This document shows positions 1-46,391 of a DNA stretch of 46,391 bases, in pieces (position 1 is the stretch's first letter; each line of letters opens with the position of its first letter). The notes below the pieces were generated by a model. It made no database searches and was not told where the DNA came from. It saw only the letters and a program-made list of their open reading frames with translations. The stretch comes from a virus: the IMG/VR virus record IMGVR_UViG_3300037153_000076, positions 1 to 46,391 of that record; one strand, given 5' to 3'. A program made the translations under genes and the position numbers.

Positions 1-121
1 ACACTGTTGGAATGTCTGCGGCACTGTTTGAGAAGGTCAGATAAATACCTGCCCCGATATTAAAAAGTGCGGCTAGAACGCCTAGAATGACCTTGACGTT
101 CAAGGTGATCGGCTTATCCAT
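1..121 (-). CDS. Small membrane protein, cut by the window edge
   Basis: The reading frame starts with ATG at 121 and is open to base 1. The 40 visible residues begin MDKPITLNVK and continue with one hydrophobic segment (about residues 11-30), so a single-pass membrane peptide is likely. A purine-rich GGAAAGGA lies about 13 bases before the start, and the stop codon of the upstream gene is only 2 bases away, so translation is probably coupled. If base 1 is joined to base 46391 the frame continues for ten more codons and stops at 46362-46360, giving a 50-residue protein. Function unknown; the partner next to it is also a one-helix membrane protein. Confidence 0.6.
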   Translation of the reverse strand, partial: MDKPITLNVKVILGVLAALFNIGAGIYLTFSNSAADIPTV

Positions 122-123
122 TG

Positions 124-297
124 CTACTGTGTAGTCCTTTCCCATGCTGACTGGTCATATGGCTTTGCCTGGTTTCCGTTTGGAACACTCGGTCGCTTGT
201 AGAGCCGAATAACTGTCGTTGCTTTGACAATCAAAACAACTGCTACGATTGTCGCCAAAATTGCATAGACGACGTTTGAATCAAGATCGAGTGTCAT
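124..297 (-). CDS. Small single-pass membrane protein, 57 aa
   Basis: The start is placed at ATG 297 because GGGGGA lies 6 bases upstream; an in-frame GTG ten codons earlier lacks such a site. The protein (MTLDLDSNVVYAI...) has a short acidic N-terminus, one strongly hydrophobic segment at about residues 9-27, and a basic tail (RLYKRPSVPNGN), the pattern of an N-out, C-in membrane peptide. It overlaps the zinc-motif gene before it by 17 bases and is followed within 2 bases by another membrane-peptide gene. A holin-like or superinfection-exclusion role is possible in principle, but nothing in the sequence shows it. Confidence 0.6.
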   Translation of the reverse strand: MTLDLDSNVVYAILATIVAVVLIVKATTVIRLYKRPSVPNGNQAKPYDQSAWERTTQ

Positions 298-505
298 AGA
301 GATCCCCCGATAGTAGTCTGTTTTCACATTCCAGATGACGTTTCACTGTCCAGATTCCATCATCTGTAACTACGAACTGACGTCGGAATCTATCTCCTTT
401 CTTCATCAGTTTGCCGCAGATATCACAAGGTAGAGCCTTGTGATATCTTTCAGCTCTTAGCACTACAGATTTCTCGAACTTGAGGTATGGTGCATCTTCG
501 TACAC
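281..505 (-). CDS. Small zinc-finger-like protein, 74 aa
   Basis: The core reads PCDICGKLMKKGDRF followed about 25 residues later by RHLECE, giving a C-x2-C ... H-x2-C set that would suit one zinc ion. The frame is open further upstream, but there it overlaps the 50-residue gene, which has an excellent ribosome binding site. I therefore place the start at GTG 505, one base after that gene's stop, so translation would be coupled (inference). The rest is charged and soluble. DNA, RNA or protein binding is possible; family not recognised. Confidence 0.5.
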   Translation of the reverse strand: MYEDAPYLKFEKSVVLRAERYHKALPCDICGKLMKKGDRFRRQFVVTDDGIWTVKRHLECENRLLSGDLYDTRS

Positions 506-506
506 T

Positions 507-659
507 TTAGCAGCCGCCGGTTCTCTTCTTGTTGCGTGAACCAGGAGACTTGAAAGCCTTGGGATTGTCGATACCCTTCTTGTTACGTTCGAGAATCGCA
601 GCATTGTGATGGATGCTGCGCTTCTCTGCGCCCCTAGCAATCTTCTTTCCAGATTTCAC
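507..659 (-). CDS. Short, very basic protein, 50 aa, GTG start
   Basis: GTG at 659 follows a textbook AAGGAG six bases upstream, and that site overlaps the TAA of the previous gene (TAAGGAG). The protein begins MKSGKKIARGAEKRS and ends SRNKKRTGGC; about a third of the residues are Lys, Arg or His and no hydrophobic core is visible. It may bind nucleic acid, but this is only inferred from charge. The next gene begins immediately after its stop. A similarly small basic protein is encoded at 2103-2246. Confidence 0.6.
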   Translation of the reverse strand: MKSGKKIARGAEKRSIHHNAAILERNKKGIDNPKAFKSPGSRNKKRTGGC

Positions 660-669
660 GTTCTGCTCC

Positions 670-846
670 TTAGAACGGAAGGTCACCAGTAAACAACCAC
701 ATGAACGTGCAGAATGCCCACTTGAACGGTGCAGCTAGATCGACGCACGAAACAAGTGCTGTTCCCTTTGTCATAATCCAACTCCCACAGTAGTGATTGC
801 CCATCGTGGCGCAATCCCAACCGGGCATATCTTCTTCGATTCTCAT
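670..846 (-). CDS. Hypothetical Cys/Trp-rich small protein, 58 aa
   Basis: ATG 846 is preceded by AAAGGAGG at a spacing of four and overlaps the previous stop as TAATG, both strong start evidence; an earlier in-frame start eight codons upstream is less likely. The sequence (MRIEEDMPGWDC...) has four cysteines and many aromatic residues, with a moderately hydrophobic second half (APFKWAFCTFMWLFTGDLPF) that could lie at a membrane. No family recognised. It ends inside the ribosome binding site of the next gene. Confidence 0.6.
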   Translation of the reverse strand: MRIEEDMPGWDCATMGNHYCGSWIMTKGTALVSCVDLAAPFKWAFCTFMWLFTGDLPF

Positions 847-1136
847 TACACCTCCTTTACTTTGACGCATTCGTGATAGTCATATGCGTATTCGGATTCG
901 ACGGGATTGATCCACGAAGGATCGTGGAGAGCACGAACATCGTCTGTCTTTTCGATATCTTCGTTGCTGGACGTGTAGTAACAAAAACACTTGACCGTTA
1001 GTAGCTTTGGGCCAGTATTCCTTTCTGCGATATACCAATCGCCTTTCTTTGTCGGGCGACCATCTCCGTCTATCACGAAGTCGCATCCTTCGACAGTGAT
1101 CGTTCCACCGTCTCTTAGGATCGCTTGTGCTTTCAT
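846..1136 (-). CDS. Hypothetical protein, 96 aa
   Basis: ATG 1136 has AAAGGAA a few bases upstream. The protein starts MKAQAILRDGGTITVEG and looks like a compact beta-rich domain (short alternating hydrophobic strands, FVIDGDGR, WYIAERN, LLTVKCFCYY) with an acidic C-terminal part ending HECVKVKEV. It is the first gene of a coupled run (846-1136, 670-846, 507-659, 281-505, 124-297, 1-121), with a terminator-like hairpin upstream at 1208-1237. Function unknown. Confidence 0.65.
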   Translation of the reverse strand: MKAQAILRDGGTITVEGCDFVIDGDGRPTKKGDWYIAERNTGPKLLTVKCFCYYTSSNEDIEKTDDVRALHDPSWINPVESEYAYDYHECVKVKEV

Positions 1137-1158
1137 GGTTCCTTTCTTGTTTTGTTTT

Positions 1159-1237
1159 CGCTGAGGCGTAGTTCCTCAGATGCTCCAGGCATAATTTTAA
1201 TCGGGGCAATAAGTGCAAGCGGCCCCGTGCGCTTATT
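1159..1237. terminator. Hairpins between minus-strand gene groups
   Basis: Two inverted repeats lie in the gap downstream of the 58-residue gene at 1247. The main one has arms AATAAG-T-GCA (1208-1217) and TGC-G-CTTATT (1228-1237), nine pairs with one mismatch around a GC-rich loop. It has a T-rich run on its plus-strand side and a smaller one on the minus side. The second is CTGAGG/CCTCAG at about 1159-1178. The placement suits termination or RNA processing between two gene groups. Confidence 0.4.
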
Positions 1238-1246
1238 TTCTATTTT

Positions 1247-1423
1247 TTAAATAATTTGGCGAAGTCTTCCTAGCTTGTCTGCTTTGAACATCAAGGAAGC
1301 GGAGTGATGCTTCACTTTGTATTCCAAGATGTTCGGCCACTGCGTTTCATGCACACGAGCTTGATGCTCGCCCGTGGCAAGAAAACGCTTGATACGTCTC
1401 TTTGCCTTAGCTACCACATCCAT
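1247..1423 (-). CDS. Short basic protein, 58 aa
   Basis: ATG 1423 lies 10 bases after GGGAGG and overlaps the end of the 211-residue gene by 13 bases, so it is likely translationally coupled. The product (MDVVAKAKRRIKRFLATG...) has a basic amphipathic start, several histidines and a basic C-terminus (DKLGRLRQII). No family recognised. It ends just before the terminator-like hairpin at 1208-1237 and looks like the last gene of its group. Confidence 0.55.
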   Translation of the reverse strand: MDVVAKAKRRIKRFLATGEHQARVHETQWPNILEYKVKHHSASLMFKADKLGRLRQII

Positions 1424-2046
1424 GGTGGTATTCCCTCCCTTCTCATCGGATGATGCTTCTTGATGAACTTAGGTGCTGAGTTCTTGTAGACTTCGATTGT
1501 GAGTCTTGCTGCATTCAAGAACTCATAGTGATGGGAGAATGGTTGTAGTACGCAATCGTCTACGATTCTTCCACTCTCCCAGTACTTCGGACTAGCTTCG
1601 ATCTTCAAAGCTAATCCTCGACTAAAGCTTAGTCGAGGAAAGACTTGAACTGCAACATTGTTGGTCATATCCCTGTAGGACATTAGCTTGAACGTTTGGA
1701 TGCCTAGTCCTCTTGGGATACTTCCAGCAAACCCTGTATCAAACAAGAACAGTTCTTTGTCGATTGTCTTGGCTATCTCATGCACAGTCATTCTTGAACA
1801 CTCTGGCATGAATATCGTAGGGTAATCTTCCCTTCTGGCGAGGATCTCGAACACAAATACATCTCGTCCAGGAAGCAAGATAGTTCTTCCTTCGGCAGAC
1901 CTTTTAACTGCTCTCCACTGGTTCTTTATGATCGTTAATTCTTCCGACCTAAAGTATCCGAGTGGTTGCAAGTTGTCGAAGGGTTGACCTTCGCTGCTTA
2001 TCTGTGGCAATACGAAGTTCTCTAGATGATCTTCAAGCCAAGACAT
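1411..2046 (-). CDS. Hypothetical protein, 211 aa
   Basis: ATG 2046 is chosen over a GTG two codons earlier because AAAGGAGGTGA sits directly upstream. The protein (MSWLEDHLENFVLPQ...) is the largest in the left arm and looks like a folded globular alpha/beta domain, with segments such as GRDVFVFEILARRED and FLFDTGFAGSIPRGLGI. The C-terminal stretch is basic (FIKKHHPMRREGIPPWMW). The DTGFAGS segment recalls glycine-rich loops of enzymes, but no catalytic pattern can be assigned. Function unknown. Confidence 0.7.
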   Translation of the reverse strand: MSWLEDHLENFVLPQISSEGQPFDNLQPLGYFRSEELTIIKNQWRAVKRSAEGRTILLPGRDVFVFEILARREDYPTIFMPECSRMTVHEIAKTIDKELFLFDTGFAGSIPRGLGIQTFKLMSYRDMTNNVAVQVFPRLSFSRGLALKIEASPKYWESGRIVDDCVLQPFSHHYEFLNAARLTIEVYKNSAPKFIKKHHPMRREGIPPWMW

Positions 2047-2102
2047 CTTCACCTCCTTTCCTAGTTGTTAGTAGAGCATCCTAAATAAGGATGCTCCGTT
2101 AA

Positions 2103-2246
2103 CTACTTTGAAAGACGTGCAACCTCTTTCGCGGAATTACCGCGACGATTCTTGATGATCGCGAGTTGCTGCTCATTCGTGCGTGATGCGTGCAATGATC
2201 CACGATGTGCAGCCTCAGCGCGCTTTTGATCCTTTGTCTTTGGCAT
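2103..2246 (-). CDS. Short basic protein, 47 aa
   Basis: ATG 2246 follows AAGGAGGTGA at a spacing of about ten bases. The protein (MPKTKDQKRAEAAHRGS...) is highly basic, with a central helix-prone stretch (NEQQLAIIKNRRG) and no cysteines. Nucleic-acid or host-protein binding would fit but is not shown. A GC-rich hairpin terminator precedes it at 2281-2321, so it probably starts a new transcript or is reached by read-through. Confidence 0.6.
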   Translation of the reverse strand: MPKTKDQKRAEAAHRGSLHASRTNEQQLAIIKNRRGNSAKEVARLSK

Positions 2247-2280
2247 ATCTAATCACCTCCTTCCTTAAGGAATACAAAAC

Positions 2281-2321
2281 CCCCCACAGAGGATAGACCG
2301 CAAATATATCCCCTGTGGGGG
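2281..2321 (-). terminator. Intrinsic terminator of the 2327-2824 gene
   Basis: Arms CCCCCACAG (2281-2289) and CTGTGGGGG (2313-2321) form nine pairs and can be extended by GG/CC beyond a one-base mismatch. On the minus strand the stem is followed by GTTTTG. It starts six bases after the stop codon. Both arms contain the over-represented word CTGTGGG. Confidence 0.7.
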
Positions 2322-2326
2322 ATCTT

Positions 2327-2824
2327 CTAGTCCCTGTCTGTTGCTACCTTCATGAACGAGAGCTTTTCACACTCCCATTCGATGATATCTTCTACGTGCT
2401 CCTCCACTACAACAGTTGAAGCAGGGACGAGCTTCTGACCTACAACCTTCGGAACACAAACGACCTTGCGATCCGCGTTGTAGGTAATTCTGATCCATGG
2501 CTCAGTCGAGATCATAACGATGATCCTGAAGTAATTGTCATCGTACTTCTTCTCGACTTCGTAACCACGCGATACAGCGTAATTTAGAGCAGTTGCGAGC
2601 TTCTTGACCGTCTCATCCTCATCGACGTAAGAATCGCCTTCTTCTGGGTACACCCAAACATTGCAGGTGATCCATGTATCGTTGCCAAGGTAAGGCAGTT
2701 CGTAACCAGTAGCTTCGTGAAGCTCGATGTGCCACTGGGCAACAGTCCGTTCCTTAGCAAAGTGCTCCTCAAGGCGACCTTGCATCTTCTGAACTTCGGT
2801 CAAGCTCGTTTCGGTATCGTTTAT
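2327..2824 (-). CDS. Hypothetical protein, about 165 aa, probable AUA start
   Basis: The frame codes for a folded acidic protein (NDTETSLTEVQKMQGRL...) with two beta-rich stretches (TWITCNVWVYPEEGDSYVDE; YFRIIVMISTEPWIRITYN). A perfect AAAGGAG lies at 2836-2830, but no ATG, GTG or TTG follows at the right distance. The codon at the usual spacing of five is ATA (2824), with ATC just before it. The only in-frame GTG upstream (2860) lies inside the preceding terminator, and later ATG or TTG codons lack a ribosome binding site. I place the start at ATA. Function unknown. Confidence 0.55.
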   Translation of the reverse strand: MNDTETSLTEVQKMQGRLEEHFAKERTVAQWHIELHEATGYELPYLGNDTWITCNVWVYPEEGDSYVDEDETVKKLATALNYAVSRGYEVEKKYDDNYFRIIVMISTEPWIRITYNADRKVVCVPKVVGQKLVPASTVVVEEHVEDIIEWECEKLSFMKVATDRD

Positions 2825-2850
2825 GATTGCTCCTTTCGGGTTGATAGTAC

Positions 2851-2876
2851 AAAACCCCACAGGAGAAACCCGTGGG
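2851..2876 (-). terminator. Intrinsic terminator of the 2889-3098 gene
   Basis: On the minus strand CCCACGGG and CCTGTGGG pair over eight positions (one G-U) around a short loop and are followed by GTTTTG. It begins shortly after the 69-residue gene's stop and ends just before the AAAGGAG of the next gene. It shares its layout with the hairpins at 2281 and 3682. Confidence 0.7.
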
Positions 2877-2888
2877 ATCTTCTACTAT

Positions 2889-3098
2889 CTAGTCTCTCGC
2901 TCTTTGGAGTACGGTAATCATCTTGATGTTGCGCTTAGGAACAAAAACTTCCTTGTTTGTCGAATCACCATGAGTGCCGATGATCCTGACATATTCTTCG
3001 TCTTGGGAACGATACTTTCCGAAGAGAGCGTACGGTGCAGCATCCTCTGAGTTAAAGAGGATTTCTACTTCGTCGTTGTATCTCAACCCCTGAGCCAT
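2889..3098 (-). CDS. Hypothetical beta-rich small protein, 69 aa
   Basis: ATG 3098 is one base after the stop of the 54-residue gene, so coupling is likely. The product (MAQGLRYNDEVEILFNSED...) alternates short strands and turns (GLRYNDEVEILF, EEYVRIIGTHG, KEVFVPKRNIKMITVL), like a small SH3- or OB-type barrel, though that fold is only a guess. Its gene is followed by a clear intrinsic terminator. Confidence 0.6.
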   Translation of the reverse strand: MAQGLRYNDEVEILFNSEDAAPYALFGKYRSQDEEYVRIIGTHGDSTNKEVFVPKRNIKMITVLQRARD

Positions 3099-3099
3099 A

Positions 3100-3264
3100 T
3101 TACTTCACGTTCTTCTTGGTCGGCTTTGGTGCGGTGTTGTTCTTGTCGCAAGTGCAGACGCTGTAGTTCTTGGAATAACCGTCGGTGTACATCTTGTAGC
3201 ACTTGACAGAGTGCCCGTTGCGGAACTCGTTTCTGCGACTTCTGATTCTCTGTGGAGTTGCCAT
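3100..3264 (-). CDS. Short basic Cys-containing protein, 54 aa
   Basis: ATG 3264 follows AGAGGAAAC. The protein (MATPQRIRSRRNEFRNG...) has a basic N-terminus, then KCYKMYTDGYSK and VCTCDKN; three cysteines (C-x17-C-x-C) and nearby His and Asp could bind a metal. The tail is lysine-rich. It starts nine bases after the preceding 68-residue gene and couples to the 69-residue gene. No family recognised. Confidence 0.55.
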   Translation of the reverse strand: MATPQRIRSRRNEFRNGHSVKCYKMYTDGYSKNYSVCTCDKNNTAPKPTKKNVK

Positions 3265-3273
3265 GTTTCCTCT

Positions 3274-3480
3274 CTAGAAGGTGGGGTTGGTCAGGAAGGT
3301 TGCACCTTTCTTGTATCCACCGTGATCATCAATCACCTTTGCACGCCAGCAATCATTGCCGGTATATTTCTCGATCAACTCACACTTGTGGATCTTCCCG
3401 TCAAGCAACTTGTCATAAAACACCTGCCCCACATATGGGACATTTGACGAGAAGTAGTATCGTCCTTGCTGTACCTGCAT
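3274..3480 (-). CDS. Hypothetical protein, 68 aa
   Basis: The start codon overlaps the stop of the gene before it (TAATG), a common phage coupling signal. The product begins MQVQQGRYYFSSNVPYVGQV and is mixed beta/alpha with two cysteines (KCELIEKYTGNDCW) and a glycine- and lysine-rich end. It appears soluble and belongs to a four-gene group 3659 to 2889. No function can be inferred. Confidence 0.55.
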   Translation of the reverse strand: MQVQQGRYYFSSNVPYVGQVFYDKLLDGKIHKCELIEKYTGNDCWRAKVIDDHGGYKKGATFLTNPTF

Positions 3481-3659
3481 TACATGCTCCAGTTCTCGAA
3501 AACTTCTGTCGGATCACCAACAATGCCGCTTTCGGTTTCGGCATTGTCGAACTTTGCATGGATGCACGAAGCGAACTCTTCAGCCTCAAGTTCACTAAAA
3601 AACACAAAGATTTCGCTTCTAACGCCAGGTAGCGGCTTGGCTAGTCTTACACACCACAC
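3480..3659 (-). CDS. Hypothetical protein, 59 aa, GTG start
   Basis: GTG 3659 is positioned five bases after AAAGGAG, the same layout as several neighbours. The product (MWCVRLAKPLPGVRSEIFVF...) has a short basic start, a hydrophobic strand, then a long acidic helix-prone part (FSELEAEEFASCIHAKFDNAE). It is the first gene after the terminator at 3682-3709 and overlaps the next start by TAATG. Function unknown. Confidence 0.6.
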   Translation of the reverse strand: MWCVRLAKPLPGVRSEIFVFFSELEAEEFASCIHAKFDNAETESGIVGDPTEVFENWSM

Positions 3660-3681
3660 TTTCGCTCCTTTCGGTAGTACA

Positions 3682-3709
3682 AAACCCCTACCATGTATTC
3701 GCGGTAGGG
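3682..3709 (-). terminator. Intrinsic terminator of the 3718-3861 gene
   Basis: Arms CCCTACC (3686-3692) and GGTAGGG (3703-3709) make seven GC-rich pairs with a ten-base loop. On the minus strand the stem is followed by GGTTTTGTACTA. It lies between two stop codons (TAGTAG) of the gene upstream and the AAAGGAG of the next. Confidence 0.7.
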
Positions 3710-3717
3710 ATTTTCTA

Positions 3718-3861
3718 CTACCGATAAACGATCACGTAGTTGCCGCAGTTAAAGCAGATCGCTCCCTCCATCGTCAGCTCAAAAATGCGGTACGTCACGT
3801 TCAGTCCACCGCCGGTTGCGATAACTCCGTTGCGGTTCTTGTTGTTCAGCTTCGGGTACAT
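3718..3861 (-). CDS. Short protein with CxxC, 47 aa
   Basis: ATG 3861 lies after AAAGGAGGG. The product (MYPKLNNKNRNGVIATG...) has a basic start, a glycine-rich turn, then strand-like segments and ICFNCGNYVIVYR; the C-x2-C near the end could form half of a zinc site or pair between two copies. It ends with two adjacent TAG codons before the hairpin. Function unknown. Confidence 0.55.
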   Translation of the reverse strand: MYPKLNNKNRNGVIATGGGLNVTYRIFELTMEGAICFNCGNYVIVYR

Positions 3862-3916
3862 GTTGGTTTACCCTCCTTTCTAAGTTCTCGGTATTTATCG
3901 TTCGCCGCGTCCCCCA

Positions 3917-4141
3917 TTATACCAGGAGCGCCGCGTAGCGTTCCTTGATGATCGCGACTGTCAGGTTAGGGTTGTCACGGTTGCTCAAGGTCGGCTTTGA
4001 TCCGTCAGGGTAGTTGGTGTCCGTTGCGATCATCGCACAAGTTGAACAAACGGTAGGAGTCTTGAGGTCGAAAGTCCACGTCGGGAAATTGCAGACTCCG
4101 CAGCGATCTAGGTGGAATTCGGAATTGTGGGTATTTGTCAT
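3917..4141 (-). CDS. Zinc-ribbon-like small protein, 74 aa
   Basis: ATG 4141 follows AAAGGAGGTGAAA. Two C-x2-C pairs, RCGVCNFP (about residues 14-19) and VCSTCAMIA (about 32-37), are spaced as in a zinc ribbon. The C-terminal half is helix-prone (NLTVAIIKERYAALLV). Zinc ribbons of this size often mediate DNA, RNA or protein contacts; no specific role can be assigned. It is the first gene downstream of the 450-base noncoding control region and may be among the earliest expressed of the left arm. Confidence 0.65.
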   Translation of the reverse strand: MTNTHNSEFHLDRCGVCNFPTWTFDLKTPTVCSTCAMIATDTNYPDGSKPTLSNRDNPNLTVAIIKERYAALLV

Positions 4142-4166
4142 GGTTTCACCTCCTTTCTATTTAACT

Positions 4167-4181
4167 ATTTACTGGTAACTA
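4167..4181. repeat. Operator-like repeat, copy 1
   Basis: ATTTACTGGTAACTA. It matches the sequence at 4567-4581 at 14 of 15 positions, exactly 400 bp away. The core TTACTGGTAA is nearly palindromic. It sits 26 bases before the start codon of the 3917-4141 gene, where a repressor or activator site would be expected. Confidence 0.5.
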
Positions 4182-4312
4182 GTGTGCCGACAGTGTTGAT
4201 TTGGAATCGTGGTGGGCACACCACTTATCAGAAAACAGCTTAAACAGTGTTTTGCAGCGGGTGAACAGTGGGAGAGTTGTTCGGAAACTGTTAAGGATTA
4301 GGCCGAGGCTCA

Positions 4313-4326
4313 CGAACACTTGTTCG
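4313..4326. promoter_or_regulatory. SOS-box-like palindrome (LexA/DinR type)
   Basis: CGAACACTTGTTCG is a perfect CGAAC-N4-GTTCG dyad, the core known for LexA operators of Gram-positive bacteria and actinobacteria. A half-site-like GTTGTTCGG lies about 35 bases to the left. The function is inferred from the motif only. Confidence 0.5.
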
Positions 4327-4417
4327 CATCAGTTTTCAATACTTTAAGAAATATAGTGGAAAAAAGATGCCTCATATCACACACTACACACAAATAGTTA
4401 TCAGATAAATAGTAGAG

Positions 4418-4440
4418 AAACGGCTTGGTTGAGCCGTTTT
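4418..4440 (+). terminator. Terminator-like hairpin inside the noncoding region
   Basis: AAACGGCT and AGCCGTTT pair over eight positions around TGGTTG and run into TTTTC on the plus strand. Flanking gene starts are on the minus strand, so a plus-strand short transcript or a bidirectional stop would explain it. Confidence 0.45.
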
Positions 4441-4484
4441 CAATTTACCCGGTTTTCGGGGCCGTGAAAAAGACCCCCCCTGTG

Positions 4485-4522
4485 GTGGTAAATGGATTGT
4501 AAGCATACAATTTCTTTACCAC
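4485..4522. promoter_or_regulatory. 38-bp nested inverted repeat
   Basis: Outer arms GTGGTAAA/TTTACCAC (4485-4492, 4515-4522) and inner arms ATTGTA/TACAAT (4496-4501, 4506-4511) share one centre between 4503 and 4504, with three unpaired bases on each side between them. Such exact double symmetry suggests an operator for a dimer or tetramer, or a cruciform. Confidence 0.5.
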
Positions 4523-4566
4523 TCTTTTTATCAATAAATAGAAAACTTTAAAACCTATCCAAAACC

Positions 4567-4581
4567 ATTTACCGGTAACTA
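4567..4581. repeat. Operator-like repeat, copy 2
   Basis: ATTTACCGGTAACTA, with a perfect ten-base palindrome TTACCGGTAA. It is the partner of the repeat at 4167-4181. It lies just downstream of the terminator at 4592-4623 in the minus-strand direction. Confidence 0.5.
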
Positions 4582-4591
4582 AAAAGCTTTA

Positions 4592-4623
4592 AAAACTGGG
4601 GACTATGCGGAGTCCCCAGTTTT
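4592..4623 (-). terminator. Strong intrinsic terminator of the 4625-4804 gene
   Basis: AAAACTGGGGACT and AGTCCCCAGTTTT are perfect 13-base arms with a six-base loop. The stem starts one base after the stop codon of the minus-strand gene and ends in TTTTT. The flanking A/T runs would let it act in both directions. Confidence 0.85.
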
Positions 4624-4624
4624 C

Positions 4625-4804
4625 TTAGAAAGTCGGGCGGAATTTGACGAACGCTGCGAACTGACGGTTAAGGATCGCAGCCTGTCGAACACGCTCCTTG
4701 AACAACAAATCCCGACCTGCACGGTGCAAAGCCAAACCGAACGGATTCTGCTTAAGTTCGGTATTGATCAGTAAACCATGCACTGCAATTCCACGATTGT
4801 CCAT
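4625..4804 (-). CDS. Hypothetical protein, 59 aa
   Basis: ATG 4804 is preceded by AAAGGAGG at a spacing of four to five; an earlier in-frame start lacks this support. The product (MDNRGIAVHGLLINTELK...) is mostly helix-prone and basic (RAGRDLLFKERVRQAAILNR). Its gene stands between two clear hairpins (4837-4864 upstream, 4592-4623 downstream), so it may be a single-gene unit. No family recognised. Confidence 0.6.
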   Translation of the reverse strand: MDNRGIAVHGLLINTELKQNPFGLALHRAGRDLLFKERVRQAAILNRQFAAFVKFRPTF

Positions 4805-4836
4805 GCTCCCTCCTTTCACTATTCGATAGTACCGGC

Positions 4837-4864
4837 GAAAAGCTCTCCTGTGGGAAAGCTTTTC
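4837..4864 (-). terminator. Hairpin terminator after the 23-residue gene
   Basis: GAAAAGCT plus four inner pairs form a 12-bp stem (one G-U pair on the minus strand) closed by a CACA loop; the outer arms are GAAAAGCT/AGCTTTTC. It begins eight bases after the stop at 4872. The inner part again contains CCTGTGGG. Confidence 0.6.
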
Positions 4865-4871
4865 ATCTGTA

Positions 4872-4943
4872 CTACCAGTGATAAAGGTATTCGATACCCA
4901 GTTCCGAAAACGCGAGCGTATACAGGATGATCCAGTACCTCAT
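4872..4943 (-). CDS. Tiny membrane peptide, 23 aa
   Basis: ATG 4943 follows AAGGAGGCATC and overlaps the stop of the previous gene as ATGA. The peptide is hydrophobic and aromatic (MRYWIILYTLAFSEL, then GIEYLYHW), long enough for one short membrane helix. A terminator-like hairpin follows. Good start signals make it credible despite its size. Role unknown; toxin-like or regulatory membrane peptides of this kind are known in phages, but nothing specific points to one. Confidence 0.5.
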   Translation of the reverse strand: MRYWIILYTLAFSELGIEYLYHW

Positions 4944-5116
4944 GATGCCTCCTTGACATTGATTTCGATTGTGAACTCTTGGTTGCCAACCTTGAAACCG
5001 ATTTGGCGCTGTTCTGTATTAAAGCAAGTGAAGATGATCGCCTTGCTGTCATTGAAGTTTTCCAACCTCGATGCCAGTTGACTTGCACAAAAATTAACGA
5101 GAAATTCGCTTTCCAT
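4940..5116 (-). CDS. Hypothetical protein, 58 aa
   Basis: ATG 5116 is eight bases after GGGCGG; an in-frame GTG three codons upstream is an alternative. The product (MESEFLVNFCASQLASRLEN...) begins with a helix and continues with strands (SKAIIFTCFNTEQRQ, FKVGNQEFTIEINV). It overlaps the 23-residue peptide gene by four bases. Soluble, function unknown. Confidence 0.55.
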   Translation of the reverse strand: MESEFLVNFCASQLASRLENFNDSKAIIFTCFNTEQRQIGFKVGNQEFTIEINVKEAS

Positions 5117-5156
5117 TAATTTCACCGCCCTTTCATTCCATCAGAGTTACTCCACG

Positions 5157-5182
5157 ATAGGGAGAAAACTTTTCTTCCCTAT
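5157..5182 (-). terminator. Hairpin upstream of the 4940-5116 gene
   Basis: ATAGGGA and TCCCTAT (seven pairs) enclose an A/T-rich middle that can pair further. It lies between the GC-rich block and the 58-residue gene and may end transcripts from 5252-5602. A GC-rich imperfect repeat (CCAGGCGACAGCCGGC, then CCAGGCAACGCCGGC) follows at about 5200-5235. Confidence 0.4.
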
Positions 5183-5235
5183 TGTTCAGTAACGATGGCC
5201 AGGCGACAGCCGGCGCGACCAGGCAACGCCGGCCG

Positions 5236-5269
5236 ATGATGAACGGGGATGTTACTCCCCGTTCATCAT
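5236..5269 (-). terminator. Hairpin spanning the stop codon of 5252-5602
   Basis: ATGATGAACGGGGA and TCCCCGTTCATCAT are perfect 14-base arms with a six-base loop. The stop codon (5252-5254) lies in the loop, so the last codons of the gene form one arm. No T-run follows, so it may protect or process the RNA rather than terminate transcription. Confidence 0.6.
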
Positions 5270-5602
5270 TCGCCGCATAGCTTCCGCGCGTGTTAGCGGC
5301 CTATCGTGGTACACGCCCGCCAGGGCGCGTTGTTCGGGCGTGACCGTGCGCGTAACCGTATGTACGTCAAAGATCGCTACGTTACCGTCCGATCCGATGA
5401 TGTCGTAAGTGATTACGCGCGTAGTCTCGCGCGGTTGCCGCTTAGTTACGGACACCCCGCGCTTACGCTTGCCTGCGCGATGCCCTGCGCTCACGCCTAG
5501 CTTGCGCGAACTAGGATCATCCGCGCTGTCTACTAGGACAGTCTTAGGTTCGCTCCGTTGCGCGACATTCCGCAACGTTAGGCGAGTCTTACTCTTTCGC
5601 AT
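5252..5602 (-). CDS. Basic hypothetical protein in a GC-rich block, 116 aa
   Basis: ATG 5602 follows GGGAGGGAAC. The first half is strongly basic and unstructured-looking (MRKSKTRLTLRN, HRAGKRKRGVSVTKRQPRE); the second half has strands (TRVITYDIIGSDGNVAIFDV) and ends with a helix rich in Arg and Met (TRAEAMRRMMNGE). Its codon use is visibly GC-richer than that of genes to the left, suggesting a different origin from its neighbours (inference). DNA binding is plausible from charge only. Confidence 0.6.
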   Translation of the reverse strand: MRKSKTRLTLRNVAQRSEPKTVLVDSADDPSSRKLGVSAGHRAGKRKRGVSVTKRQPRETTRVITYDIIGSDGNVAIFDVHTVTRTVTPEQRALAGVYHDRPLTRAEAMRRMMNGE

Positions 5603-5618
5603 GTTCCCTCCCTCTCTA

Positions 5619-5636
5619 GGTTGCTAACGAGAGGGA
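5619..5636. repeat. 18-bp inverted repeat, left copy
   Basis: GGTTGCTAACGAGAGGGA. Its exact reverse complement occurs at 6094-6111, so the pair encloses the gene at 5660-6058. It is in the leader of the gene at 5602. Confidence 0.6.
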
Positions 5637-5653
5637 GTCATGATGACTCCCTC
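5631..5653 (-). terminator. Palindromic hairpin after the 5660-6058 gene
   Basis: GAGGGAGTCAT and ATGACTCCCTC are perfect 11-base arms around one base, starting a few bases after the stop codon. No long T-run follows. It overlaps the left copy of the inverted repeat. Confidence 0.5.
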
Positions 5654-5659
5654 CCTCCG

Positions 5660-6058
5660 CTACGCGCCCTTGCGCGTGACGTGGACAGCCATGTCCACGT
5701 TGTTCACGTCACCCTCCGGGACACCCTGCGCCGTGCTCATGGACTTATCAGTCCACGCCACGTTGCGGGTCTTTCCGATCCTCGCAAGGTGCGCCTTGAT
5801 CGACGCCGTGCTGTCCGTCCCGCGCAGGATGACCAGACCCGCGAACGAGTCTGCCATCTTCGCGAGCTTCTCCACGTAATCGTCCGTCGCCTCCGTGCCG
5901 ATGACGATGACGTCCTGCACCTTCGCGTCCGTGAACACGTTCGCCACGTCCGAACCGTACGTCAGACGGGACTTACCCGACTTCATAGTGAATCCCGACG
6001 CCTTGAGCATCTCTGCCAGCGTGACGGGGGTGCTCTCCGTGTTGTTCTCGGTGCTCAT
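5660..6058 (-). CDS. Hypothetical protein in a GC-rich block, 132 aa
   Basis: ATG 6058 follows GAAAGGGAAG; upstream in-frame codons run through a hairpin. The protein (MSTENNTESTPVTLAEMLK...) has an acidic, flexible N-terminus and then an alternating strand/helix pattern (VQDVIVIGTEATDDYVEKLAK, FAGLVILRGTDSTASIKAHL) like a small Rossmann-type domain. No nucleotide-binding motif is certain. The gene is GC-rich and flanked by an 18-bp inverted repeat, which may mark transfer as a cassette. Function unknown. Confidence 0.6.
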   Translation of the reverse strand: MSTENNTESTPVTLAEMLKASGFTMKSGKSRLTYGSDVANVFTDAKVQDVIVIGTEATDDYVEKLAKMADSFAGLVILRGTDSTASIKAHLARIGKTRNVAWTDKSMSTAQGVPEGDVNNVDMAVHVTRKGA

Positions 6059-6076
6059 GCTTCCCTTTCGGTAGCG

Positions 6077-6126
6077 GAGGGATGCCCTATGCATCCCTCT
6101 CGTTAGCAACCCTCTCACGAGGGTTG
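6077..6126. repeat. Two adjacent leader hairpins
   Basis: GAGGGATGC/GCATCCCTC (6077-6099) and CAACCCTC/GAGGGTTG (6107-6126) follow each other directly, just upstream of the ribosome binding site of the 132-residue gene. They could regulate its translation or be RNA-processing sites. Confidence 0.5.
6094..6111. repeat. 18-bp inverted repeat, right copy
   Basis: TCCCTCTCGTTAGCAACC, the exact reverse complement of 5619-5636. Confidence 0.6.
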
Positions 6127-6654
6127 TGTGGGTTGAATTCGCGTCCGGGCGCCCTCGCCACTACTTCGCTGTCTCACGTTCCCCCGCTTGCCTCCCTCTC
6201 GGTTGACTCGCATCACTCGGTAGCTGTTCACGCTTCCCTACGTTGCGTAGGTACTCCGCGTCCGGGTGTTAGCCGTTTCCGCTGTCCGGTGATGCGTCCG
6301 ATAGGTACCTAGGCGAGTACTCCGCTTAGCGTGCCGTCGTCCGCTTCCCTTGTGCCTAGTGCGTTGCAAGCGCACTAGGTGTCTACGTCATGTGCCGTCT
6401 AGGCATTCCCTCCCCCGCGCTGTTCGCGCTGTCCGTTCGTGGTCATCGCCGGTAGTCAATCACACGCCCCGACCCCCCGTCAGACCCTGCCAGGGTGCTC
6501 GCGTATGCGCGGGGGCGCGGCGCACCCCTGAGTACCCCCTGGGAGCCCATGTAAGCCACGCTAACGTCATGCACCCCCTAGACCGTACAAAACTACCCCC
6601 CGGCCATCGGCGAGCTTAGAGAGGCTAAGGATGCTTCGACGGGGGTATCGGCCG
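6127..6654. other. GC-rich stretch without a clear gene; possible structured RNA
   Basis: About 530 bases lie between the left-arm genes and the divergent promoter region. No reading frame here looks convincingly like a protein. On the minus strand there are weak candidates: a GTG frame of 38 codons after AGGGAAGC (starting near 6238) and an Arg/Thr-rich frame of 45 codons before it. Both could be chance in GC-rich DNA. CCTAGTGCG/CGCACTAGG (6355-6379, loop TTGCAAG) is a perfect nine-bp hairpin. It could be a long leader or noncoding RNA of the minus-strand unit. Confidence 0.35.
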
Positions 6655-6754
6655 GCAGCACTGTAAGAAAATATTAACAGACATTTAAATCTATACTTTA
6701 AACCAAATATCGAGCCTGATCACCCTATATAATCCCGAAACGAAAGGAGGCCCC
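6655..6754. promoter_or_regulatory. Divergent promoter region
   Basis: An abrupt AT-rich stretch separates the minus-strand arm from the virion operon. TATAAT at 6728-6733 is a good plus-strand -10 box, 21 bases before the ATG at 6755; no good -35 box was seen at the usual distance. AT-rich words on the other strand (about 6670-6700) could serve the leftward unit. The plus leader contains AAAGGAGG before the first virion gene. Confidence 0.55.
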
Positions 6755-7108
6755 ATGCCTGAAGAAAAGAAAGACGAGTTCGAGAGTTTCATTAACAAAG
6801 TCGGAGGCTACGAAGAAGCTATCCGACAAGAACATGAAGTCATCGAATCAGACAACACTCCAGATACCGTAAGGAAATTAATCGAAACAAAGATCGCACG
6901 AGCATTACCAGGCTTTGTAGACGATCTAATCCTGATTGCTCGGACAGGCGATAGTGATACTGCACGATTGAAAGCGATCTCTTTCGCATTTAACTGGTAT
7001 TTCAAGGAATCTACCAGTGCAGATGATCCATTCTCCAAGTTACTAACCGAACTTACTGAACCCAAAAACCAAGACGAAAACCCCCACTTAAGAGACAGCA
7101 CTCCATGA
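6755..7108 (+). CDS. Hypothetical helical protein, first gene of the virion operon, 117 aa
   Basis: ATG 6755 follows AAAGGAGG. The product is acidic and mostly helical (MPEEKKDEFESFINK..., then LPGFVDDLILIARTGDSDTA with RLKAISFAFNWYF). The middle part, a helix pair around an RTGDSDTARLKA turn, recalls small helical proteins such as terminase small subunits, but the large subunit lies 7.5 kb downstream and the match is weak. It overlaps the next gene by four bases. Best called hypothetical. Confidence 0.7.
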   Translation: MPEEKKDEFESFINKVGGYEEAIRQEHEVIESDNTPDTVRKLIETKIARALPGFVDDLILIARTGDSDTARLKAISFAFNWYFKESTSADDPFSKLLTELTEPKNQDENPHLRDSTP

Positions 7109-7362
7109 ACAATGAATACAAGGCACTTACGTACGTTAACTTGCCGTTCTTGGATATCAAGAAAGCACCAGGAGACATCATTACCGATGAGGAACTTACC
7201 CAGGGTGGTCAGACAGAAGATGACGTCCAGGCTCTTTTAACACAAGGTGCTATCTCACTGGACCTAAATGCACCACTAGACATTGACCCTCTACCTACTA
7301 CACCCGCAACTAGCGATAGGAACGTACTAGGTTTTGATGAAGGGAAGGGTGTAACAGAATGA
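7105..7362 (+). CDS. Hypothetical small virion-operon protein, 85 aa
   Basis: Starts at an ATGA overlap with the gene before it. The sequence (MNNEYKALTYVNLPFLDIKK...) contains PGDIITDEELTQGGQTEDDV followed by a leucine-rich helix and a GAISLDLNAP turn, a pattern of small phage proteins that form one short domain with a flexible, Pro/Asp/Thr-rich tail. Such proteins are often encoded beside fibre or adaptor genes. Function unknown. Confidence 0.65.
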   Translation: MNNEYKALTYVNLPFLDIKKAPGDIITDEELTQGGQTEDDVQALLTQGAISLDLNAPLDIDPLPTTPATSDRNVLGFDEGKGVTE

Positions 7363-7937
7363 AAACCCTTATTGAAGCTCTCAATGAGGACGTACTTTGG
7401 ACCTGTGAGAAATGGTCCGAAGAGGCATGTGAGTTTGTACGTGCAAAGACCCACCTCCCTAAGAACACTCCTGTGGGGAGTTCTTTACTCCGGGAGGTTG
7501 CAGGTAAGCCTGACCTTAGTATTGACCATGTACATGGGAACTTGCTCCTAAACGAAGGTATCCAGAGGCTTGAGGACCTCCTAATCGCAGCCGGCGGTGT
7601 TGCATACAATAACGCTAATAGTTACATTGGCGTTGGTGATTCGAGCACTGCCGAAGCTGCTAGCCAGACTGACCTACAGGCAAGTACAAACAAGTTCTAT
7701 AAAGCCATGAACGCAACGTTCCCGAGCCGAAGTTCGCAGACGGTAAGTTGGCAAAGCGATTTTACAACAAGCGAAGCTAATTACGCTTGGAATGAGTGGA
7801 CAATTAGTGCAGGAGCTACCAGTGCCTCGGGAGCAGGTTTTACCGTAGGCACTACTAACCTAAACCGGAAAGTCGCAACCCTAGGAACGAAAGCTACCGG
7901 AACATGGACGTTAACTGGGTCCGTGACCCTGTCGTGA
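7359..7937 (+). CDS. Probable virion fibre/decoration protein, 192 aa
   Basis: Begins at an ATG overlapping the previous stop. The N-terminal third is charged and helical; then LLNEGIQRLEDLLIAAGG leads to a beta-rich domain with YIGVGDSSTAEAASQTDLQ, WQSDFTTSEANYAWNEW and LGTKATGTWTLTGSVTLS. The G-V-G-D-S...Q-T-D-L-Q pattern, with a C-terminal repeat-free beta sandwich, is familiar from phage structural proteins. Position among fibre-like genes supports a surface role. The exact site on the virion is not known. Confidence 0.6.
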   Translation: MKTLIEALNEDVLWTCEKWSEEACEFVRAKTHLPKNTPVGSSLLREVAGKPDLSIDHVHGNLLLNEGIQRLEDLLIAAGGVAYNNANSYIGVGDSSTAEAASQTDLQASTNKFYKAMNATFPSRSSQTVSWQSDFTTSEANYAWNEWTISAGATSASGAGFTVGTTNLNRKVATLGTKATGTWTLTGSVTLS

Positions 7938-7959
7938 ATGTAGAATACTAAAGGGAGAT

Positions 7960-8613
7960 GTGACAAGTTACGATTTCCTAAAAGGAAATAAACCTGCGAC
8001 CTGCATGATCGCAGTACCTACCCGTGGTAGTATTAGGTGGGAAACTGTTAAACGACTAAATGAAATAACCCGGAATAACCCAGACCTACCGCCAATATTG
8101 TACCAAGCAGGTAACCTTAACGTTGCACTTACAAGGAACAGGATAGTTGAGCAATTTATGGCTACAGACTGCCAAACGTTGATTATGGTAGATGACGATA
8201 TTGTCCCACCGCCACATTTGCTTGAAACATTACCTAACTATATACCCGAATACGCAATAGTTGCAATCCCGCATCCGATGCCGCATCCGATAAATTCAGA
8301 GCAGCTAATATTGACTGCCTACAAAGATGGCAAACCGTGTGACCTGACTGAAGGTATTAACGAAGTAGATACGGTAGCTACTGGATGCTGCGCGATAGGT
8401 AGAGAGGTATTTGACACCCTAAGATTTAGAATGCAAGATACAGGAAGCATGAGCGATGACTTCTTGTTCTGTGAGGACCTACGAAAAGCCGGTTATAAAG
8501 TTGGAGCATGGTGGGATGGTTGGTTCTGCGACCACATAACTACAGTTAGTTTAGCACCGCTGTTTGAAGGGAGGCAGGTGGTAGTAATGACTGGTGACAA
8601 CAATGGCACTTGA
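7960..8613 (+). CDS. Glycosyltransferase, GT-A type, 217 aa
   Basis: GTG 7960 follows AAGGGAGAT. Key features of GT-A enzymes are visible: an N-terminal strand and PTRGSIRWETV turn, the metal-binding motif in LIMVDDDIVPPPHLLE (about residues 74-89), and a later acidic SDDFLFCEDLRKAGYKVG. These use a nucleotide sugar and a divalent metal. It lies among virion surface genes, so modification of capsid or fibre proteins, or of host glycans, is a reasonable inference. The substrate cannot be read from the sequence. Confidence 0.8.
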   Translation: MTSYDFLKGNKPATCMIAVPTRGSIRWETVKRLNEITRNNPDLPPILYQAGNLNVALTRNRIVEQFMATDCQTLIMVDDDIVPPPHLLETLPNYIPEYAIVAIPHPMPHPINSEQLILTAYKDGKPCDLTEGINEVDTVATGCCAIGREVFDTLRFRMQDTGSMSDDFLFCEDLRKAGYKVGAWWDGWFCDHITTVSLAPLFEGRQVVVMTGDNNGT

Positions 8614-8827
8614 CCCTATCCCTGTGGGGGTTTTGCCTTTCCAGGTTGGCGAAAAGGTAGCCTTCATTGAGGATCACCCAGTCCATCCTAAGATGTATGG
8701 TATCGTAACGGAAACCGGAATTGAGGATGGCGTATTTAAGTTCTGGGTAAATGTTCAAGATCCAGAGACAAGGTTAGTCGAAGATCCGCCAGTAACATAC
8801 CTGGCGACGATGGAGGAAATCCAATGA
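8603..8827 (+). CDS. Hypothetical small protein, 74 aa
   Basis: ATG 8603 (MALDPIPVGVLPFQVG...) has GGTGA five bases upstream; a GTG three codons earlier is possible. It overlaps the glycosyltransferase end and, by ATGA, the next gene. The sequence looks like one small beta barrel (VGEKVAFIEDHPVHPKMYG, VFKFWVNVQDPETRLVED), similar in feel to SH3/KOW-like folds, not assigned to a family. Confidence 0.6.
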   Translation: MALDPIPVGVLPFQVGEKVAFIEDHPVHPKMYGIVTETGIEDGVFKFWVNVQDPETRLVEDPPVTYLATMEEIQ

Positions 8828-9576
8828 TCGACTTGGAAGATCAGGTAATTACGGGCCGGCGGTGGCGTAGTATCCTTGACGAATTAATTGACCATGAACG
8901 CACCATGAGGAATGCTACATTGGGCCCTTGGGAACGTTGGAAATACCTCGAAAAGTTGCCGGAGAGAACCAAGCGATTGATCCTAAAGGGACAGCAAAAC
9001 CCTGAACTTGTAATGTTGAACGGACTTGTTGCACCCGAAGGCCAGCCTAGCGGACCACCTACATCGTTCACGGCAGTTAATACTACCAATGTAGAAACTA
9101 ACCTGTGGGTGCCTGCAATTTGGACACCTATTCCTGCAAACAGCATGACTAGTGGTAAGTTGTACCAGGGTAATGCAGGCGGTGTTTTAGGAACCTCGTC
9201 TGCCGCACCGACAGCAACATGGACGCCTCGCTGTGGGCAGAGTGTAACACCTAGCTCGAATATTACTTTGGGTGCAACTACCGGTACAACCATGATTGCA
9301 TCATTGTCGGCTGTGCCATGGACATGGCAATTCACTTTGAATATCAGAAATATTGGACTTGCTGCATCAGGTGCAACAGGTACAGGGAACGGTTACATCG
9401 TTATCGGTGGATTAACTACAGCAGCTGGGATCGTTCAGTCGATGGGAGGTACAGTAGCTACCACCATTGACAGTACAGCAGCAACGGGTTTGATCTTATC
9501 AAATACATGGGGTACTAACGCAGCAACAAATACAGTAACATGTCAGTGGACGGCTCCTGTACTCTCCTTGAACTAA
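8824..9576 (+). CDS. Probable virion protein with beta-rich surface domain, 250 aa
   Basis: Starts at an ATGA overlap. Residues 1-60 are helical and charged (GRRWRSILDELIDHERTM...ERTKRLIL) and look like an attachment or coiled region. The remaining 190 residues are Thr/Ala/Gly/Asn-rich beta sequence (NLWVPAIWTPIPANSM, TWTPRCGQSVTPSSN, VPWTWQFTLNIRNIG), as in capsid-fibre or decoration proteins. A surface role is inferred. Function not demonstrated by motif. Confidence 0.6.
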   Translation: MIDLEDQVITGRRWRSILDELIDHERTMRNATLGPWERWKYLEKLPERTKRLILKGQQNPELVMLNGLVAPEGQPSGPPTSFTAVNTTNVETNLWVPAIWTPIPANSMTSGKLYQGNAGGVLGTSSAAPTATWTPRCGQSVTPSSNITLGATTGTTMIASLSAVPWTWQFTLNIRNIGLAASGATGTGNGYIVIGGLTTAAGIVQSMGGTVATTIDSTAATGLILSNTWGTNAATNTVTCQWTAPVLSLN

Positions 9577-9580
9577 TACC

Positions 9581-11530
9581 ATGCCACCGCTAGGTATCTC
9601 TAATGTAGCAAGGTTCCCGACAACCAAGGTTTTAGCTTGGTCGAGATTGCGCGGCCCTATCGCATCTGTGGGGACTGGTGTTTGTAAATACGCAGACACG
9701 TTCGGCCCTGCAACACCAAATGGCGTAAGAGGTTATATAGGCCCACCAGCAGATGCGTTACAGCAACCGACGAATTGGTATGTAAGAGTAGGAGGATCGA
9801 ATAACAACGGTGGCTCGTCAGCCTCTCTTACACCTGAACGCTCCGGGACTGATGGTGATGCTTCTTTTGCAGGACGGTTTACGTCAGCAACAGCGGGGTT
9901 TACGTCTGCTGATGTAGGAAAAGGCTTGTGCCTTCGTACAGGTGCTAACGCATGGCGTGTCAAAGTCACCGGCTTGATTTCTTCGACAACGGTGACTATC
10001 AACGCAAATAACCAGCCGTTTGGAACCGGACTAACATGGGCGTTAGGAGGTGCTTGGGCTGACCTCCGTGCTGTAGTAGGGGACACAGCCGTCACCGCCA
10101 GCGCGCAAGGTGCAGTTTTATCGGGAGATACCGTCTTTATCGGCGCAGGAACGTATAGGGCTGTGAATGTCGTGACACCATCTACCGGACAAGGGATGTT
10201 CACCCCCGCCTTTAACGGTGTCGTAAACATCGTCGGTGACGTAACAGGTCAGTACACAGGCGACGCAGGCATGGTTCAATTAACTGCATACACAACTAAT
10301 GACAGGACTGCACCTTCGGCAACAACACTGTTGAACCTGAATGGTAAGTCGAACCTGGCGTTCTCGAACATCATGTTCGTTGGCAATAATAGCAATTTCA
10401 TTGTGACTGCAAATACAGCAACGAGCCAAAACATCTCGTTTTATGATTGCGCGTTCCTAATGCCAGGCCCCATTGGTGGCGTTCGCGGTTGTATAACCGC
10501 TGTATCGGCATACGGTGTTCCATTGAACTTGGTAGCAGATAGATGTGTATTCGTTGGTGGTGGAACCTCTAATGGATGGGCAGTAACCCTTTCTCTTACT
10601 ACGGGCGTTGGCTCCGATTACGATAGCTGTGTTTTTGTAAGAAATTGTAATGCACTCTTTTTTGGTGGTTCTTCTGCTAACGCATTCACTGTCGGCGCTG
10701 TTGGAACGGCGGCAAACAGAGGTAATGGGTTGCGGATAATGAACTGTTTTATTCTAGGTAATGGTGGACTGAACGTAGTGTCGGCTAACAACAGCACTAT
10801 CTTTCCTTCACAGATTGTCAACTGTTTTATTATGGCTGGAGGAGGAAATGCACTTACGGCAGTAACACTGGGACAAATCATCGAAGACTACAACCTTATT
10901 GTTTCCGGTGCCCCACGTACGAATGTCAATACGGGCGCTCATTCCATTAGTGATGGTTCATATGCACCACTGTTCCATTTTGGTCAGGAACGCATCTGGG
11001 GTGGACTATTACGTCCGTTTGGTGAACCGATGGCCGGAAGCCCGCTGCTAGGCTTCGGTAGTGATGGTAGACAAACTGCATATGACTTGTATAATCGACC
11101 TCGGCCCGCAGGTGGTGGATCATTACCATACCCAGCCGTAGGTGCATTAGAGCGTGGCAATACACCTACCCAAGCAACCTCTCCAGCTCCTCCTGTGGGA
11201 ACATATGACTGGCAATTTACAGGCCCAGGATATCAGGAATTCTTACTCCCTGTAGATACAACCGCAACCGTTATCTCTATCAAGGTACAACGTGATAGTG
11301 CATACTCAGCTCCCTCTCGGAGGGGTTTACCCGCCATGCAGATTCTTGCTAATGGACGATTAGGAATTCCTGCACAAACTATTGTAGATACTGGTGCATC
11401 AGGTACATGGAATACATTAACTGCTGCATCCTTTACACCAACTGCTACAGGTTGGGTTACAGTGCGTATTGCGTCATATGATGGGACTGGAGTAAGTGTC
11501 GTATCCTTTGCTAACTTGAGTGTGACTTGA
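9581..11530 (+). CDS. Right-handed beta-helix virion protein, 649 aa
   Basis: ATG 9581 lacks a clear ribosome binding site but is five bases after the previous stop, so re-initiation is likely. From about residue 180 to 480 the sequence has short repeats of hydrophobic/Asn-rich rungs (LAFSNIMFVGNNSNF, ISFYDCAFLMPG, RIMNCFILGNGGLN, IVNCFIMAGGGNAL), typical of pectin-lyase-like beta helices in tailspikes. The C-terminus (about 540-649) is a separate beta domain. Receptor binding or polysaccharide depolymerisation is plausible; catalytic residues are not evident. Confidence 0.75.
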   Translation: MPPLGISNVARFPTTKVLAWSRLRGPIASVGTGVCKYADTFGPATPNGVRGYIGPPADALQQPTNWYVRVGGSNNNGGSSASLTPERSGTDGDASFAGRFTSATAGFTSADVGKGLCLRTGANAWRVKVTGLISSTTVTINANNQPFGTGLTWALGGAWADLRAVVGDTAVTASAQGAVLSGDTVFIGAGTYRAVNVVTPSTGQGMFTPAFNGVVNIVGDVTGQYTGDAGMVQLTAYTTNDRTAPSATTLLNLNGKSNLAFSNIMFVGNNSNFIVTANTATSQNISFYDCAFLMPGPIGGVRGCITAVSAYGVPLNLVADRCVFVGGGTSNGWAVTLSLTTGVGSDYDSCVFVRNCNALFFGGSSANAFTVGAVGTAANRGNGLRIMNCFILGNGGLNVVSANNSTIFPSQIVNCFIMAGGGNALTAVTLGQIIEDYNLIVSGAPRTNVNTGAHSISDGSYAPLFHFGQERIWGGLLRPFGEPMAGSPLLGFGSDGRQTAYDLYNRPRPAGGGSLPYPAVGALERGNTPTQATSPAPPVGTYDWQFTGPGYQEFLLPVDTTATVISIKVQRDSAYSAPSRRGLPAMQILANGRLGIPAQTIVDTGASGTWNTLTAASFTPTATGWVTVRIASYDGTGVSVVSFANLSVT

Positions 11531-13863
11531 GCGTTACTTACCCATTCGGTTACGACAGTATCGCATCGGATACTATCCACGACAATGCGGATGGTGCGGT
11601 CGTTGTCGCTGGCCCAATTACAACTGGCCCAATAGGTCCAACTTTAGGATCAGGTTGGGCATACCTAGATTCTGTAGCTGGCAGTGGAACCCGTTCTCAA
11701 AAAGTAAGACTTATAATTTTTAAGTCTAGCGGTGCTTCTGGCGGTGCACCAATTATGGGAACTACTGTAGTTGGTGTAACTGACGAGATTACTGTTGATC
11801 AGTCTAGCGCAGCCGGTTGGTATGAATTCCCATCATGGACAAATTTTGGTGGTCCTCCTACTCTTGATCCTAATTCTTCATATTCAATCGGTGTGTGGTG
11901 GGGAACTCAAGTCAACTCAGGTAGATTCAGAATTCCTGGAGATGGTAACACTAATATACATATTGGTGTCTATTCCCAACAATATAACCTTTCTGCTACA
12001 TATTCATCTACTGGAAATCCTACAATCTCAGGATGGACAAATGGCCCAGAATTAGTTCGATATTCACTTTACTTTGAATCTGACCAGCCCCTAATTTTCG
12101 GTAACTCCGATCATCACAATTCTGATTTCACTGAGCATTATCCAGGCGATTTGGCTATTATTTCTGGTTGGCAGACAACCAATCAAGGTGGAGTTCTAGA
12201 ATCTGGTTGGTTCTATGTAGATCACTATGACGAAGTGGGTACCAATCAAAAGATGCGTCTTTTCATCTTTGACGCTGACCCTTCGACTGACGATGCTCTT
12301 ACCACATTAATTGGTGTAACCGATGAAGTAGCTATTGATTCCACAATGAATGGAACATGGGTCCAATTTCCTAACTGGACAAATTTTGGGGGTCCTCCGA
12401 CACTCTTAGCAAATCATACTTATTGGATTGGTGCATGGTGGGGAACTAAATCTGGCATTGGTGAAATTTTTGCTAGGGGTCAAACATATGCTCCACATTA
12501 CATCAAAGGTGCAGCTGGGATTACTTATTCACCTACTGCAAATCCGGTTGTAGGCAGTTGGGGTGATGGTTCTGCTTATCGTAAATATAGCCTTTACTTT
12601 GATTATCCTGTTACAGTAGAAATTAGTAATAATGTTAACGATTCTTATTATTTCCAACTCGGTGAAGCATTTCCAGGAGCAGAAGGCAAACAGTACAATC
12701 AAAATGCTGATGTATTCCAGGCAGGTGAAACACTAGGACCATTAGTCTTTGTACGCTCTGCTGCTGCAACACTAGTAAATGATACAGATACAGGAACAGA
12801 TAGTGAGACTTCCGTACTTACAGCAGCGGTTACGGTCACTGATACGGGAACAGATACAGAAGCTGCAACAGAAACAGCAACCTATACAGTTACAGATACA
12901 GGTACAGGTAGTGAAACAGAACTAGTCACGGTTCCTGTTTCTGCGACAGATACAGGTACAGATACCGAAGCAAGCACACTTACTGCACAAATTACAGATA
13001 CCGATACAGGAACAGGTGCGGATACATCATCACTAACTACAGGTGGAATTCCAGTCTCAGATACAGACACTGGAACAGATACTGAGGCGGAAACACTAGC
13101 AGCAGCTCTTACTAATGTCGATACCAATACGACAACTGATACATCTACACAATCGGCTACATATTCTCAGAGTGACACGGGTACAAGCACAGAAGATGGT
13201 ACGATCACATTCTCTACAGTAGACACAGGAACAGATACAGAAACATTTGATCTTCACGCTTATATCACTGATAGTGATTCCTCAACAACTGACGAGAGTG
13301 GAGTCAAGTACGTTTTCCAGGAAGAGTCTGCGACAGCATCCGAAACTGCAATCCTTACAGTACAGATCACTTACACAGATACTACTACATCAACCGAAGT
13401 CGCAACATCAAGCGCTGTTATTAGTACCGCTGACGTAAATGTTGTCTCTGAAACAACTGATCTTCTCGCGATCCTCAGTACACTTGACTCTGGTACAGGA
13501 ATTGATCAGTTCGCTAACATCGCATTTACTGTAGAGGACTTCGCAACTGATGACGAGGTTGCTTACACTACGAACAACCCAACAGTCTCCGACTTTGCTG
13601 TGGGTACTGACGACTTCGATCTTCACGCATATTACATTGAACTTGACACAGGAATTGGAGTTGATACTTATCGCAGAAGAACTACAGTCACCATCGAAGT
13701 TCTTGCAGTACATGCTTATAAACATTGGTCATATACAGTCGTAGTAGAGAACTACGGCATCGGTGTCTATAAGCATGTATCTGCAACGAGAACAAAACGT
13801 CACTACACCTATAAGGTGTTTAAACACGTGACGGACAAAGAAAGGCAGATGATGGTCACGTGA
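11527..13863 (+). CDS. Large virion fibre/adhesin-like protein with repeats, 778 aa
   Basis: TTG 11527 overlaps the previous stop. Residues about 15-185 and 190-350 are two copies of one beta domain, each with a WTNFGGPPTL motif followed by a Y-x-I-G-x-WWGT segment and ending in YSLYF; the DNA copies also remain similar. Residues about 415-610 are a low-complexity D/T/G/E region with many TDTGTDTE-like units. The C-terminus is Tyr/His/Lys-rich (HAYKHWSYTVVVENYG). A flexible surface fibre is likely; Asp-rich repeats could bind calcium. Confidence 0.7.
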   Translation: MSVTYPFGYDSIASDTIHDNADGAVVVAGPITTGPIGPTLGSGWAYLDSVAGSGTRSQKVRLIIFKSSGASGGAPIMGTTVVGVTDEITVDQSSAAGWYEFPSWTNFGGPPTLDPNSSYSIGVWWGTQVNSGRFRIPGDGNTNIHIGVYSQQYNLSATYSSTGNPTISGWTNGPELVRYSLYFESDQPLIFGNSDHHNSDFTEHYPGDLAIISGWQTTNQGGVLESGWFYVDHYDEVGTNQKMRLFIFDADPSTDDALTTLIGVTDEVAIDSTMNGTWVQFPNWTNFGGPPTLLANHTYWIGAWWGTKSGIGEIFARGQTYAPHYIKGAAGITYSPTANPVVGSWGDGSAYRKYSLYFDYPVTVEISNNVNDSYYFQLGEAFPGAEGKQYNQNADVFQAGETLGPLVFVRSAAATLVNDTDTGTDSETSVLTAAVTVTDTGTDTEAATETATYTVTDTGTGSETELVTVPVSATDTGTDTEASTLTAQITDTDTGTGADTSSLTTGGIPVSDTDTGTDTEAETLAAALTNVDTNTTTDTSTQSATYSQSDTGTSTEDGTITFSTVDTGTDTETFDLHAYITDSDSSTTDESGVKYVFQEESATASETAILTVQITYTDTTTSTEVATSSAVISTADVNVVSETTDLLAILSTLDSGTGIDQFANIAFTVEDFATDDEVAYTTNNPTVSDFAVGTDDFDLHAYYIELDTGIGVDTYRRRTTVTIEVLAVHAYKHWSYTVVVENYGIGVYKHVSATRTKRHYTYKVFKHVTDKERQMMVT
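12780..13270 (+). repeat. Asp-Thr-Gly coding repeats
   Basis: Imperfect in-frame repetitions based on GATACAGGAACAGATAC encode DTGTDTE-like units separated by about 30 residues. They lie inside the 778-residue protein. Period and spelling vary, so this is an evolved protein linker, not a perfect satellite. Confidence 0.8.
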
Positions 13864-14171
13864 GTCAAATTCTGAAGTTCAACATGGGTACGAGTGAATA
13901 CCTTGTCATAGATGTTACTGAGACGCTTGGCGAGGTAACAGAACTTGCTGATGCGACCTTTGATATCTATGATTCTCAGTATGAAGGAAAAGTAGTTGAT
14001 GCGTCAGATGACGTAATCGTAGATGGCATGAGAGTAAAGTGTTTAATCGAGCCTGTGGAGGATTGGGGCGGGCGTAACGATTATGAGCTTTACGTTACGT
14101 TGACAGGACTTCCCACAGCGGAGGCTCCGAGATTGGGTCCTATCCGCTTCACTGTGGAGGGATATGCATGA
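13860..14171 (+). CDS. Hypothetical virion-operon protein, 103 aa
   Basis: GTG 13860 overlaps the previous stop. The sequence (MSQILKFNMGTSEYLVIDV...) looks like an immunoglobulin-like or similar beta sandwich (ATFDIYDSQYEGKVVDA, DYELYVTLTGLPTAEAPR) ending in RLGPIRFTVEGYA. Its last 33 bases are duplicated at 14404-14436. A small structural or fibre-attached protein is likely; function unknown. Confidence 0.65.
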   Translation: MSQILKFNMGTSEYLVIDVTETLGEVTELADATFDIYDSQYEGKVVDASDDVIVDGMRVKCLIEPVEDWGGRNDYELYVTLTGLPTAEAPRLGPIRFTVEGYA

Positions 14172-14365
14172 GTGGTGTCGAACCTGCAAAGAAACCAGTA
14201 CCACCTGCTAAGACATATGATGACTATATGGCTAGTATTAGATGGGAACTTTCAATTCCGAGTAACCTACAGAACTCAGGTGCGCAACTTACAACAATCC
14301 TAAATCCTATCCTCGATGCAATGGATAACTATATGCACGAATATTGTACGTGTAAGGATCATTGA
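14168..14365 (+). CDS. Hypothetical small protein, 65 aa
   Basis: ATG 14168 overlaps the previous stop by ATGA. The sequence (MSGVEPAKKPVPPAK...) is Pro/Lys-rich at the start, then helical (YDDYMASIRWELSIPSNLQ, TTILNPILDAMDNYMHEY) and ends CTCKDH. The C-x-C-x2-H end might bind metal. It lies in the first unit of a local tandem duplication; the corresponding gene of the second unit (14433) also has a CTC near its end but otherwise no clear similarity. Confidence 0.6.
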   Translation: MSGVEPAKKPVPPAKTYDDYMASIRWELSIPSNLQNSGAQLTTILNPILDAMDNYMHEYCTCKDH

Positions 14366-14436
14366 TGAGCCGTAGACAATCAGCAATCAATCGTGATGCG
14401 CTCCCTATCCGCTTTACTGTGGAGGGATATGCATGA
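14365..14436 (+). pseudogene. Chimeric remnant: terminase start joined to the end of the 13860 gene
   Basis: An in-frame 23-codon reading frame reads MSRRQSAINRDAL, identical to the first 13 residues of the large terminase, followed by PIRFTVEGYA, identical to the last ten residues of the 13860-14171 protein. It begins by overlapping the stop of the 65-residue gene and ends by overlapping the start of the 70-residue gene. It is the join of a tandem duplication. Whether it is translated is unknown. Confidence 0.75.
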
Positions 14437-14645
14437 GTCCTCAAGATGAAATTAAAGTCAATGTTAATGTAATGAACATAGATTTAATGAGAAAATTCAT
14501 TGGACGTGTTGAAGATTTTATCCGGGATTATGCATGGCATACTCGGGATTGTACAGCAATTGATCTAGATGGAGAATGGCACAAAGGAAATCCACCTTGT
14601 ACTTGTGGATATGATGATGCACGAGAAAAGTTGTTCCCAAAATGA
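14433..14645 (+). CDS. Hypothetical small protein, 70 aa
   Basis: The ATGA start context is a copy of that of the 65-residue gene. The product (MSPQDEIKVNVNVMNIDLM...) is helical in the middle (RKFIGRVEDFIRDYAWH) and has Cys/His residues RDC, PPCTCGYDD that could form a zinc site. It overlaps the terminase start by ATGA. It appears to occupy the position created by the local duplication. Confidence 0.6.
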   Translation: MSPQDEIKVNVNVMNIDLMRKFIGRVEDFIRDYAWHTRDCTAIDLDGEWHKGNPPCTCGYDDAREKLFPK

Positions 14646-16063
14646 GCCGTAGACAATCAGCAATCAATCGTGATGCGCTCTGGAAGAAGATCGGCTATAG
14701 CCCACATGGTCCAGAACAACAACAATTCCACGATAGTAATGCTAGGTTCCGCGCTGCTGTCTGTGGGAGACGTTTTGGAAAAAGTACGATGGCAGCTGTA
14801 GACCTTATCGAGGATTGTTTCATCCCGGATTCGTACTACTGGATCTGCGGACCAACATACAAACTAGCGGAGAAGGAGTTCCGCATTGTTTATAATGCCT
14901 TTCATGATCGCCGAAAGCTTAATATGCATGATAAGATCAGATCGTCCAACAACGTTAAGCAAGGCGACATGCGAATTACGTTTCCATGGAATACTGTGGT
15001 CGAATGTGTTAGTGCCACGAATCCCGACTCCCTCCTGGGCGAAGGATTGGATGGAGTTATAATGTCAGAGGCGGCTGAACATACTCTTGAAATTTGGGAG
15101 AGTAGAGTTGAGCCGGCGTTGTCCGATAAACTCGGATGGGCTACATTCCCTACTACGCCTAAGGGATTCAACTGGATTCATGCTATGTGGCAGTTTGGTC
15201 AAATGCCTGACATGCCTGACTACGCATCATGGCAGTATCCTACATGGTTGAATAGCGCACGGTTTCCTGGTGGATTCAACGAAGAGTGTTTGCATATTCA
15301 AGGAGTTTGTACTTGCAATCCAGAACTCGTACGAATTTCTCGTATCGTTAGTGTGTCATACTGGGGACAGCAGTATGCGGCCAAGTTCACCAACATTGCG
15401 GGTTCTATCTATGAAGAGTTCGATGAGCGTATTCACGTCAAGGACATATCGTATAACCCAGCTTGGAGAACATTTTGGGTATTTGACCATGGGTTTACGG
15501 CTCCATTCGTCTGTCTGGATATCATGGTCGATCCGGATGACAATGTCTATGTATGGAGGGAATATCAAGTTAAGTACCTGTCATCTTGGGAGCACGCTCA
15601 CATTCTACTCCAACGGGAAAATCCGCAAGGTTGGCATTTGGACGGTATGTTCGCTGATCCCGCGGGAGCAGATTCAATTGCGAATCTATCGTTGGTATTA
15701 GGACAGATTTTTGCGGAGCCTGTACCTTGGGAACATGGAATCGAAGCTGTCAAGCGTGGACTCAAGATACAGCCGGATGGTCTACCCAAACTTTACATCG
15801 ACAGAAGCTGTGTAGAGTTAATCAGGCAGATGCAGGCGCTAAGACGCAAGCCTGAAGCAGAGGGCAAGAACCCCAAAGAAGGTCAAGTAGACTACGATGA
15901 CCACGGACCCGATGCTTTACGTTACTTCTATAGTCAATATTTCATCTTGGGTGCTGGATCGAGCCTGAGTGACCTGTATAGTCCTAACGATCACTCAGAA
16001 AGTCGTAACTACTTTACTACAAAGACACAAATGGTTCTTGATACTAAGGTTGGTTACGATTGA
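14642..16063 (+). CDS. terL: Terminase large subunit
   Basis: ATP-driven DNA packaging motor and headful or site-specific nuclease. Walker A is CGRRFGKST (residues 41-49); a hydrophobic strand LDGVIMSEA (about 136-144) is the Walker B candidate, and TTPKG (171-175) fits the coupling motif. The nuclease domain carries the acidic residues D282 (VFDHG), D339 (FADPAG) and D424 (HGPDALRY). At 473 residues the length is normal. It starts by ATGA overlap and is followed by the portal gene overlapping by four bases. Confidence 0.95.
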   Translation: MSRRQSAINRDALWKKIGYSPHGPEQQQFHDSNARFRAAVCGRRFGKSTMAAVDLIEDCFIPDSYYWICGPTYKLAEKEFRIVYNAFHDRRKLNMHDKIRSSNNVKQGDMRITFPWNTVVECVSATNPDSLLGEGLDGVIMSEAAEHTLEIWESRVEPALSDKLGWATFPTTPKGFNWIHAMWQFGQMPDMPDYASWQYPTWLNSARFPGGFNEECLHIQGVCTCNPELVRISRIVSVSYWGQQYAAKFTNIAGSIYEEFDERIHVKDISYNPAWRTFWVFDHGFTAPFVCLDIMVDPDDNVYVWREYQVKYLSSWEHAHILLQRENPQGWHLDGMFADPAGADSIANLSLVLGQIFAEPVPWEHGIEAVKRGLKIQPDGLPKLYIDRSCVELIRQMQALRRKPEAEGKNPKEGQVDYDDHGPDALRYFYSQYFILGAGSSLSDLYSPNDHSESRNYFTTKTQMVLDTKVGYD

Positions 16064-17424
16064 GCGAAACAACTTACGTTTCTAGAGGCGCAGAAGAAGT
16101 ACCTCCAGAATTCACAAACGAGCTTGGCTCAGCCTTGTCTCTACAACTTAGAGACATGATACCTACGCTTGCAAACAGACCTCAAGCATTGCGTCAATAC
16201 GATTACATGAACCGTACTGATGCCGTAGTTAGCGTAAGTTTAAGAGCAGGAAAGACACCGATCCAAAGTGCAGATTTCTACATTGACCCAATCGGAGAAG
16301 ATCAACAAGCTGAGGATATCGCAGACTTTGTACATTTCAATCTCTTCGAGAACCTCACTTCACCTTGGCAGTATGTGCTCTCAAGGGTGCTTAAGATGTA
16401 CCAGCACGGTTCTGCGGTCATCGAACCAGTTTATACTACTGGTTTATGGTCGCCACATCGCAGCATGGCTAATCGTAAACGATACAATCTCTTGAAGAAA
16501 CTTGCTTATAGACCTGGGCCGACAATTGACAGAATTGAATATGATGACAATGGCGGACCCATGGAAATCTACCAGAATGCACTTCGTGGAGACGGTAAGA
16601 GTGAGGAAGTCATCATTCCAATTGAAAAGGCAATCATTTTCTCTATTGGAGATTCAGACGATTATCTTGGGGAGTCACTACTACGAACCGCCTATCCGCA
16701 TTGGTACTATAAGACACACCTTTATAAAGTAGACGCAATCCAAAAAGAACGTCACGGTATTGGCGTCCCTGTGGGTAAGCTTCCTCCAGGTTTCCGTGCG
16801 ACTGATAAAGACGCCATGAACGAACTCTTAAGTAACCTTAGAACTAATGAGCGCAGCTTCATTACGCTGCCGCCAGGTTATGAAATCGAGTTCGCAGAAA
16901 TTCATACCAACTTAGTCGATGTACTAGGTTCAGCGAATCATCATGATATTCTCATTATGTTGAACGTGTTTGCAGAATTCATGATGCTAGGTTTAGAGAC
17001 TTCCGGTGGTGGACGCGCCACGTCAGGAAGTCAGACCGACTTGTTCTATAAGTCGGTCTGGTATATTGCAGAGGCAGTAGCAGACTACTTCAACATGTTC
17101 TTGATCCCGAAGTTGGTACTCTTCAATTTTGAGACAGATGTACTGCCTCAGATGAAGGTTAGGAATATTGGTCAAGCGCGCGATATGCAGCAAGGAGCCG
17201 CAGCACTAGCCAATTTGTTCCATAACAATATCTTGACACCGGATATCGAGACAGAGCAGTACATCAGAAAGCTCTTCGATATTCCACTCAAGAAAAGCAA
17301 GGTGCAGACTCCCATCACCACAGGAAGCCCTCCTTTCTCTGGTGATGGGGGTTCTGCACCTACAGCGGATATTTCCGCTAATGGTGGTCAAGGGAACGTC
17401 ACGAAAGGACCTACACAGGCATAA
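16060..17424 (+). CDS. Portal protein
   Basis: Dodecameric channel at the capsid vertex through which DNA passes. TTG 16060 overlaps the terminase stop. The sequence (QALRQYDYMNRTDAVVSV...RAGKTPIQSADFYIDP) followed by PWQYVLSRVLKMYQHGSAVIEPVY and a later ETSGGGRATSGSQTDLFYKSV stretch matches the pattern of DUF935/SPP1-like portals. Its length, 454 residues, and place between terminase and protease support this. The C-terminal 50 residues are flexible and Gly/Ser/Thr-rich. Confidence 0.9.
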   Translation: MSETTYVSRGAEEVPPEFTNELGSALSLQLRDMIPTLANRPQALRQYDYMNRTDAVVSVSLRAGKTPIQSADFYIDPIGEDQQAEDIADFVHFNLFENLTSPWQYVLSRVLKMYQHGSAVIEPVYTTGLWSPHRSMANRKRYNLLKKLAYRPGPTIDRIEYDDNGGPMEIYQNALRGDGKSEEVIIPIEKAIIFSIGDSDDYLGESLLRTAYPHWYYKTHLYKVDAIQKERHGIGVPVGKLPPGFRATDKDAMNELLSNLRTNERSFITLPPGYEIEFAEIHTNLVDVLGSANHHDILIMLNVFAEFMMLGLETSGGGRATSGSQTDLFYKSVWYIAEAVADYFNMFLIPKLVLFNFETDVLPQMKVRNIGQARDMQQGAAALANLFHNNILTPDIETEQYIRKLFDIPLKKSKVQTPITTGSPPFSGDGGSAPTADISANGGQGNVTKGPTQA

Positions 17425-18842
17425 TGCCATACGTAGTCAGAAAAACTTCTTCTTGTCCAACTTCCAAACCCTACGGATTGTTCAATAAGAACAGCGGTGA
17501 ACTACGTGGTCGCTGTCACGCATCACGAGCTAAAGCATTAGCGCAAATGCGTGCTCTATACGCAGCGGAGAGTGGTTCAATGAATAGTGAAGTCGCAGTT
17601 GTGAATTTCGTTAAGTCATTCAGTCATGAGTGGCTTGATGGGAATAGGAAGTGGGTGAAGGTTTACCCATTTAGCAGTTGGAGTCATCCGATCTTTTCTG
17701 ATACTTCCATTGATGAAGAGACAGCTCAGGCACTCAAGGAGAGCTTTGATGCCAAGTATTACGGCGAACAGGATTACGTCGTTTCGTATGATCATGGACT
17801 TGATCCTGCTAAGGGTGGTAAAGCTGCCGGATGGTACGAACAAGTGGAAGTACGTGACGATGGCTTTTGGGGGCTTATTCGTTTCACCGATGAAGCCAGG
17901 AAAGAAATCGACGCTGAAGAATGGCGATACTTCTCAGGTGAACATTTTGATGAATATGAAAACCCTCATACGGGAGAGACACATAATCTCGTATTCAGTG
18001 GCGGAGCACTTACGAACAAACCATACGTTAAAGAAGGCATGATCCCACTCAATTTCTCAGATGTGTATGTAGAAAGGGGTAAATCAAACAGCGAGGTCGA
18101 TATGGATGATGTTGTAGTTGATGAACACGTGCCTAATGAGCACGCTGATCCTGGTCAGCCACAGGACCCGCCGCTTGAAGGTGCGAATACTGACGATTCG
18201 GAAGGATCGCGTGTGGATACTCCTCCGTTTGTCGAAAAGGATGGGCCGAGTGACGAGATTGATGGTAAGCTTCGGCATGTTCTTGGACTAGATCCCGACG
18301 CTGACATCATTAAAGCTGTCGAAAACATCATGGAGGAAGTTGCTCCATTGCGTGCGGCAGCTAAGGAACACAGTGAGCGCAAGTCGTTTGCTGAGCTTTA
18401 TCCTCGTGAATTTGCTGAACTTGAAGAGGGCCGGCGTGAACGTAGGGACAGTCGCGCTAAGGCTTTCTCTGAGCAGTTCAGTCATATTCATGATGCAGAT
18501 GGAAAGCCCACGAAGAAGGGTTTTCCTTCTGTCGTAATTCATAAGCTCGAAGAGGTACACAAGAAGTTCAGTGACGGTAATGCTAACGTCAATGATCTTT
18601 CTGAAGTCATCGAGCTTATCGGCAAGACTGGCTTCGTGGACTATACAGAAGCAGGTTCATCTCGTACAGATAACTATGAAGATCCTACTCCTAAGAATCC
18701 TGCCAAGGCTTTCGCAGATAAGGTTCTTGAGATCCAGGAACAGGATGGTGTCGATTACGCAACTGCAACTTCTCTTGCCGCATCTAGGCATCCTGACATG
18801 TTCGAGAACTATCAAGCCTCTCTTCCTGGGAGGGTTAGGTAA
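17424..18842 (+). CDS. Mu-I-like head maturation protease with scaffold-like C-terminus
   Basis: Residues about 1-50 contain CHASRAKALAQMRALYAAES, seen in phage head proteins. Residues about 100-205 resemble the Mu I protein: VVSYDHGLDP, AAGWYEQVEVRDDGFWGLIR, EWRYFSGEHF and GGALTNKP. The second half is acidic then coiled-coil-like (DIIKAVENIMEEVAPL), as expected of a scaffold processed during assembly. The C-terminus (about 420-472) is another small domain. The gene lies just before the decoration and capsid genes. Confidence 0.85.
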   Translation: MPYVVRKTSSCPTSKPYGLFNKNSGELRGRCHASRAKALAQMRALYAAESGSMNSEVAVVNFVKSFSHEWLDGNRKWVKVYPFSSWSHPIFSDTSIDEETAQALKESFDAKYYGEQDYVVSYDHGLDPAKGGKAAGWYEQVEVRDDGFWGLIRFTDEARKEIDAEEWRYFSGEHFDEYENPHTGETHNLVFSGGALTNKPYVKEGMIPLNFSDVYVERGKSNSEVDMDDVVVDEHVPNEHADPGQPQDPPLEGANTDDSEGSRVDTPPFVEKDGPSDEIDGKLRHVLGLDPDADIIKAVENIMEEVAPLRAAAKEHSERKSFAELYPREFAELEEGRRERRDSRAKAFSEQFSHIHDADGKPTKKGFPSVVIHKLEEVHKKFSDGNANVNDLSEVIELIGKTGFVDYTEAGSSRTDNYEDPTPKNPAKAFADKVLEIQEQDGVDYATATSLAASRHPDMFENYQASLPGRVR

Positions 18843-19219
18843 TGGCGACTGGTAACTTCATCCTTGATAAGGGTTATGCTCCTGCTGTAGCCCTTACCAA
18901 GTTTCGTGCAGTAAAGTTCTCTGCGGAAGAGACTGTCACTCCTGTTACCGCAAAGACAGATGTGGTAGCAGGTGTTGTGCAGTTCGATGTAGCGACTGGT
19001 GAGATCACCAAGGGAAAGCTCGCTAGTGTGAGAGTAGAGGGTGCTTCTGAAATGGAAGCGTCCGGAACTTGCACTGTGGGTGCTCTTTGTGGTCTTACGG
19101 CCAATGGTACTGTCCACGATGCTGTAACAGGGGATCGTGTGATCGGCACCTTTAGGCAAGGTGCAGCTTCGGGTGCATTTGCAAGTGTTCAGTTAGGTCT
19201 ACCCGGCAACATCATCTAA
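18842..19219 (+). CDS. Head decoration protein, DUF2190-like, 125 aa
   Basis: The short beta-rich sequence with alternating V/T/A strands (TPVTAKTDVVAGVVQF, ATGEITKGKLASVRVEG, DAVTGDRVIGTFRQGAASGA) matches capsid cement proteins of the DUF2190 group. These trimerise on the capsid surface and stabilise it. It begins by sharing the last base of the protease stop and precedes the capsid gene by 12 bases. No signal or membrane segment. Confidence 0.8.
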   Translation: MATGNFILDKGYAPAVALTKFRAVKFSAEETVTPVTAKTDVVAGVVQFDVATGEITKGKLASVRVEGASEMEASGTCTVGALCGLTANGTVHDAVTGDRVIGTFRQGAASGAFASVQLGLPGNII

Positions 19220-19231
19220 AGGGGAGCGTAA

Positions 19232-20248
19232 ATGTACGATCCATCGACTCTTTACGTTGACCCCTATTTGACTAACTTCGCAACAGGGTATCGTGCTCCT
19301 GCATACTACGGCGATATTCTTGCACCAGAGACTCGAACTAATGTGAAGTCTGGTAAGTACCGTGTGTTCGATAGGTCCAATCGCCTCATCTTTCCGGATC
19401 TTCGTGCTCCTGGTACTGTTGCGAACGAAGTGAGGGGTAGGAAGTGGTCGGAAGATACGTTCAGCACTAAGCAGCATTCTCTTCAGACTCCGGTAACTGA
19501 TGAAGAGCGGAGAGAGTATGCAAGTGCTGGTGGTCTGTCGAATCCGGCATTTGGTGGTGGACTCAACATCAACGTGGAAACTGATGCTGTTGCAGTTGTT
19601 GTTGGTTCCCTACAGCGCAAACATGAGAAGCTAGTAGCCGACACTGCACGCAACACTTCAACTTACCCTGTGGGTAACACGGTCACGCTTGCTGGCGCTC
19701 AGCAATGGGATGATTACACTGGTGGTACTTCTTCTACTTCCGATCCTGTTTCCGTTATCATGACTGGTATTCGTAAGATCAATGGTCTTATTGGATTCCC
19801 TCCGAACACGATGCTTCTTCCTTCCCAAGGAGTAAGCTACATCGAAAACCATCCTCGTATCGTTCAGCGATTTTCCAACTTTGCACTTAGTCAGCCTGAT
19901 GCATTCCGTATTCTTACAGGATTCCAGGGTACAATCTATGAGATTGGCGTTGGGGACGATATCTACAACACGGCAGGTAGCATTGACGAAACTTATTCTG
20001 CTGGATCATTCTGGGGCAAGGACGTAATCCTAGCATACGTTGACAATGCTGATGGCATGGACGTGCAGACCTTCATGAAGACTTTTGTTTATCCACAGCT
20101 TGGTGGAGAACTTAAGCCTATCGACAGGTGGCGTGAGGAAGCTCGTAAGTCGGACCTGTTCCGTCAGACATGGGAATACGATATCAAGGTCGTAAACTCT
20201 AGTGCAGGATATCTCATCAAGACCGCTTGGTCATCGAGCGCGTTCTAG
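19232..20248 (+). CDS. Major capsid protein
   Basis: ATG 19232 follows AAGGGGAG. The 338-residue protein begins MYDPSTLYVDPYLTNFATGY and continues with RAPAYYGDILAPETRTNVKS, typical of capsid proteins following Mu-I-like proteases. The rest has the expected alpha/beta mix of an HK97-type fold (LKPIDRWREEARKSD, then DIKVVNSSAGYLIKTAW). It is preceded by protease and decoration genes, as is usual. A fold prediction would settle the class. Confidence 0.9.
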   Translation: MYDPSTLYVDPYLTNFATGYRAPAYYGDILAPETRTNVKSGKYRVFDRSNRLIFPDLRAPGTVANEVRGRKWSEDTFSTKQHSLQTPVTDEERREYASAGGLSNPAFGGGLNINVETDAVAVVVGSLQRKHEKLVADTARNTSTYPVGNTVTLAGAQQWDDYTGGTSSTSDPVSVIMTGIRKINGLIGFPPNTMLLPSQGVSYIENHPRIVQRFSNFALSQPDAFRILTGFQGTIYEIGVGDDIYNTAGSIDETYSAGSFWGKDVILAYVDNADGMDVQTFMKTFVYPQLGGELKPIDRWREEARKSDLFRQTWEYDIKVVNSSAGYLIKTAWSSSAF

Positions 20249-20256
20249 GAGGAATA

Positions 20257-20652
20257 ATGGCCAATACAATGTATGCATGGTCCAGAATCCTCTACGGAGT
20301 CGAGAAGGATGACGAAGGGAACGTTCTTGGACCTAAGGCTATCGAGATTGGCGATTCAGTTTCACAGTCTGATCTCGATATGAGTGATGAGGACTGGCAG
20401 AATCTCGTAGATCAACAGGTTGTCAGAGATGTAGAGATGCCTGATTACCTAAAGGACCCGTTTCGCAGCCCACGTCAGATCATGCAGGATCGTCTTACTG
20501 AAGCACAGGAGGGTTTTGATCGTTCCGGACCTACTGCCGACCTTCTTCGTAGATTCGATGATGAAGGAGAGGTTGTCCAACCCGAGGAAATCAATCCTGA
20601 AACAGGCAAGACAACTCCTGCACCGCAAGCACCGCCTCCTGCATCTCAGTAA
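20257..20652 (+). CDS. Hypothetical head-associated protein, 131 aa
   Basis: ATG 20257 directly follows AGGAGGAATA, which decides the start over an upstream in-frame ATG inside the capsid gene. The product (MANTMYAWSRILYGVEKD...) has a short strand region, an acidic helical middle (SQSDLDMSDEDWQNLVDQQVV) and a disordered Pro/Glu/Gln-rich tail. Small proteins like this often follow the capsid gene. It may be a minor head or assembly protein; no family recognised. Confidence 0.65.
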   Translation: MANTMYAWSRILYGVEKDDEGNVLGPKAIEIGDSVSQSDLDMSDEDWQNLVDQQVVRDVEMPDYLKDPFRSPRQIMQDRLTEAQEGFDRSGPTADLLRRFDDEGEVVQPEEINPETGKTTPAPQAPPPASQ

Positions 20653-20655
20653 ATA

Positions 20656-21093
20656 ATGGCACTAGCGACAATCGACGACGCAAACGTTCATTTGCCTACC
20701 GATAAGGTGGTTGTAGACACGGCTGAATTCGATGAAACACAATTGGACGCCGAGAGAATTGTGCGTGGTTATCTTGCTAATTATTATCCTGCTTCTACGC
20801 TTGCTCTATGGACCAACCCTGATGCCACACCTGGGTTAATCAGATCAATCACTGGACGACTCATTGCTGCATTCGTATATCGTAAACGATACAGCGAAGA
20901 TTCCTTAGATGATCCTATGTATGCACAGAACAAGTACAACGAGGCTATTGGTCTGTTGCAGGGTATTCAAGATAGCACGATTGTAGTTGAGGGTGTTGAA
21001 GAGCCTACTACTGATCGTCTTACGTCAGATGATTTCTGGCCTAACAATACGACTATTCCAGAACCCTTCTTCAAGATGGATCAAAATTTCTGA
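20656..21093 (+). CDS. Head-tail connector (head completion) protein, 145 aa
   Basis: The all-helical N-terminal two thirds (AEFDETQLDAERIVRGYLAN, GLIRSITGRLIAAFVYRKRY) resembles gp6/gp15-type adaptor proteins that bind beneath the portal. The C-terminal part is flexible and acidic. It starts four bases after the previous stop and is followed with a one-base overlap by the tail-completion-like gene. Position supports the assignment; a structural search would confirm it. Confidence 0.75.
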   Translation: MALATIDDANVHLPTDKVVVDTAEFDETQLDAERIVRGYLANYYPASTLALWTNPDATPGLIRSITGRLIAAFVYRKRYSEDSLDDPMYAQNKYNEAIGLLQGIQDSTIVVEGVEEPTTDRLTSDDFWPNNTTIPEPFFKMDQNF

Positions 21094-21812
21094 TGGAACT
21101 GGTTTCGACTTATCAGTCCTTCAACGTTCCTGCTTCATTTATTGGGAGTATTGAATTCCGTTGGGGACCTCATGAAGATGAACCTATGATTGTCGGAGCC
21201 ATGTTCGACTATATGTCACAAGGACTTACGGAAATTGAGCTTCCATTGCTTGTGTCAAAAGAAATCATGATAGAGGACGTGCGTGACAGGTTCAACCGAC
21301 AAGTTGATGTTGACGAAGTGCCTTGGCAGAATCTTTCAAAGAAGTATGGTACATGGAAACAGTTCCATGCTCCTGGACAAAAGATAATGCAACTTACGGT
21401 TGATTCGCCACGTGTTACAAGGAACAATGAATTACTTAACGCTTTAACTAGTCGAAGTACTTATCAGATTTTTGGTAATCAATTGTTTGTTGACACTGAT
21501 CAGTTACCTGTTTACTGGCGCGTTCATGATCGGGGAGGAACGGTAGGAAGGGGTGCAACAATGCCTCAGCGTTCTTTCTTGGGGATGAGCGAAAAAGCAA
21601 AAATTGCTACCGTTGATGTATTCGACGATTGGGTAGATCGAAACCTACAAATTGTTAGACCTGGCAAATCTGGGATTCCTATGTTTCGTGGTGCTTTCGG
21701 TCGAATTGGTGGTCCAGCGGCAACTATGTCTCATATCCCACGGAAAGCTCCTGTATTCCAAACTGAGAACATTGCTAGTCTGATGTCAAGAAATAGAGGC
21801 TTGGTCGGATAA
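21093..21812 (+). CDS. Virion morphogenesis / tail completion protein, 239 aa
   Basis: Similar in pattern to the Phage_tail_S or Mu G-like family: VPWQNLSKKYGTWKQFH, QLTVDSPRVTRNNELLNALT, a strand with YWRVHDRGG, and PQRSFLGMSEKAKIATVDVF, which corresponds to the usual PxRxFLG... motif. Such proteins join head and tail or finish the tail end. The order connector, completion protein, tail terminator fits. Confidence 0.75.
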   Translation: MELVSTYQSFNVPASFIGSIEFRWGPHEDEPMIVGAMFDYMSQGLTEIELPLLVSKEIMIEDVRDRFNRQVDVDEVPWQNLSKKYGTWKQFHAPGQKIMQLTVDSPRVTRNNELLNALTSRSTYQIFGNQLFVDTDQLPVYWRVHDRGGTVGRGATMPQRSFLGMSEKAKIATVDVFDDWVDRNLQIVRPGKSGIPMFRGAFGRIGGPAATMSHIPRKAPVFQTENIASLMSRNRGLVG

Positions 21813-22282
21813 TGGCTACTTTCCTCGATGAAACAATTACTGAACCACAGCAGGCTGCACAGTGGATCTATGACAAGATCGCGGAGAAGAAAGATGAATT
21901 CGGAATTAACTTCCTTGGTTTAAATGAACGTCTTAAGCCACAGTATCCTGCGGTTGTTGTTCTTGCAGGTGCGAAACAGAAGGCATTACATCAAACTCAC
22001 ATCTTCATTGTGGGTATCGAAGTAGTTATTCTTGTTTACCATGCAAAGCTTGATGTTACACATACGGAGAGAACAGAAGAGGATCTTGATCTTGTCACGC
22101 AGATTGAGAATTGGCTTGAAACTGGTGACATGACCATGGATGACAGCGTAGTGTTCATGTATGTTGCTTCAACCACACCTACCATTGAACGAGGAACAAG
22201 ATATGTCAACGATTCAGTGGTTGGCACACAGATGGTTGTTGCCATCGAATCTCGGAAGGGATTTCCTTATGGAATCTCGTGA
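21812..22282 (+). CDS. Probable tail terminator protein, 156 aa
   Basis: The sequence (MATFLDETITEPQQAAQWIY...) has a helix followed by strands (PAVVVLAGAKQKALHQTH, FIVGIEVVILVYHAKLDVTH), a helix with DLDLVTQIENWLE, and more strands (VVFMYVASTTPTIER), as in ring-forming tail terminators. These cap the tail tube and contact the head. Its position just before the tail tube genes supports this; similarity cannot be computed here. Confidence 0.7.
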   Translation: MATFLDETITEPQQAAQWIYDKIAEKKDEFGINFLGLNERLKPQYPAVVVLAGAKQKALHQTHIFIVGIEVVILVYHAKLDVTHTERTEEDLDLVTQIENWLETGDMTMDDSVVFMYVASTTPTIERGTRYVNDSVVGTQMVVAIESRKGFPYGIS

Positions 22283-22320
22283 AGCTAGTGGATTGCCTTC
22301 CCATAAGGAAGGGGTATAGT

Positions 22321-22674
22321 ATGGCCTTGACGGTTAAGGTAAATCTGGAAGGGTATCCACAGGGTAAAGCCTTGGGTATCATCGGTATCGGCGCGGTTCG
22401 TAATGGTGAATCAGTAGAGGTGGATGAAGCCGGCGAGGCTGCATTCTTTTCTGCCAATAACAACACGATCGAGAATGTGCTAAAGGATCAGGAAGGAATG
22501 GAAGTATCTGGATCAGGTACTTTTCAGACTCCTGAGGGTTGGGAACCTCCTGCTCCACCTGAGGATGTTGTTGTTCCTCCTGGCGAGGCAAAGGGTACAG
22601 GTGCTCAGCCTGCATCTACTCAGAGTGGACTTCCACAAGAAACTTCTGAGCCATCTACTGAAGGTGGTGCATAA
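22321..22674 (+). CDS. Hypothetical tail-region protein, 117 aa
   Basis: ATG 22321 is chosen because GGAAGGGG is upstream and the earlier in-frame ATG overlaps the previous gene by only four bases with no good site. The first 60 residues form a small beta/alpha domain (VNLEGYPQGKALGIIGIGAV); the last 55 are a flexible Pro/Glu/Gly/Ser-rich tail. It may be an accessory tail tube or linker protein. Not recognised. Confidence 0.65.
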   Translation: MALTVKVNLEGYPQGKALGIIGIGAVRNGESVEVDEAGEAAFFSANNNTIENVLKDQEGMEVSGSGTFQTPEGWEPPAPPEDVVVPPGEAKGTGAQPASTQSGLPQETSEPSTEGGA

Positions 22675-23687
22675 TGCCGGCAGGCTTGGGAGGTGGTGGT
22701 TGGTTAGCCATCAAGCATGAAACTACAATGGGAACTTATCTTCCTCCTACTACGAGTGGAACGGTTTGGGTTCCCATTCTGGACGAGTCTTTTGTTTATA
22801 CCGAAGATAAGTATTTCTCTCCTCAAATCCGTCAGCAGACTATCGTCTCCGATGTAGAGCAGAGCTTCTATCACATCGAAGGTGATATCCACATGGAAGT
22901 AGATCCCAGCTTCATTCCTTATTTCCTGTATTGTTCACGTCATACCATTACGAAGGATGCCGTAACTTATACTCCGAACATCTCATATAAATTCGCTCCT
23001 AGTTCCGCAGGTTCGGCGTCAACAGCCGCGGGTGCATCTACTCCTAAGACAGCTAGTATTACCATTGTTCGTAATGGAGTTGGTTTCGGTTATGCTGGCT
23101 GTGTCATGGGTGGTTTTGAGTTCACCATCGACAATGGTGTTCTTCTCTGCACCATGAACGGATTTGGTCTTAGTGAAGAGACTCCCGCTGGACTTGGTAC
23201 TCCTGCATGGATTACTCCCGATCTGTTTGGTGCATCTGCTCATACCGTTTACGTTGATACTGCTGGAACTGCACCTGCATTCGCCACTCCTGATCTTAAC
23301 TTCAACGGCTTCACGTTCAATGCGAACTACAATGCAAGTGCTGAGAACCGCCTTACACCTGATCGTGCAGCTACATATATTGCGTTCCATGAGACTGAGG
23401 CGACTTATAGTACGGAACTTGACTTCATCAACAAGACCGAGTACAACAACATGGTTGCTGCTACGAAGCGTGCAGTAAGGCTCGAGAGCCTTAAGGGTGG
23501 TTCAGATTTTGCAACTGCTGATAGTGGATTCCGCATCAGTATCAACAACTCGGTTTATAACACCTATACTGTGAACCTTCCTAACATGAACGATCTTATC
23601 ATGGCAACTGTTGAAGGCCGTGCAATCGGAATCGCAGGCGGAGACGCCTACAGTTTGGAGGTTCTTACGACTGTAGATATTACGTAA
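22674..23687 (+). CDS. Major tail tube protein
   Basis: 337 residues, beginning MPAGLGGGGWLAIKHETTMG, with beta-rich character throughout (VWVPILDESFVYTEDKYFSP, ASITIVRNGVGFGYAGCVMG, FEFTIDNGVLLCTMNG, FNGFTFNANYNASAENRLTP). Tail tube proteins stack as hexameric rings around the DNA passage. The position between terminator and chaperone genes is the standard siphovirus order. No sheath gene follows, so the tail is non-contractile. Confidence 0.85.
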   Translation: MPAGLGGGGWLAIKHETTMGTYLPPTTSGTVWVPILDESFVYTEDKYFSPQIRQQTIVSDVEQSFYHIEGDIHMEVDPSFIPYFLYCSRHTITKDAVTYTPNISYKFAPSSAGSASTAAGASTPKTASITIVRNGVGFGYAGCVMGGFEFTIDNGVLLCTMNGFGLSEETPAGLGTPAWITPDLFGASAHTVYVDTAGTAPAFATPDLNFNGFTFNANYNASAENRLTPDRAATYIAFHETEATYSTELDFINKTEYNNMVAATKRAVRLESLKGGSDFATADSGFRISINNSVYNTYTVNLPNMNDLIMATVEGRAIGIAGGDAYSLEVLTTVDIT

Positions 23688-23709
23688 TCCTTCAAATAAG
23701 GGAGATAAA

Positions 23710-24165
23710 GTGCCAAGGGCAACAGTTAATGCAGATGGTGTAAGGATTAATCTTAAGACTCTGCCCGAGGGATACGTTGTCCTTCGGCAGCTATCCTTCG
23801 GGCAGATGCTCAAGCGCCGTGATATGGCTGCAAGGTTCATGCAGGAACTTGGACAAGGACGTGACGCCACTAACAAGATTACGATTGACATTCTTAACGA
23901 AGCTTCTCGTAAATACGACTTTTCTCACTGTATCATTGATCACAACCTTGAGGACGAGAAGGGCAACAAATTAGATTTCAGTAATCACATGACTCTTGAG
24001 ATTCTTGATCCAAGAATTGCGGCTGAGATCGAGAGTGAAATTGATAAATTGAATCTGGTTGATTTTGATGCAGAAAATTTTACCACTCAGTTAGAATCGT
24101 CCTTGATGAAAACTGGAAACGGATCGCAAACGGTAGAGGATACAACCCTACCGACGACGACCTAG
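23710..24165 (+). CDS. Tail assembly chaperone, short form
   Basis: GTG 23710 follows AAGGGAGATAAA. The 151-residue product (MPRATVNADGVRINLKTLPE...) is mostly helical and lies between the tail tube and tape measure genes, as in other siphophages. The reading frame overlaps a second frame (24081-24347) that has no start of its own and is entered by a -1 shift. Chaperones of this type cover the tape measure before tube polymerisation. Confidence 0.85.
   Translation: MPRATVNADGVRINLKTLPEGYVVLRQLSFGQMLKRRDMAARFMQELGQGRDATNKITIDILNEASRKYDFSHCIIDHNLEDEKGNKLDFSNHMTLEILDPRIAAEIESEIDKLNLVDFDAENFTTQLESSLMKTGNGSQTVEDTTLPTTT
24075..24081 (+). other. Programmed -1 frameshift site
   Basis: A-AAT-TTT (X-XXY-YYZ) is correctly phased with the chaperone frame. 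The -1 frame has a stop (TGA) only a few codons upstream and is then open to 24347, so the shift must occur between that stop and the zero-frame stop at 24165. This is the only good heptamer I saw in that interval. Confidence 0.75.
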
Positions 24166-24347
24166 AGGATGCATCAGATACTCTCCGGCTGTATCATCTT
24201 AGCCGGGAGTTTCGCATGCCACCATATAGTGGCGCAATAATGGATCAACCAGATAGTGTCATTAAACGACTAGAGATTGTAATGCGTATTCGAGATGAGG
24301 AACATCAGAAGGCAATGAGTAATCATGGGCCTCCTGGTAGACAATAA
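24081..24347 (+). CDS. Tail assembly chaperone, frameshift extension
   Basis: After slipping at 24075-24081 the ribosome reads TAC CAC TCA..., producing YHSVRIVLDENWKRIANGRG and ending GPPGRQ. The long form is therefore 124 shared residues plus 88 from this frame, about 212 in total. The stop lies directly before the tape measure ATG. The extension is helical and charged, and in other phages this longer form binds the tape measure. No independent start was seen. Confidence 0.75.
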   Translation, partial: YHSVRIVLDENWKRIANGRGYNPTDDDLEDASDTLRLYHLSREFRMPPYSGAIMDQPDSVIKRLEIVMRIRDEEHQKAMSNHGPPGRQ

Positions 24348-27300
24348 ATGGCAATAGGCGCACACGAACTCTTACTAATCGTTAGAGGCCAGAACCAGGC
24401 TTCTGCAATGCTGGGCAGAGTTGGCCGCGATATTCGACGCCTGCAAGCACAACGTGACCTTAGCGTGATGCGTGCTCAACAGATGAATCGTCTTTCAGGA
24501 TTGCAGATTAGACAAGCGCAACAACTTGCCAGAATTGAAAGCACATTTGAAGAGCAAGGAAAGGTAAGACTTCAATATCAGATTCAAGCTCAGCGCAATG
24601 CTCTTCATCAACTCAATATCCAAAACAGGATTGCCAATCTTGAAATCAGGAGAACTGCAATCGAACGTGCTGGAGCGAACCTTGCTGTACAGCGTCTAAG
24701 ACTCTTACAACAACAGGCTTCTGTTGAATCAAATCTTGAGAAGATCGAACTTAGACGACAAGGTATCAATAACCAGATTGGTAGAATTGGAACTTCTGTC
24801 CTACGAAACGGAGTTCAACAGGCAGAACTTAGACGTAGACAATACAGTCTTGAAACTCAATTCATGGAACGTCAGCTTGCACTTAGTAAAGCTACGGCTG
24901 CGGTTACTGCCGCAAGAAGAGATCCGAAAACTGGAAGATATGCAGCAGTTCCGGAAGAACTGGTAACACAGGAAGAAATCAGACGACGTAGAGTCCATGA
25001 AACAGAGTTGGCACTTGCTGAGATTCCTGGACGTAGCCGTGTTCTTGAATCATCATTGCAGGATCTCAGAGCTAATGTTACAAGACTTCAGTATTCACTT
25101 CAAGGACTCAAAGCAGAGGAAGTACGAGCTGCTGAATCAGCAGGTATTCTTGCCAAACGAATCCAAGCTCTTTCTGCACAAGAAGCGAATCTTGTTGCAA
25201 GAACGGCTGCCGTCAGTGGTGCCAATGCTGAACTTAATCTCCAACTAGAAATCACCCAAAAAGAACTTGAAAAACTTACTGCTGCATGGCGTGCAGAGAT
25301 TGCATCCGGTCAGGCTGCTGTTGCTCAGTGGGAACTGGCTACAAAACAAATTGCCATGATGAATGCTGAGATTGCACAAACTGACGCTGCAATGGCAAGA
25401 ATTGGCCCTGAGAGAATGGCAACTATTGCAAGAGGCATTAGTCACCTTGGTAGAGTCATGCAAACTGCTGGACTTATCGGTGTTGCCGCTCTTGGTGCAA
25501 TGGCAGTAAGTGCAGCTCATTTCAATACAGAAGCTATTCGTGTATCTACACAGACAGGAAATGTGTTCACATCCACTGGACAAACAGTAGTTGCTAACTC
25601 GGAAAAAATTTCCAAGGCTGTAACTGATGCAATGCAAACTATTCCGGCCAATCAACATGATTTAACTGATGCACTTTATACGATCTATTCGACAACTGAT
25701 GCAACACTTGGTCAAGGTGCCAAGCTTGTTAAATTGTTTGGTGACGCATGGGTTGCTGGTGGCATGATTGGCAATGTAAATGACGTATCTCAAGCTCTAG
25801 TTACACTTGCCAATAACTGGGATATTAATACAGGTAACATGGCAGAATTCCGAAAGCTTGCTGCCAGCACTCTTGCAACAGTTCGTTTCGGTGGACTGAC
25901 TCTTGAACAATATACTCAGACTATGAATCAACTTGCACCAGCGTTTAAGACAGCACATCAATCCATCGAACAAATGAATGGTGCTATTGCGTTTATGACT
26001 CGTCTCTTACCAAGCCAGAGAATGTCTGCTGCTGGACTTGCGAGACTTATGGATATTATCGGAAGATTTGCAGCTCATCCTGCTTCTGGATTTGAAAAGC
26101 TAGCTAAGAGTATTGTTGACGTAAACGGTAATTTAATTCCACTTGATCAGATCATTAATAAATTTATCCAGACCTCTCGTGCAATGGGCACTGACATTAC
26201 AAAGAATGGTGTTGCACTAAATCAATGGTTAAAGACGATTTCTAATCAGGAAGGTACAGTCCAAGCGCGTCGTGCGTTGCAAGCACTGGTTCAGCAATAT
26301 GGTCTTTATACAAACATCTTAAGGAAAACAAGTGGTGACAGGAAAGAATTCACTCGTGACCTCCAAGCCATGCGCCAATCGACAGGATACAAATGGGACG
26401 TGTTTGTAAATCAGATGCGCGCTCTTGGTCTTGAACTCGGTGCAGTAGTTGTACCGGCACTTATGAAACTTGTTGCACCATTGCAGCATCTTGCTAAATG
26501 GTTCAATGGCCTTTCTGATGCACAAAAGAAGAGCTATGGTGAATGGGCTACATGGATTGCCGCAGCAACATTAGCGATAGGAGTTATTGCTTCTGTTGCT
26601 GGAGCTTTAGCTGCAACCATCATCAGCTTAAAAATGATCCGTAATTCGTTTACTGTTTTGGGAGGAGAAGCAGGATTCCTGAGTGTGAGACTAGGTTTGG
26701 TTCTAGGTGCCTTAGCTCTCCTTATTCCAATACTTCATAGTTTCGGTATCAATCTCTCTGATATACTCAATGTCTTAACGGGATCAGGTGGACTGATTGG
26801 TGCAATCAAACTTCTTGGGGTCGTAATTACGGCACTTACGTTTGGAAAATTGATTAAAGCATTAGCTACCACAGCACTTGGAATGGACGCAGCGACTCGA
26901 GCTACTAACAGATTTGGAAAAGCATTGTTACTTCTCTCAACAATGTCTCTTGGCGAAGCTATCATTGCTGGTGTCGGTGGATATTCACTTGCGAAATTCA
27001 TAGACAATTTGGATACCGCAGCTTTACCTGGTAAGGGTATGGGTGAAGCTTTTAGAGAAGGTGGACCAGGACCTGGACTATATAATATAACTCATCGTAC
27101 AAAACCGGATATTGCTGCATCAGTAAAGAACATTAACAAGGTTCGCGATCAAATTCGTAAAGAAGCTCAGGATCAAGCAGATACAGGCTGGAACCTGTGG
27201 GATTTCGTTACTGGTGGCCCAGGTAAAACACATGTGATTCCGGATCAAGCTTTATTCCAAAGTGATTTGGATGCGATCCAGCGACAAGTAGCAGCATGGA

Positions 27301-29735
27301 GAAGTAATAAGTTATTTAGGAAAATGCCCATGTCAGAGAAGGTTGCTGCTATCAAAGACTTTATGCCTGAACTTGACACAAATACAATTGAAATGATGCT
27401 CAAGATGGCTACGCGTCGTATTATTCGTGCTCGCCAGAATTTCAGTCGTAGTATAGGATATGTGGAAAGAGAAGATCCAGTGGGCCATGCAGTTAGATCG
27501 GCTGCTACACAATTTACTACACCTGAATTCCTTAGCTCTGTTAGACAAGCAGCCAAACTGCAACAAGCAATGGCAGATCCTAGTCAAAGTCTGGAACAAG
27601 CTAGAAAATCATGGCTGGCTTATCATAACTATGTTGCTAAGATTACAAATGACATGACTAAGCAACAAAAGAAAATGTTTGATGATCTTGTGAATTTCTT
27701 CGCAAGTATGAAACCGCCGACAGTTTCTATTCAGAATGCTATTCCAATTGTCCGTGAGATGAATCGACTCTTACTAGTTGCACAACAGGCTCCCGATACA
27801 GCTACAGCCGAAGCTGCATGGAAAGCATATTTTGATTATGTCTCAAAGAATGCTAGCAAGATGTCCGATGATGTAAAGCAAGCTGCACAATCAATTGTAG
27901 AAAATATTCCCACAGTGTCGGATGCAACGGCTGTGGCTATGCAGAGGAATGTAAACGCACTTGAGCAAACTTTCAACAGGACACATTCAATTGCTGATTA
28001 TAATGCATGGCAGGCAGCCATCACAGCTATGAATAATGTTGTTATAGACAAGCAACAGCAGATGGCGCAGGCTGTTACTTCTGCTGATAAACAAATTGCC
28101 ATTGTGTCAGATCAAACTGCGATCGCAATGCAGCGTCATGTAAATACTTTGGAACAGGTCTTTAACAGGACTCATGCACTCCAGGCTTATAGAGAGTGGC
28201 AGACGGCACTTGCGAATCTTAATAACACACTTACCGATAGTCAACAGCAGATGGCACAAGCTGTTACTGATAGTGATATACAGATTGCCAAGATTACTAC
28301 TGCGGCAGTTATTGACATGGTGAGGAAAGCTGCAATAATGCAAGCAGCATTTGAAAAGACGCCTTCACTCGCAAATTGGGTTCGATGGCAAGCATTGTTG
28401 AAACAGATTACCGCTCTTGGAACTCAGACTCAAATCGATGCTGCTAACGCTGTTACTGATCAAGAACAGCAAAATCTGAATGCAAGAACCCAAGCTGCTA
28501 AAGAAGCTGCTGAAAAACGTAAGCAGATTGAAGAGCAGGCATATCAGGAAGCATTACAGAGACAGCAGCAAGCACAGCAGGATATCAAGACCATGACACA
28601 GAATCTCATGAATATCTACGATACAGCTTTGAGTCAATATCAGGGATATCTCGGAACAATCTTCTCTGGACCATTTATGCAGAGTGCAGAAATGCAGAAC
28701 AGATCCAAATATGGATTTGGTGCAAGGCCACAAGATTTAGTGAAAGATATGGAGCAAAGTGTTACTCATGCTGAGAACTTCCAGAAATCACTAGATGCGC
28801 TGAGAGCGCGTGGTGCTCCACAGGAGCTAATACAACAAATCGCAGCACTCGGCCCAGAAGCACAAGAGCAGCTTGATGTTGTTAGTAGGATGAGTAGTGG
28901 AGAATTTAAGAAGTGGGTAGCGTACTTCAAACGCGGGCAAGCTGAGGCAAAGGTTCAGGCACAGAAGGAACTTGATCGCCGTCTAGCAGAGTGGGAGAAG
29001 TTTGGGAAAGATGTTGCGGCAGCTATTGCCAAGGGTATATCGAGTGAGAACTACGTCATCGAAACAAACATTAAGAGTCTTGTAGAGCAAATATTCCCAG
29101 GCATTGCTGCTATTGCCGGAACTGCGCCTGTTAAGCCTGGTGATACAGGTACAGGACCTGTACCACAAGATTCCAGAGCAGGTGCGGTGGTGAAATTAAG
29201 TGGTGCAGCATTACAACATGCTATGGATGCAGGATCAACAGCAGCCTCAACACCTGGATATACCGAAATTGGTAGAGACGAAACTCTTTCTCTGGCAGAA
29301 ATTAAGAGATTGTATATTGAGAATCTACCAGAGCTTATGATGATGCCACATCAAGGTAAGGGTGGTCCAATGGCCCCCTGGACTCATGGTGAAACTGCTG
29401 CTGATATAGCGGAAAAGACTGGACTTCCAATTGCCAAGGCTACTCAAGCTTTGAAAATAGCAAGTGGGAATTGGTTGCAGCTACCTAGCCTAATACTTGA
29501 TATGATGCAAGAGACCAAGAATACCACAAAGAAAATTAAAGCTGTTGGTGACGGGTATGCTGGTAGATTACAGACGCAACAGAAGAATTATTATAATGAT
29601 GCCACATCATCCAGAAATGCCGGAACTACAAATAATGTGACGTATAACATCCATCCTACCCAGCAAGGGGAAGGATTGGAAAGTATGCTACGGAGGTCAC
29701 ACTTTTACTACCGAAATCGAAAGAATAACCTCTGA
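24348..29735 (+). CDS. Tape measure protein, 1795 aa
   Basis: The longest gene of the window. Residues 1-340 are coiled coil rich in Gln/Arg/Glu/Leu. Hydrophobic segments follow at about residues 355-380 (RVMQTAGLIGVAALGAMAVS), 730-755 (WATWIAAATLAIGVIASVAG) and 785-800 (VLGALALLIPILHSF), as usual for proteins that enter the host membrane. Residues about 1060-1375 contain four to five repeats of roughly 60 residues. At the usual 1.5 A per residue its length would suit a tail of about 270 nm. Confidence 0.95.
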   Translation: MAIGAHELLLIVRGQNQASAMLGRVGRDIRRLQAQRDLSVMRAQQMNRLSGLQIRQAQQLARIESTFEEQGKVRLQYQIQAQRNALHQLNIQNRIANLEIRRTAIERAGANLAVQRLRLLQQQASVESNLEKIELRRQGINNQIGRIGTSVLRNGVQQAELRRRQYSLETQFMERQLALSKATAAVTAARRDPKTGRYAAVPEELVTQEEIRRRRVHETELALAEIPGRSRVLESSLQDLRANVTRLQYSLQGLKAEEVRAAESAGILAKRIQALSAQEANLVARTAAVSGANAELNLQLEITQKELEKLTAAWRAEIASGQAAVAQWELATKQIAMMNAEIAQTDAAMARIGPERMATIARGISHLGRVMQTAGLIGVAALGAMAVSAAHFNTEAIRVSTQTGNVFTSTGQTVVANSEKISKAVTDAMQTIPANQHDLTDALYTIYSTTDATLGQGAKLVKLFGDAWVAGGMIGNVNDVSQALVTLANNWDINTGNMAEFRKLAASTLATVRFGGLTLEQYTQTMNQLAPAFKTAHQSIEQMNGAIAFMTRLLPSQRMSAAGLARLMDIIGRFAAHPASGFEKLAKSIVDVNGNLIPLDQIINKFIQTSRAMGTDITKNGVALNQWLKTISNQEGTVQARRALQALVQQYGLYTNILRKTSGDRKEFTRDLQAMRQSTGYKWDVFVNQMRALGLELGAVVVPALMKLVAPLQHLAKWFNGLSDAQKKSYGEWATWIAAATLAIGVIASVAGALAATIISLKMIRNSFTVLGGEAGFLSVRLGLVLGALALLIPILHSFGINLSDILNVLTGSGGLIGAIKLLGVVITALTFGKLIKALATTALGMDAATRATNRFGKALLLLSTMSLGEAIIAGVGGYSLAKFIDNLDTAALPGKGMGEAFREGGPGPGLYNITHRTKPDIAASVKNINKVRDQIRKEAQDQADTGWNLWDFVTGGPGKTHVIPDQALFQSDLDAIQRQVAAWRSNKLFRKMPMSEKVAAIKDFMPELDTNTIEMMLKMATRRIIRARQNFSRSIGYVEREDPVGHAVRSAATQFTTPEFLSSVRQAAKLQQAMADPSQSLEQARKSWLAYHNYVAKITNDMTKQQKKMFDDLVNFFASMKPPTVSIQNAIPIVREMNRLLLVAQQAPDTATAEAAWKAYFDYVSKNASKMSDDVKQAAQSIVENIPTVSDATAVAMQRNVNALEQTFNRTHSIADYNAWQAAITAMNNVVIDKQQQMAQAVTSADKQIAIVSDQTAIAMQRHVNTLEQVFNRTHALQAYREWQTALANLNNTLTDSQQQMAQAVTDSDIQIAKITTAAVIDMVRKAAIMQAAFEKTPSLANWVRWQALLKQITALGTQTQIDAANAVTDQEQQNLNARTQAAKEAAEKRKQIEEQAYQEALQRQQQAQQDIKTMTQNLMNIYDTALSQYQGYLGTIFSGPFMQSAEMQNRSKYGFGARPQDLVKDMEQSVTHAENFQKSLDALRARGAPQELIQQIAALGPEAQEQLDVVSRMSSGEFKKWVAYFKRGQAEAKVQAQKELDRRLAEWEKFGKDVAAAIAKGISSENYVIETNIKSLVEQIFPGIAAIAGTAPVKPGDTGTGPVPQDSRAGAVVKLSGAALQHAMDAGSTAASTPGYTEIGRDETLSLAEIKRLYIENLPELMMMPHQGKGGPMAPWTHGETAADIAEKTGLPIAKATQALKIASGNWLQLPSLILDMMQETKNTTKKIKAVGDGYAGRLQTQQKNYYNDATSSRNAGTTNNVTYNIHPTQQGEGLESMLRRSHFYYRNRKNNL
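27520..28470 (+). repeat. About 60-residue internal repeats in the tape measure
   Basis: Segments such as LEQTFNRTHSIADYNAWQAA and LEQVFNRTHALQAYREWQTA recur about 63 residues apart, each followed by QQQMAQAVT. Weaker copies precede and follow them. The two central copies are also similar at the DNA level, so they are the most recent. Confidence 0.75.
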
Positions 29736-30223
29736 TGTATGATAAATTTCAGTTCGTGAATAATGATAGTGAAGTCGTAGATTTCCTGATGACCATTACG
29801 GGATCAGGATATATCTGTTTGACTGATGTTAATTTTGAGATAATTACTTCGACAAACGATCGTGATCGTATGGAAGCAAATGCCTCCTGGCCTTCATTTG
29901 TATATTACAAACGACTTCTTACACACATCGAGGCAGATATACTTGCAAATTCCCCACAGGAGTTTCACACGTTTTGGCATACTACTCTACAAAAGATTAT
30001 GGTTGCTCCTGATGCCTTACAAACCTTTAGGACTCAAGGTGCCTTGGTTATTAGGCCGGCTGGTGTTACTGAAGATTGGCGAATTCCTGTAGTAGTTGAT
30101 AGTCCACCTGGAATTCCTCGTGGGGGCTTATCACCATCAGCAGGTAAAATGACAATGACTCTTAAATCAACTACACCCTATTGGTACAGGGTTACATCAA
30201 ACGACTTCGTGTGGCATGTCTGA
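29735..30223 (+). CDS. Probable distal tail protein, 162 aa
   Basis: Begins by overlapping the tape measure stop (TGATG). The sequence (MYDKFQFVNNDSEVVDFLM...) has alternating strands and an N-terminal domain like those of Dit-type proteins (MTITGSGYICLTDVNFEIIT, GALVIRPAGVTEDWRIPVVV) but is shorter than many. Distal tail proteins form the hexameric hub at the tail tip. Placed between the tape measure and a Tal-like gene, the assignment is reasonable but not certain. Confidence 0.65.
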   Translation: MYDKFQFVNNDSEVVDFLMTITGSGYICLTDVNFEIITSTNDRDRMEANASWPSFVYYKRLLTHIEADILANSPQEFHTFWHTTLQKIMVAPDALQTFRTQGALVIRPAGVTEDWRIPVVVDSPPGIPRGGLSPSAGKMTMTLKSTTPYWYRVTSNDFVWHV

Positions 30224-31379
30224 TCTTACTTTAGTTAATATGGAACATGACGGTACGGTTATAAATACTTTTCAGCCGGAGAACCTTCAGTTCACTCTGA
30301 ATAAAGGTGAACAGGGTCCTCATGATATATCATATGAAGTCTCAAGGAGTGCTATTCTGGCTGAAAATCAAGTGGGGCCGTATCGTACAGATTTCAAATT
30401 GATTGACGATACATCGGGTGACCCTGTGACGATTATGGCTGGAATGCATACGATGGTATCGGTTACTAGCGATGAGGAACATGCTAAATTTGCTGGGAAG
30501 GATTGGCTACACTATCTCGAAAGGCGTAATTGGCCTTACGATGATGGCGATCCTAATGCTTTCAGATTAGGTATTCCTGTTACGACTTCGGACGAACCTC
30601 CTCCAGATTTTGCATATTACGTTGTAGGTCGTGATTCTGCAACTATTATTAAAGATATCTTGGATCTAGTTTTAGATTTTACAAATAGCCTTGATCTTAC
30701 TTATACTCTCCCTCCTATTGGACATGCAGTCGAATTATTTACGATCGATCTGATTGATTCGGAAAATATTCTTTCGAAGATTCAAACTTTATCGAAAGAA
30801 GTTCCTGGTGAATTTGATTTCTGGGTAGAGCCAGATACTAAGGAATTCGTGATGGTTGCGCCAAGGCAATATGATATCGGAGTTGTCGATGACGATTCTT
30901 TGGCGGAATACATCTTCGATTCCTCTGATCCGAGTGGTGGCATGTTCACTGTTAGTTGGACTAATACTGGACCTGCTGAAACTAGACTTACAGGGACAGG
31001 TTCTAATCCTTCAAAGTCGCTTGTTTCCGTAAGGGAATATATTCCTTCAAGTAATGTATTCAGAATACTCGAGAGACAAGAGAATTTTGGTGATGTATTC
31101 AGTGGCGGTAGACTGGAACGACTTACCAGACAGCAACTACTATTTGATCTGAATCCGGTACATGAAGTCACGTTATCTGTTGTCCCAGAAAGTATCTCAG
31201 ATTTTTGGACAATTTTTAAACCTGGAAAAGCAATCTGGATTAGAGCAGAACTTGAAGTACATACGATTGATGCTGCGTTTGAGATTGTCGCTATTGATGG
31301 ACAATCTGATAGTAATGGAAACATGCTTGCATCGTTTCGCTTAAATCAAATCTACACACCAGCTGAATTTGACACGTAA
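30216..31379 (+). CDS. Probable tail hub / tail-associated protein, 387 aa
   Basis: ATG 30216 overlaps the previous gene by eight bases. The protein (MSDLTLVNMEHDGTVINTFQ...) is beta-rich with an early domain containing FTLNKGEQGPHDISYEVSR and a central part with TYTLPPIGHAVELFTIDLID and EVPGEFDFWVEPDTKEFVMV, as in phage hub proteins of the gp27/Tal type. No lysozyme or peptidase motif was seen. It sits where baseplate hub genes normally lie. Confidence 0.7.
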   Translation: MSDLTLVNMEHDGTVINTFQPENLQFTLNKGEQGPHDISYEVSRSAILAENQVGPYRTDFKLIDDTSGDPVTIMAGMHTMVSVTSDEEHAKFAGKDWLHYLERRNWPYDDGDPNAFRLGIPVTTSDEPPPDFAYYVVGRDSATIIKDILDLVLDFTNSLDLTYTLPPIGHAVELFTIDLIDSENILSKIQTLSKEVPGEFDFWVEPDTKEFVMVAPRQYDIGVVDDDSLAEYIFDSSDPSGGMFTVSWTNTGPAETRLTGTGSNPSKSLVSVREYIPSSNVFRILERQENFGDVFSGGRLERLTRQQLLFDLNPVHEVTLSVVPESISDFWTIFKPGKAIWIRAELEVHTIDAAFEIVAIDGQSDSNGNMLASFRLNQIYTPAEFDT

Positions 31380-31545
31380 ATTTCAACGCAACAGTATCGA
31401 GGAGTTATTCGAAGGGATTAAAGAACTTCGTATATACGTGGACGAGTTAATCAATAACAAAGAGACAACACTACCTTTTCGTGATAGCACAAATTTGCCC
31501 CCAGGTGTGGAGGGTCAAGTTGTTCTAGCGGATTATGACACGTAA
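31369..31545 (+). CDS. Duplicated N-terminal fragment of the following fibre protein, 58 aa
   Basis: TTG 31369, coupled to the end of the hub gene, opens a 58-codon frame that reads MTRKFQRNSIEELFEGIKEL and continues to LPPGVEGQVVLADYDT. It matches residues 1-57 of the 31535 protein over almost its whole length, at about half the positions or more. Its stop is formed by reading into the second copy's start. It could be expressed as a small helical peptide or be a remnant of a tandem duplication. Confidence 0.6.
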   Translation: MTRKFQRNSIEELFEGIKELRIYVDELINNKETTLPFRDSTNLPPGVEGQVVLADYDT

Positions 31546-32182
31546 ATTTCAACGCAACAGTCTTGAAGAAGCTTTTGAGGAACTCGAAAGCCTTCGTAGA
31601 GACATAGGTAGACTTATCAACAGAAAAGAAATTACTCTTCCTTTCCGTGATGCTAGTAATTTACCACCTGGCATCGAAGGCCAAGTTGTATTAGCAGATG
31701 AAGGAGGTACTAGCATACTTACAAATGCTGGTGTTTATGAAGGAGAAGCCACAACTAGTGGCGGTGGTCATACATTCCCGTGGACACATTTGAGTGGCAA
31801 CGATCCAATGGATCTGTCAAATCTAGAATTTGGAGAATGTTTTCATCCTACGGTATTTGTAACAGGTGTTTATGCCTTTACGGTATCAGTTGCATGGACA
31901 GGAGATATGCCTGGTCTTATAGATCCTGTGTATCATGGACCAGCATGGTTCACATCCTATATAGCTCTTGATCCTGCATCTGTAGGTATAGATGTAAGTT
32001 CAGGCTCTGCTGGTGCAACAGATACTGTGTTTCAATCGGATACTTCTGTCGGCTCTCCTAGAGTGGAAGCAAATCTTTGTTGTACTTGGTTTTTACCAAT
32101 TAGTGCAATAGTGTCTGTATTCATTGAGGCTCCATCCGTCTACGACTTTAGTTTCAGAGCATTTGTACAGCAAGTTGCTTAG
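31535..32182 (+). CDS. Tail fibre / minor tail protein, 215 aa
   Basis: Residues 1-60 are helical then end in LPPGIEGQVVLADEGG, the short N-terminal attachment module also present in the preceding fragment. Residues about 70-215 form a beta domain (VFVTGVYAFTVSVAWTGDMP; WFLPISAIVSVFIEAPSVYD) that looks like a jelly-roll or TNF-like fibre head. A receptor-binding or tail tip role is inferred from position and composition. No enzyme motif. Confidence 0.65.
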   Translation: MTRKFQRNSLEEAFEELESLRRDIGRLINRKEITLPFRDASNLPPGIEGQVVLADEGGTSILTNAGVYEGEATTSGGGHTFPWTHLSGNDPMDLSNLEFGECFHPTVFVTGVYAFTVSVAWTGDMPGLIDPVYHGPAWFTSYIALDPASVGIDVSSGSAGATDTVFQSDTSVGSPRVEANLCCTWFLPISAIVSVFIEAPSVYDFSFRAFVQQVA

Positions 32183-32198
32183 GAGTTGGATAAAGTAA

Positions 32199-32537
32199 AT
32201 GCCTAAAACACTTTGGTTCTTCGCAGAAGGAGAATGGCACCAAATCCCACTTCTTGATGCCGGTAGCATTACACTTTCTGACGTTCTAGTTGTTGGAAAC
32301 GATGCAGGCGCCAATACAATTACTAATCTTGCAGATCCTACACTGGCGCAAGATGCAGCAACAAAAGCTTACGTTGATTCCGTTACTCCACCTGCACCAG
32401 ACCTTACCTCTGTTCTTACAGTCGATAACGATGCAGGTGGATTAGGAATCTCCAATCTACTAGATCCCGTTAGCGCACAAGATGCAGCTACGAAGAACTA
32501 TGTAGATACTGCAATTATTGATGGTGGTGGACCTTAA
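32199..32537 (+). CDS. Fibre-repeat protein, 112 aa
   Basis: After a short N-terminal domain (MPKTLWFFAEGEWHQIPLLD) come two copies of a fibre repeat: GNDAGANTITNLADPTLAQD with AATKAYVDS, and DNDAGGLGISNLLDPVSAQD with AATKNYVDT. Similar units begin the next gene. Such repeats are common in trimeric phage tail fibres. The gene overlaps the next start by one base. It may be a shaft segment. Confidence 0.75.
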   Translation: MPKTLWFFAEGEWHQIPLLDAGSITLSDVLVVGNDAGANTITNLADPTLAQDAATKAYVDSVTPPAPDLTSVLTVDNDAGGLGISNLLDPVSAQDAATKNYVDTAIIDGGGP

Positions 32538-34282
32538 TGCCACATACTATTCAGCTTCGTAGAGGTACAGCGTCAGATTGGACTTCTGCCGATCCAGTTC
32601 TTAACGAAGGTGAAATTGGTTACGAAACCGATACGGGATATCTCAAAATCGGAGATGGTGGCGCACCCTGGACTTTACTTCCTTACACTATTGGACCTGG
32701 TGGTGGTGGTACTCCAGATTTAGCAAGCGTACTCGCAGTAGGTAATAGTGCAGGATCAGTCCAGATCCATAATGTATCTGATCCTTCTAGCCCGCAAGAC
32801 GTCGCTACCAAACAGTATGCAGATACTCATGCAGCAGCACTTACTTACGTACTCGCGACAGGTAATAGTGCAGGTATCCAAAAAATTACAAATCTTGGTA
32901 CTCCGTCTGATGGTCGCGATGCCGTAAATCTAGAGTCCATGCAAAGCTTCGTTCCAATAAGTATTGGTGAACATGATAGGGAAACACGATTTATCCTTGA
33001 TAAAATCAATCCACTAGGCGGTGGAGTTGTAAGGGGAATAAACTCTAATGATGGTAGCAGTAGCACTTTTGCTTTAAAGTTGGGTGGCACCTCGGGACTT
33101 AATCCGCCCGGAGCCCCCATGCTAACTTCTACCGATGGCATATATGCAAATACTCAATTTGTACCTACATATACACAATCTGTTACCAATATCGAATATG
33201 ACGCAGTAAACGATCTTTTTGTTGCTGCTCTTGATGGTGGTAACCATTGGTGCTTCCAAAACGGTATCAGTTTTGCTTGGTACGAAGGACCTCCTACACA
33301 ATTCGTTGGCGGATATCTTAGTGGTACTGCTTACGCACCCTCTCTAAACTTATGGGTAGGCGCAGGTAATGACAGTTTTGAAACCAAGGTTGTTACAACA
33401 AGTCCTGGTGACTCCTCAGGTCCTACTACATGGACTGTTCAAGATACACCCATGGATGGAGGATGGGCATATGACGTAATTTGGTCTGAGGACTTGGGAC
33501 TGTTTGTGCTCTGTGGGGAATCTTCTGATGACCTAATTACCGTTTGTACATCTGATGATGGTGAGACATGGACTACACGTACTTCACCCTTCGATGATGG
33601 ATATGCAAATAGTGGATGCTGGTCCCCAGAACTTGGAATATTCGTAATTGTTGGAAGTGATAATGCTAGTACAGTAACAGTAGCAACATCAGATGATGGT
33701 ATCACATGGACAGCACAAACTACTCCCTTTGATGGTGGATACGGAAATCTTGTTGATTGGTCTCCTGATCTTAACTTGTTCGTTTGCACTGGTGCAGATG
33801 ATGATGGAACGATCAGATTAATAACTTCTCCCGATGGTGAAACATGGACGGCTGGAACAACTTTATATGATACAGCAGGTGATTTTACGGCTGTTCATTG
33901 GTCTAGTACTCTTGGCCTGTTTATAGTTGGAGTATACAACACTGATGTTCATTCATGGATATATTCTGATGATGGAATCAATTGGGACGCAACTCCTCCT
34001 CCACCTTATACAGTTACGTCAGGTGTAACAACAGATCCTTATTATAACGCAAAACTTACTGTCGTTGTGAATATCGAATACAATCCCACAGGGTCAGCCG
34101 ACGCAACTGCCTTAGTTGAAATAACGCCAAATGGTGCTGTATTTTGGGAGGTTTGTACAGTGACTGTTCCTGACGTTGATGTACCAGGTAAACGATTACC
34201 ATTGGCTATAGAAGTTCCTGGAAACTGGCGTCTAAGGATCACGGTTACTAATGCAACTATCATTTCATCAATGGCTTATTAA
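32537..34282 (+). CDS. Tail fibre with N-terminal attachment domain and propeller-like repeats, 581 aa
   Basis: The start MPHTIQLRRGTASDWTSADP with NEGEIGYETDTGYLKIGDG is a tail-fibre attachment module seen in many phages. Two fibre repeats follow (GNSAGSVQIHNVSDPSSPQD; GNSAGIQKITNLG). From about 200 to 490 there are repeated SDDGETWTT / SDDGITWTA / SPDGETWTA units (Asp-box-like) that suggest a beta propeller as in sialidases or sugar-binding fibres. The end is a beta domain. It is a likely receptor-binding protein; an enzyme activity is not shown. Confidence 0.8.
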   Translation: MPHTIQLRRGTASDWTSADPVLNEGEIGYETDTGYLKIGDGGAPWTLLPYTIGPGGGGTPDLASVLAVGNSAGSVQIHNVSDPSSPQDVATKQYADTHAAALTYVLATGNSAGIQKITNLGTPSDGRDAVNLESMQSFVPISIGEHDRETRFILDKINPLGGGVVRGINSNDGSSSTFALKLGGTSGLNPPGAPMLTSTDGIYANTQFVPTYTQSVTNIEYDAVNDLFVAALDGGNHWCFQNGISFAWYEGPPTQFVGGYLSGTAYAPSLNLWVGAGNDSFETKVVTTSPGDSSGPTTWTVQDTPMDGGWAYDVIWSEDLGLFVLCGESSDDLITVCTSDDGETWTTRTSPFDDGYANSGCWSPELGIFVIVGSDNASTVTVATSDDGITWTAQTTPFDGGYGNLVDWSPDLNLFVCTGADDDGTIRLITSPDGETWTAGTTLYDTAGDFTAVHWSSTLGLFIVGVYNTDVHSWIYSDDGINWDATPPPPYTVTSGVTTDPYYNAKLTVVVNIEYNPTGSADATALVEITPNGAVFWEVCTVTVPDVDVPGKRLPLAIEVPGNWRLRITVTNATIISSMAY

Positions 34283-34291
34283 GGGAGATAG

Positions 34292-35032
34292 ATGAAAACG
34301 TACTGCGTTACAAACCCGCCCCACAGAGCGGATGAAGTAAAAAGACTACAGAAAGCTTTGCAGGCCGCAGAATTATATAACGGCCCGATTGATGGTATCT
34401 TCGGCGGCGCAACAGGAAATGCATGTTATCGCGCCAAATACCGTCTAGGTTATGCTGACGACAAGCTCAATCAGTGTGGCGGCCAACAGCTCTTGAATTA
34501 CCTCACTGGCGCCAAAGAACTTCCTGATGATTACAAAGAGCGTCGTCAAGAAAGAATGAAGCAGGTTGATGAACACCAGGCAATTAGAGACAAGATCCTA
34601 GGTTACATGAAATGGGCAGTAGCTAACGAACCTTCAATCCACTATACACAGATGCGGCCTATGGACAAACTACGTTCCCCACAGACATTGCCGTGGTATA
34701 CAGATTGTTCAGAATTTGTCACGACTTTGTATTGCTGGGCTGGCGCACCTGATCCTAATGGATTGAACTATAATGGACAAGGGTATACAGGTACTCTACT
34801 TGATCATGGGATATCAATTGCAATCTATAATGCCAAGGTTGGCGATGTGGTAGTTTGGGGATCTTGGCCTGGACACCATACCGCATTGATATACTCCGTG
34901 AATGATCGTAACGATCCTGACATTTGTAGTCATGGATCAGATAGTGGACCCAAAGTTTTGAGTATGTCAGTAGAGACTGCGGTGCAAGGTAGGTTCGGGC
35001 ATGGTAGCTATACTGTCAAGCGTTATCTTTGA
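34292..35032 (+). CDS. Endolysin: peptidoglycan-binding domain plus NlpC/P60- or CHAP-like peptidase
   Basis: ATG 34292 follows AAGGGAGATAG. Residues about 14-55 (VKRLQKALQAAELYNGPIDG) are a peptidoglycan-binding_1-type domain. The C-terminal part has the expected Cys/His papain-like features: C139 in TDCSEFVTTLYCW and H195/H196 in SWPGHHTALIYSV. It would cut cell-wall peptides late in infection. No signal peptide is visible, so it probably relies on a membrane pore; two membrane proteins follow. The cleaved bond is not determinable here. Confidence 0.85.
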   Translation: MKTYCVTNPPHRADEVKRLQKALQAAELYNGPIDGIFGGATGNACYRAKYRLGYADDKLNQCGGQQLLNYLTGAKELPDDYKERRQERMKQVDEHQAIRDKILGYMKWAVANEPSIHYTQMRPMDKLRSPQTLPWYTDCSEFVTTLYCWAGAPDPNGLNYNGQGYTGTLLDHGISIAIYNAKVGDVVVWGSWPGHHTALIYSVNDRNDPDICSHGSDSGPKVLSMSVETAVQGRFGHGSYTVKRYL

Positions 35033-35246
35033 TTTCAACCCTGCATATATAGCCGGTCTTGGTGTTTTACTAGGTGGTCTAGGAAGTCTTGTTAGTGCAG
35101 TCGGAGCCATGAAAATTCAAAGGAAACATAGTGCAGATGAATGTGAACAACGTTTAAAGGATTTCAGGGATGCACTCGATCAAGGATTGCGGCTGATGCC
35201 TCGCGACACTGAGGAGGGGGATGAAAAATGGTCGCATCTGCCCTAG
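35001..35246 (+). CDS. Small membrane protein, possible holin, 81 aa
   Basis: ATG 35001 overlaps the endolysin end by 32 bases; AAGGTAGG is upstream. A hydrophobic segment rich in Gly and Leu (about 15-37: YIAGLGVLLGGLGSLVSAVG) is followed by a charged helix (RKHSADECEQRLKDFRDAL). One membrane helix with an amphipathic cytoplasmic tail, next to an endolysin, fits a holin or holin-associated protein, but topology alone is not proof. Confidence 0.65.
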   Translation: MVAILSSVIFDFNPAYIAGLGVLLGGLGSLVSAVGAMKIQRKHSADECEQRLKDFRDALDQGLRLMPRDTEEGDEKWSHLP

Positions 35247-35545
35247 CTTTCCTAAATAAACATCTTTCTGCTATTCTCGTTGGTAGTTCACTTGCCCTTG
35301 CAGCAGGAACAGGATATGCAGCATCAGTGGCTCTTGGTAGTTCAAATCAGACACCAACAAGAACCGTAACTATCAATGTTGGTACTGGTGAAACTGGACC
35401 TACTGGACCTGCTGGGCCACCAGGACCACCAGGACCCAAGGGAGATACTGGTGGAATTAGTTGTACTACAGGATTCTCCGAAGGAATTCTTGTAATCAAT
35501 CATCCTGGTGGGCACACTACAATCTCTACTTGCATCGAGGACTGA
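35228..35545 (+). CDS. Membrane-anchored protein with collagen-like repeat, 105 aa
   Basis: ATG 35228 follows GAGGAGGGGG. Residues 1-35 contain a hydrophobic helix or signal anchor (LSAILVGSSLALAAGTGYAA). Residues about 53-77 are nine collagen-type Gly-X-Y triplets in GETGPTGPAGPPGPPGPKGD. The rest is short and contains two cysteines. Collagen-like segments form trimers and extended rods. In a lysis locus it might act in membrane disruption or as a cell-surface anchor; an LydB- or spanin-like role is speculative. Confidence 0.65.
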   Translation: MVASALAFLNKHLSAILVGSSLALAAGTGYAASVALGSSNQTPTRTVTINVGTGETGPTGPAGPPGPPGPKGDTGGISCTTGFSEGILVINHPGGHTTISTCIED

Positions 35546-35547
35546 CG

Positions 35548-35871
35548 ATGCCCTTTCCCTGGGTAGTGATAGTTAAGGACCCTACGGCGCAACTCGACAG
35601 GATAGAAAGGACACTTAATAAGATGAGCGAAATGGAATCGCGCCTCGACGAAGTAATCGCATCGGTACAAAGCACCGTTGCTAGTGTTGTTGATTTGGTA
35701 GGTCAGGTTCTTGCAAAGCTTGATGAAGCCGGAGACGGCGTTGATCTTAGCGACGAAACATCATCGCTAGAAACTTTGCAATCTGACCTACAGAGTGCTG
35801 TAGATCGTATGCAGGCTGCTGTGGGTACGGGTGATGAAACAACAGCTTTGCCTGACGAAGCAGTAGAATAA
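35548..35871 (+). CDS. Coiled-coil protein, 107 aa
   Basis: ATG 35548 has GAGGAC upstream; an earlier in-frame start overlaps the collagen gene heavily. After MPFPWVVIVKDPTAQLDRIE comes a long amphipathic helix through about residue 95 (TLNKMSEMESRLDEVIASVQ, VVDLVGQVLAKLDEAG), ending in an acidic tail. It is the last gene of the plus operon. It could be part of the lysis cassette or a minor virion component. No family recognised. Confidence 0.6.
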   Translation: MPFPWVVIVKDPTAQLDRIERTLNKMSEMESRLDEVIASVQSTVASVVDLVGQVLAKLDEAGDGVDLSDETSSLETLQSDLQSAVDRMQAAVGTGDETTALPDEAVE

Positions 35872-35905
35872 TGTAGGGGCATCTGAATAGTGTAAGTCCC
35901 CTACA
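35872..35905. terminator. Hairpin at the end of the plus operon
   Basis: TGTAGGGG (35872-35879) and CCCCTACA (35898-35905) are perfect eight-base arms. It begins directly after the last stop codon. It precedes a stronger terminator and may act with it or be a processing site. Confidence 0.6.
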
Positions 35906-35907
35906 AC

Positions 35908-35961
35908 AAGAGGGTAGGTAGCGCCCAAATCTCCCTGGCTTACTACCTACCCTCTTATTTT
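35908..35961 (+). terminator. Strong terminator between converging operons
   Basis: AAGAGGGTAGGTAG (35908-35921) and CTACCTACCCTCTT (35943-35956) pair perfectly over 14 bases and are followed by ATTTTG on the plus strand. It closes the virion operon; the stem can also stop minus-strand transcripts from 36008 and beyond. Confidence 0.85.
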
Positions 35962-36007
35962 GCCCAGATGTGCGTGTCTTATGCGTTAGACCGTTCTATA
36001 TTCTCTC

Positions 36008-36379
36008 CTATCCTTTTACTTCATAACCTCCTGCGTTCTCTGCTGGATCAGCCTCGAATTCAGGATCGAGGATATGCAGATAACGCTGAAGATACCAACG
36101 TGCCTTTTTCAGAGCAACAAGTTCTGACTCGCTCGGCTTGAGTCCTGCTCTCTGAATATGCTGCAATACTTGGAACATATGGGGACCTACTTCCCATTGT
36201 TCCGCAACATGTATTGGGCTGTAGATTCCTGCATCAACATAGTAGGCGGGCATGACAGGATCATCTCGCCTACGTGCCGGTGTTGCAGCATGTGCCGCCT
36301 TTGCCAGTTCTGTTGATTGTTTACGCGCGGCTGGCATCAGTCCGGCTTTCCAACACTCTCGGCATTGTTCTCTTGCCAT
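36008..36379 (-). CDS. DUF3310-like protein, 123 aa
   Basis: Residues about 45-105 read YYVDAGIYSPIHVAEQWEVG then HIQRAGLKPSESELVALKKA and ARWYLQRYLHI. The Y-Y-x...A-x2-W...RAG-K...DL-KA-WYLQ-like spacing is that of DUF3310 proteins, found in many phages and suspected of acting in nucleotide metabolism or modification (no reaction is established). The N-terminal 40 residues are basic with a C-x2-C pair. It is the last gene of the minus operon before the terminator. Confidence 0.75.
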   Translation of the reverse strand: MAREQCRECWKAGLMPAARKQSTELAKAAHAATPARRRDDPVMPAYYVDAGIYSPIHVAEQWEVGPHMFQVLQHIQRAGLKPSESELVALKKARWYLQRYLHILDPEFEADPAENAGGYEVKG

Positions 36380-36597
36380 TCCTCAAACACTTCATAGATG
36401 CGCTCCATGTTCTCTACGAAATTTTGATCTGCTTCCTCACCGTACGCATCCGTGTACGCGAAGCGATAGTCACGGAGAATCTGTAGAGCAAGTTCATCCT
36501 GAGCACGGATAACGAACACTGGCTCAGAGCTTTCGCTGAGTGCAAAGTGGTCAGGATCACTGAATGTTACTTCACCGTACTTGCTGTCCAACGCCAT
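36337..36597 (-). CDS. Hypothetical acidic protein, 86 aa
   Basis: ATG 36597 follows AAGGGAG at a good distance. The product (MALDSKYGEVTFSDPDHFAL...) is strongly acidic, with a helix-prone C-terminal part (DQNFVENMERIYEVFEEWQE). It overlaps the DUF3310-like gene by 43 bases, in a different frame, and starts within the RuvC-like gene's end. Acidic small proteins in phages often mimic DNA or inhibit host enzymes; this is only a possibility. Confidence 0.6.
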   Translation of the reverse strand: MALDSKYGEVTFSDPDHFALSESSEPVFVIRAQDELALQILRDYRFAYTDAYGEEADQNFVENMERIYEVFEEWQENNAESVGKPD

Positions 36598-37060
36598 CTT
36601 GATCTCCCTTCAGAAGAACTGTCTCGGTTTGCGCTAGCATAACATTACCCTTGACATTGTACTTGTAACCTGGTCCAAATGTCCACCAATGAAGTAGATG
36701 ACGTAAAGCATCTCTTCCATGGTTCCTACCAGGTACATACAATCCCATGCTCTTTAGTTTCTGATCGTTATAAAATCCCTTTCCTTTCGCTGCGTTTTGT
36801 AGATTGACATTAGGATCGAAAAGCTTTATGACCCCTATTAGCTCCAGTGAAAATAACTCAAGGTTGTCACGGTGTCGTGTATTTCGATATTCAAATGACT
36901 CACAAACAACGTGCTGTGGGGCATATTCTTCCAGTAAATCGAACAGATTCCTGTGGGAAAGTTTTTCTTCATCACACGCGAGGAACAGCGTGGCTCCGTC
37001 AAGGATTGCCAGGGAAAACCCGGTTGTAATGCCTGGGTCGAATGAAGCTATCTTAAGCAT
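36572..37060 (-). CDS. RuvC-like Holliday junction resolvase, 162 aa
   Basis: The RNase H-like fold is indicated by an N-terminal strand with an early Asp (ASFDPGITTGFSLAILDG), a second acidic strand (HVVCESFEYR) and the C-terminal HGRDALRHLLHWW, the usual D/E-D-D/H set for two metals. Such phage enzymes cut branched DNA during replication and packaging. The gene overlaps the zinc-motif gene before it by eight bases. It could also be another RNase H-superfamily nuclease, but the pattern favours RuvC. Confidence 0.8.
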   Translation of the reverse strand: MLKIASFDPGITTGFSLAILDGATLFLACDEEKLSHRNLFDLLEEYAPQHVVCESFEYRNTRHRDNLELFSLELIGVIKLFDPNVNLQNAAKGKGFYNDQKLKSMGLYVPGRNHGRDALRHLLHWWTFGPGYKYNVKGNVMLAQTETVLLKGDQDGVGQQVR

Positions 37061-37403
37061 CCTTAGTTGTTTGACTTTCTTTCCACGCTAATGTTTTTTC
37101 TTTCCTTGCTGGGTCAAACCAAATTTCAATGCCAAATCCTGCACGACGTCTACCTCTATTGGTGTTATTTAATTCCTCATCTGTTAATGGTCGCCAGCCT
37201 TTTTCTCGCATTTCATCTCGTGTCAGGCATCTGCGACCATCTTCTTTGGGTGGATCAAATTTTAATCCCTCAGAAAGAGTATAGTCATGATTTCCCCTTC
37301 GATGCCTATCGAACATGAAATCACCACTGAAATCACAGCCACATTCGGCACAGTATGCTAGTGGTTCATATCCTTCTGGTGTACTCCAATATTGCGACCG
37401 CAT
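37053..37403 (-). CDS. Zinc-finger protein of actinophage type, 116 aa
   Basis: Residues about 18-40 read YCAECGCDFSGDFMFDRHRR GNH: a classical C-x2-C...H-x4-H arrangement. Later comes GRRCLTRDEMREKGW, a motif accompanying such fingers in many actinobacteriophage proteins. A regulatory or DNA-binding role is probable. The C-terminus is basic and ends KESQTTKDA. The start ATG 37403 has only a weak GGAT site. Overlaps the RuvC-like gene by eight bases. Confidence 0.7.
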   Translation of the reverse strand: MRSQYWSTPEGYEPLAYCAECGCDFSGDFMFDRHRRGNHDYTLSEGLKFDPPKEDGRRCLTRDEMREKGWRPLTDEELNNTNRGRRRAGFGIEIWFDPARKEKTLAWKESQTTKDA

Positions 37404-37424
37404 TTTTAGTATCCTTTATGATCG

Positions 37425-37640
37425 TTAGGAACAGGTGTTCGTATTGTCGCTTGACCGGAAGCCGTTTCCCGCCCGCCTGATCGTAGCCTCCACGGGGTTG
37501 AATGTCGGGCTCATCGCCCGGAATGGCGCTCTGTCAAGCGCAGGGAGCAAGTCCGATGGCTGCTCCCTGCTCGCCGCCGCCGGAACAGGAAACTTGAGCA
37601 CGCAATCGAACATACATTCGCATGACTTAATATCGTGCAT
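37425..37640 (-). CDS. Hypothetical protein in a GC-rich segment, 71 aa
   Basis: ATG 37640 overlaps the stop of the 27-residue membrane peptide (TGATG), which makes it the likely start. Residues MHDIKSCECMFDCVLKFPVP carry three cysteines; the rest is Pro/Ala/Arg-rich and low in structure (PAAASREQPSDLLPALDRAP). The underlying DNA has a strong hairpin and unusual GC content, so the frame may be accidental within a structured element. Low to moderate confidence. Confidence 0.4.
   Translation of the reverse strand: MHDIKSCECMFDCVLKFPVPAAASREQPSDLLPALDRAPFRAMSPTFNPVEATIRRAGNGFRSSDNTNTCS
37449..37578. other. GC-rich, hairpin-dense segment
   Basis: Within AT-richer DNA, GCAGGGAGCA/TGCTCCCTGC (a perfect ten-base pair of arms at about 37539-37569) follows CGGGC/GCCCG (about 37508-37522). 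CGCTTGAC (about 37449) and GTCAAGCG (about 37532) can close the second hairpin into a larger domain. This looks like a folded RNA on either strand; no known family is recognised. Confidence 0.45.
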
Positions 37641-37723
37641 CACCACGTATGGATCAACCATATTAAAAGGATGACGAAGATACCAGTTAATGCGATTTCA
37701 TTGATCGTCCAGTTCCTGTTCAT
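37640..37723 (-). CDS. Tiny membrane peptide, 27 aa
   Basis: ATG 37723 follows GGAGGTTTGT, and the start overlaps the previous stop as TAATG. The sequence MNRNWTINEIALTGIFVILL, then IWLIHTW, is one hydrophobic helix flanked by polar ends. It is the same size class as the peptide at 4872-4943. Role unknown, but the start signals make translation likely. Confidence 0.55.
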   Translation of the reverse strand: MNRNWTINEIALTGIFVILLIWLIHTW

Positions 37724-37941
37724 TACAAACCTCCGTGCCCATTTTGTTGGGCAGACGCTCTCTTCTGTAATGCTGTTGCATTATGATTCATGTAGCTGTC
37801 TATCCAACGTTCACGATCCTTGCAGAATGAATCATCTACTGATGCGACCATCAATTGATGGTCAAATTCAGACCCACAGGTGCATTTTCCGCCTTCACTT
37901 TCTAACGGTCTAAGCTTTTGACTTTCACGTAAGTTGTGCAT
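37723..37941 (-). CDS. Small Cys/His protein, 72 aa
   Basis: ATG 37941 follows CAGGTGAT. The sequence (MHNLRESQKLRPLESEGGKC...) has a CTCGSEFDH segment and further Cys and His residues (SFCKDRER, YMNHNATAL), possibly a metal site. It is helical and charged at the end. It overlaps the membrane peptide start by a single base. No family assigned. Confidence 0.55.
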   Translation of the reverse strand: MHNLRESQKLRPLESEGGKCTCGSEFDHQLMVASVDDSFCKDRERWIDSYMNHNATALQKRASAQQNGHGGL

Positions 37942-37954
37942 ATCACCTGTACTC

Positions 37955-38164
37955 CTAGGAATCGAAACCTTCGGGCCTTTCGCTTCTTTCTACTGTCGAA
38001 GTATCTATGTCCATAGATTCCGAAGAGCGGGATGCGGATTCCGACAGTAAGTAGATAAGATTTTCCTCCCACTTGTTGAACGCCTCAATCAATTCGTTTA
38101 CCTTGTTGATGATCTGGATTTCCGCATAACTAGCAGCAGACCCCGGTTTAATCTTTTCAATCAT
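37955..38164 (-). CDS. Hypothetical helical protein, 69 aa
   Basis: ATG 38164 is four bases after GGGA and overlaps the end of the DUF5662-type gene. The product (MIEKIKPGSAASYAEIQIIN...) contains a helix IINKVNELIEAFNKWEENLI followed by a Ser/Glu-rich end. It may form a coiled-coil dimer. Its role is unknown; co-transcription with replication genes is clear from the overlaps. Confidence 0.55.
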   Translation of the reverse strand: MIEKIKPGSAASYAEIQIINKVNELIEAFNKWEENLIYLLSESASRSSESMDIDTSTVERSERPEGFDS

Positions 38165-38642
38165 ACATTCCCAATTCACGAGCTGTATTGTCTAGGATAC
38201 TTGCCAATTCATCTGAGTAACCGAATCTCTTTTGATTATACGCAAGACTTGTTTCCGAGAAACTTTTAACTTTATCTGGATCATCAAACCTTTGCTTCGT
38301 GCGTTCGGATGCGGCTCGCCAATCGCACAACATTTCAATCAACGCCATCAAACTCATACCACGAATACCATTTTCGTAATGCTCTGGATGATGGTCGTTG
38401 TTTTCAAAATGATGTTTAAGTGCTGGACCAAGTTCACGAACTGCTGCCTTGTATTCTTCAGTGCCATATTCAACTTCATTGAGTCTCGGTGTCATCCTGT
38501 CGAAAGCTTCTAGTTCTGGTTCAACTAGTTTGCTTGCATCGTGTACGTCGGAGCGATCATGAAGATCATGAATCGCTCTTTCTAGGAAATATCGCACACG
38601 ATAGATATGATCCCATGTTTCTGGGCGCGAACTATAAGTCAT
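38157..38642 (-). CDS. DUF5662-type, HD-like protein, 161 aa
   Basis: ATG 38642 follows GGAGGAG and overlaps the polymerase stop by four bases. The conserved pattern is clear: THE segment DHIYRVRYFLERAIHDL, DVHDASKLVEPELEAFDRMT, YGTEEYKAAVRELG, HHFENNDHHPEHYENG, MSLMALIEMLCDWRAA. The clustered His and Asp residues recall HD-type phosphohydrolases, though the reaction is not known. Phages often carry this family beside polymerase genes, so a nucleotide-related function is a reasonable guess. Confidence 0.8.
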   Translation of the reverse strand: MTYSSRPETWDHIYRVRYFLERAIHDLHDRSDVHDASKLVEPELEAFDRMTPRLNEVEYGTEEYKAAVRELGPALKHHFENNDHHPEHYENGIRGMSLMALIEMLCDWRAASERTKQRFDDPDKVKSFSETSLAYNQKRFGYSDELASILDNTARELGMYD

Positions 38643-41074
38643 AGATTGTACTCCTCCAGGTTTCCCCAATTTGGGCCTATCTGTAGATCAACCGTGAATG
38701 GGAAATCATCCCATCCTAAAGCTCGTTTGGGTGCTGCCTCCATAACAGTTTTAACACGATGAGCAACGTCGCAAAGGTGCTCAGTTCTAACATCAAATAG
38801 TAAACTATCATGGACATTAAGAAGGACGGCAGCAATGGAAAAATCGCACTCAGAAACAAGCTCAACAAGGGAAAAGAGACAAAGCCATGCGGCAATGTTT
38901 TGAGGTAGAAAGTTAATACCTTCCCGAATGCAGGCATTCTTGTTTTCCTTTGTGATGATGGGGAATCTTCGCTTGTTACCAAATGGACTAACAACTTCCC
39001 CAACAGAAACAACTTGCCGGCCGACGTTGTTAGTCCATTCCCTAACAGCAGGAAATTGCTCCCACCACCATTTAACGAATGGTCTTGCTTCTTCCACGGG
39101 AATATCATGCTTCTCCTGGAATGTTTCTGGTGTCTGTAAGTATGCTACTCCGAAGTTGATGTTCTTTGCGGTTTGTCTGTTCTCTTTGGTGAATCCTGGG
39201 CCATAGAATCTTTCTGCGACGAGGGCATGAAAGTCGATACCTTCTCTATAAACTCGTCTAAATTCAGGGTCACCTGACAATTTACCGATAGTACGTAATT
39301 CCGCCTGGCTATAATCTGCATTGAGTAGGACTCGTCCATCACTCGCAACGAACAACTCTCTAATGTTTGGAAGATCCGGTTTAACTCTTGTAATATTCTG
39401 GAGATTGGGTCCGGAGGAACTGAGCCTTCCTGATACCGTATTGTGAAGTTTAAAGTTAGTGTAGAGTCTGTCTCCATTGTGGATTGCAATTGGAATCATC
39501 CCTTCGATATAGGTTGATCTTTGTTTGTCGAGTTTCTTGAAGTCCTCGAACCTTTCGGCCCAGCGTATCGCTGTATGTTTTCTATCCTGCTTTGTGTCAA
39601 CTTCACTTCCTCCGATAACAAACCGTCCCCCTTTAATTTCCGTATAAACCGCCTTATCAACGCTTCTCTCTTTTCCTTCGTATACTCTGAGATTGTGAAT
39701 GATTTGCCATTCGTCATATACAAGGGCTGCGTTTTGCAGTGATGAATTAGGATTATAGTCTCCCTTACCGACAATCAATTGTAGTTCGGCTTTTAGTTGA
39801 TCCAACGCCGGCCACACACTTTCCTCAAGGATATCAAGTGCAGCTTCTGCATTGTATGCTATCCCATTAAGCTCCACTTTGATCAGAGCATTTGCGGCAG
39901 GGATGAGATAACGCTGGTATGCCCCCCAAACGTTATCATCAATCGCGCGCTTCTTCAGGAGCAAAAAGAGCTGCGCTGTCCCTGCCGCATCTAGGGCGTT
40001 GTATGGATAAAGTTCCTCTGGAACTTCCAACGCCGCTAATTCTTTGAATCGTAATTCTTTTTCTAATCTCTTGACTGTGGATTTGAATTGCACAACTGCT
40101 TGTGGTTCGTAGTTGGGCCATCCAAATTCACTCATCAAAAGATATTCGAGTCTATGGACTTGTTCCTCATCGCTACGTTCATCGAGTGCCCATGACAAGA
40201 GCATGGTATCTTCATCTACTCTTGTGTCATATCCATGAAATCGAAGGTTTCTAACATCGAACTTGAAGTTGTGACCGAGATACCTACTTCCTCCATTGAT
40301 GACTGGGGCAAGGTAATTTCTACAGAAATCTTCATCTCTGAGTGGCTTTTCCCCAATAGAGATCGCTTTATTTCCATCGGCAGAGAATCCCACAGCAACG
40401 ATATCTGCATCCATTCGCAAACCCTTTGTCTCGATATCGACTGTGAGTAATGGAAGCTTCTGCTGTCGGATACCGACCAACCATTGTTTGGCTTCTCTGA
40501 CATTGTTAGTCCATCTTACTTGTGGTAACTTAGGTTCCGGCTTTGGAGCTAGAGCAAGTCCGAAATCTTTAACGAGATTCCCGAACGTAGAATCGTCTCG
40601 AAGGACGATCGCGGGATTGTTAGTTGCAATGATACGTTGAGTACGTCCTCGCGAATATCGCGAGTGTACGTAGCCTCTTGCACCTGAAAGACTTTTCCGT
40701 CTAGTAAGAGCAGCAACAGCTTCCACTCCTGCGGCGATAACTGTATCGCAGGCTCCAATTTCATGTTCAAGTCTAGCACTACAGGCTTCAATGGCTTCTT
40801 TCGGTGGATTATCTGTTTTACAGAGAACGACATTCGTTGTGATAATGTCACTTCGTTCTACCCCATACAATCCTAGTAGGTGATTGAGTACCTTACCAGA
40901 TTCTCCTGCAAATGGCGTCTTATGAAGAACATCGTACTTTCCTGGTGAACGTGAAACAACGGCAATTCGTGCTGTGGGTGGACCTGCTGTAGGAGCACAC
41001 CTTTGTTTCTGTAGTGGGCACTCCCAGCATCTAGCTAAAGGATGCTTCCTGACGATTTGTTCAGAGACTACCAA
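38639..41074 (-). CDS. Family A DNA polymerase with N-terminal uracil-DNA-glycosylase-like domain
   Basis: An 811-residue replicative polymerase from TTG 41074, preceded by GAGGG. Residues 1-175 resemble family 4 uracil-DNA glycosylases, with C16, C19, C85 and C98 placed for an iron-sulphur cluster, but the HP motif is NNP (residues 152-154). The 3'-5' exonuclease follows with DIETKGL (213), GHNFKFD (267) and YNALD (358). The polymerase domain has DYSQAELR (587), RQTAKNINFGVAYLQ (633-647) and NVHDSLLFD. All major catalytic acidic residues are present. The domain fusion suggests a link between base repair and synthesis. Confidence 0.9.
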   Translation of the reverse strand: MVVSEQIVRKHPLARCWECPLQKQRCAPTAGPPTARIAVVSRSPGKYDVLHKTPFAGESGKVLNHLLGLYGVERSDIITTNVVLCKTDNPPKEAIEACSARLEHEIGACDTVIAAGVEAVAALTRRKSLSGARGYVHSRYSRGRTQRIIATNNPAIVLRDDSTFGNLVKDFGLALAPKPEPKLPQVRWTNNVREAKQWLVGIRQQKLPLLTVDIETKGLRMDADIVAVGFSADGNKAISIGEKPLRDEDFCRNYLAPVINGGSRYLGHNFKFDVRNLRFHGYDTRVDEDTMLLSWALDERSDEEQVHRLEYLLMSEFGWPNYEPQAVVQFKSTVKRLEKELRFKELAALEVPEELYPYNALDAAGTAQLFLLLKKRAIDDNVWGAYQRYLIPAANALIKVELNGIAYNAEAALDILEESVWPALDQLKAELQLIVGKGDYNPNSSLQNAALVYDEWQIIHNLRVYEGKERSVDKAVYTEIKGGRFVIGGSEVDTKQDRKHTAIRWAERFEDFKKLDKQRSTYIEGMIPIAIHNGDRLYTNFKLHNTVSGRLSSSGPNLQNITRVKPDLPNIRELFVASDGRVLLNADYSQAELRTIGKLSGDPEFRRVYREGIDFHALVAERFYGPGFTKENRQTAKNINFGVAYLQTPETFQEKHDIPVEEARPFVKWWWEQFPAVREWTNNVGRQVVSVGEVVSPFGNKRRFPIITKENKNACIREGINFLPQNIAAWLCLFSLVELVSECDFSIAAVLLNVHDSLLFDVRTEHLCDVAHRVKTVMEAAPKRALGWDDFPFTVDLQIGPNWGNLEEYNL

Positions 41075-41396
41075 CCTTCACCCTCTTATCCATCATACGA
41101 ATTTGCTTTTGCCTTTCAGAAACACGTTCCCTTAGGTACTGTCTACCCTCAGAAGTTAACATGCCTCTAATCGTCCGAGATTCCTGTGGGGGTGGCTTTC
41201 TTCTGCTCGCGGATACGTCACGTAATGGTAATCCTTTTCTTATGCATCGTGCTCTGAAAGAAAGTCTAAAGGATTCGGATGATGCGTAATAATATTGTTG
41301 CCAATGTGCATCTGCGATTTGATACAAGTTTTGTCCTGCCAGATATAGGCCATACAACATCATGAAGTCACGATCAGACATATACGCTCTTGGCAT
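41061..41396 (-). CDS. Probable DNA-binding helix-turn-helix protein, 111 aa
   Basis: ATG 41396 overlaps the previous stop as TAATG. The N-terminal part (SDRDFMMLYGLYLAGQNLYQ then IADAHWQQYYYASSESFRLS) looks like a recombinase-type helix-turn-helix, followed by FRARCIRKGLPLRD, a pattern I associate with small phage proteins near polymerase genes. The C-terminal half is very basic (SASRRKPPPQESRTIRGML, RERVSERQKQIRMMDKRVK). It overlaps the polymerase by 14 bases. A regulatory or replication-initiation function is possible. Confidence 0.65.
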   Translation of the reverse strand: MPRAYMSDRDFMMLYGLYLAGQNLYQIADAHWQQYYYASSESFRLSFRARCIRKGLPLRDVSASRRKPPPQESRTIRGMLTSEGRQYLRERVSERQKQIRMMDKRVKVGSL

Positions 41397-41698
41397 TAGT
41401 GCCCGTTCATCTTACCCTTCGGGATATGCATGGCTGGAACAGCCAAAGCCTTTCTACGCATTTCAATAATACTTTGTCGTGCTTCCTGAAGCGTCTCAAG
41501 CATTGCCTTCTTGAATGCAAGATCGAGTTGATCTTGTGTGATGATGTTCAACTCGATCATAGCCTGTAACAATGCACGAAGTTTGACTGACTCCTTAAAA
41601 GTATTGGGATGGATTCCAGCTTCCGCAGGATCGGGAATTCCCATCCTGCGCCACTCTGCAAGTTCCTCGTCGATCTTCTGATCTAAAGTCTCAATCAT
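41396..41698 (-). CDS. Hypothetical helical protein, 100 aa
   Basis: The sequence (MIETLDQKIDEELAEWRRMG...) is predicted to be mostly helix, with a hydrophobic heptad-like middle (VKLRALLQAMIELNIITQDQ) and LETLQEARQSIIEMRRKAL near the end. The start follows the primase stop by eight bases, where TAGGAGG lies before the ATG. It is in line with the replication genes. No family assigned. Confidence 0.6.
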   Translation of the reverse strand: MIETLDQKIDEELAEWRRMGIPDPAEAGIHPNTFKESVKLRALLQAMIELNIITQDQLDLAFKKAMLETLQEARQSIIEMRRKALAVPAMHIPKGKMNGH

Positions 41699-41706
41699 CG
41701 GACCTC

Positions 41707-43920
41707 CTAGTAAGCTATCCAGTATTGCTCCGAACGTCTATTTGATTTAGGCACCTTGCGAATTATCTCGCCCCTATCAATCAACGTCCCAATTATATCG
41801 TTCATCTCACGGCTATTGAGATGCATCCTACGCATGATCTCTGATCTGTAGATCCCTGGCTGAGTATCAATAGCTGTACGGATTTTTTCCATGAGTTTCA
41901 TTTCTTCAGTCTGACTGACGTTCATAATAAGTTCAATCGAATACCTACCCCATTTCTGGACAAATCGTGCAGCCTGTTTAATATCGAGAATCTCTACAGT
42001 AATTGCGCTGTCTTTTGGTTCTTGTCTAAGAGCTGAAAGTAGCACAGCTAACTTCATCATGCTTCGAGATAGTCGCTCGAATGTTGGAAGCGCCAGATCC
42101 GAAACCAATGAATCGTTAGCTGCAACGACCATCTTCATTTCTAATTCACCGTAGAAATTCCAAGCATCCTGTGTAAAAACGGCCTTAGTAACGGGCTTGT
42201 CTAACAAATCTCCCACAGGGACTTTTTGATCACCGATCATTATGTAACCTTCGGGAATGTACTGGTCTTTCAGACTTAGAAGTTCATTGATCAACTTCTC
42301 ACGTTTGAGATTAGTTGCTATGTCTTTTGGACCAGTAGGTCTGATTCTCGAGAGGTCTACCGAACCATTGACTATCAAGAATCGTGGCAAGAAACCTGAG
42401 AGAACATACTCATCACTGAGGTGACTATATGTTCTCTCAGATACCCCACCACCAAAGAAGATAAAAACTGGACTTTGTACAACTACCTCAGAATTTGCAA
42501 GTGTTCTGACATATCTCTGTGGAGAGTCATACAGGTGTGTCAGAATTTCTGGAACGCCGGCCAGATATTTCTTATTGTTTATTGCACTGAAAAATCCTGA
42601 AACCTCATCCTTATAGAAGATAGATGTTCTACCTGGACGATTCGATAGACTTTTCAACAAACCTTCTGCTGTTCCATCATTGGTCATCAATGCATCCTGA
42701 TCAATTTCATTGAGTAATGACATTGCTAATTGCATTGCTGTCGTCTTTCTTGTTAATGTAGATTCTCCCAGAACAAGACCCCAAAGGTTGGGGACAATAG
42801 TACCGTATGAAACCTCGATTCGGATGTTTCCAGCCAATACAGCACTAAGCAAGATTGCCCCACACAGTTCGTGATACATAGGAACTGCATCTGTTGACTG
42901 AGTAGCCCACTCAGCGTACCTGTCAATGAAGGTGTCATGTTCAACTTCTGTGACATCTACTAACTCCGGGATTAGAAGTGGCTTGAAATCTTCCTGAGTT
43001 ATCTGAACGATCTTTTGTTGGACCCGTTCTGCCTTGAGAACTTCGATCCAGAGGAATCGCATGGGCCTGGAATCTCGTATGTACTTGTTACACTTAGCTC
43101 TGAGGCCAATTGCGTAAACTTCCTCACGCTCCATACCAGCTTCAAAGCAAAGATTAATAAGCTTCCACATGCGAGCAGACCAATCATTCTCTGTACTTGG
43201 CTCCGATTCATATAGCTCGTAGAAACTCCTTTCCAACCATGATTGGTATTTGTAAATGATCTGATCTGCGTCGGGAAGTTCACTTGTTATTGGAACCCCG
43301 ACTTCTTCTACACCTTCTGGAAGATCAGGATGCGGAGCTTCTGGAACCTCCTCAAAATCAGTAACAGGAATTTCTGTTAACGAACCTCCTGTTGCTAACG
43401 TGATGAGTGGTTTCTCATGGTACTTGAAGTTTGTTGTAAATGGTACTCGAAGGAGTTGTGTTAGATCCCAACCTGATGGATCAGCGCCATCTTGTTTGTA
43501 GTTATATGCAATCCTCTTGGAGTAATCTTCTGCTACTTCAACCGGGATTACTTGATCCAATTTCCAAAGGGCTTGATATCTTCCTGAGCTGCTATTGATA
43601 ACGATAGTAGGTTTGGGTACAACGTCATTCGGGTTGCAACTATCGAGGTCAGCCCAAACGATATCTTGGTTGACACAAAACTGCTTCTTGCGTTCCGGTT
43701 GTGACAATAGGTTGACACAAAACCAGATGTTCTTGTGCATGTTGTCACGGCAATAATCATGAATCTGGTCTTTCTGACTAGGCCAGTGAAAGAACTTCTG
43801 TCGGAAGGTCCCTCTTGCATTTGTAGCTTCTCCTGTCGCGATACATACATAACCTTCAGATTCTCCATACAGCCATTCAAAAAATTCAACTCTGAGTTGC
43901 TCGGTGGAAGAAACTGACAT
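41707..43920 (-). CDS. Primase-helicase (AEP-type primase plus DUF3987-like ATPase), 737 aa
   Basis: Residues about 1-170 resemble RepB-like archaeo-eukaryotic primases: DIVWADLDS (the D-x-D site, about 84-92) and SSSGRYQALWKLD. Residues about 370-540 are an SF3/DUF3987-like ATPase: GESTLTRKTTAMQLA replaces the classic Walker A with the RKT form of this family, and SIFYKDEVSGFF is Walker B. The C-terminus is a winged helix (GIYRSEIMRRMHLNSREMND). ATG 43920 is two bases from a tRNA-like element; no ribosome binding site is visible. It primes and unwinds DNA at replication forks. Confidence 0.85.
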   Translation of the reverse strand: MSVSSTEQLRVEFFEWLYGESEGYVCIATGEATNARGTFRQKFFHWPSQKDQIHDYCRDNMHKNIWFCVNLLSQPERKKQFCVNQDIVWADLDSCNPNDVVPKPTIVINSSSGRYQALWKLDQVIPVEVAEDYSKRIAYNYKQDGADPSGWDLTQLLRVPFTTNFKYHEKPLITLATGGSLTEIPVTDFEEVPEAPHPDLPEGVEEVGVPITSELPDADQIIYKYQSWLERSFYELYESEPSTENDWSARMWKLINLCFEAGMEREEVYAIGLRAKCNKYIRDSRPMRFLWIEVLKAERVQQKIVQITQEDFKPLLIPELVDVTEVEHDTFIDRYAEWATQSTDAVPMYHELCGAILLSAVLAGNIRIEVSYGTIVPNLWGLVLGESTLTRKTTAMQLAMSLLNEIDQDALMTNDGTAEGLLKSLSNRPGRTSIFYKDEVSGFFSAINNKKYLAGVPEILTHLYDSPQRYVRTLANSEVVVQSPVFIFFGGGVSERTYSHLSDEYVLSGFLPRFLIVNGSVDLSRIRPTGPKDIATNLKREKLINELLSLKDQYIPEGYIMIGDQKVPVGDLLDKPVTKAVFTQDAWNFYGELEMKMVVAANDSLVSDLALPTFERLSRSMMKLAVLLSALRQEPKDSAITVEILDIKQAARFVQKWGRYSIELIMNVSQTEEMKLMEKIRTAIDTQPGIYRSEIMRRMHLNSREMNDIIGTLIDRGEIIRKVPKSNRRSEQYWIAY

Positions 43921-43922
43921 AA

Positions 43923-44009
43923 GGGCCGAAGAGGAATTGAACCTCAAGAATCTGATGGGTCAAGATCAGATTCGTAACTACGCACTTCTGTAGCCAACCA
44001 TACCGGCCC
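43923..44009 (-). tRNA. tRNA-like element with irregular D region and 8-base anticodon loop
   Basis: 87 bases fold as a cloverleaf on the minus strand: acceptor GGGCCGG/TCGGCCC (seven pairs, one G-U), T arm GAGG-TTCAATT-CCTC with the canonical TTCAA loop, an anticodon-like arm GAATCTGAT/ATCAGATTC with an eight-base loop CTTGACCC, and a CTAC/GTAG hairpin in place of the D arm after a nine-base linker. No CCA is encoded. The D arm and extra loop base are abnormal, so it may be a degenerate tRNA, an unusual (for example frameshifting) tRNA, or a tRNA mimic. The anticodon is ambiguous (UGA or GAC). Confidence 0.45.
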
Positions 44010-44014
44010 ACCAT

Positions 44015-44048
44015 CATCTACCCGCTTGCCACGGGACTCAGGTAGATG
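44015..44048 (-). repeat. Inverted repeat between the ssDNA-binding-like gene and the tRNA-like element
   Basis: CATCTACC (44015-44022) and GGTAGATG (44041-44048) are perfect eight-base arms with an 18-base loop that holds CGCTTGCCACGGG. It starts three bases after the stop codon of the gene upstream. No T-run follows, so an RNA-processing or stability function is more likely than termination. Confidence 0.5.
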
Positions 44049-44051
44049 AAC

Positions 44052-44567
44052 TTACAAAACGTTAGCCGAAGCTGCCGCTTCCTCACCAGCAGCAGTTTCG
44101 ATGCTATAGAACCCTACGACACTGTTCTCCAGTTCCTTCGTCATCCTGTTCGGCTTACGAGTGATCTGGATAACCAGCTTCTTCTCGATGAGATCCTCAG
44201 TATCAACATCGAACGAACCTGACGTGATCTCTGCGTCAGTAAAACCTACTGCACGATACAGAGCGACGATCATTCCATTCATCGCCTTCCGCTTCTTGTC
44301 ATCGTAATCCTCGGGCGGGACTACGAGATTGCGGAACTGCCGACGATTGTAGAACTCATAATCCTCGTCCTCTACCTCAGTCTCACCGACCTTACCAGTG
44401 ATCATGAAATGGAAGAAAAGCATCGGAGTACCAGCCGGCATTTTGGAACCCTCGCCACCCTGTGTTTCCCTATCTTCTGCGTCGAAGATAGTGGCGAAAT
44501 ACTTGCCCGCAGGCATTGCATCAAAGCTCTGGGGCTCTTCGTAGTCCGTTAGGTTCAAAGTAGGCAC
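44052..44567 (-). CDS. ssDNA-binding-like protein (DUF669 group), 171 aa
   Basis: GTG 44567 follows GGAAGGTAAAC. The sequence (MPTLNLTDYEEPQSFDAMPA) with GKYFATIFDAEDRETQ then MLFFHFMITGKVG has the pattern of DUF669-type proteins that accompany RecA-like ATPases and act as single-strand binding or annealing partners. The C-terminal part is acidic. The HNH gene separates it from the ATPase gene, otherwise the pair would be adjacent. The function is an inference from pattern and position. Confidence 0.7.
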   Translation of the reverse strand: MPTLNLTDYEEPQSFDAMPAGKYFATIFDAEDRETQGGEGSKMPAGTPMLFFHFMITGKVGETEVEDEDYEFYNRRQFRNLVVPPEDYDDKKRKAMNGMIVALYRAVGFTDAEITSGSFDVDTEDLIEKKLVIQITRKPNRMTKELENSVVGFYSIETAAGEEAAASANVL

Positions 44568-44569
44568 GT

Positions 44570-45007
44570 TTACCTTCCTTTCATAGTGATTCTTGAGATT
44601 GTGTCTTGGCTAACATTGAACATGTTAGCAATCTCACGCTGGGTTAATCCAGAGCTATACAATTCTGTGATCTCTTTTTCTTGTTCATTTGTAAGTTTCT
44701 TAGGAGCGCCTCCCTTCCATCTTCCTTTTTCAGTTCTGTCCCTTACGTTATCAGCAGTAGTTCCAAGGAACAGATGAGCTGGATTGCAGCATGGTGGATT
44801 ATCACATCTATGAAGAACGAGCATCCCTTTAGGAATAGGCCCAATTACTTTTTCCCATGCTACCCTATGTGCTCTTTCTGTCCATCCGTTGAATCTATAT
44901 TTACCGTATCCTGTACCTCCTACCTTTCCACCCGTGAATTCCCAACATTCATCTGGTTCGCCCTTGTTTACATAGGACCAAAAGTCCTTTTGTTTAGGAC
45001 CCGGCAT
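44570..45007 (-). CDS. HNH endonuclease with C-terminal helix-turn-helix, 145 aa
   Basis: A free-standing homing-type nuclease. The HNH core is visible in ERAHRVAWEKVIGPIPKGML then VLHRCDNPPCCNPAHLFLGT (about residues 44-83); the following DNVRDRTEKGRWKGG is typical. LTQREIANMFNVSQDTISRI (about 122-141) is a helix-turn-helix for DNA recognition. It starts inside the end of the ATPase gene and ends two bases before the ssDNA-binding-like gene, so it may be a mobile insertion between them. The catalytic residues appear intact. Confidence 0.85.
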   Translation of the reverse strand: MPGPKQKDFWSYVNKGEPDECWEFTGGKVGGTGYGKYRFNGWTERAHRVAWEKVIGPIPKGMLVLHRCDNPPCCNPAHLFLGTTADNVRDRTEKGRWKGGAPKKLTNEQEKEITELYSSGLTQREIANMFNVSQDTISRITMKGR

Positions 45008-45806
45008 CTTCTTGCTTGTTGTGGATTAGATCATAGATCATCGGCACTGTAGGATTCATGATTATTTCACCGAGTTCCTTGAATCTCGTCTTTGCCATGA
45101 CTCGAATGGAACCCTTGACTTGCATGATCCTTTCTGTCTGCTTGTTGTCGTTAAAGTGATACCAGCCTACAATACCCATGAATCCTGGAATTTCATACTT
45201 CAACTTACCTGGCAAAGCTACTTCATAGCGATCTGGCTTGCCTTCCCTCTGAGTTTCGTTGCACATGGTTGTGACTATGAGGTTAGTAGGCAGATCACGA
45301 AATGCACGAACAATGATCCTGACGTGGTTCCTACCAATTCCCCACTCTCTTGGGCTAGGTACATCAATGTTCACCGAGTCAGGATTCTTTGCCGTTTCCT
45401 TCGCTTGCTGCATCACCATTCGCATATCAACGTCCTGGATTTCACTAAGACTGTCAAGTGCAACAGTCTTATACCAACCCTGATTGAACTTAGCAAGTTC
45501 GTCAAATACCTTCTTTAGATCGTCCATACTACGGACTCTCTTGGTATCGACACCAGGCCATTTTCTCAGGGGTTCTGTTCCACCTTCACAGTCGATGACT
45601 AAGACTGGTCCAGTTCTTTCATCTCCACCTGCTGTTCCACAGAAGTGAGTCTTTCCTACTCCTGGGTCAGCATGAATTAAGATACTGAACCACTCGTCAC
45701 TTCCTGGTGGTGCGACATTCAACCGTTCCCTAATTCCGGAATCAGCTTCTTTTACGACAGCCTCGGTTTCCTGTTCTTCACGCAACTTATCTATCAGCGA
45801 TGACAT
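44994..45806 (-). CDS. RecA-like ATPase (AAA_24 / Sak-type recombinase), 270 aa
   Basis: Walker A is HADPGVGKTHF (about residues 46-56) and Walker B TVALDSLSEI (about 114-123); PVLVIDCEGG is an intermediate strand. These single-domain ATPases, known as Sak3/Sak4 types, promote annealing or strand exchange in phage replication together with an ssDNA-binding partner. The last residues (NKQEDAGS) overlap the HNH start. Length and motifs are normal for the family. Confidence 0.8.
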   Translation of the reverse strand: MSSLIDKLREEQETEAVVKEADSGIRERLNVAPPGSDEWFSILIHADPGVGKTHFCGTAGGDERTGPVLVIDCEGGTEPLRKWPGVDTKRVRSMDDLKKVFDELAKFNQGWYKTVALDSLSEIQDVDMRMVMQQAKETAKNPDSVNIDVPSPREWGIGRNHVRIIVRAFRDLPTNLIVTTMCNETQREGKPDRYEVALPGKLKYEIPGFMGIVGWYHFNDNKQTERIMQVKGSIRVMAKTRFKELGEIIMNPTVPMIYDLIHNKQEDAGS

Positions 45807-45807
45807 A

Positions 45808-46293
45808 CTACCTCAACATCTGTAAAAAGGACTGAATGAGGATTCCCTCTATGTCCACGTATGGACTCTTGATGAATTTTCGACCATCGACTTCGATGAT
45901 GAGAGTCTGATGATCGGGCCTTTCGATTACTACACGACTAGCTTTAATGTTTTCCCACATCGACTCAAAGTCTGCATGTGGGTGCTCTTCCATCCTGACA
46001 TATGCTTTCATGATCTGTTCGAGGTACGGTGTCAACCCTGAGTAATGATTGATCTTCTCGTCTAGAAGATTGCCCATGTAGTGAATTGCGTGGACTGTGC
46101 AGTATGGCTGATCCTTGATTTCAAAGTACGTTGGTGCCCCACATTGAAGGAAACAGCAACGCGCTTCCTTCGCTACAGTCCTGACGTAGGTTGATGTTTG
46201 TTCTGGAACTCTGTAAGTTGGTTTTCCAACCGCTGTATCACGATGCTCTAGTAGCTCGTCGATAAAATCTAGACTGAGTTCTTCTTCACTCAT
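45808..46293 (-). CDS. Hypothetical protein, 161 aa
   Basis: ATG 46293 (MSEEELSLDFIDELLEHRDT...) overlaps the stop of the upstream frame by eight bases, which favours it over in-frame starts at 46332 and 46356. The middle has CCFLQCGAPTYFEIKDQPYC followed by HAIHY, a likely zinc-binding set (C, C, C, H). The rest is helical then beta (QTLIIEVDGRKFIKSPYVDI). It ends one base before the ATPase gene starts, so they share a transcript. Function unknown. Confidence 0.65.
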   Translation of the reverse strand: MSEEELSLDFIDELLEHRDTAVGKPTYRVPEQTSTYVRTVAKEARCCFLQCGAPTYFEIKDQPYCTVHAIHYMGNLLDEKINHYSGLTPYLEQIMKAYVRMEEHPHADFESMWENIKASRVVIERPDHQTLIIEVDGRKFIKSPYVDIEGILIQSFLQMLR

Positions 46294-46391
46294 CGGTTTG
46301 AATGTCGATTCGCAGGACTGTTCCTGCTGCATAAACCTTGACTTGAACTGGTCCAAACTTCAAGTCAGAACGTTCCATCGTCCTATCTGCG
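46286..46391 (-). CDS. Short protein at the window edge, start uncertain
   Basis: The frame reads MERSDLKFGPVQVKVYAAGT then VLRIDIQTDE, starting at ATG 46378 with AGGA just upstream, and it remains open to the edge. With the ends joined, the start at 46378 would overlap the end of the membrane gene that leaves the window at base 1. The product looks like a small beta-rich domain of about 31 residues if the ATG is right. No family. Confidence 0.5.
   Translation of the reverse strand, partial: ADRTMERSDLKFGPVQVKVYAAGTVLRIDIQTDE

Follow-up and report, generated by a model that had tools for sequence, protein, structure and literature searches.

The primase/helicase gene of the virus analyzed here is directly preceded by a tRNA-like element that probably acts as a phage t-element (we put this at roughly 60%). 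RNase P and RNase Z would cut it out of an ssb-primase transcript, leaving an ssb message with a hairpin-protected 3' end and a primase message with a leader of 1–2 nt. The window, i.e. the whole stretch of DNA that was analyzed, comprises the 46,391 bases of an IMG/VR virus record, in which the genes concerned are arranged in the order Sak4-like gene, ssb, element, primase/helicase and DNA polymerase A (Table 1). In related viruses the same fold occurs in the same place with different sequences, which suggests that host tRNA-trimming enzymes are used to cut phage mRNA. As judged from these sequence comparisons, the conserved part is the acceptor-T-arm-elbow unit that is recognized by RNase P and RNase Z. 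Decoding is not what is conserved, because the arms in the anticodon position comprise 8–9 bp, their loops vary and they share no common anticodon. Since a conserved anticodon arm is missing, charging is also unlikely.

Table 1. Features at the ssb-primase junction of the window.
Feature	Position	Strand	Basis or remark
tRNA-like element (whole)	43923..44009	-	fold z -3.7; covariation over five relatives
Acceptor stem, 5' strand GGGCCGG	44003..44009	-	folding; RNase P cut expected just 5' of 44009
Linker UAUGGU, precedes the D-side hairpin	44002-43997	-	
D-side hairpin UGGCUAC / GUAGUUA, 8-nt loop	43975..43996	-	unconstrained folding
9-bp arm GAAUCUGAU / AUCAGAUUC with loop CUUGACCC, in anticodon-arm position	43948..43973	-	folding
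T arm GAGG-UUCAAUU-CCUC	43931..43945	-	loop matches TTCRANY consensus; found in all relatives
Acceptor stem, 3' strand UCGGCCC	43923..43929	-	folding
Discriminator-like U43922, then U43921	43922, 43921	-	RNase Z cut expected after 43922
Primase/helicase gene	41707..43920	-	phrog_10514, E 1.7e-78; PF13148, 5.5e-14
ssb-like gene, upstream of the element	44052..44567	-	phrog_378 single strand DNA binding protein, E 6.7e-8
Hairpin with 11-bp outer stem, between ssb stop and element	44014..44049	-	fold z -3.0

In unconstrained folding the minus strand from 44009 to 43923 forms a tRNA-like four-way junction. The acceptor stem consists of seven pairs including one G-U, and together with a T arm carrying a TTCRANY loop it corresponds to that of a canonical tRNA. 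The T stem of the window is formed by 4 bp, as a fifth pair would be a U-U mismatch. A canonical D arm of 3–4 bp is absent; instead there is a linker followed by a differently shaped hairpin of seven pairs, which harbors CUAC/GUAG and closes an 8-nt loop. Nor is there a 5-bp anticodon stem with a 7-nt loop, as the corresponding arm has nine pairs and a loop of 8 nt. A preliminary description, made from the letters alone, had proposed a tRNA-like element with a degenerate D arm that ends two bases before the primase ATG, and location, orientation, D side and spacing are all borne out by the fold and the coordinates. Its eight-base anticodon loop is correct as to loop size but not as to the stem; because the arm has nine pairs rather than five, "anticodon loop" is a positional name only. 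The element is markedly stable (z = -3.7, none of 200 shuffles being equally stable; z = -3.2 in a separate run). A fixed stretch of 110 nt gives the window a z of only -0.6, as opposed to -3.7 for the element alone, because the added flank shifts the shuffles and thereby masks the element. ARAGORN made no tRNA call on the window element, and Rfam returned no match above the gathering threshold, the best tRNA-type score being that of tRNA-Sec with 15.2 bits (E = 4). Covariance models had been suggested as a check, with noise-level scores counting as a refutation of the element; its scores are indeed at that level, but covariation among relatives reveals a real structure.

Primase scans of IMG/VR yielded 117 non-redundant loci, and more than 100 of these relatives are without a tRNA-like element. 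In L021, L022 and L083, whose primases share 72%, 64% and 38% identity with that of the window, exactly 3 nt separate the end of an element from the primase ATG. The element of L047 ends 3 nt before an ORF for a cytidine/dCMP deaminase (PF00383) and that of L093/L095 2 nt before an ORF of 52 aa, both ORFs being inserted at the ssb-primase junction. The contig of L002 (5,156 bases) matches the window without any difference from end to end, L021 lies on the same contig as L003, and the window, L021 and L022 are not fully independent because of their shared ancestry. Six distinct elements are thus located 2–3 nt before an ATG, as is typical of t-elements at the ends of coding sequences. Their sequences are nearly unalignable and their fold is the same. 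Common to all are the acceptor, a T arm with a UUCRAUY loop, the lack of an encoded CCA and the distance of 2–3 nt to the ATG; a GG on the D side is also present in all, which alone is weak evidence. The middle arm comprises 8–9 bp in five of the six abutting elements (window 9, L021 8, L022 9, L083 9 and L047 9 bp), and its loop measures 8, 16, 8, 17 and about 12 nt, respectively, with no shared anticodon. Only L093 harbors a canonical anticodon arm. The D side is formed by AACG/CGUU in L021, by two pairs in L022 and by a canonical D arm in L083 and L093, which still score as tRNA with 50.4 and 41 bits. A strong hairpin is positioned 2–5 nt 5' of the acceptor in four of the six (window, L022, L083 and L047); L021 and L093, where the element follows the ssb stop at a distance of only about 6–17 nt, show no such hairpin.

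The frequency of such elements was compared to chance with a descriptor that requires a T arm with a TTCRA loop and, immediately adjoining it, a 7-bp acceptor. It matched 11 times in the real sequence upstream of related primases (176 kb) versus eight times in 3.52 Mb of dinucleotide-shuffled sequence, and matches with an ATG at +2/+3 numbered eight in the real and zero in the shuffled sequence. These correspond to six distinct elements before real ORFs, because L093 and L095 are near-duplicates and the ATG of L127 runs into a stop after three codons. A general habit of phages to let tRNAs abut an ATG was considered as well and rejected, as no clear excess was seen among 80 T-arm loci: of 31 ATG offsets that open at least 40 aa, four were the matching offset, and three of these four loci are near-copies of one element.

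Covariation was analyzed in five elements (window, L021, L022, L083 and L047) by joining the columns of the acceptor and T arm with those of the eight outer middle-arm pairs. Eighteen of the 20 pairs changed on both sides in a compensatory manner, and the remaining two were invariant. Pairing was found in 99% of the cells, none of 500 shuffles reached any of these measures, and sliding by 1–3 columns cut pairing to 37–51%. The helices were picked for each sequence, which introduces a bias towards pairing; as a counterweight, the tRNA plan dictates where the T arm and the 3' strand of the acceptor must lie, and unconstrained folding recovers the same helices in all five elements. The presence of several G-U pairs favors selection at the RNA level. 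By this comparative evidence the window element is a real structure, despite its noise-level model scores.

The primase ATG (43920-43918) is separated from the acceptor by two bases (UU). It lacks a Shine-Dalgarno sequence (duplex energy -1.7 kcal/mol), in agreement with the preliminary description, whereas the ssb gene possesses one (-9.2 kcal/mol). This lack is not special to the primase, because a strong Shine-Dalgarno sequence is also missing in about one third of the window's other genes. The further claim that the primase message would be almost leaderless once tRNA-processing enzymes have removed the element is consistent with the geometry, and the arrangement recurs in the relatives. 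Other ways to start the primase were considered. A TTG at 43947 is located at the T arm and is likewise without a Shine-Dalgarno sequence, and no in-frame candidate lies upstream of the primase ATG in L021 and L022. A leaderless start generated by transcription would require a -10 box at the right place. However, no TANNNT box occurs at -7 to -12 in any abutting locus and no promoter-like site was detected near the window element, so that transcription is unlikely to begin at the ATG. A terminator-like site is not found there either, and the element was therefore rejected as an intrinsic terminator or promoter. Two neighboring genes of the window show peculiarities of their own. The DNA polymerase A gene (38639-41074, minus strand) encodes an N-terminal uracil-DNA-glycosylase-like domain (PF03167, E 9e-17, residues 29-163). 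Between the Sak4-like gene and ssb lies a gene for an HNH endonuclease with a C-terminal helix-turn-helix (44570-45007, minus strand), which looks like a mobile insertion because the relative L003 has only about 40 bases at this position.

The proposed t-element probably descends from a tRNA gene that was once located between ssb and primase. Both genes would be transcribed as one unit, and in this transcript the element would fold into an acceptor/T-arm/elbow unit that is read by tRNA maturation enzymes. Host RNase P would cut at its 5' end, after which the 3' end of the ssb mRNA would be the hairpin that stops 4 nt short of the acceptor (44049-44014) and would have a protective effect. Cleavage by RNase Z after the discriminator base would give a primase leader of 1 nt (U-AUG), or of 1–2 nt in the relatives, and the primase message would presumably be translated as a leaderless mRNA. 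As a folded structure near the AUG would clash with the 30S subunit, its removal or melting should be needed for translation. The element of the window might be a weak substrate, given its 4-bp T stem, the U-U mismatch and the altered D side.

The structure is close enough to the ATG to block the 30S subunit, and it could therefore serve uncut as a cis-acting translational operator, whose fold would block the primase start until it is opened by a protein, a synthetase-like factor or a ribosome, in the manner of the tRNA-like thrS operator of E. coli. The primase may need lower expression than ssb, and other relatives have plain hairpins near the ATG, which would suit such a control. However, a mere block needs neither an acceptor nor a TTCRANY T loop, yet every member has both. 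The loops also differ, so that no common protein-binding site is seen, and an operator is rather unlikely. The excised RNA might instead be the product itself, a non-decoding tRNA-like RNA that acts in trans, e.g. on RNase P, the CCA enzyme, EF-Tu or tRNA-attacking nucleases. Phages are known to carry decoy tRNAs. A stable RNA arising by such processing exists in mascRNA (PMC11693755). We regard this as unlikely, because arm and loop sequences are not conserved and the fixed spacing to the ATG would be left unexplained.

Decay of an ordinary phage tRNA gene at the ssb-primase junction would agree with the ordinary tRNAs that occupy this slot in Amigo, Yappy, Jojan60 and L127, as well as with the tRNA scores retained by L083 and L093. 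It would, however, not yield the compensatory changes seen in the enlarged arm, and the acceptor and T loop are intact in all elements at a fixed spacing to the ATG, which makes a gene losing its function quite improbable. Even less can be said for a functional decoding tRNA, such as the frameshift suppressor hinted at in the preliminary description. A loop of eight occurs in the window and in L022, but a suppressor of this kind needs it on a 5-bp stem. The stem has 9 bp here and 8–9 bp in the relatives, the loop is not kept (8–17 nt overall; 16, 17 and about 12 nt in L021, L083 and L047) and no anticodon is shared. Moreover, most elements are without a D arm, and the slot neighbors L206/L207 have no anticodon arm. 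This role is thus very improbable, and the hint was dropped. The 3' halves of tRNA genes are common cores of phage attachment sites (attP), and the element could in principle be such a core, copied from a tRNA gene of the host. Against this, no copy of the 21-mer GGTTCAATTCCTCTTCGGCCC occurs in 84,980 bacterial and archaeal genomes, among which the true host may not be represented; the whole acceptor stem is present and covarying; and no integrase was found among the window proteins scanned, which cover part of the ORFs. An attP site is hardly conceivable under these circumstances.

Structured RNA is not confined to the loci with abutting elements. The 110 nt upstream of the primase show z < -3 in 40% of 116 loci compared to 3.5% of coding controls, and plain or branched hairpins occur near the primase ATG in many relatives. 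Long hairpins or branched structures lie shortly before this ATG in L023, L024, L032, L055, L058, L064 and L070, which have no tRNA-like element and mostly no visible Shine-Dalgarno sequence; in L055 an imperfect stem of about 18 bp ends 3 nt before the ATG. Elements in the slot without an adjoining real gene are found in L114, L127 and L206/L207. Those of L206 and L207 measure 46–50 nt, extend from about 141 to 94 nt before the primase and consist of an acceptor, a small hairpin and a T arm, with no anticodon arm. The element of L114 (145 to 72 nt before the primase) is called tRNA-Stop(tta) by ARAGORN and has the anticodon arm GCCGG-UUUAG-CCGGC with a 5-nt loop. In other phage contigs, L006:1640-1695 and the T-arm pattern match in L014 possess an acceptor and a T arm, but their anticodon arm is slight or missing; the element of L014 comes after the apparent end of an ssb gene.

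Among the cultured relatives, whose hosts are mostly actinobacteria, tRNAs or tRNA-like elements occupy the slot in Amigo, Anansi, Molivia, Yappy and Jojan60. A nucleotide search of cultured phages gave no match, and no relatives of the primase were found in bacterial and archaeal genomes. Curtobacterium phage Yappy contains an unannotated tRNA-like element (L018:1774-1868) just before its annotated tRNA-Leu in the ssb-primase slot, with an acceptor, a T arm and a long irregular middle. In Stenotrophomonas virus Jojan60 the last slot element is an unannotated tmRNA match of 83 nt (L020:1874-1956; RF00023, 61.8 bits, threshold 47). It has tmRNA-like 5' and 3' ends plus CCA but is too short to hold a tag reading frame or pseudoknots, and thus resembles a miniature tRNA-like domain of tmRNA between tRNA-Gln and the primase. 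The four slot tRNAs of the Jojan60 record are annotated on the strand opposite to the ARAGORN calls. In view of the frequent strong folds, the hairpins and the tmRNA match of Jojan60, the ssb-primase junction seems to attract structured RNA, and tRNA-like elements appear to be one solution. We suggest only tentatively that, in this mostly uncultured phage clade, tRNA punctuation could be a standing expression strategy for replication genes. Recruited tRNAs, or in Jojan60 a tmRNA without its message part, may have lost decoding and may now serve as cut sites that yield a protected ssb 3' end and a leaderless primase.

Mitochondrial tRNA punctuation with nearly leaderless mRNAs is already known, and mascRNA is an example of a tRNA mimic that undergoes processing without being charged. 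If the t-element reading is correct, bacterial viruses set mRNA ends through host tRNA maturation enzymes, and the mitochondrial strategy extends to them. Some phage tRNAs classified as "degenerate" or "undetermined" would then act as signals for expression and not in decoding, and annotated gene starts that follow such a tRNA directly would be meaningful. The phage mimics would also provide a compact system for testing whether RNA cleavage can produce a leaderless start.

No description of tRNA-like punctuation in phages was found in the open-access library that was searched. The order ssb, tRNA(s), primase and DNA polymerase is shared by Amigovirus, Curtobacterium phage Yappy and Stenotrophomonas virus Jojan60. 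Unlike the window element, however, their slot tRNAs are mostly recognizable, and the primases of these phages have their own Shine-Dalgarno sequence and start about 33–250 nt after the last tRNA or tRNA-like element. A tRNA-like structure upstream of a start codon is also found in the thrS operator of E. coli, which mimics anticodon arms around the Shine-Dalgarno sequence but has no acceptor/T-arm unit abutting the ATG. Leaderless mRNAs are common in Streptomyces coelicolor, where 264 mRNAs have leaders of <10 nt compared to five in E. coli; of its 65 tRNA genes, 53 do not encode CCA (PMC4681348).

MascRNA, a substrate of RNase P and RNase Z, combines conserved elbow guanosines with a reduced D arm and a lengthened stem at the anticodon position (PMC11693755). 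The phage element resembles mascRNA/menRNA (RF01684) in that the acceptor and T arm are kept, the D side is reduced, the stem in the anticodon position is longer, the linker bases are few and a GG is present on the D side (PMC11693755). It differs in its score: the window element is below the RF01684 threshold of 42.5 bits and is not listed up to E = 10. For the L047 element RF01684 is the best Rfam match (29.9 bits, E 0.04), which is still under the 42.5-bit threshold. The location also differs, as mascRNA lies 3'-terminally in a mammalian long noncoding RNA and the phage element before a start codon.

Animal mitochondrial mRNAs have very short leaders. Plant mitochondrial t-elements are cleaved from mRNA ends by RNase P and RNase Z and are not aminoacylated (PMC11658184). 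Compared to these, the phage element is located before a replication gene, carries an enlarged arm of 8–9 bp in the anticodon position, and its cleavage is predicted. As in plant mitochondrial t-elements and tRNA punctuation, a tRNA-like fold that has lost decoding lies directly at a gene end (PMC11658184), and its geometry would allow RNase P and RNase Z to set mRNA ends with almost no leader.
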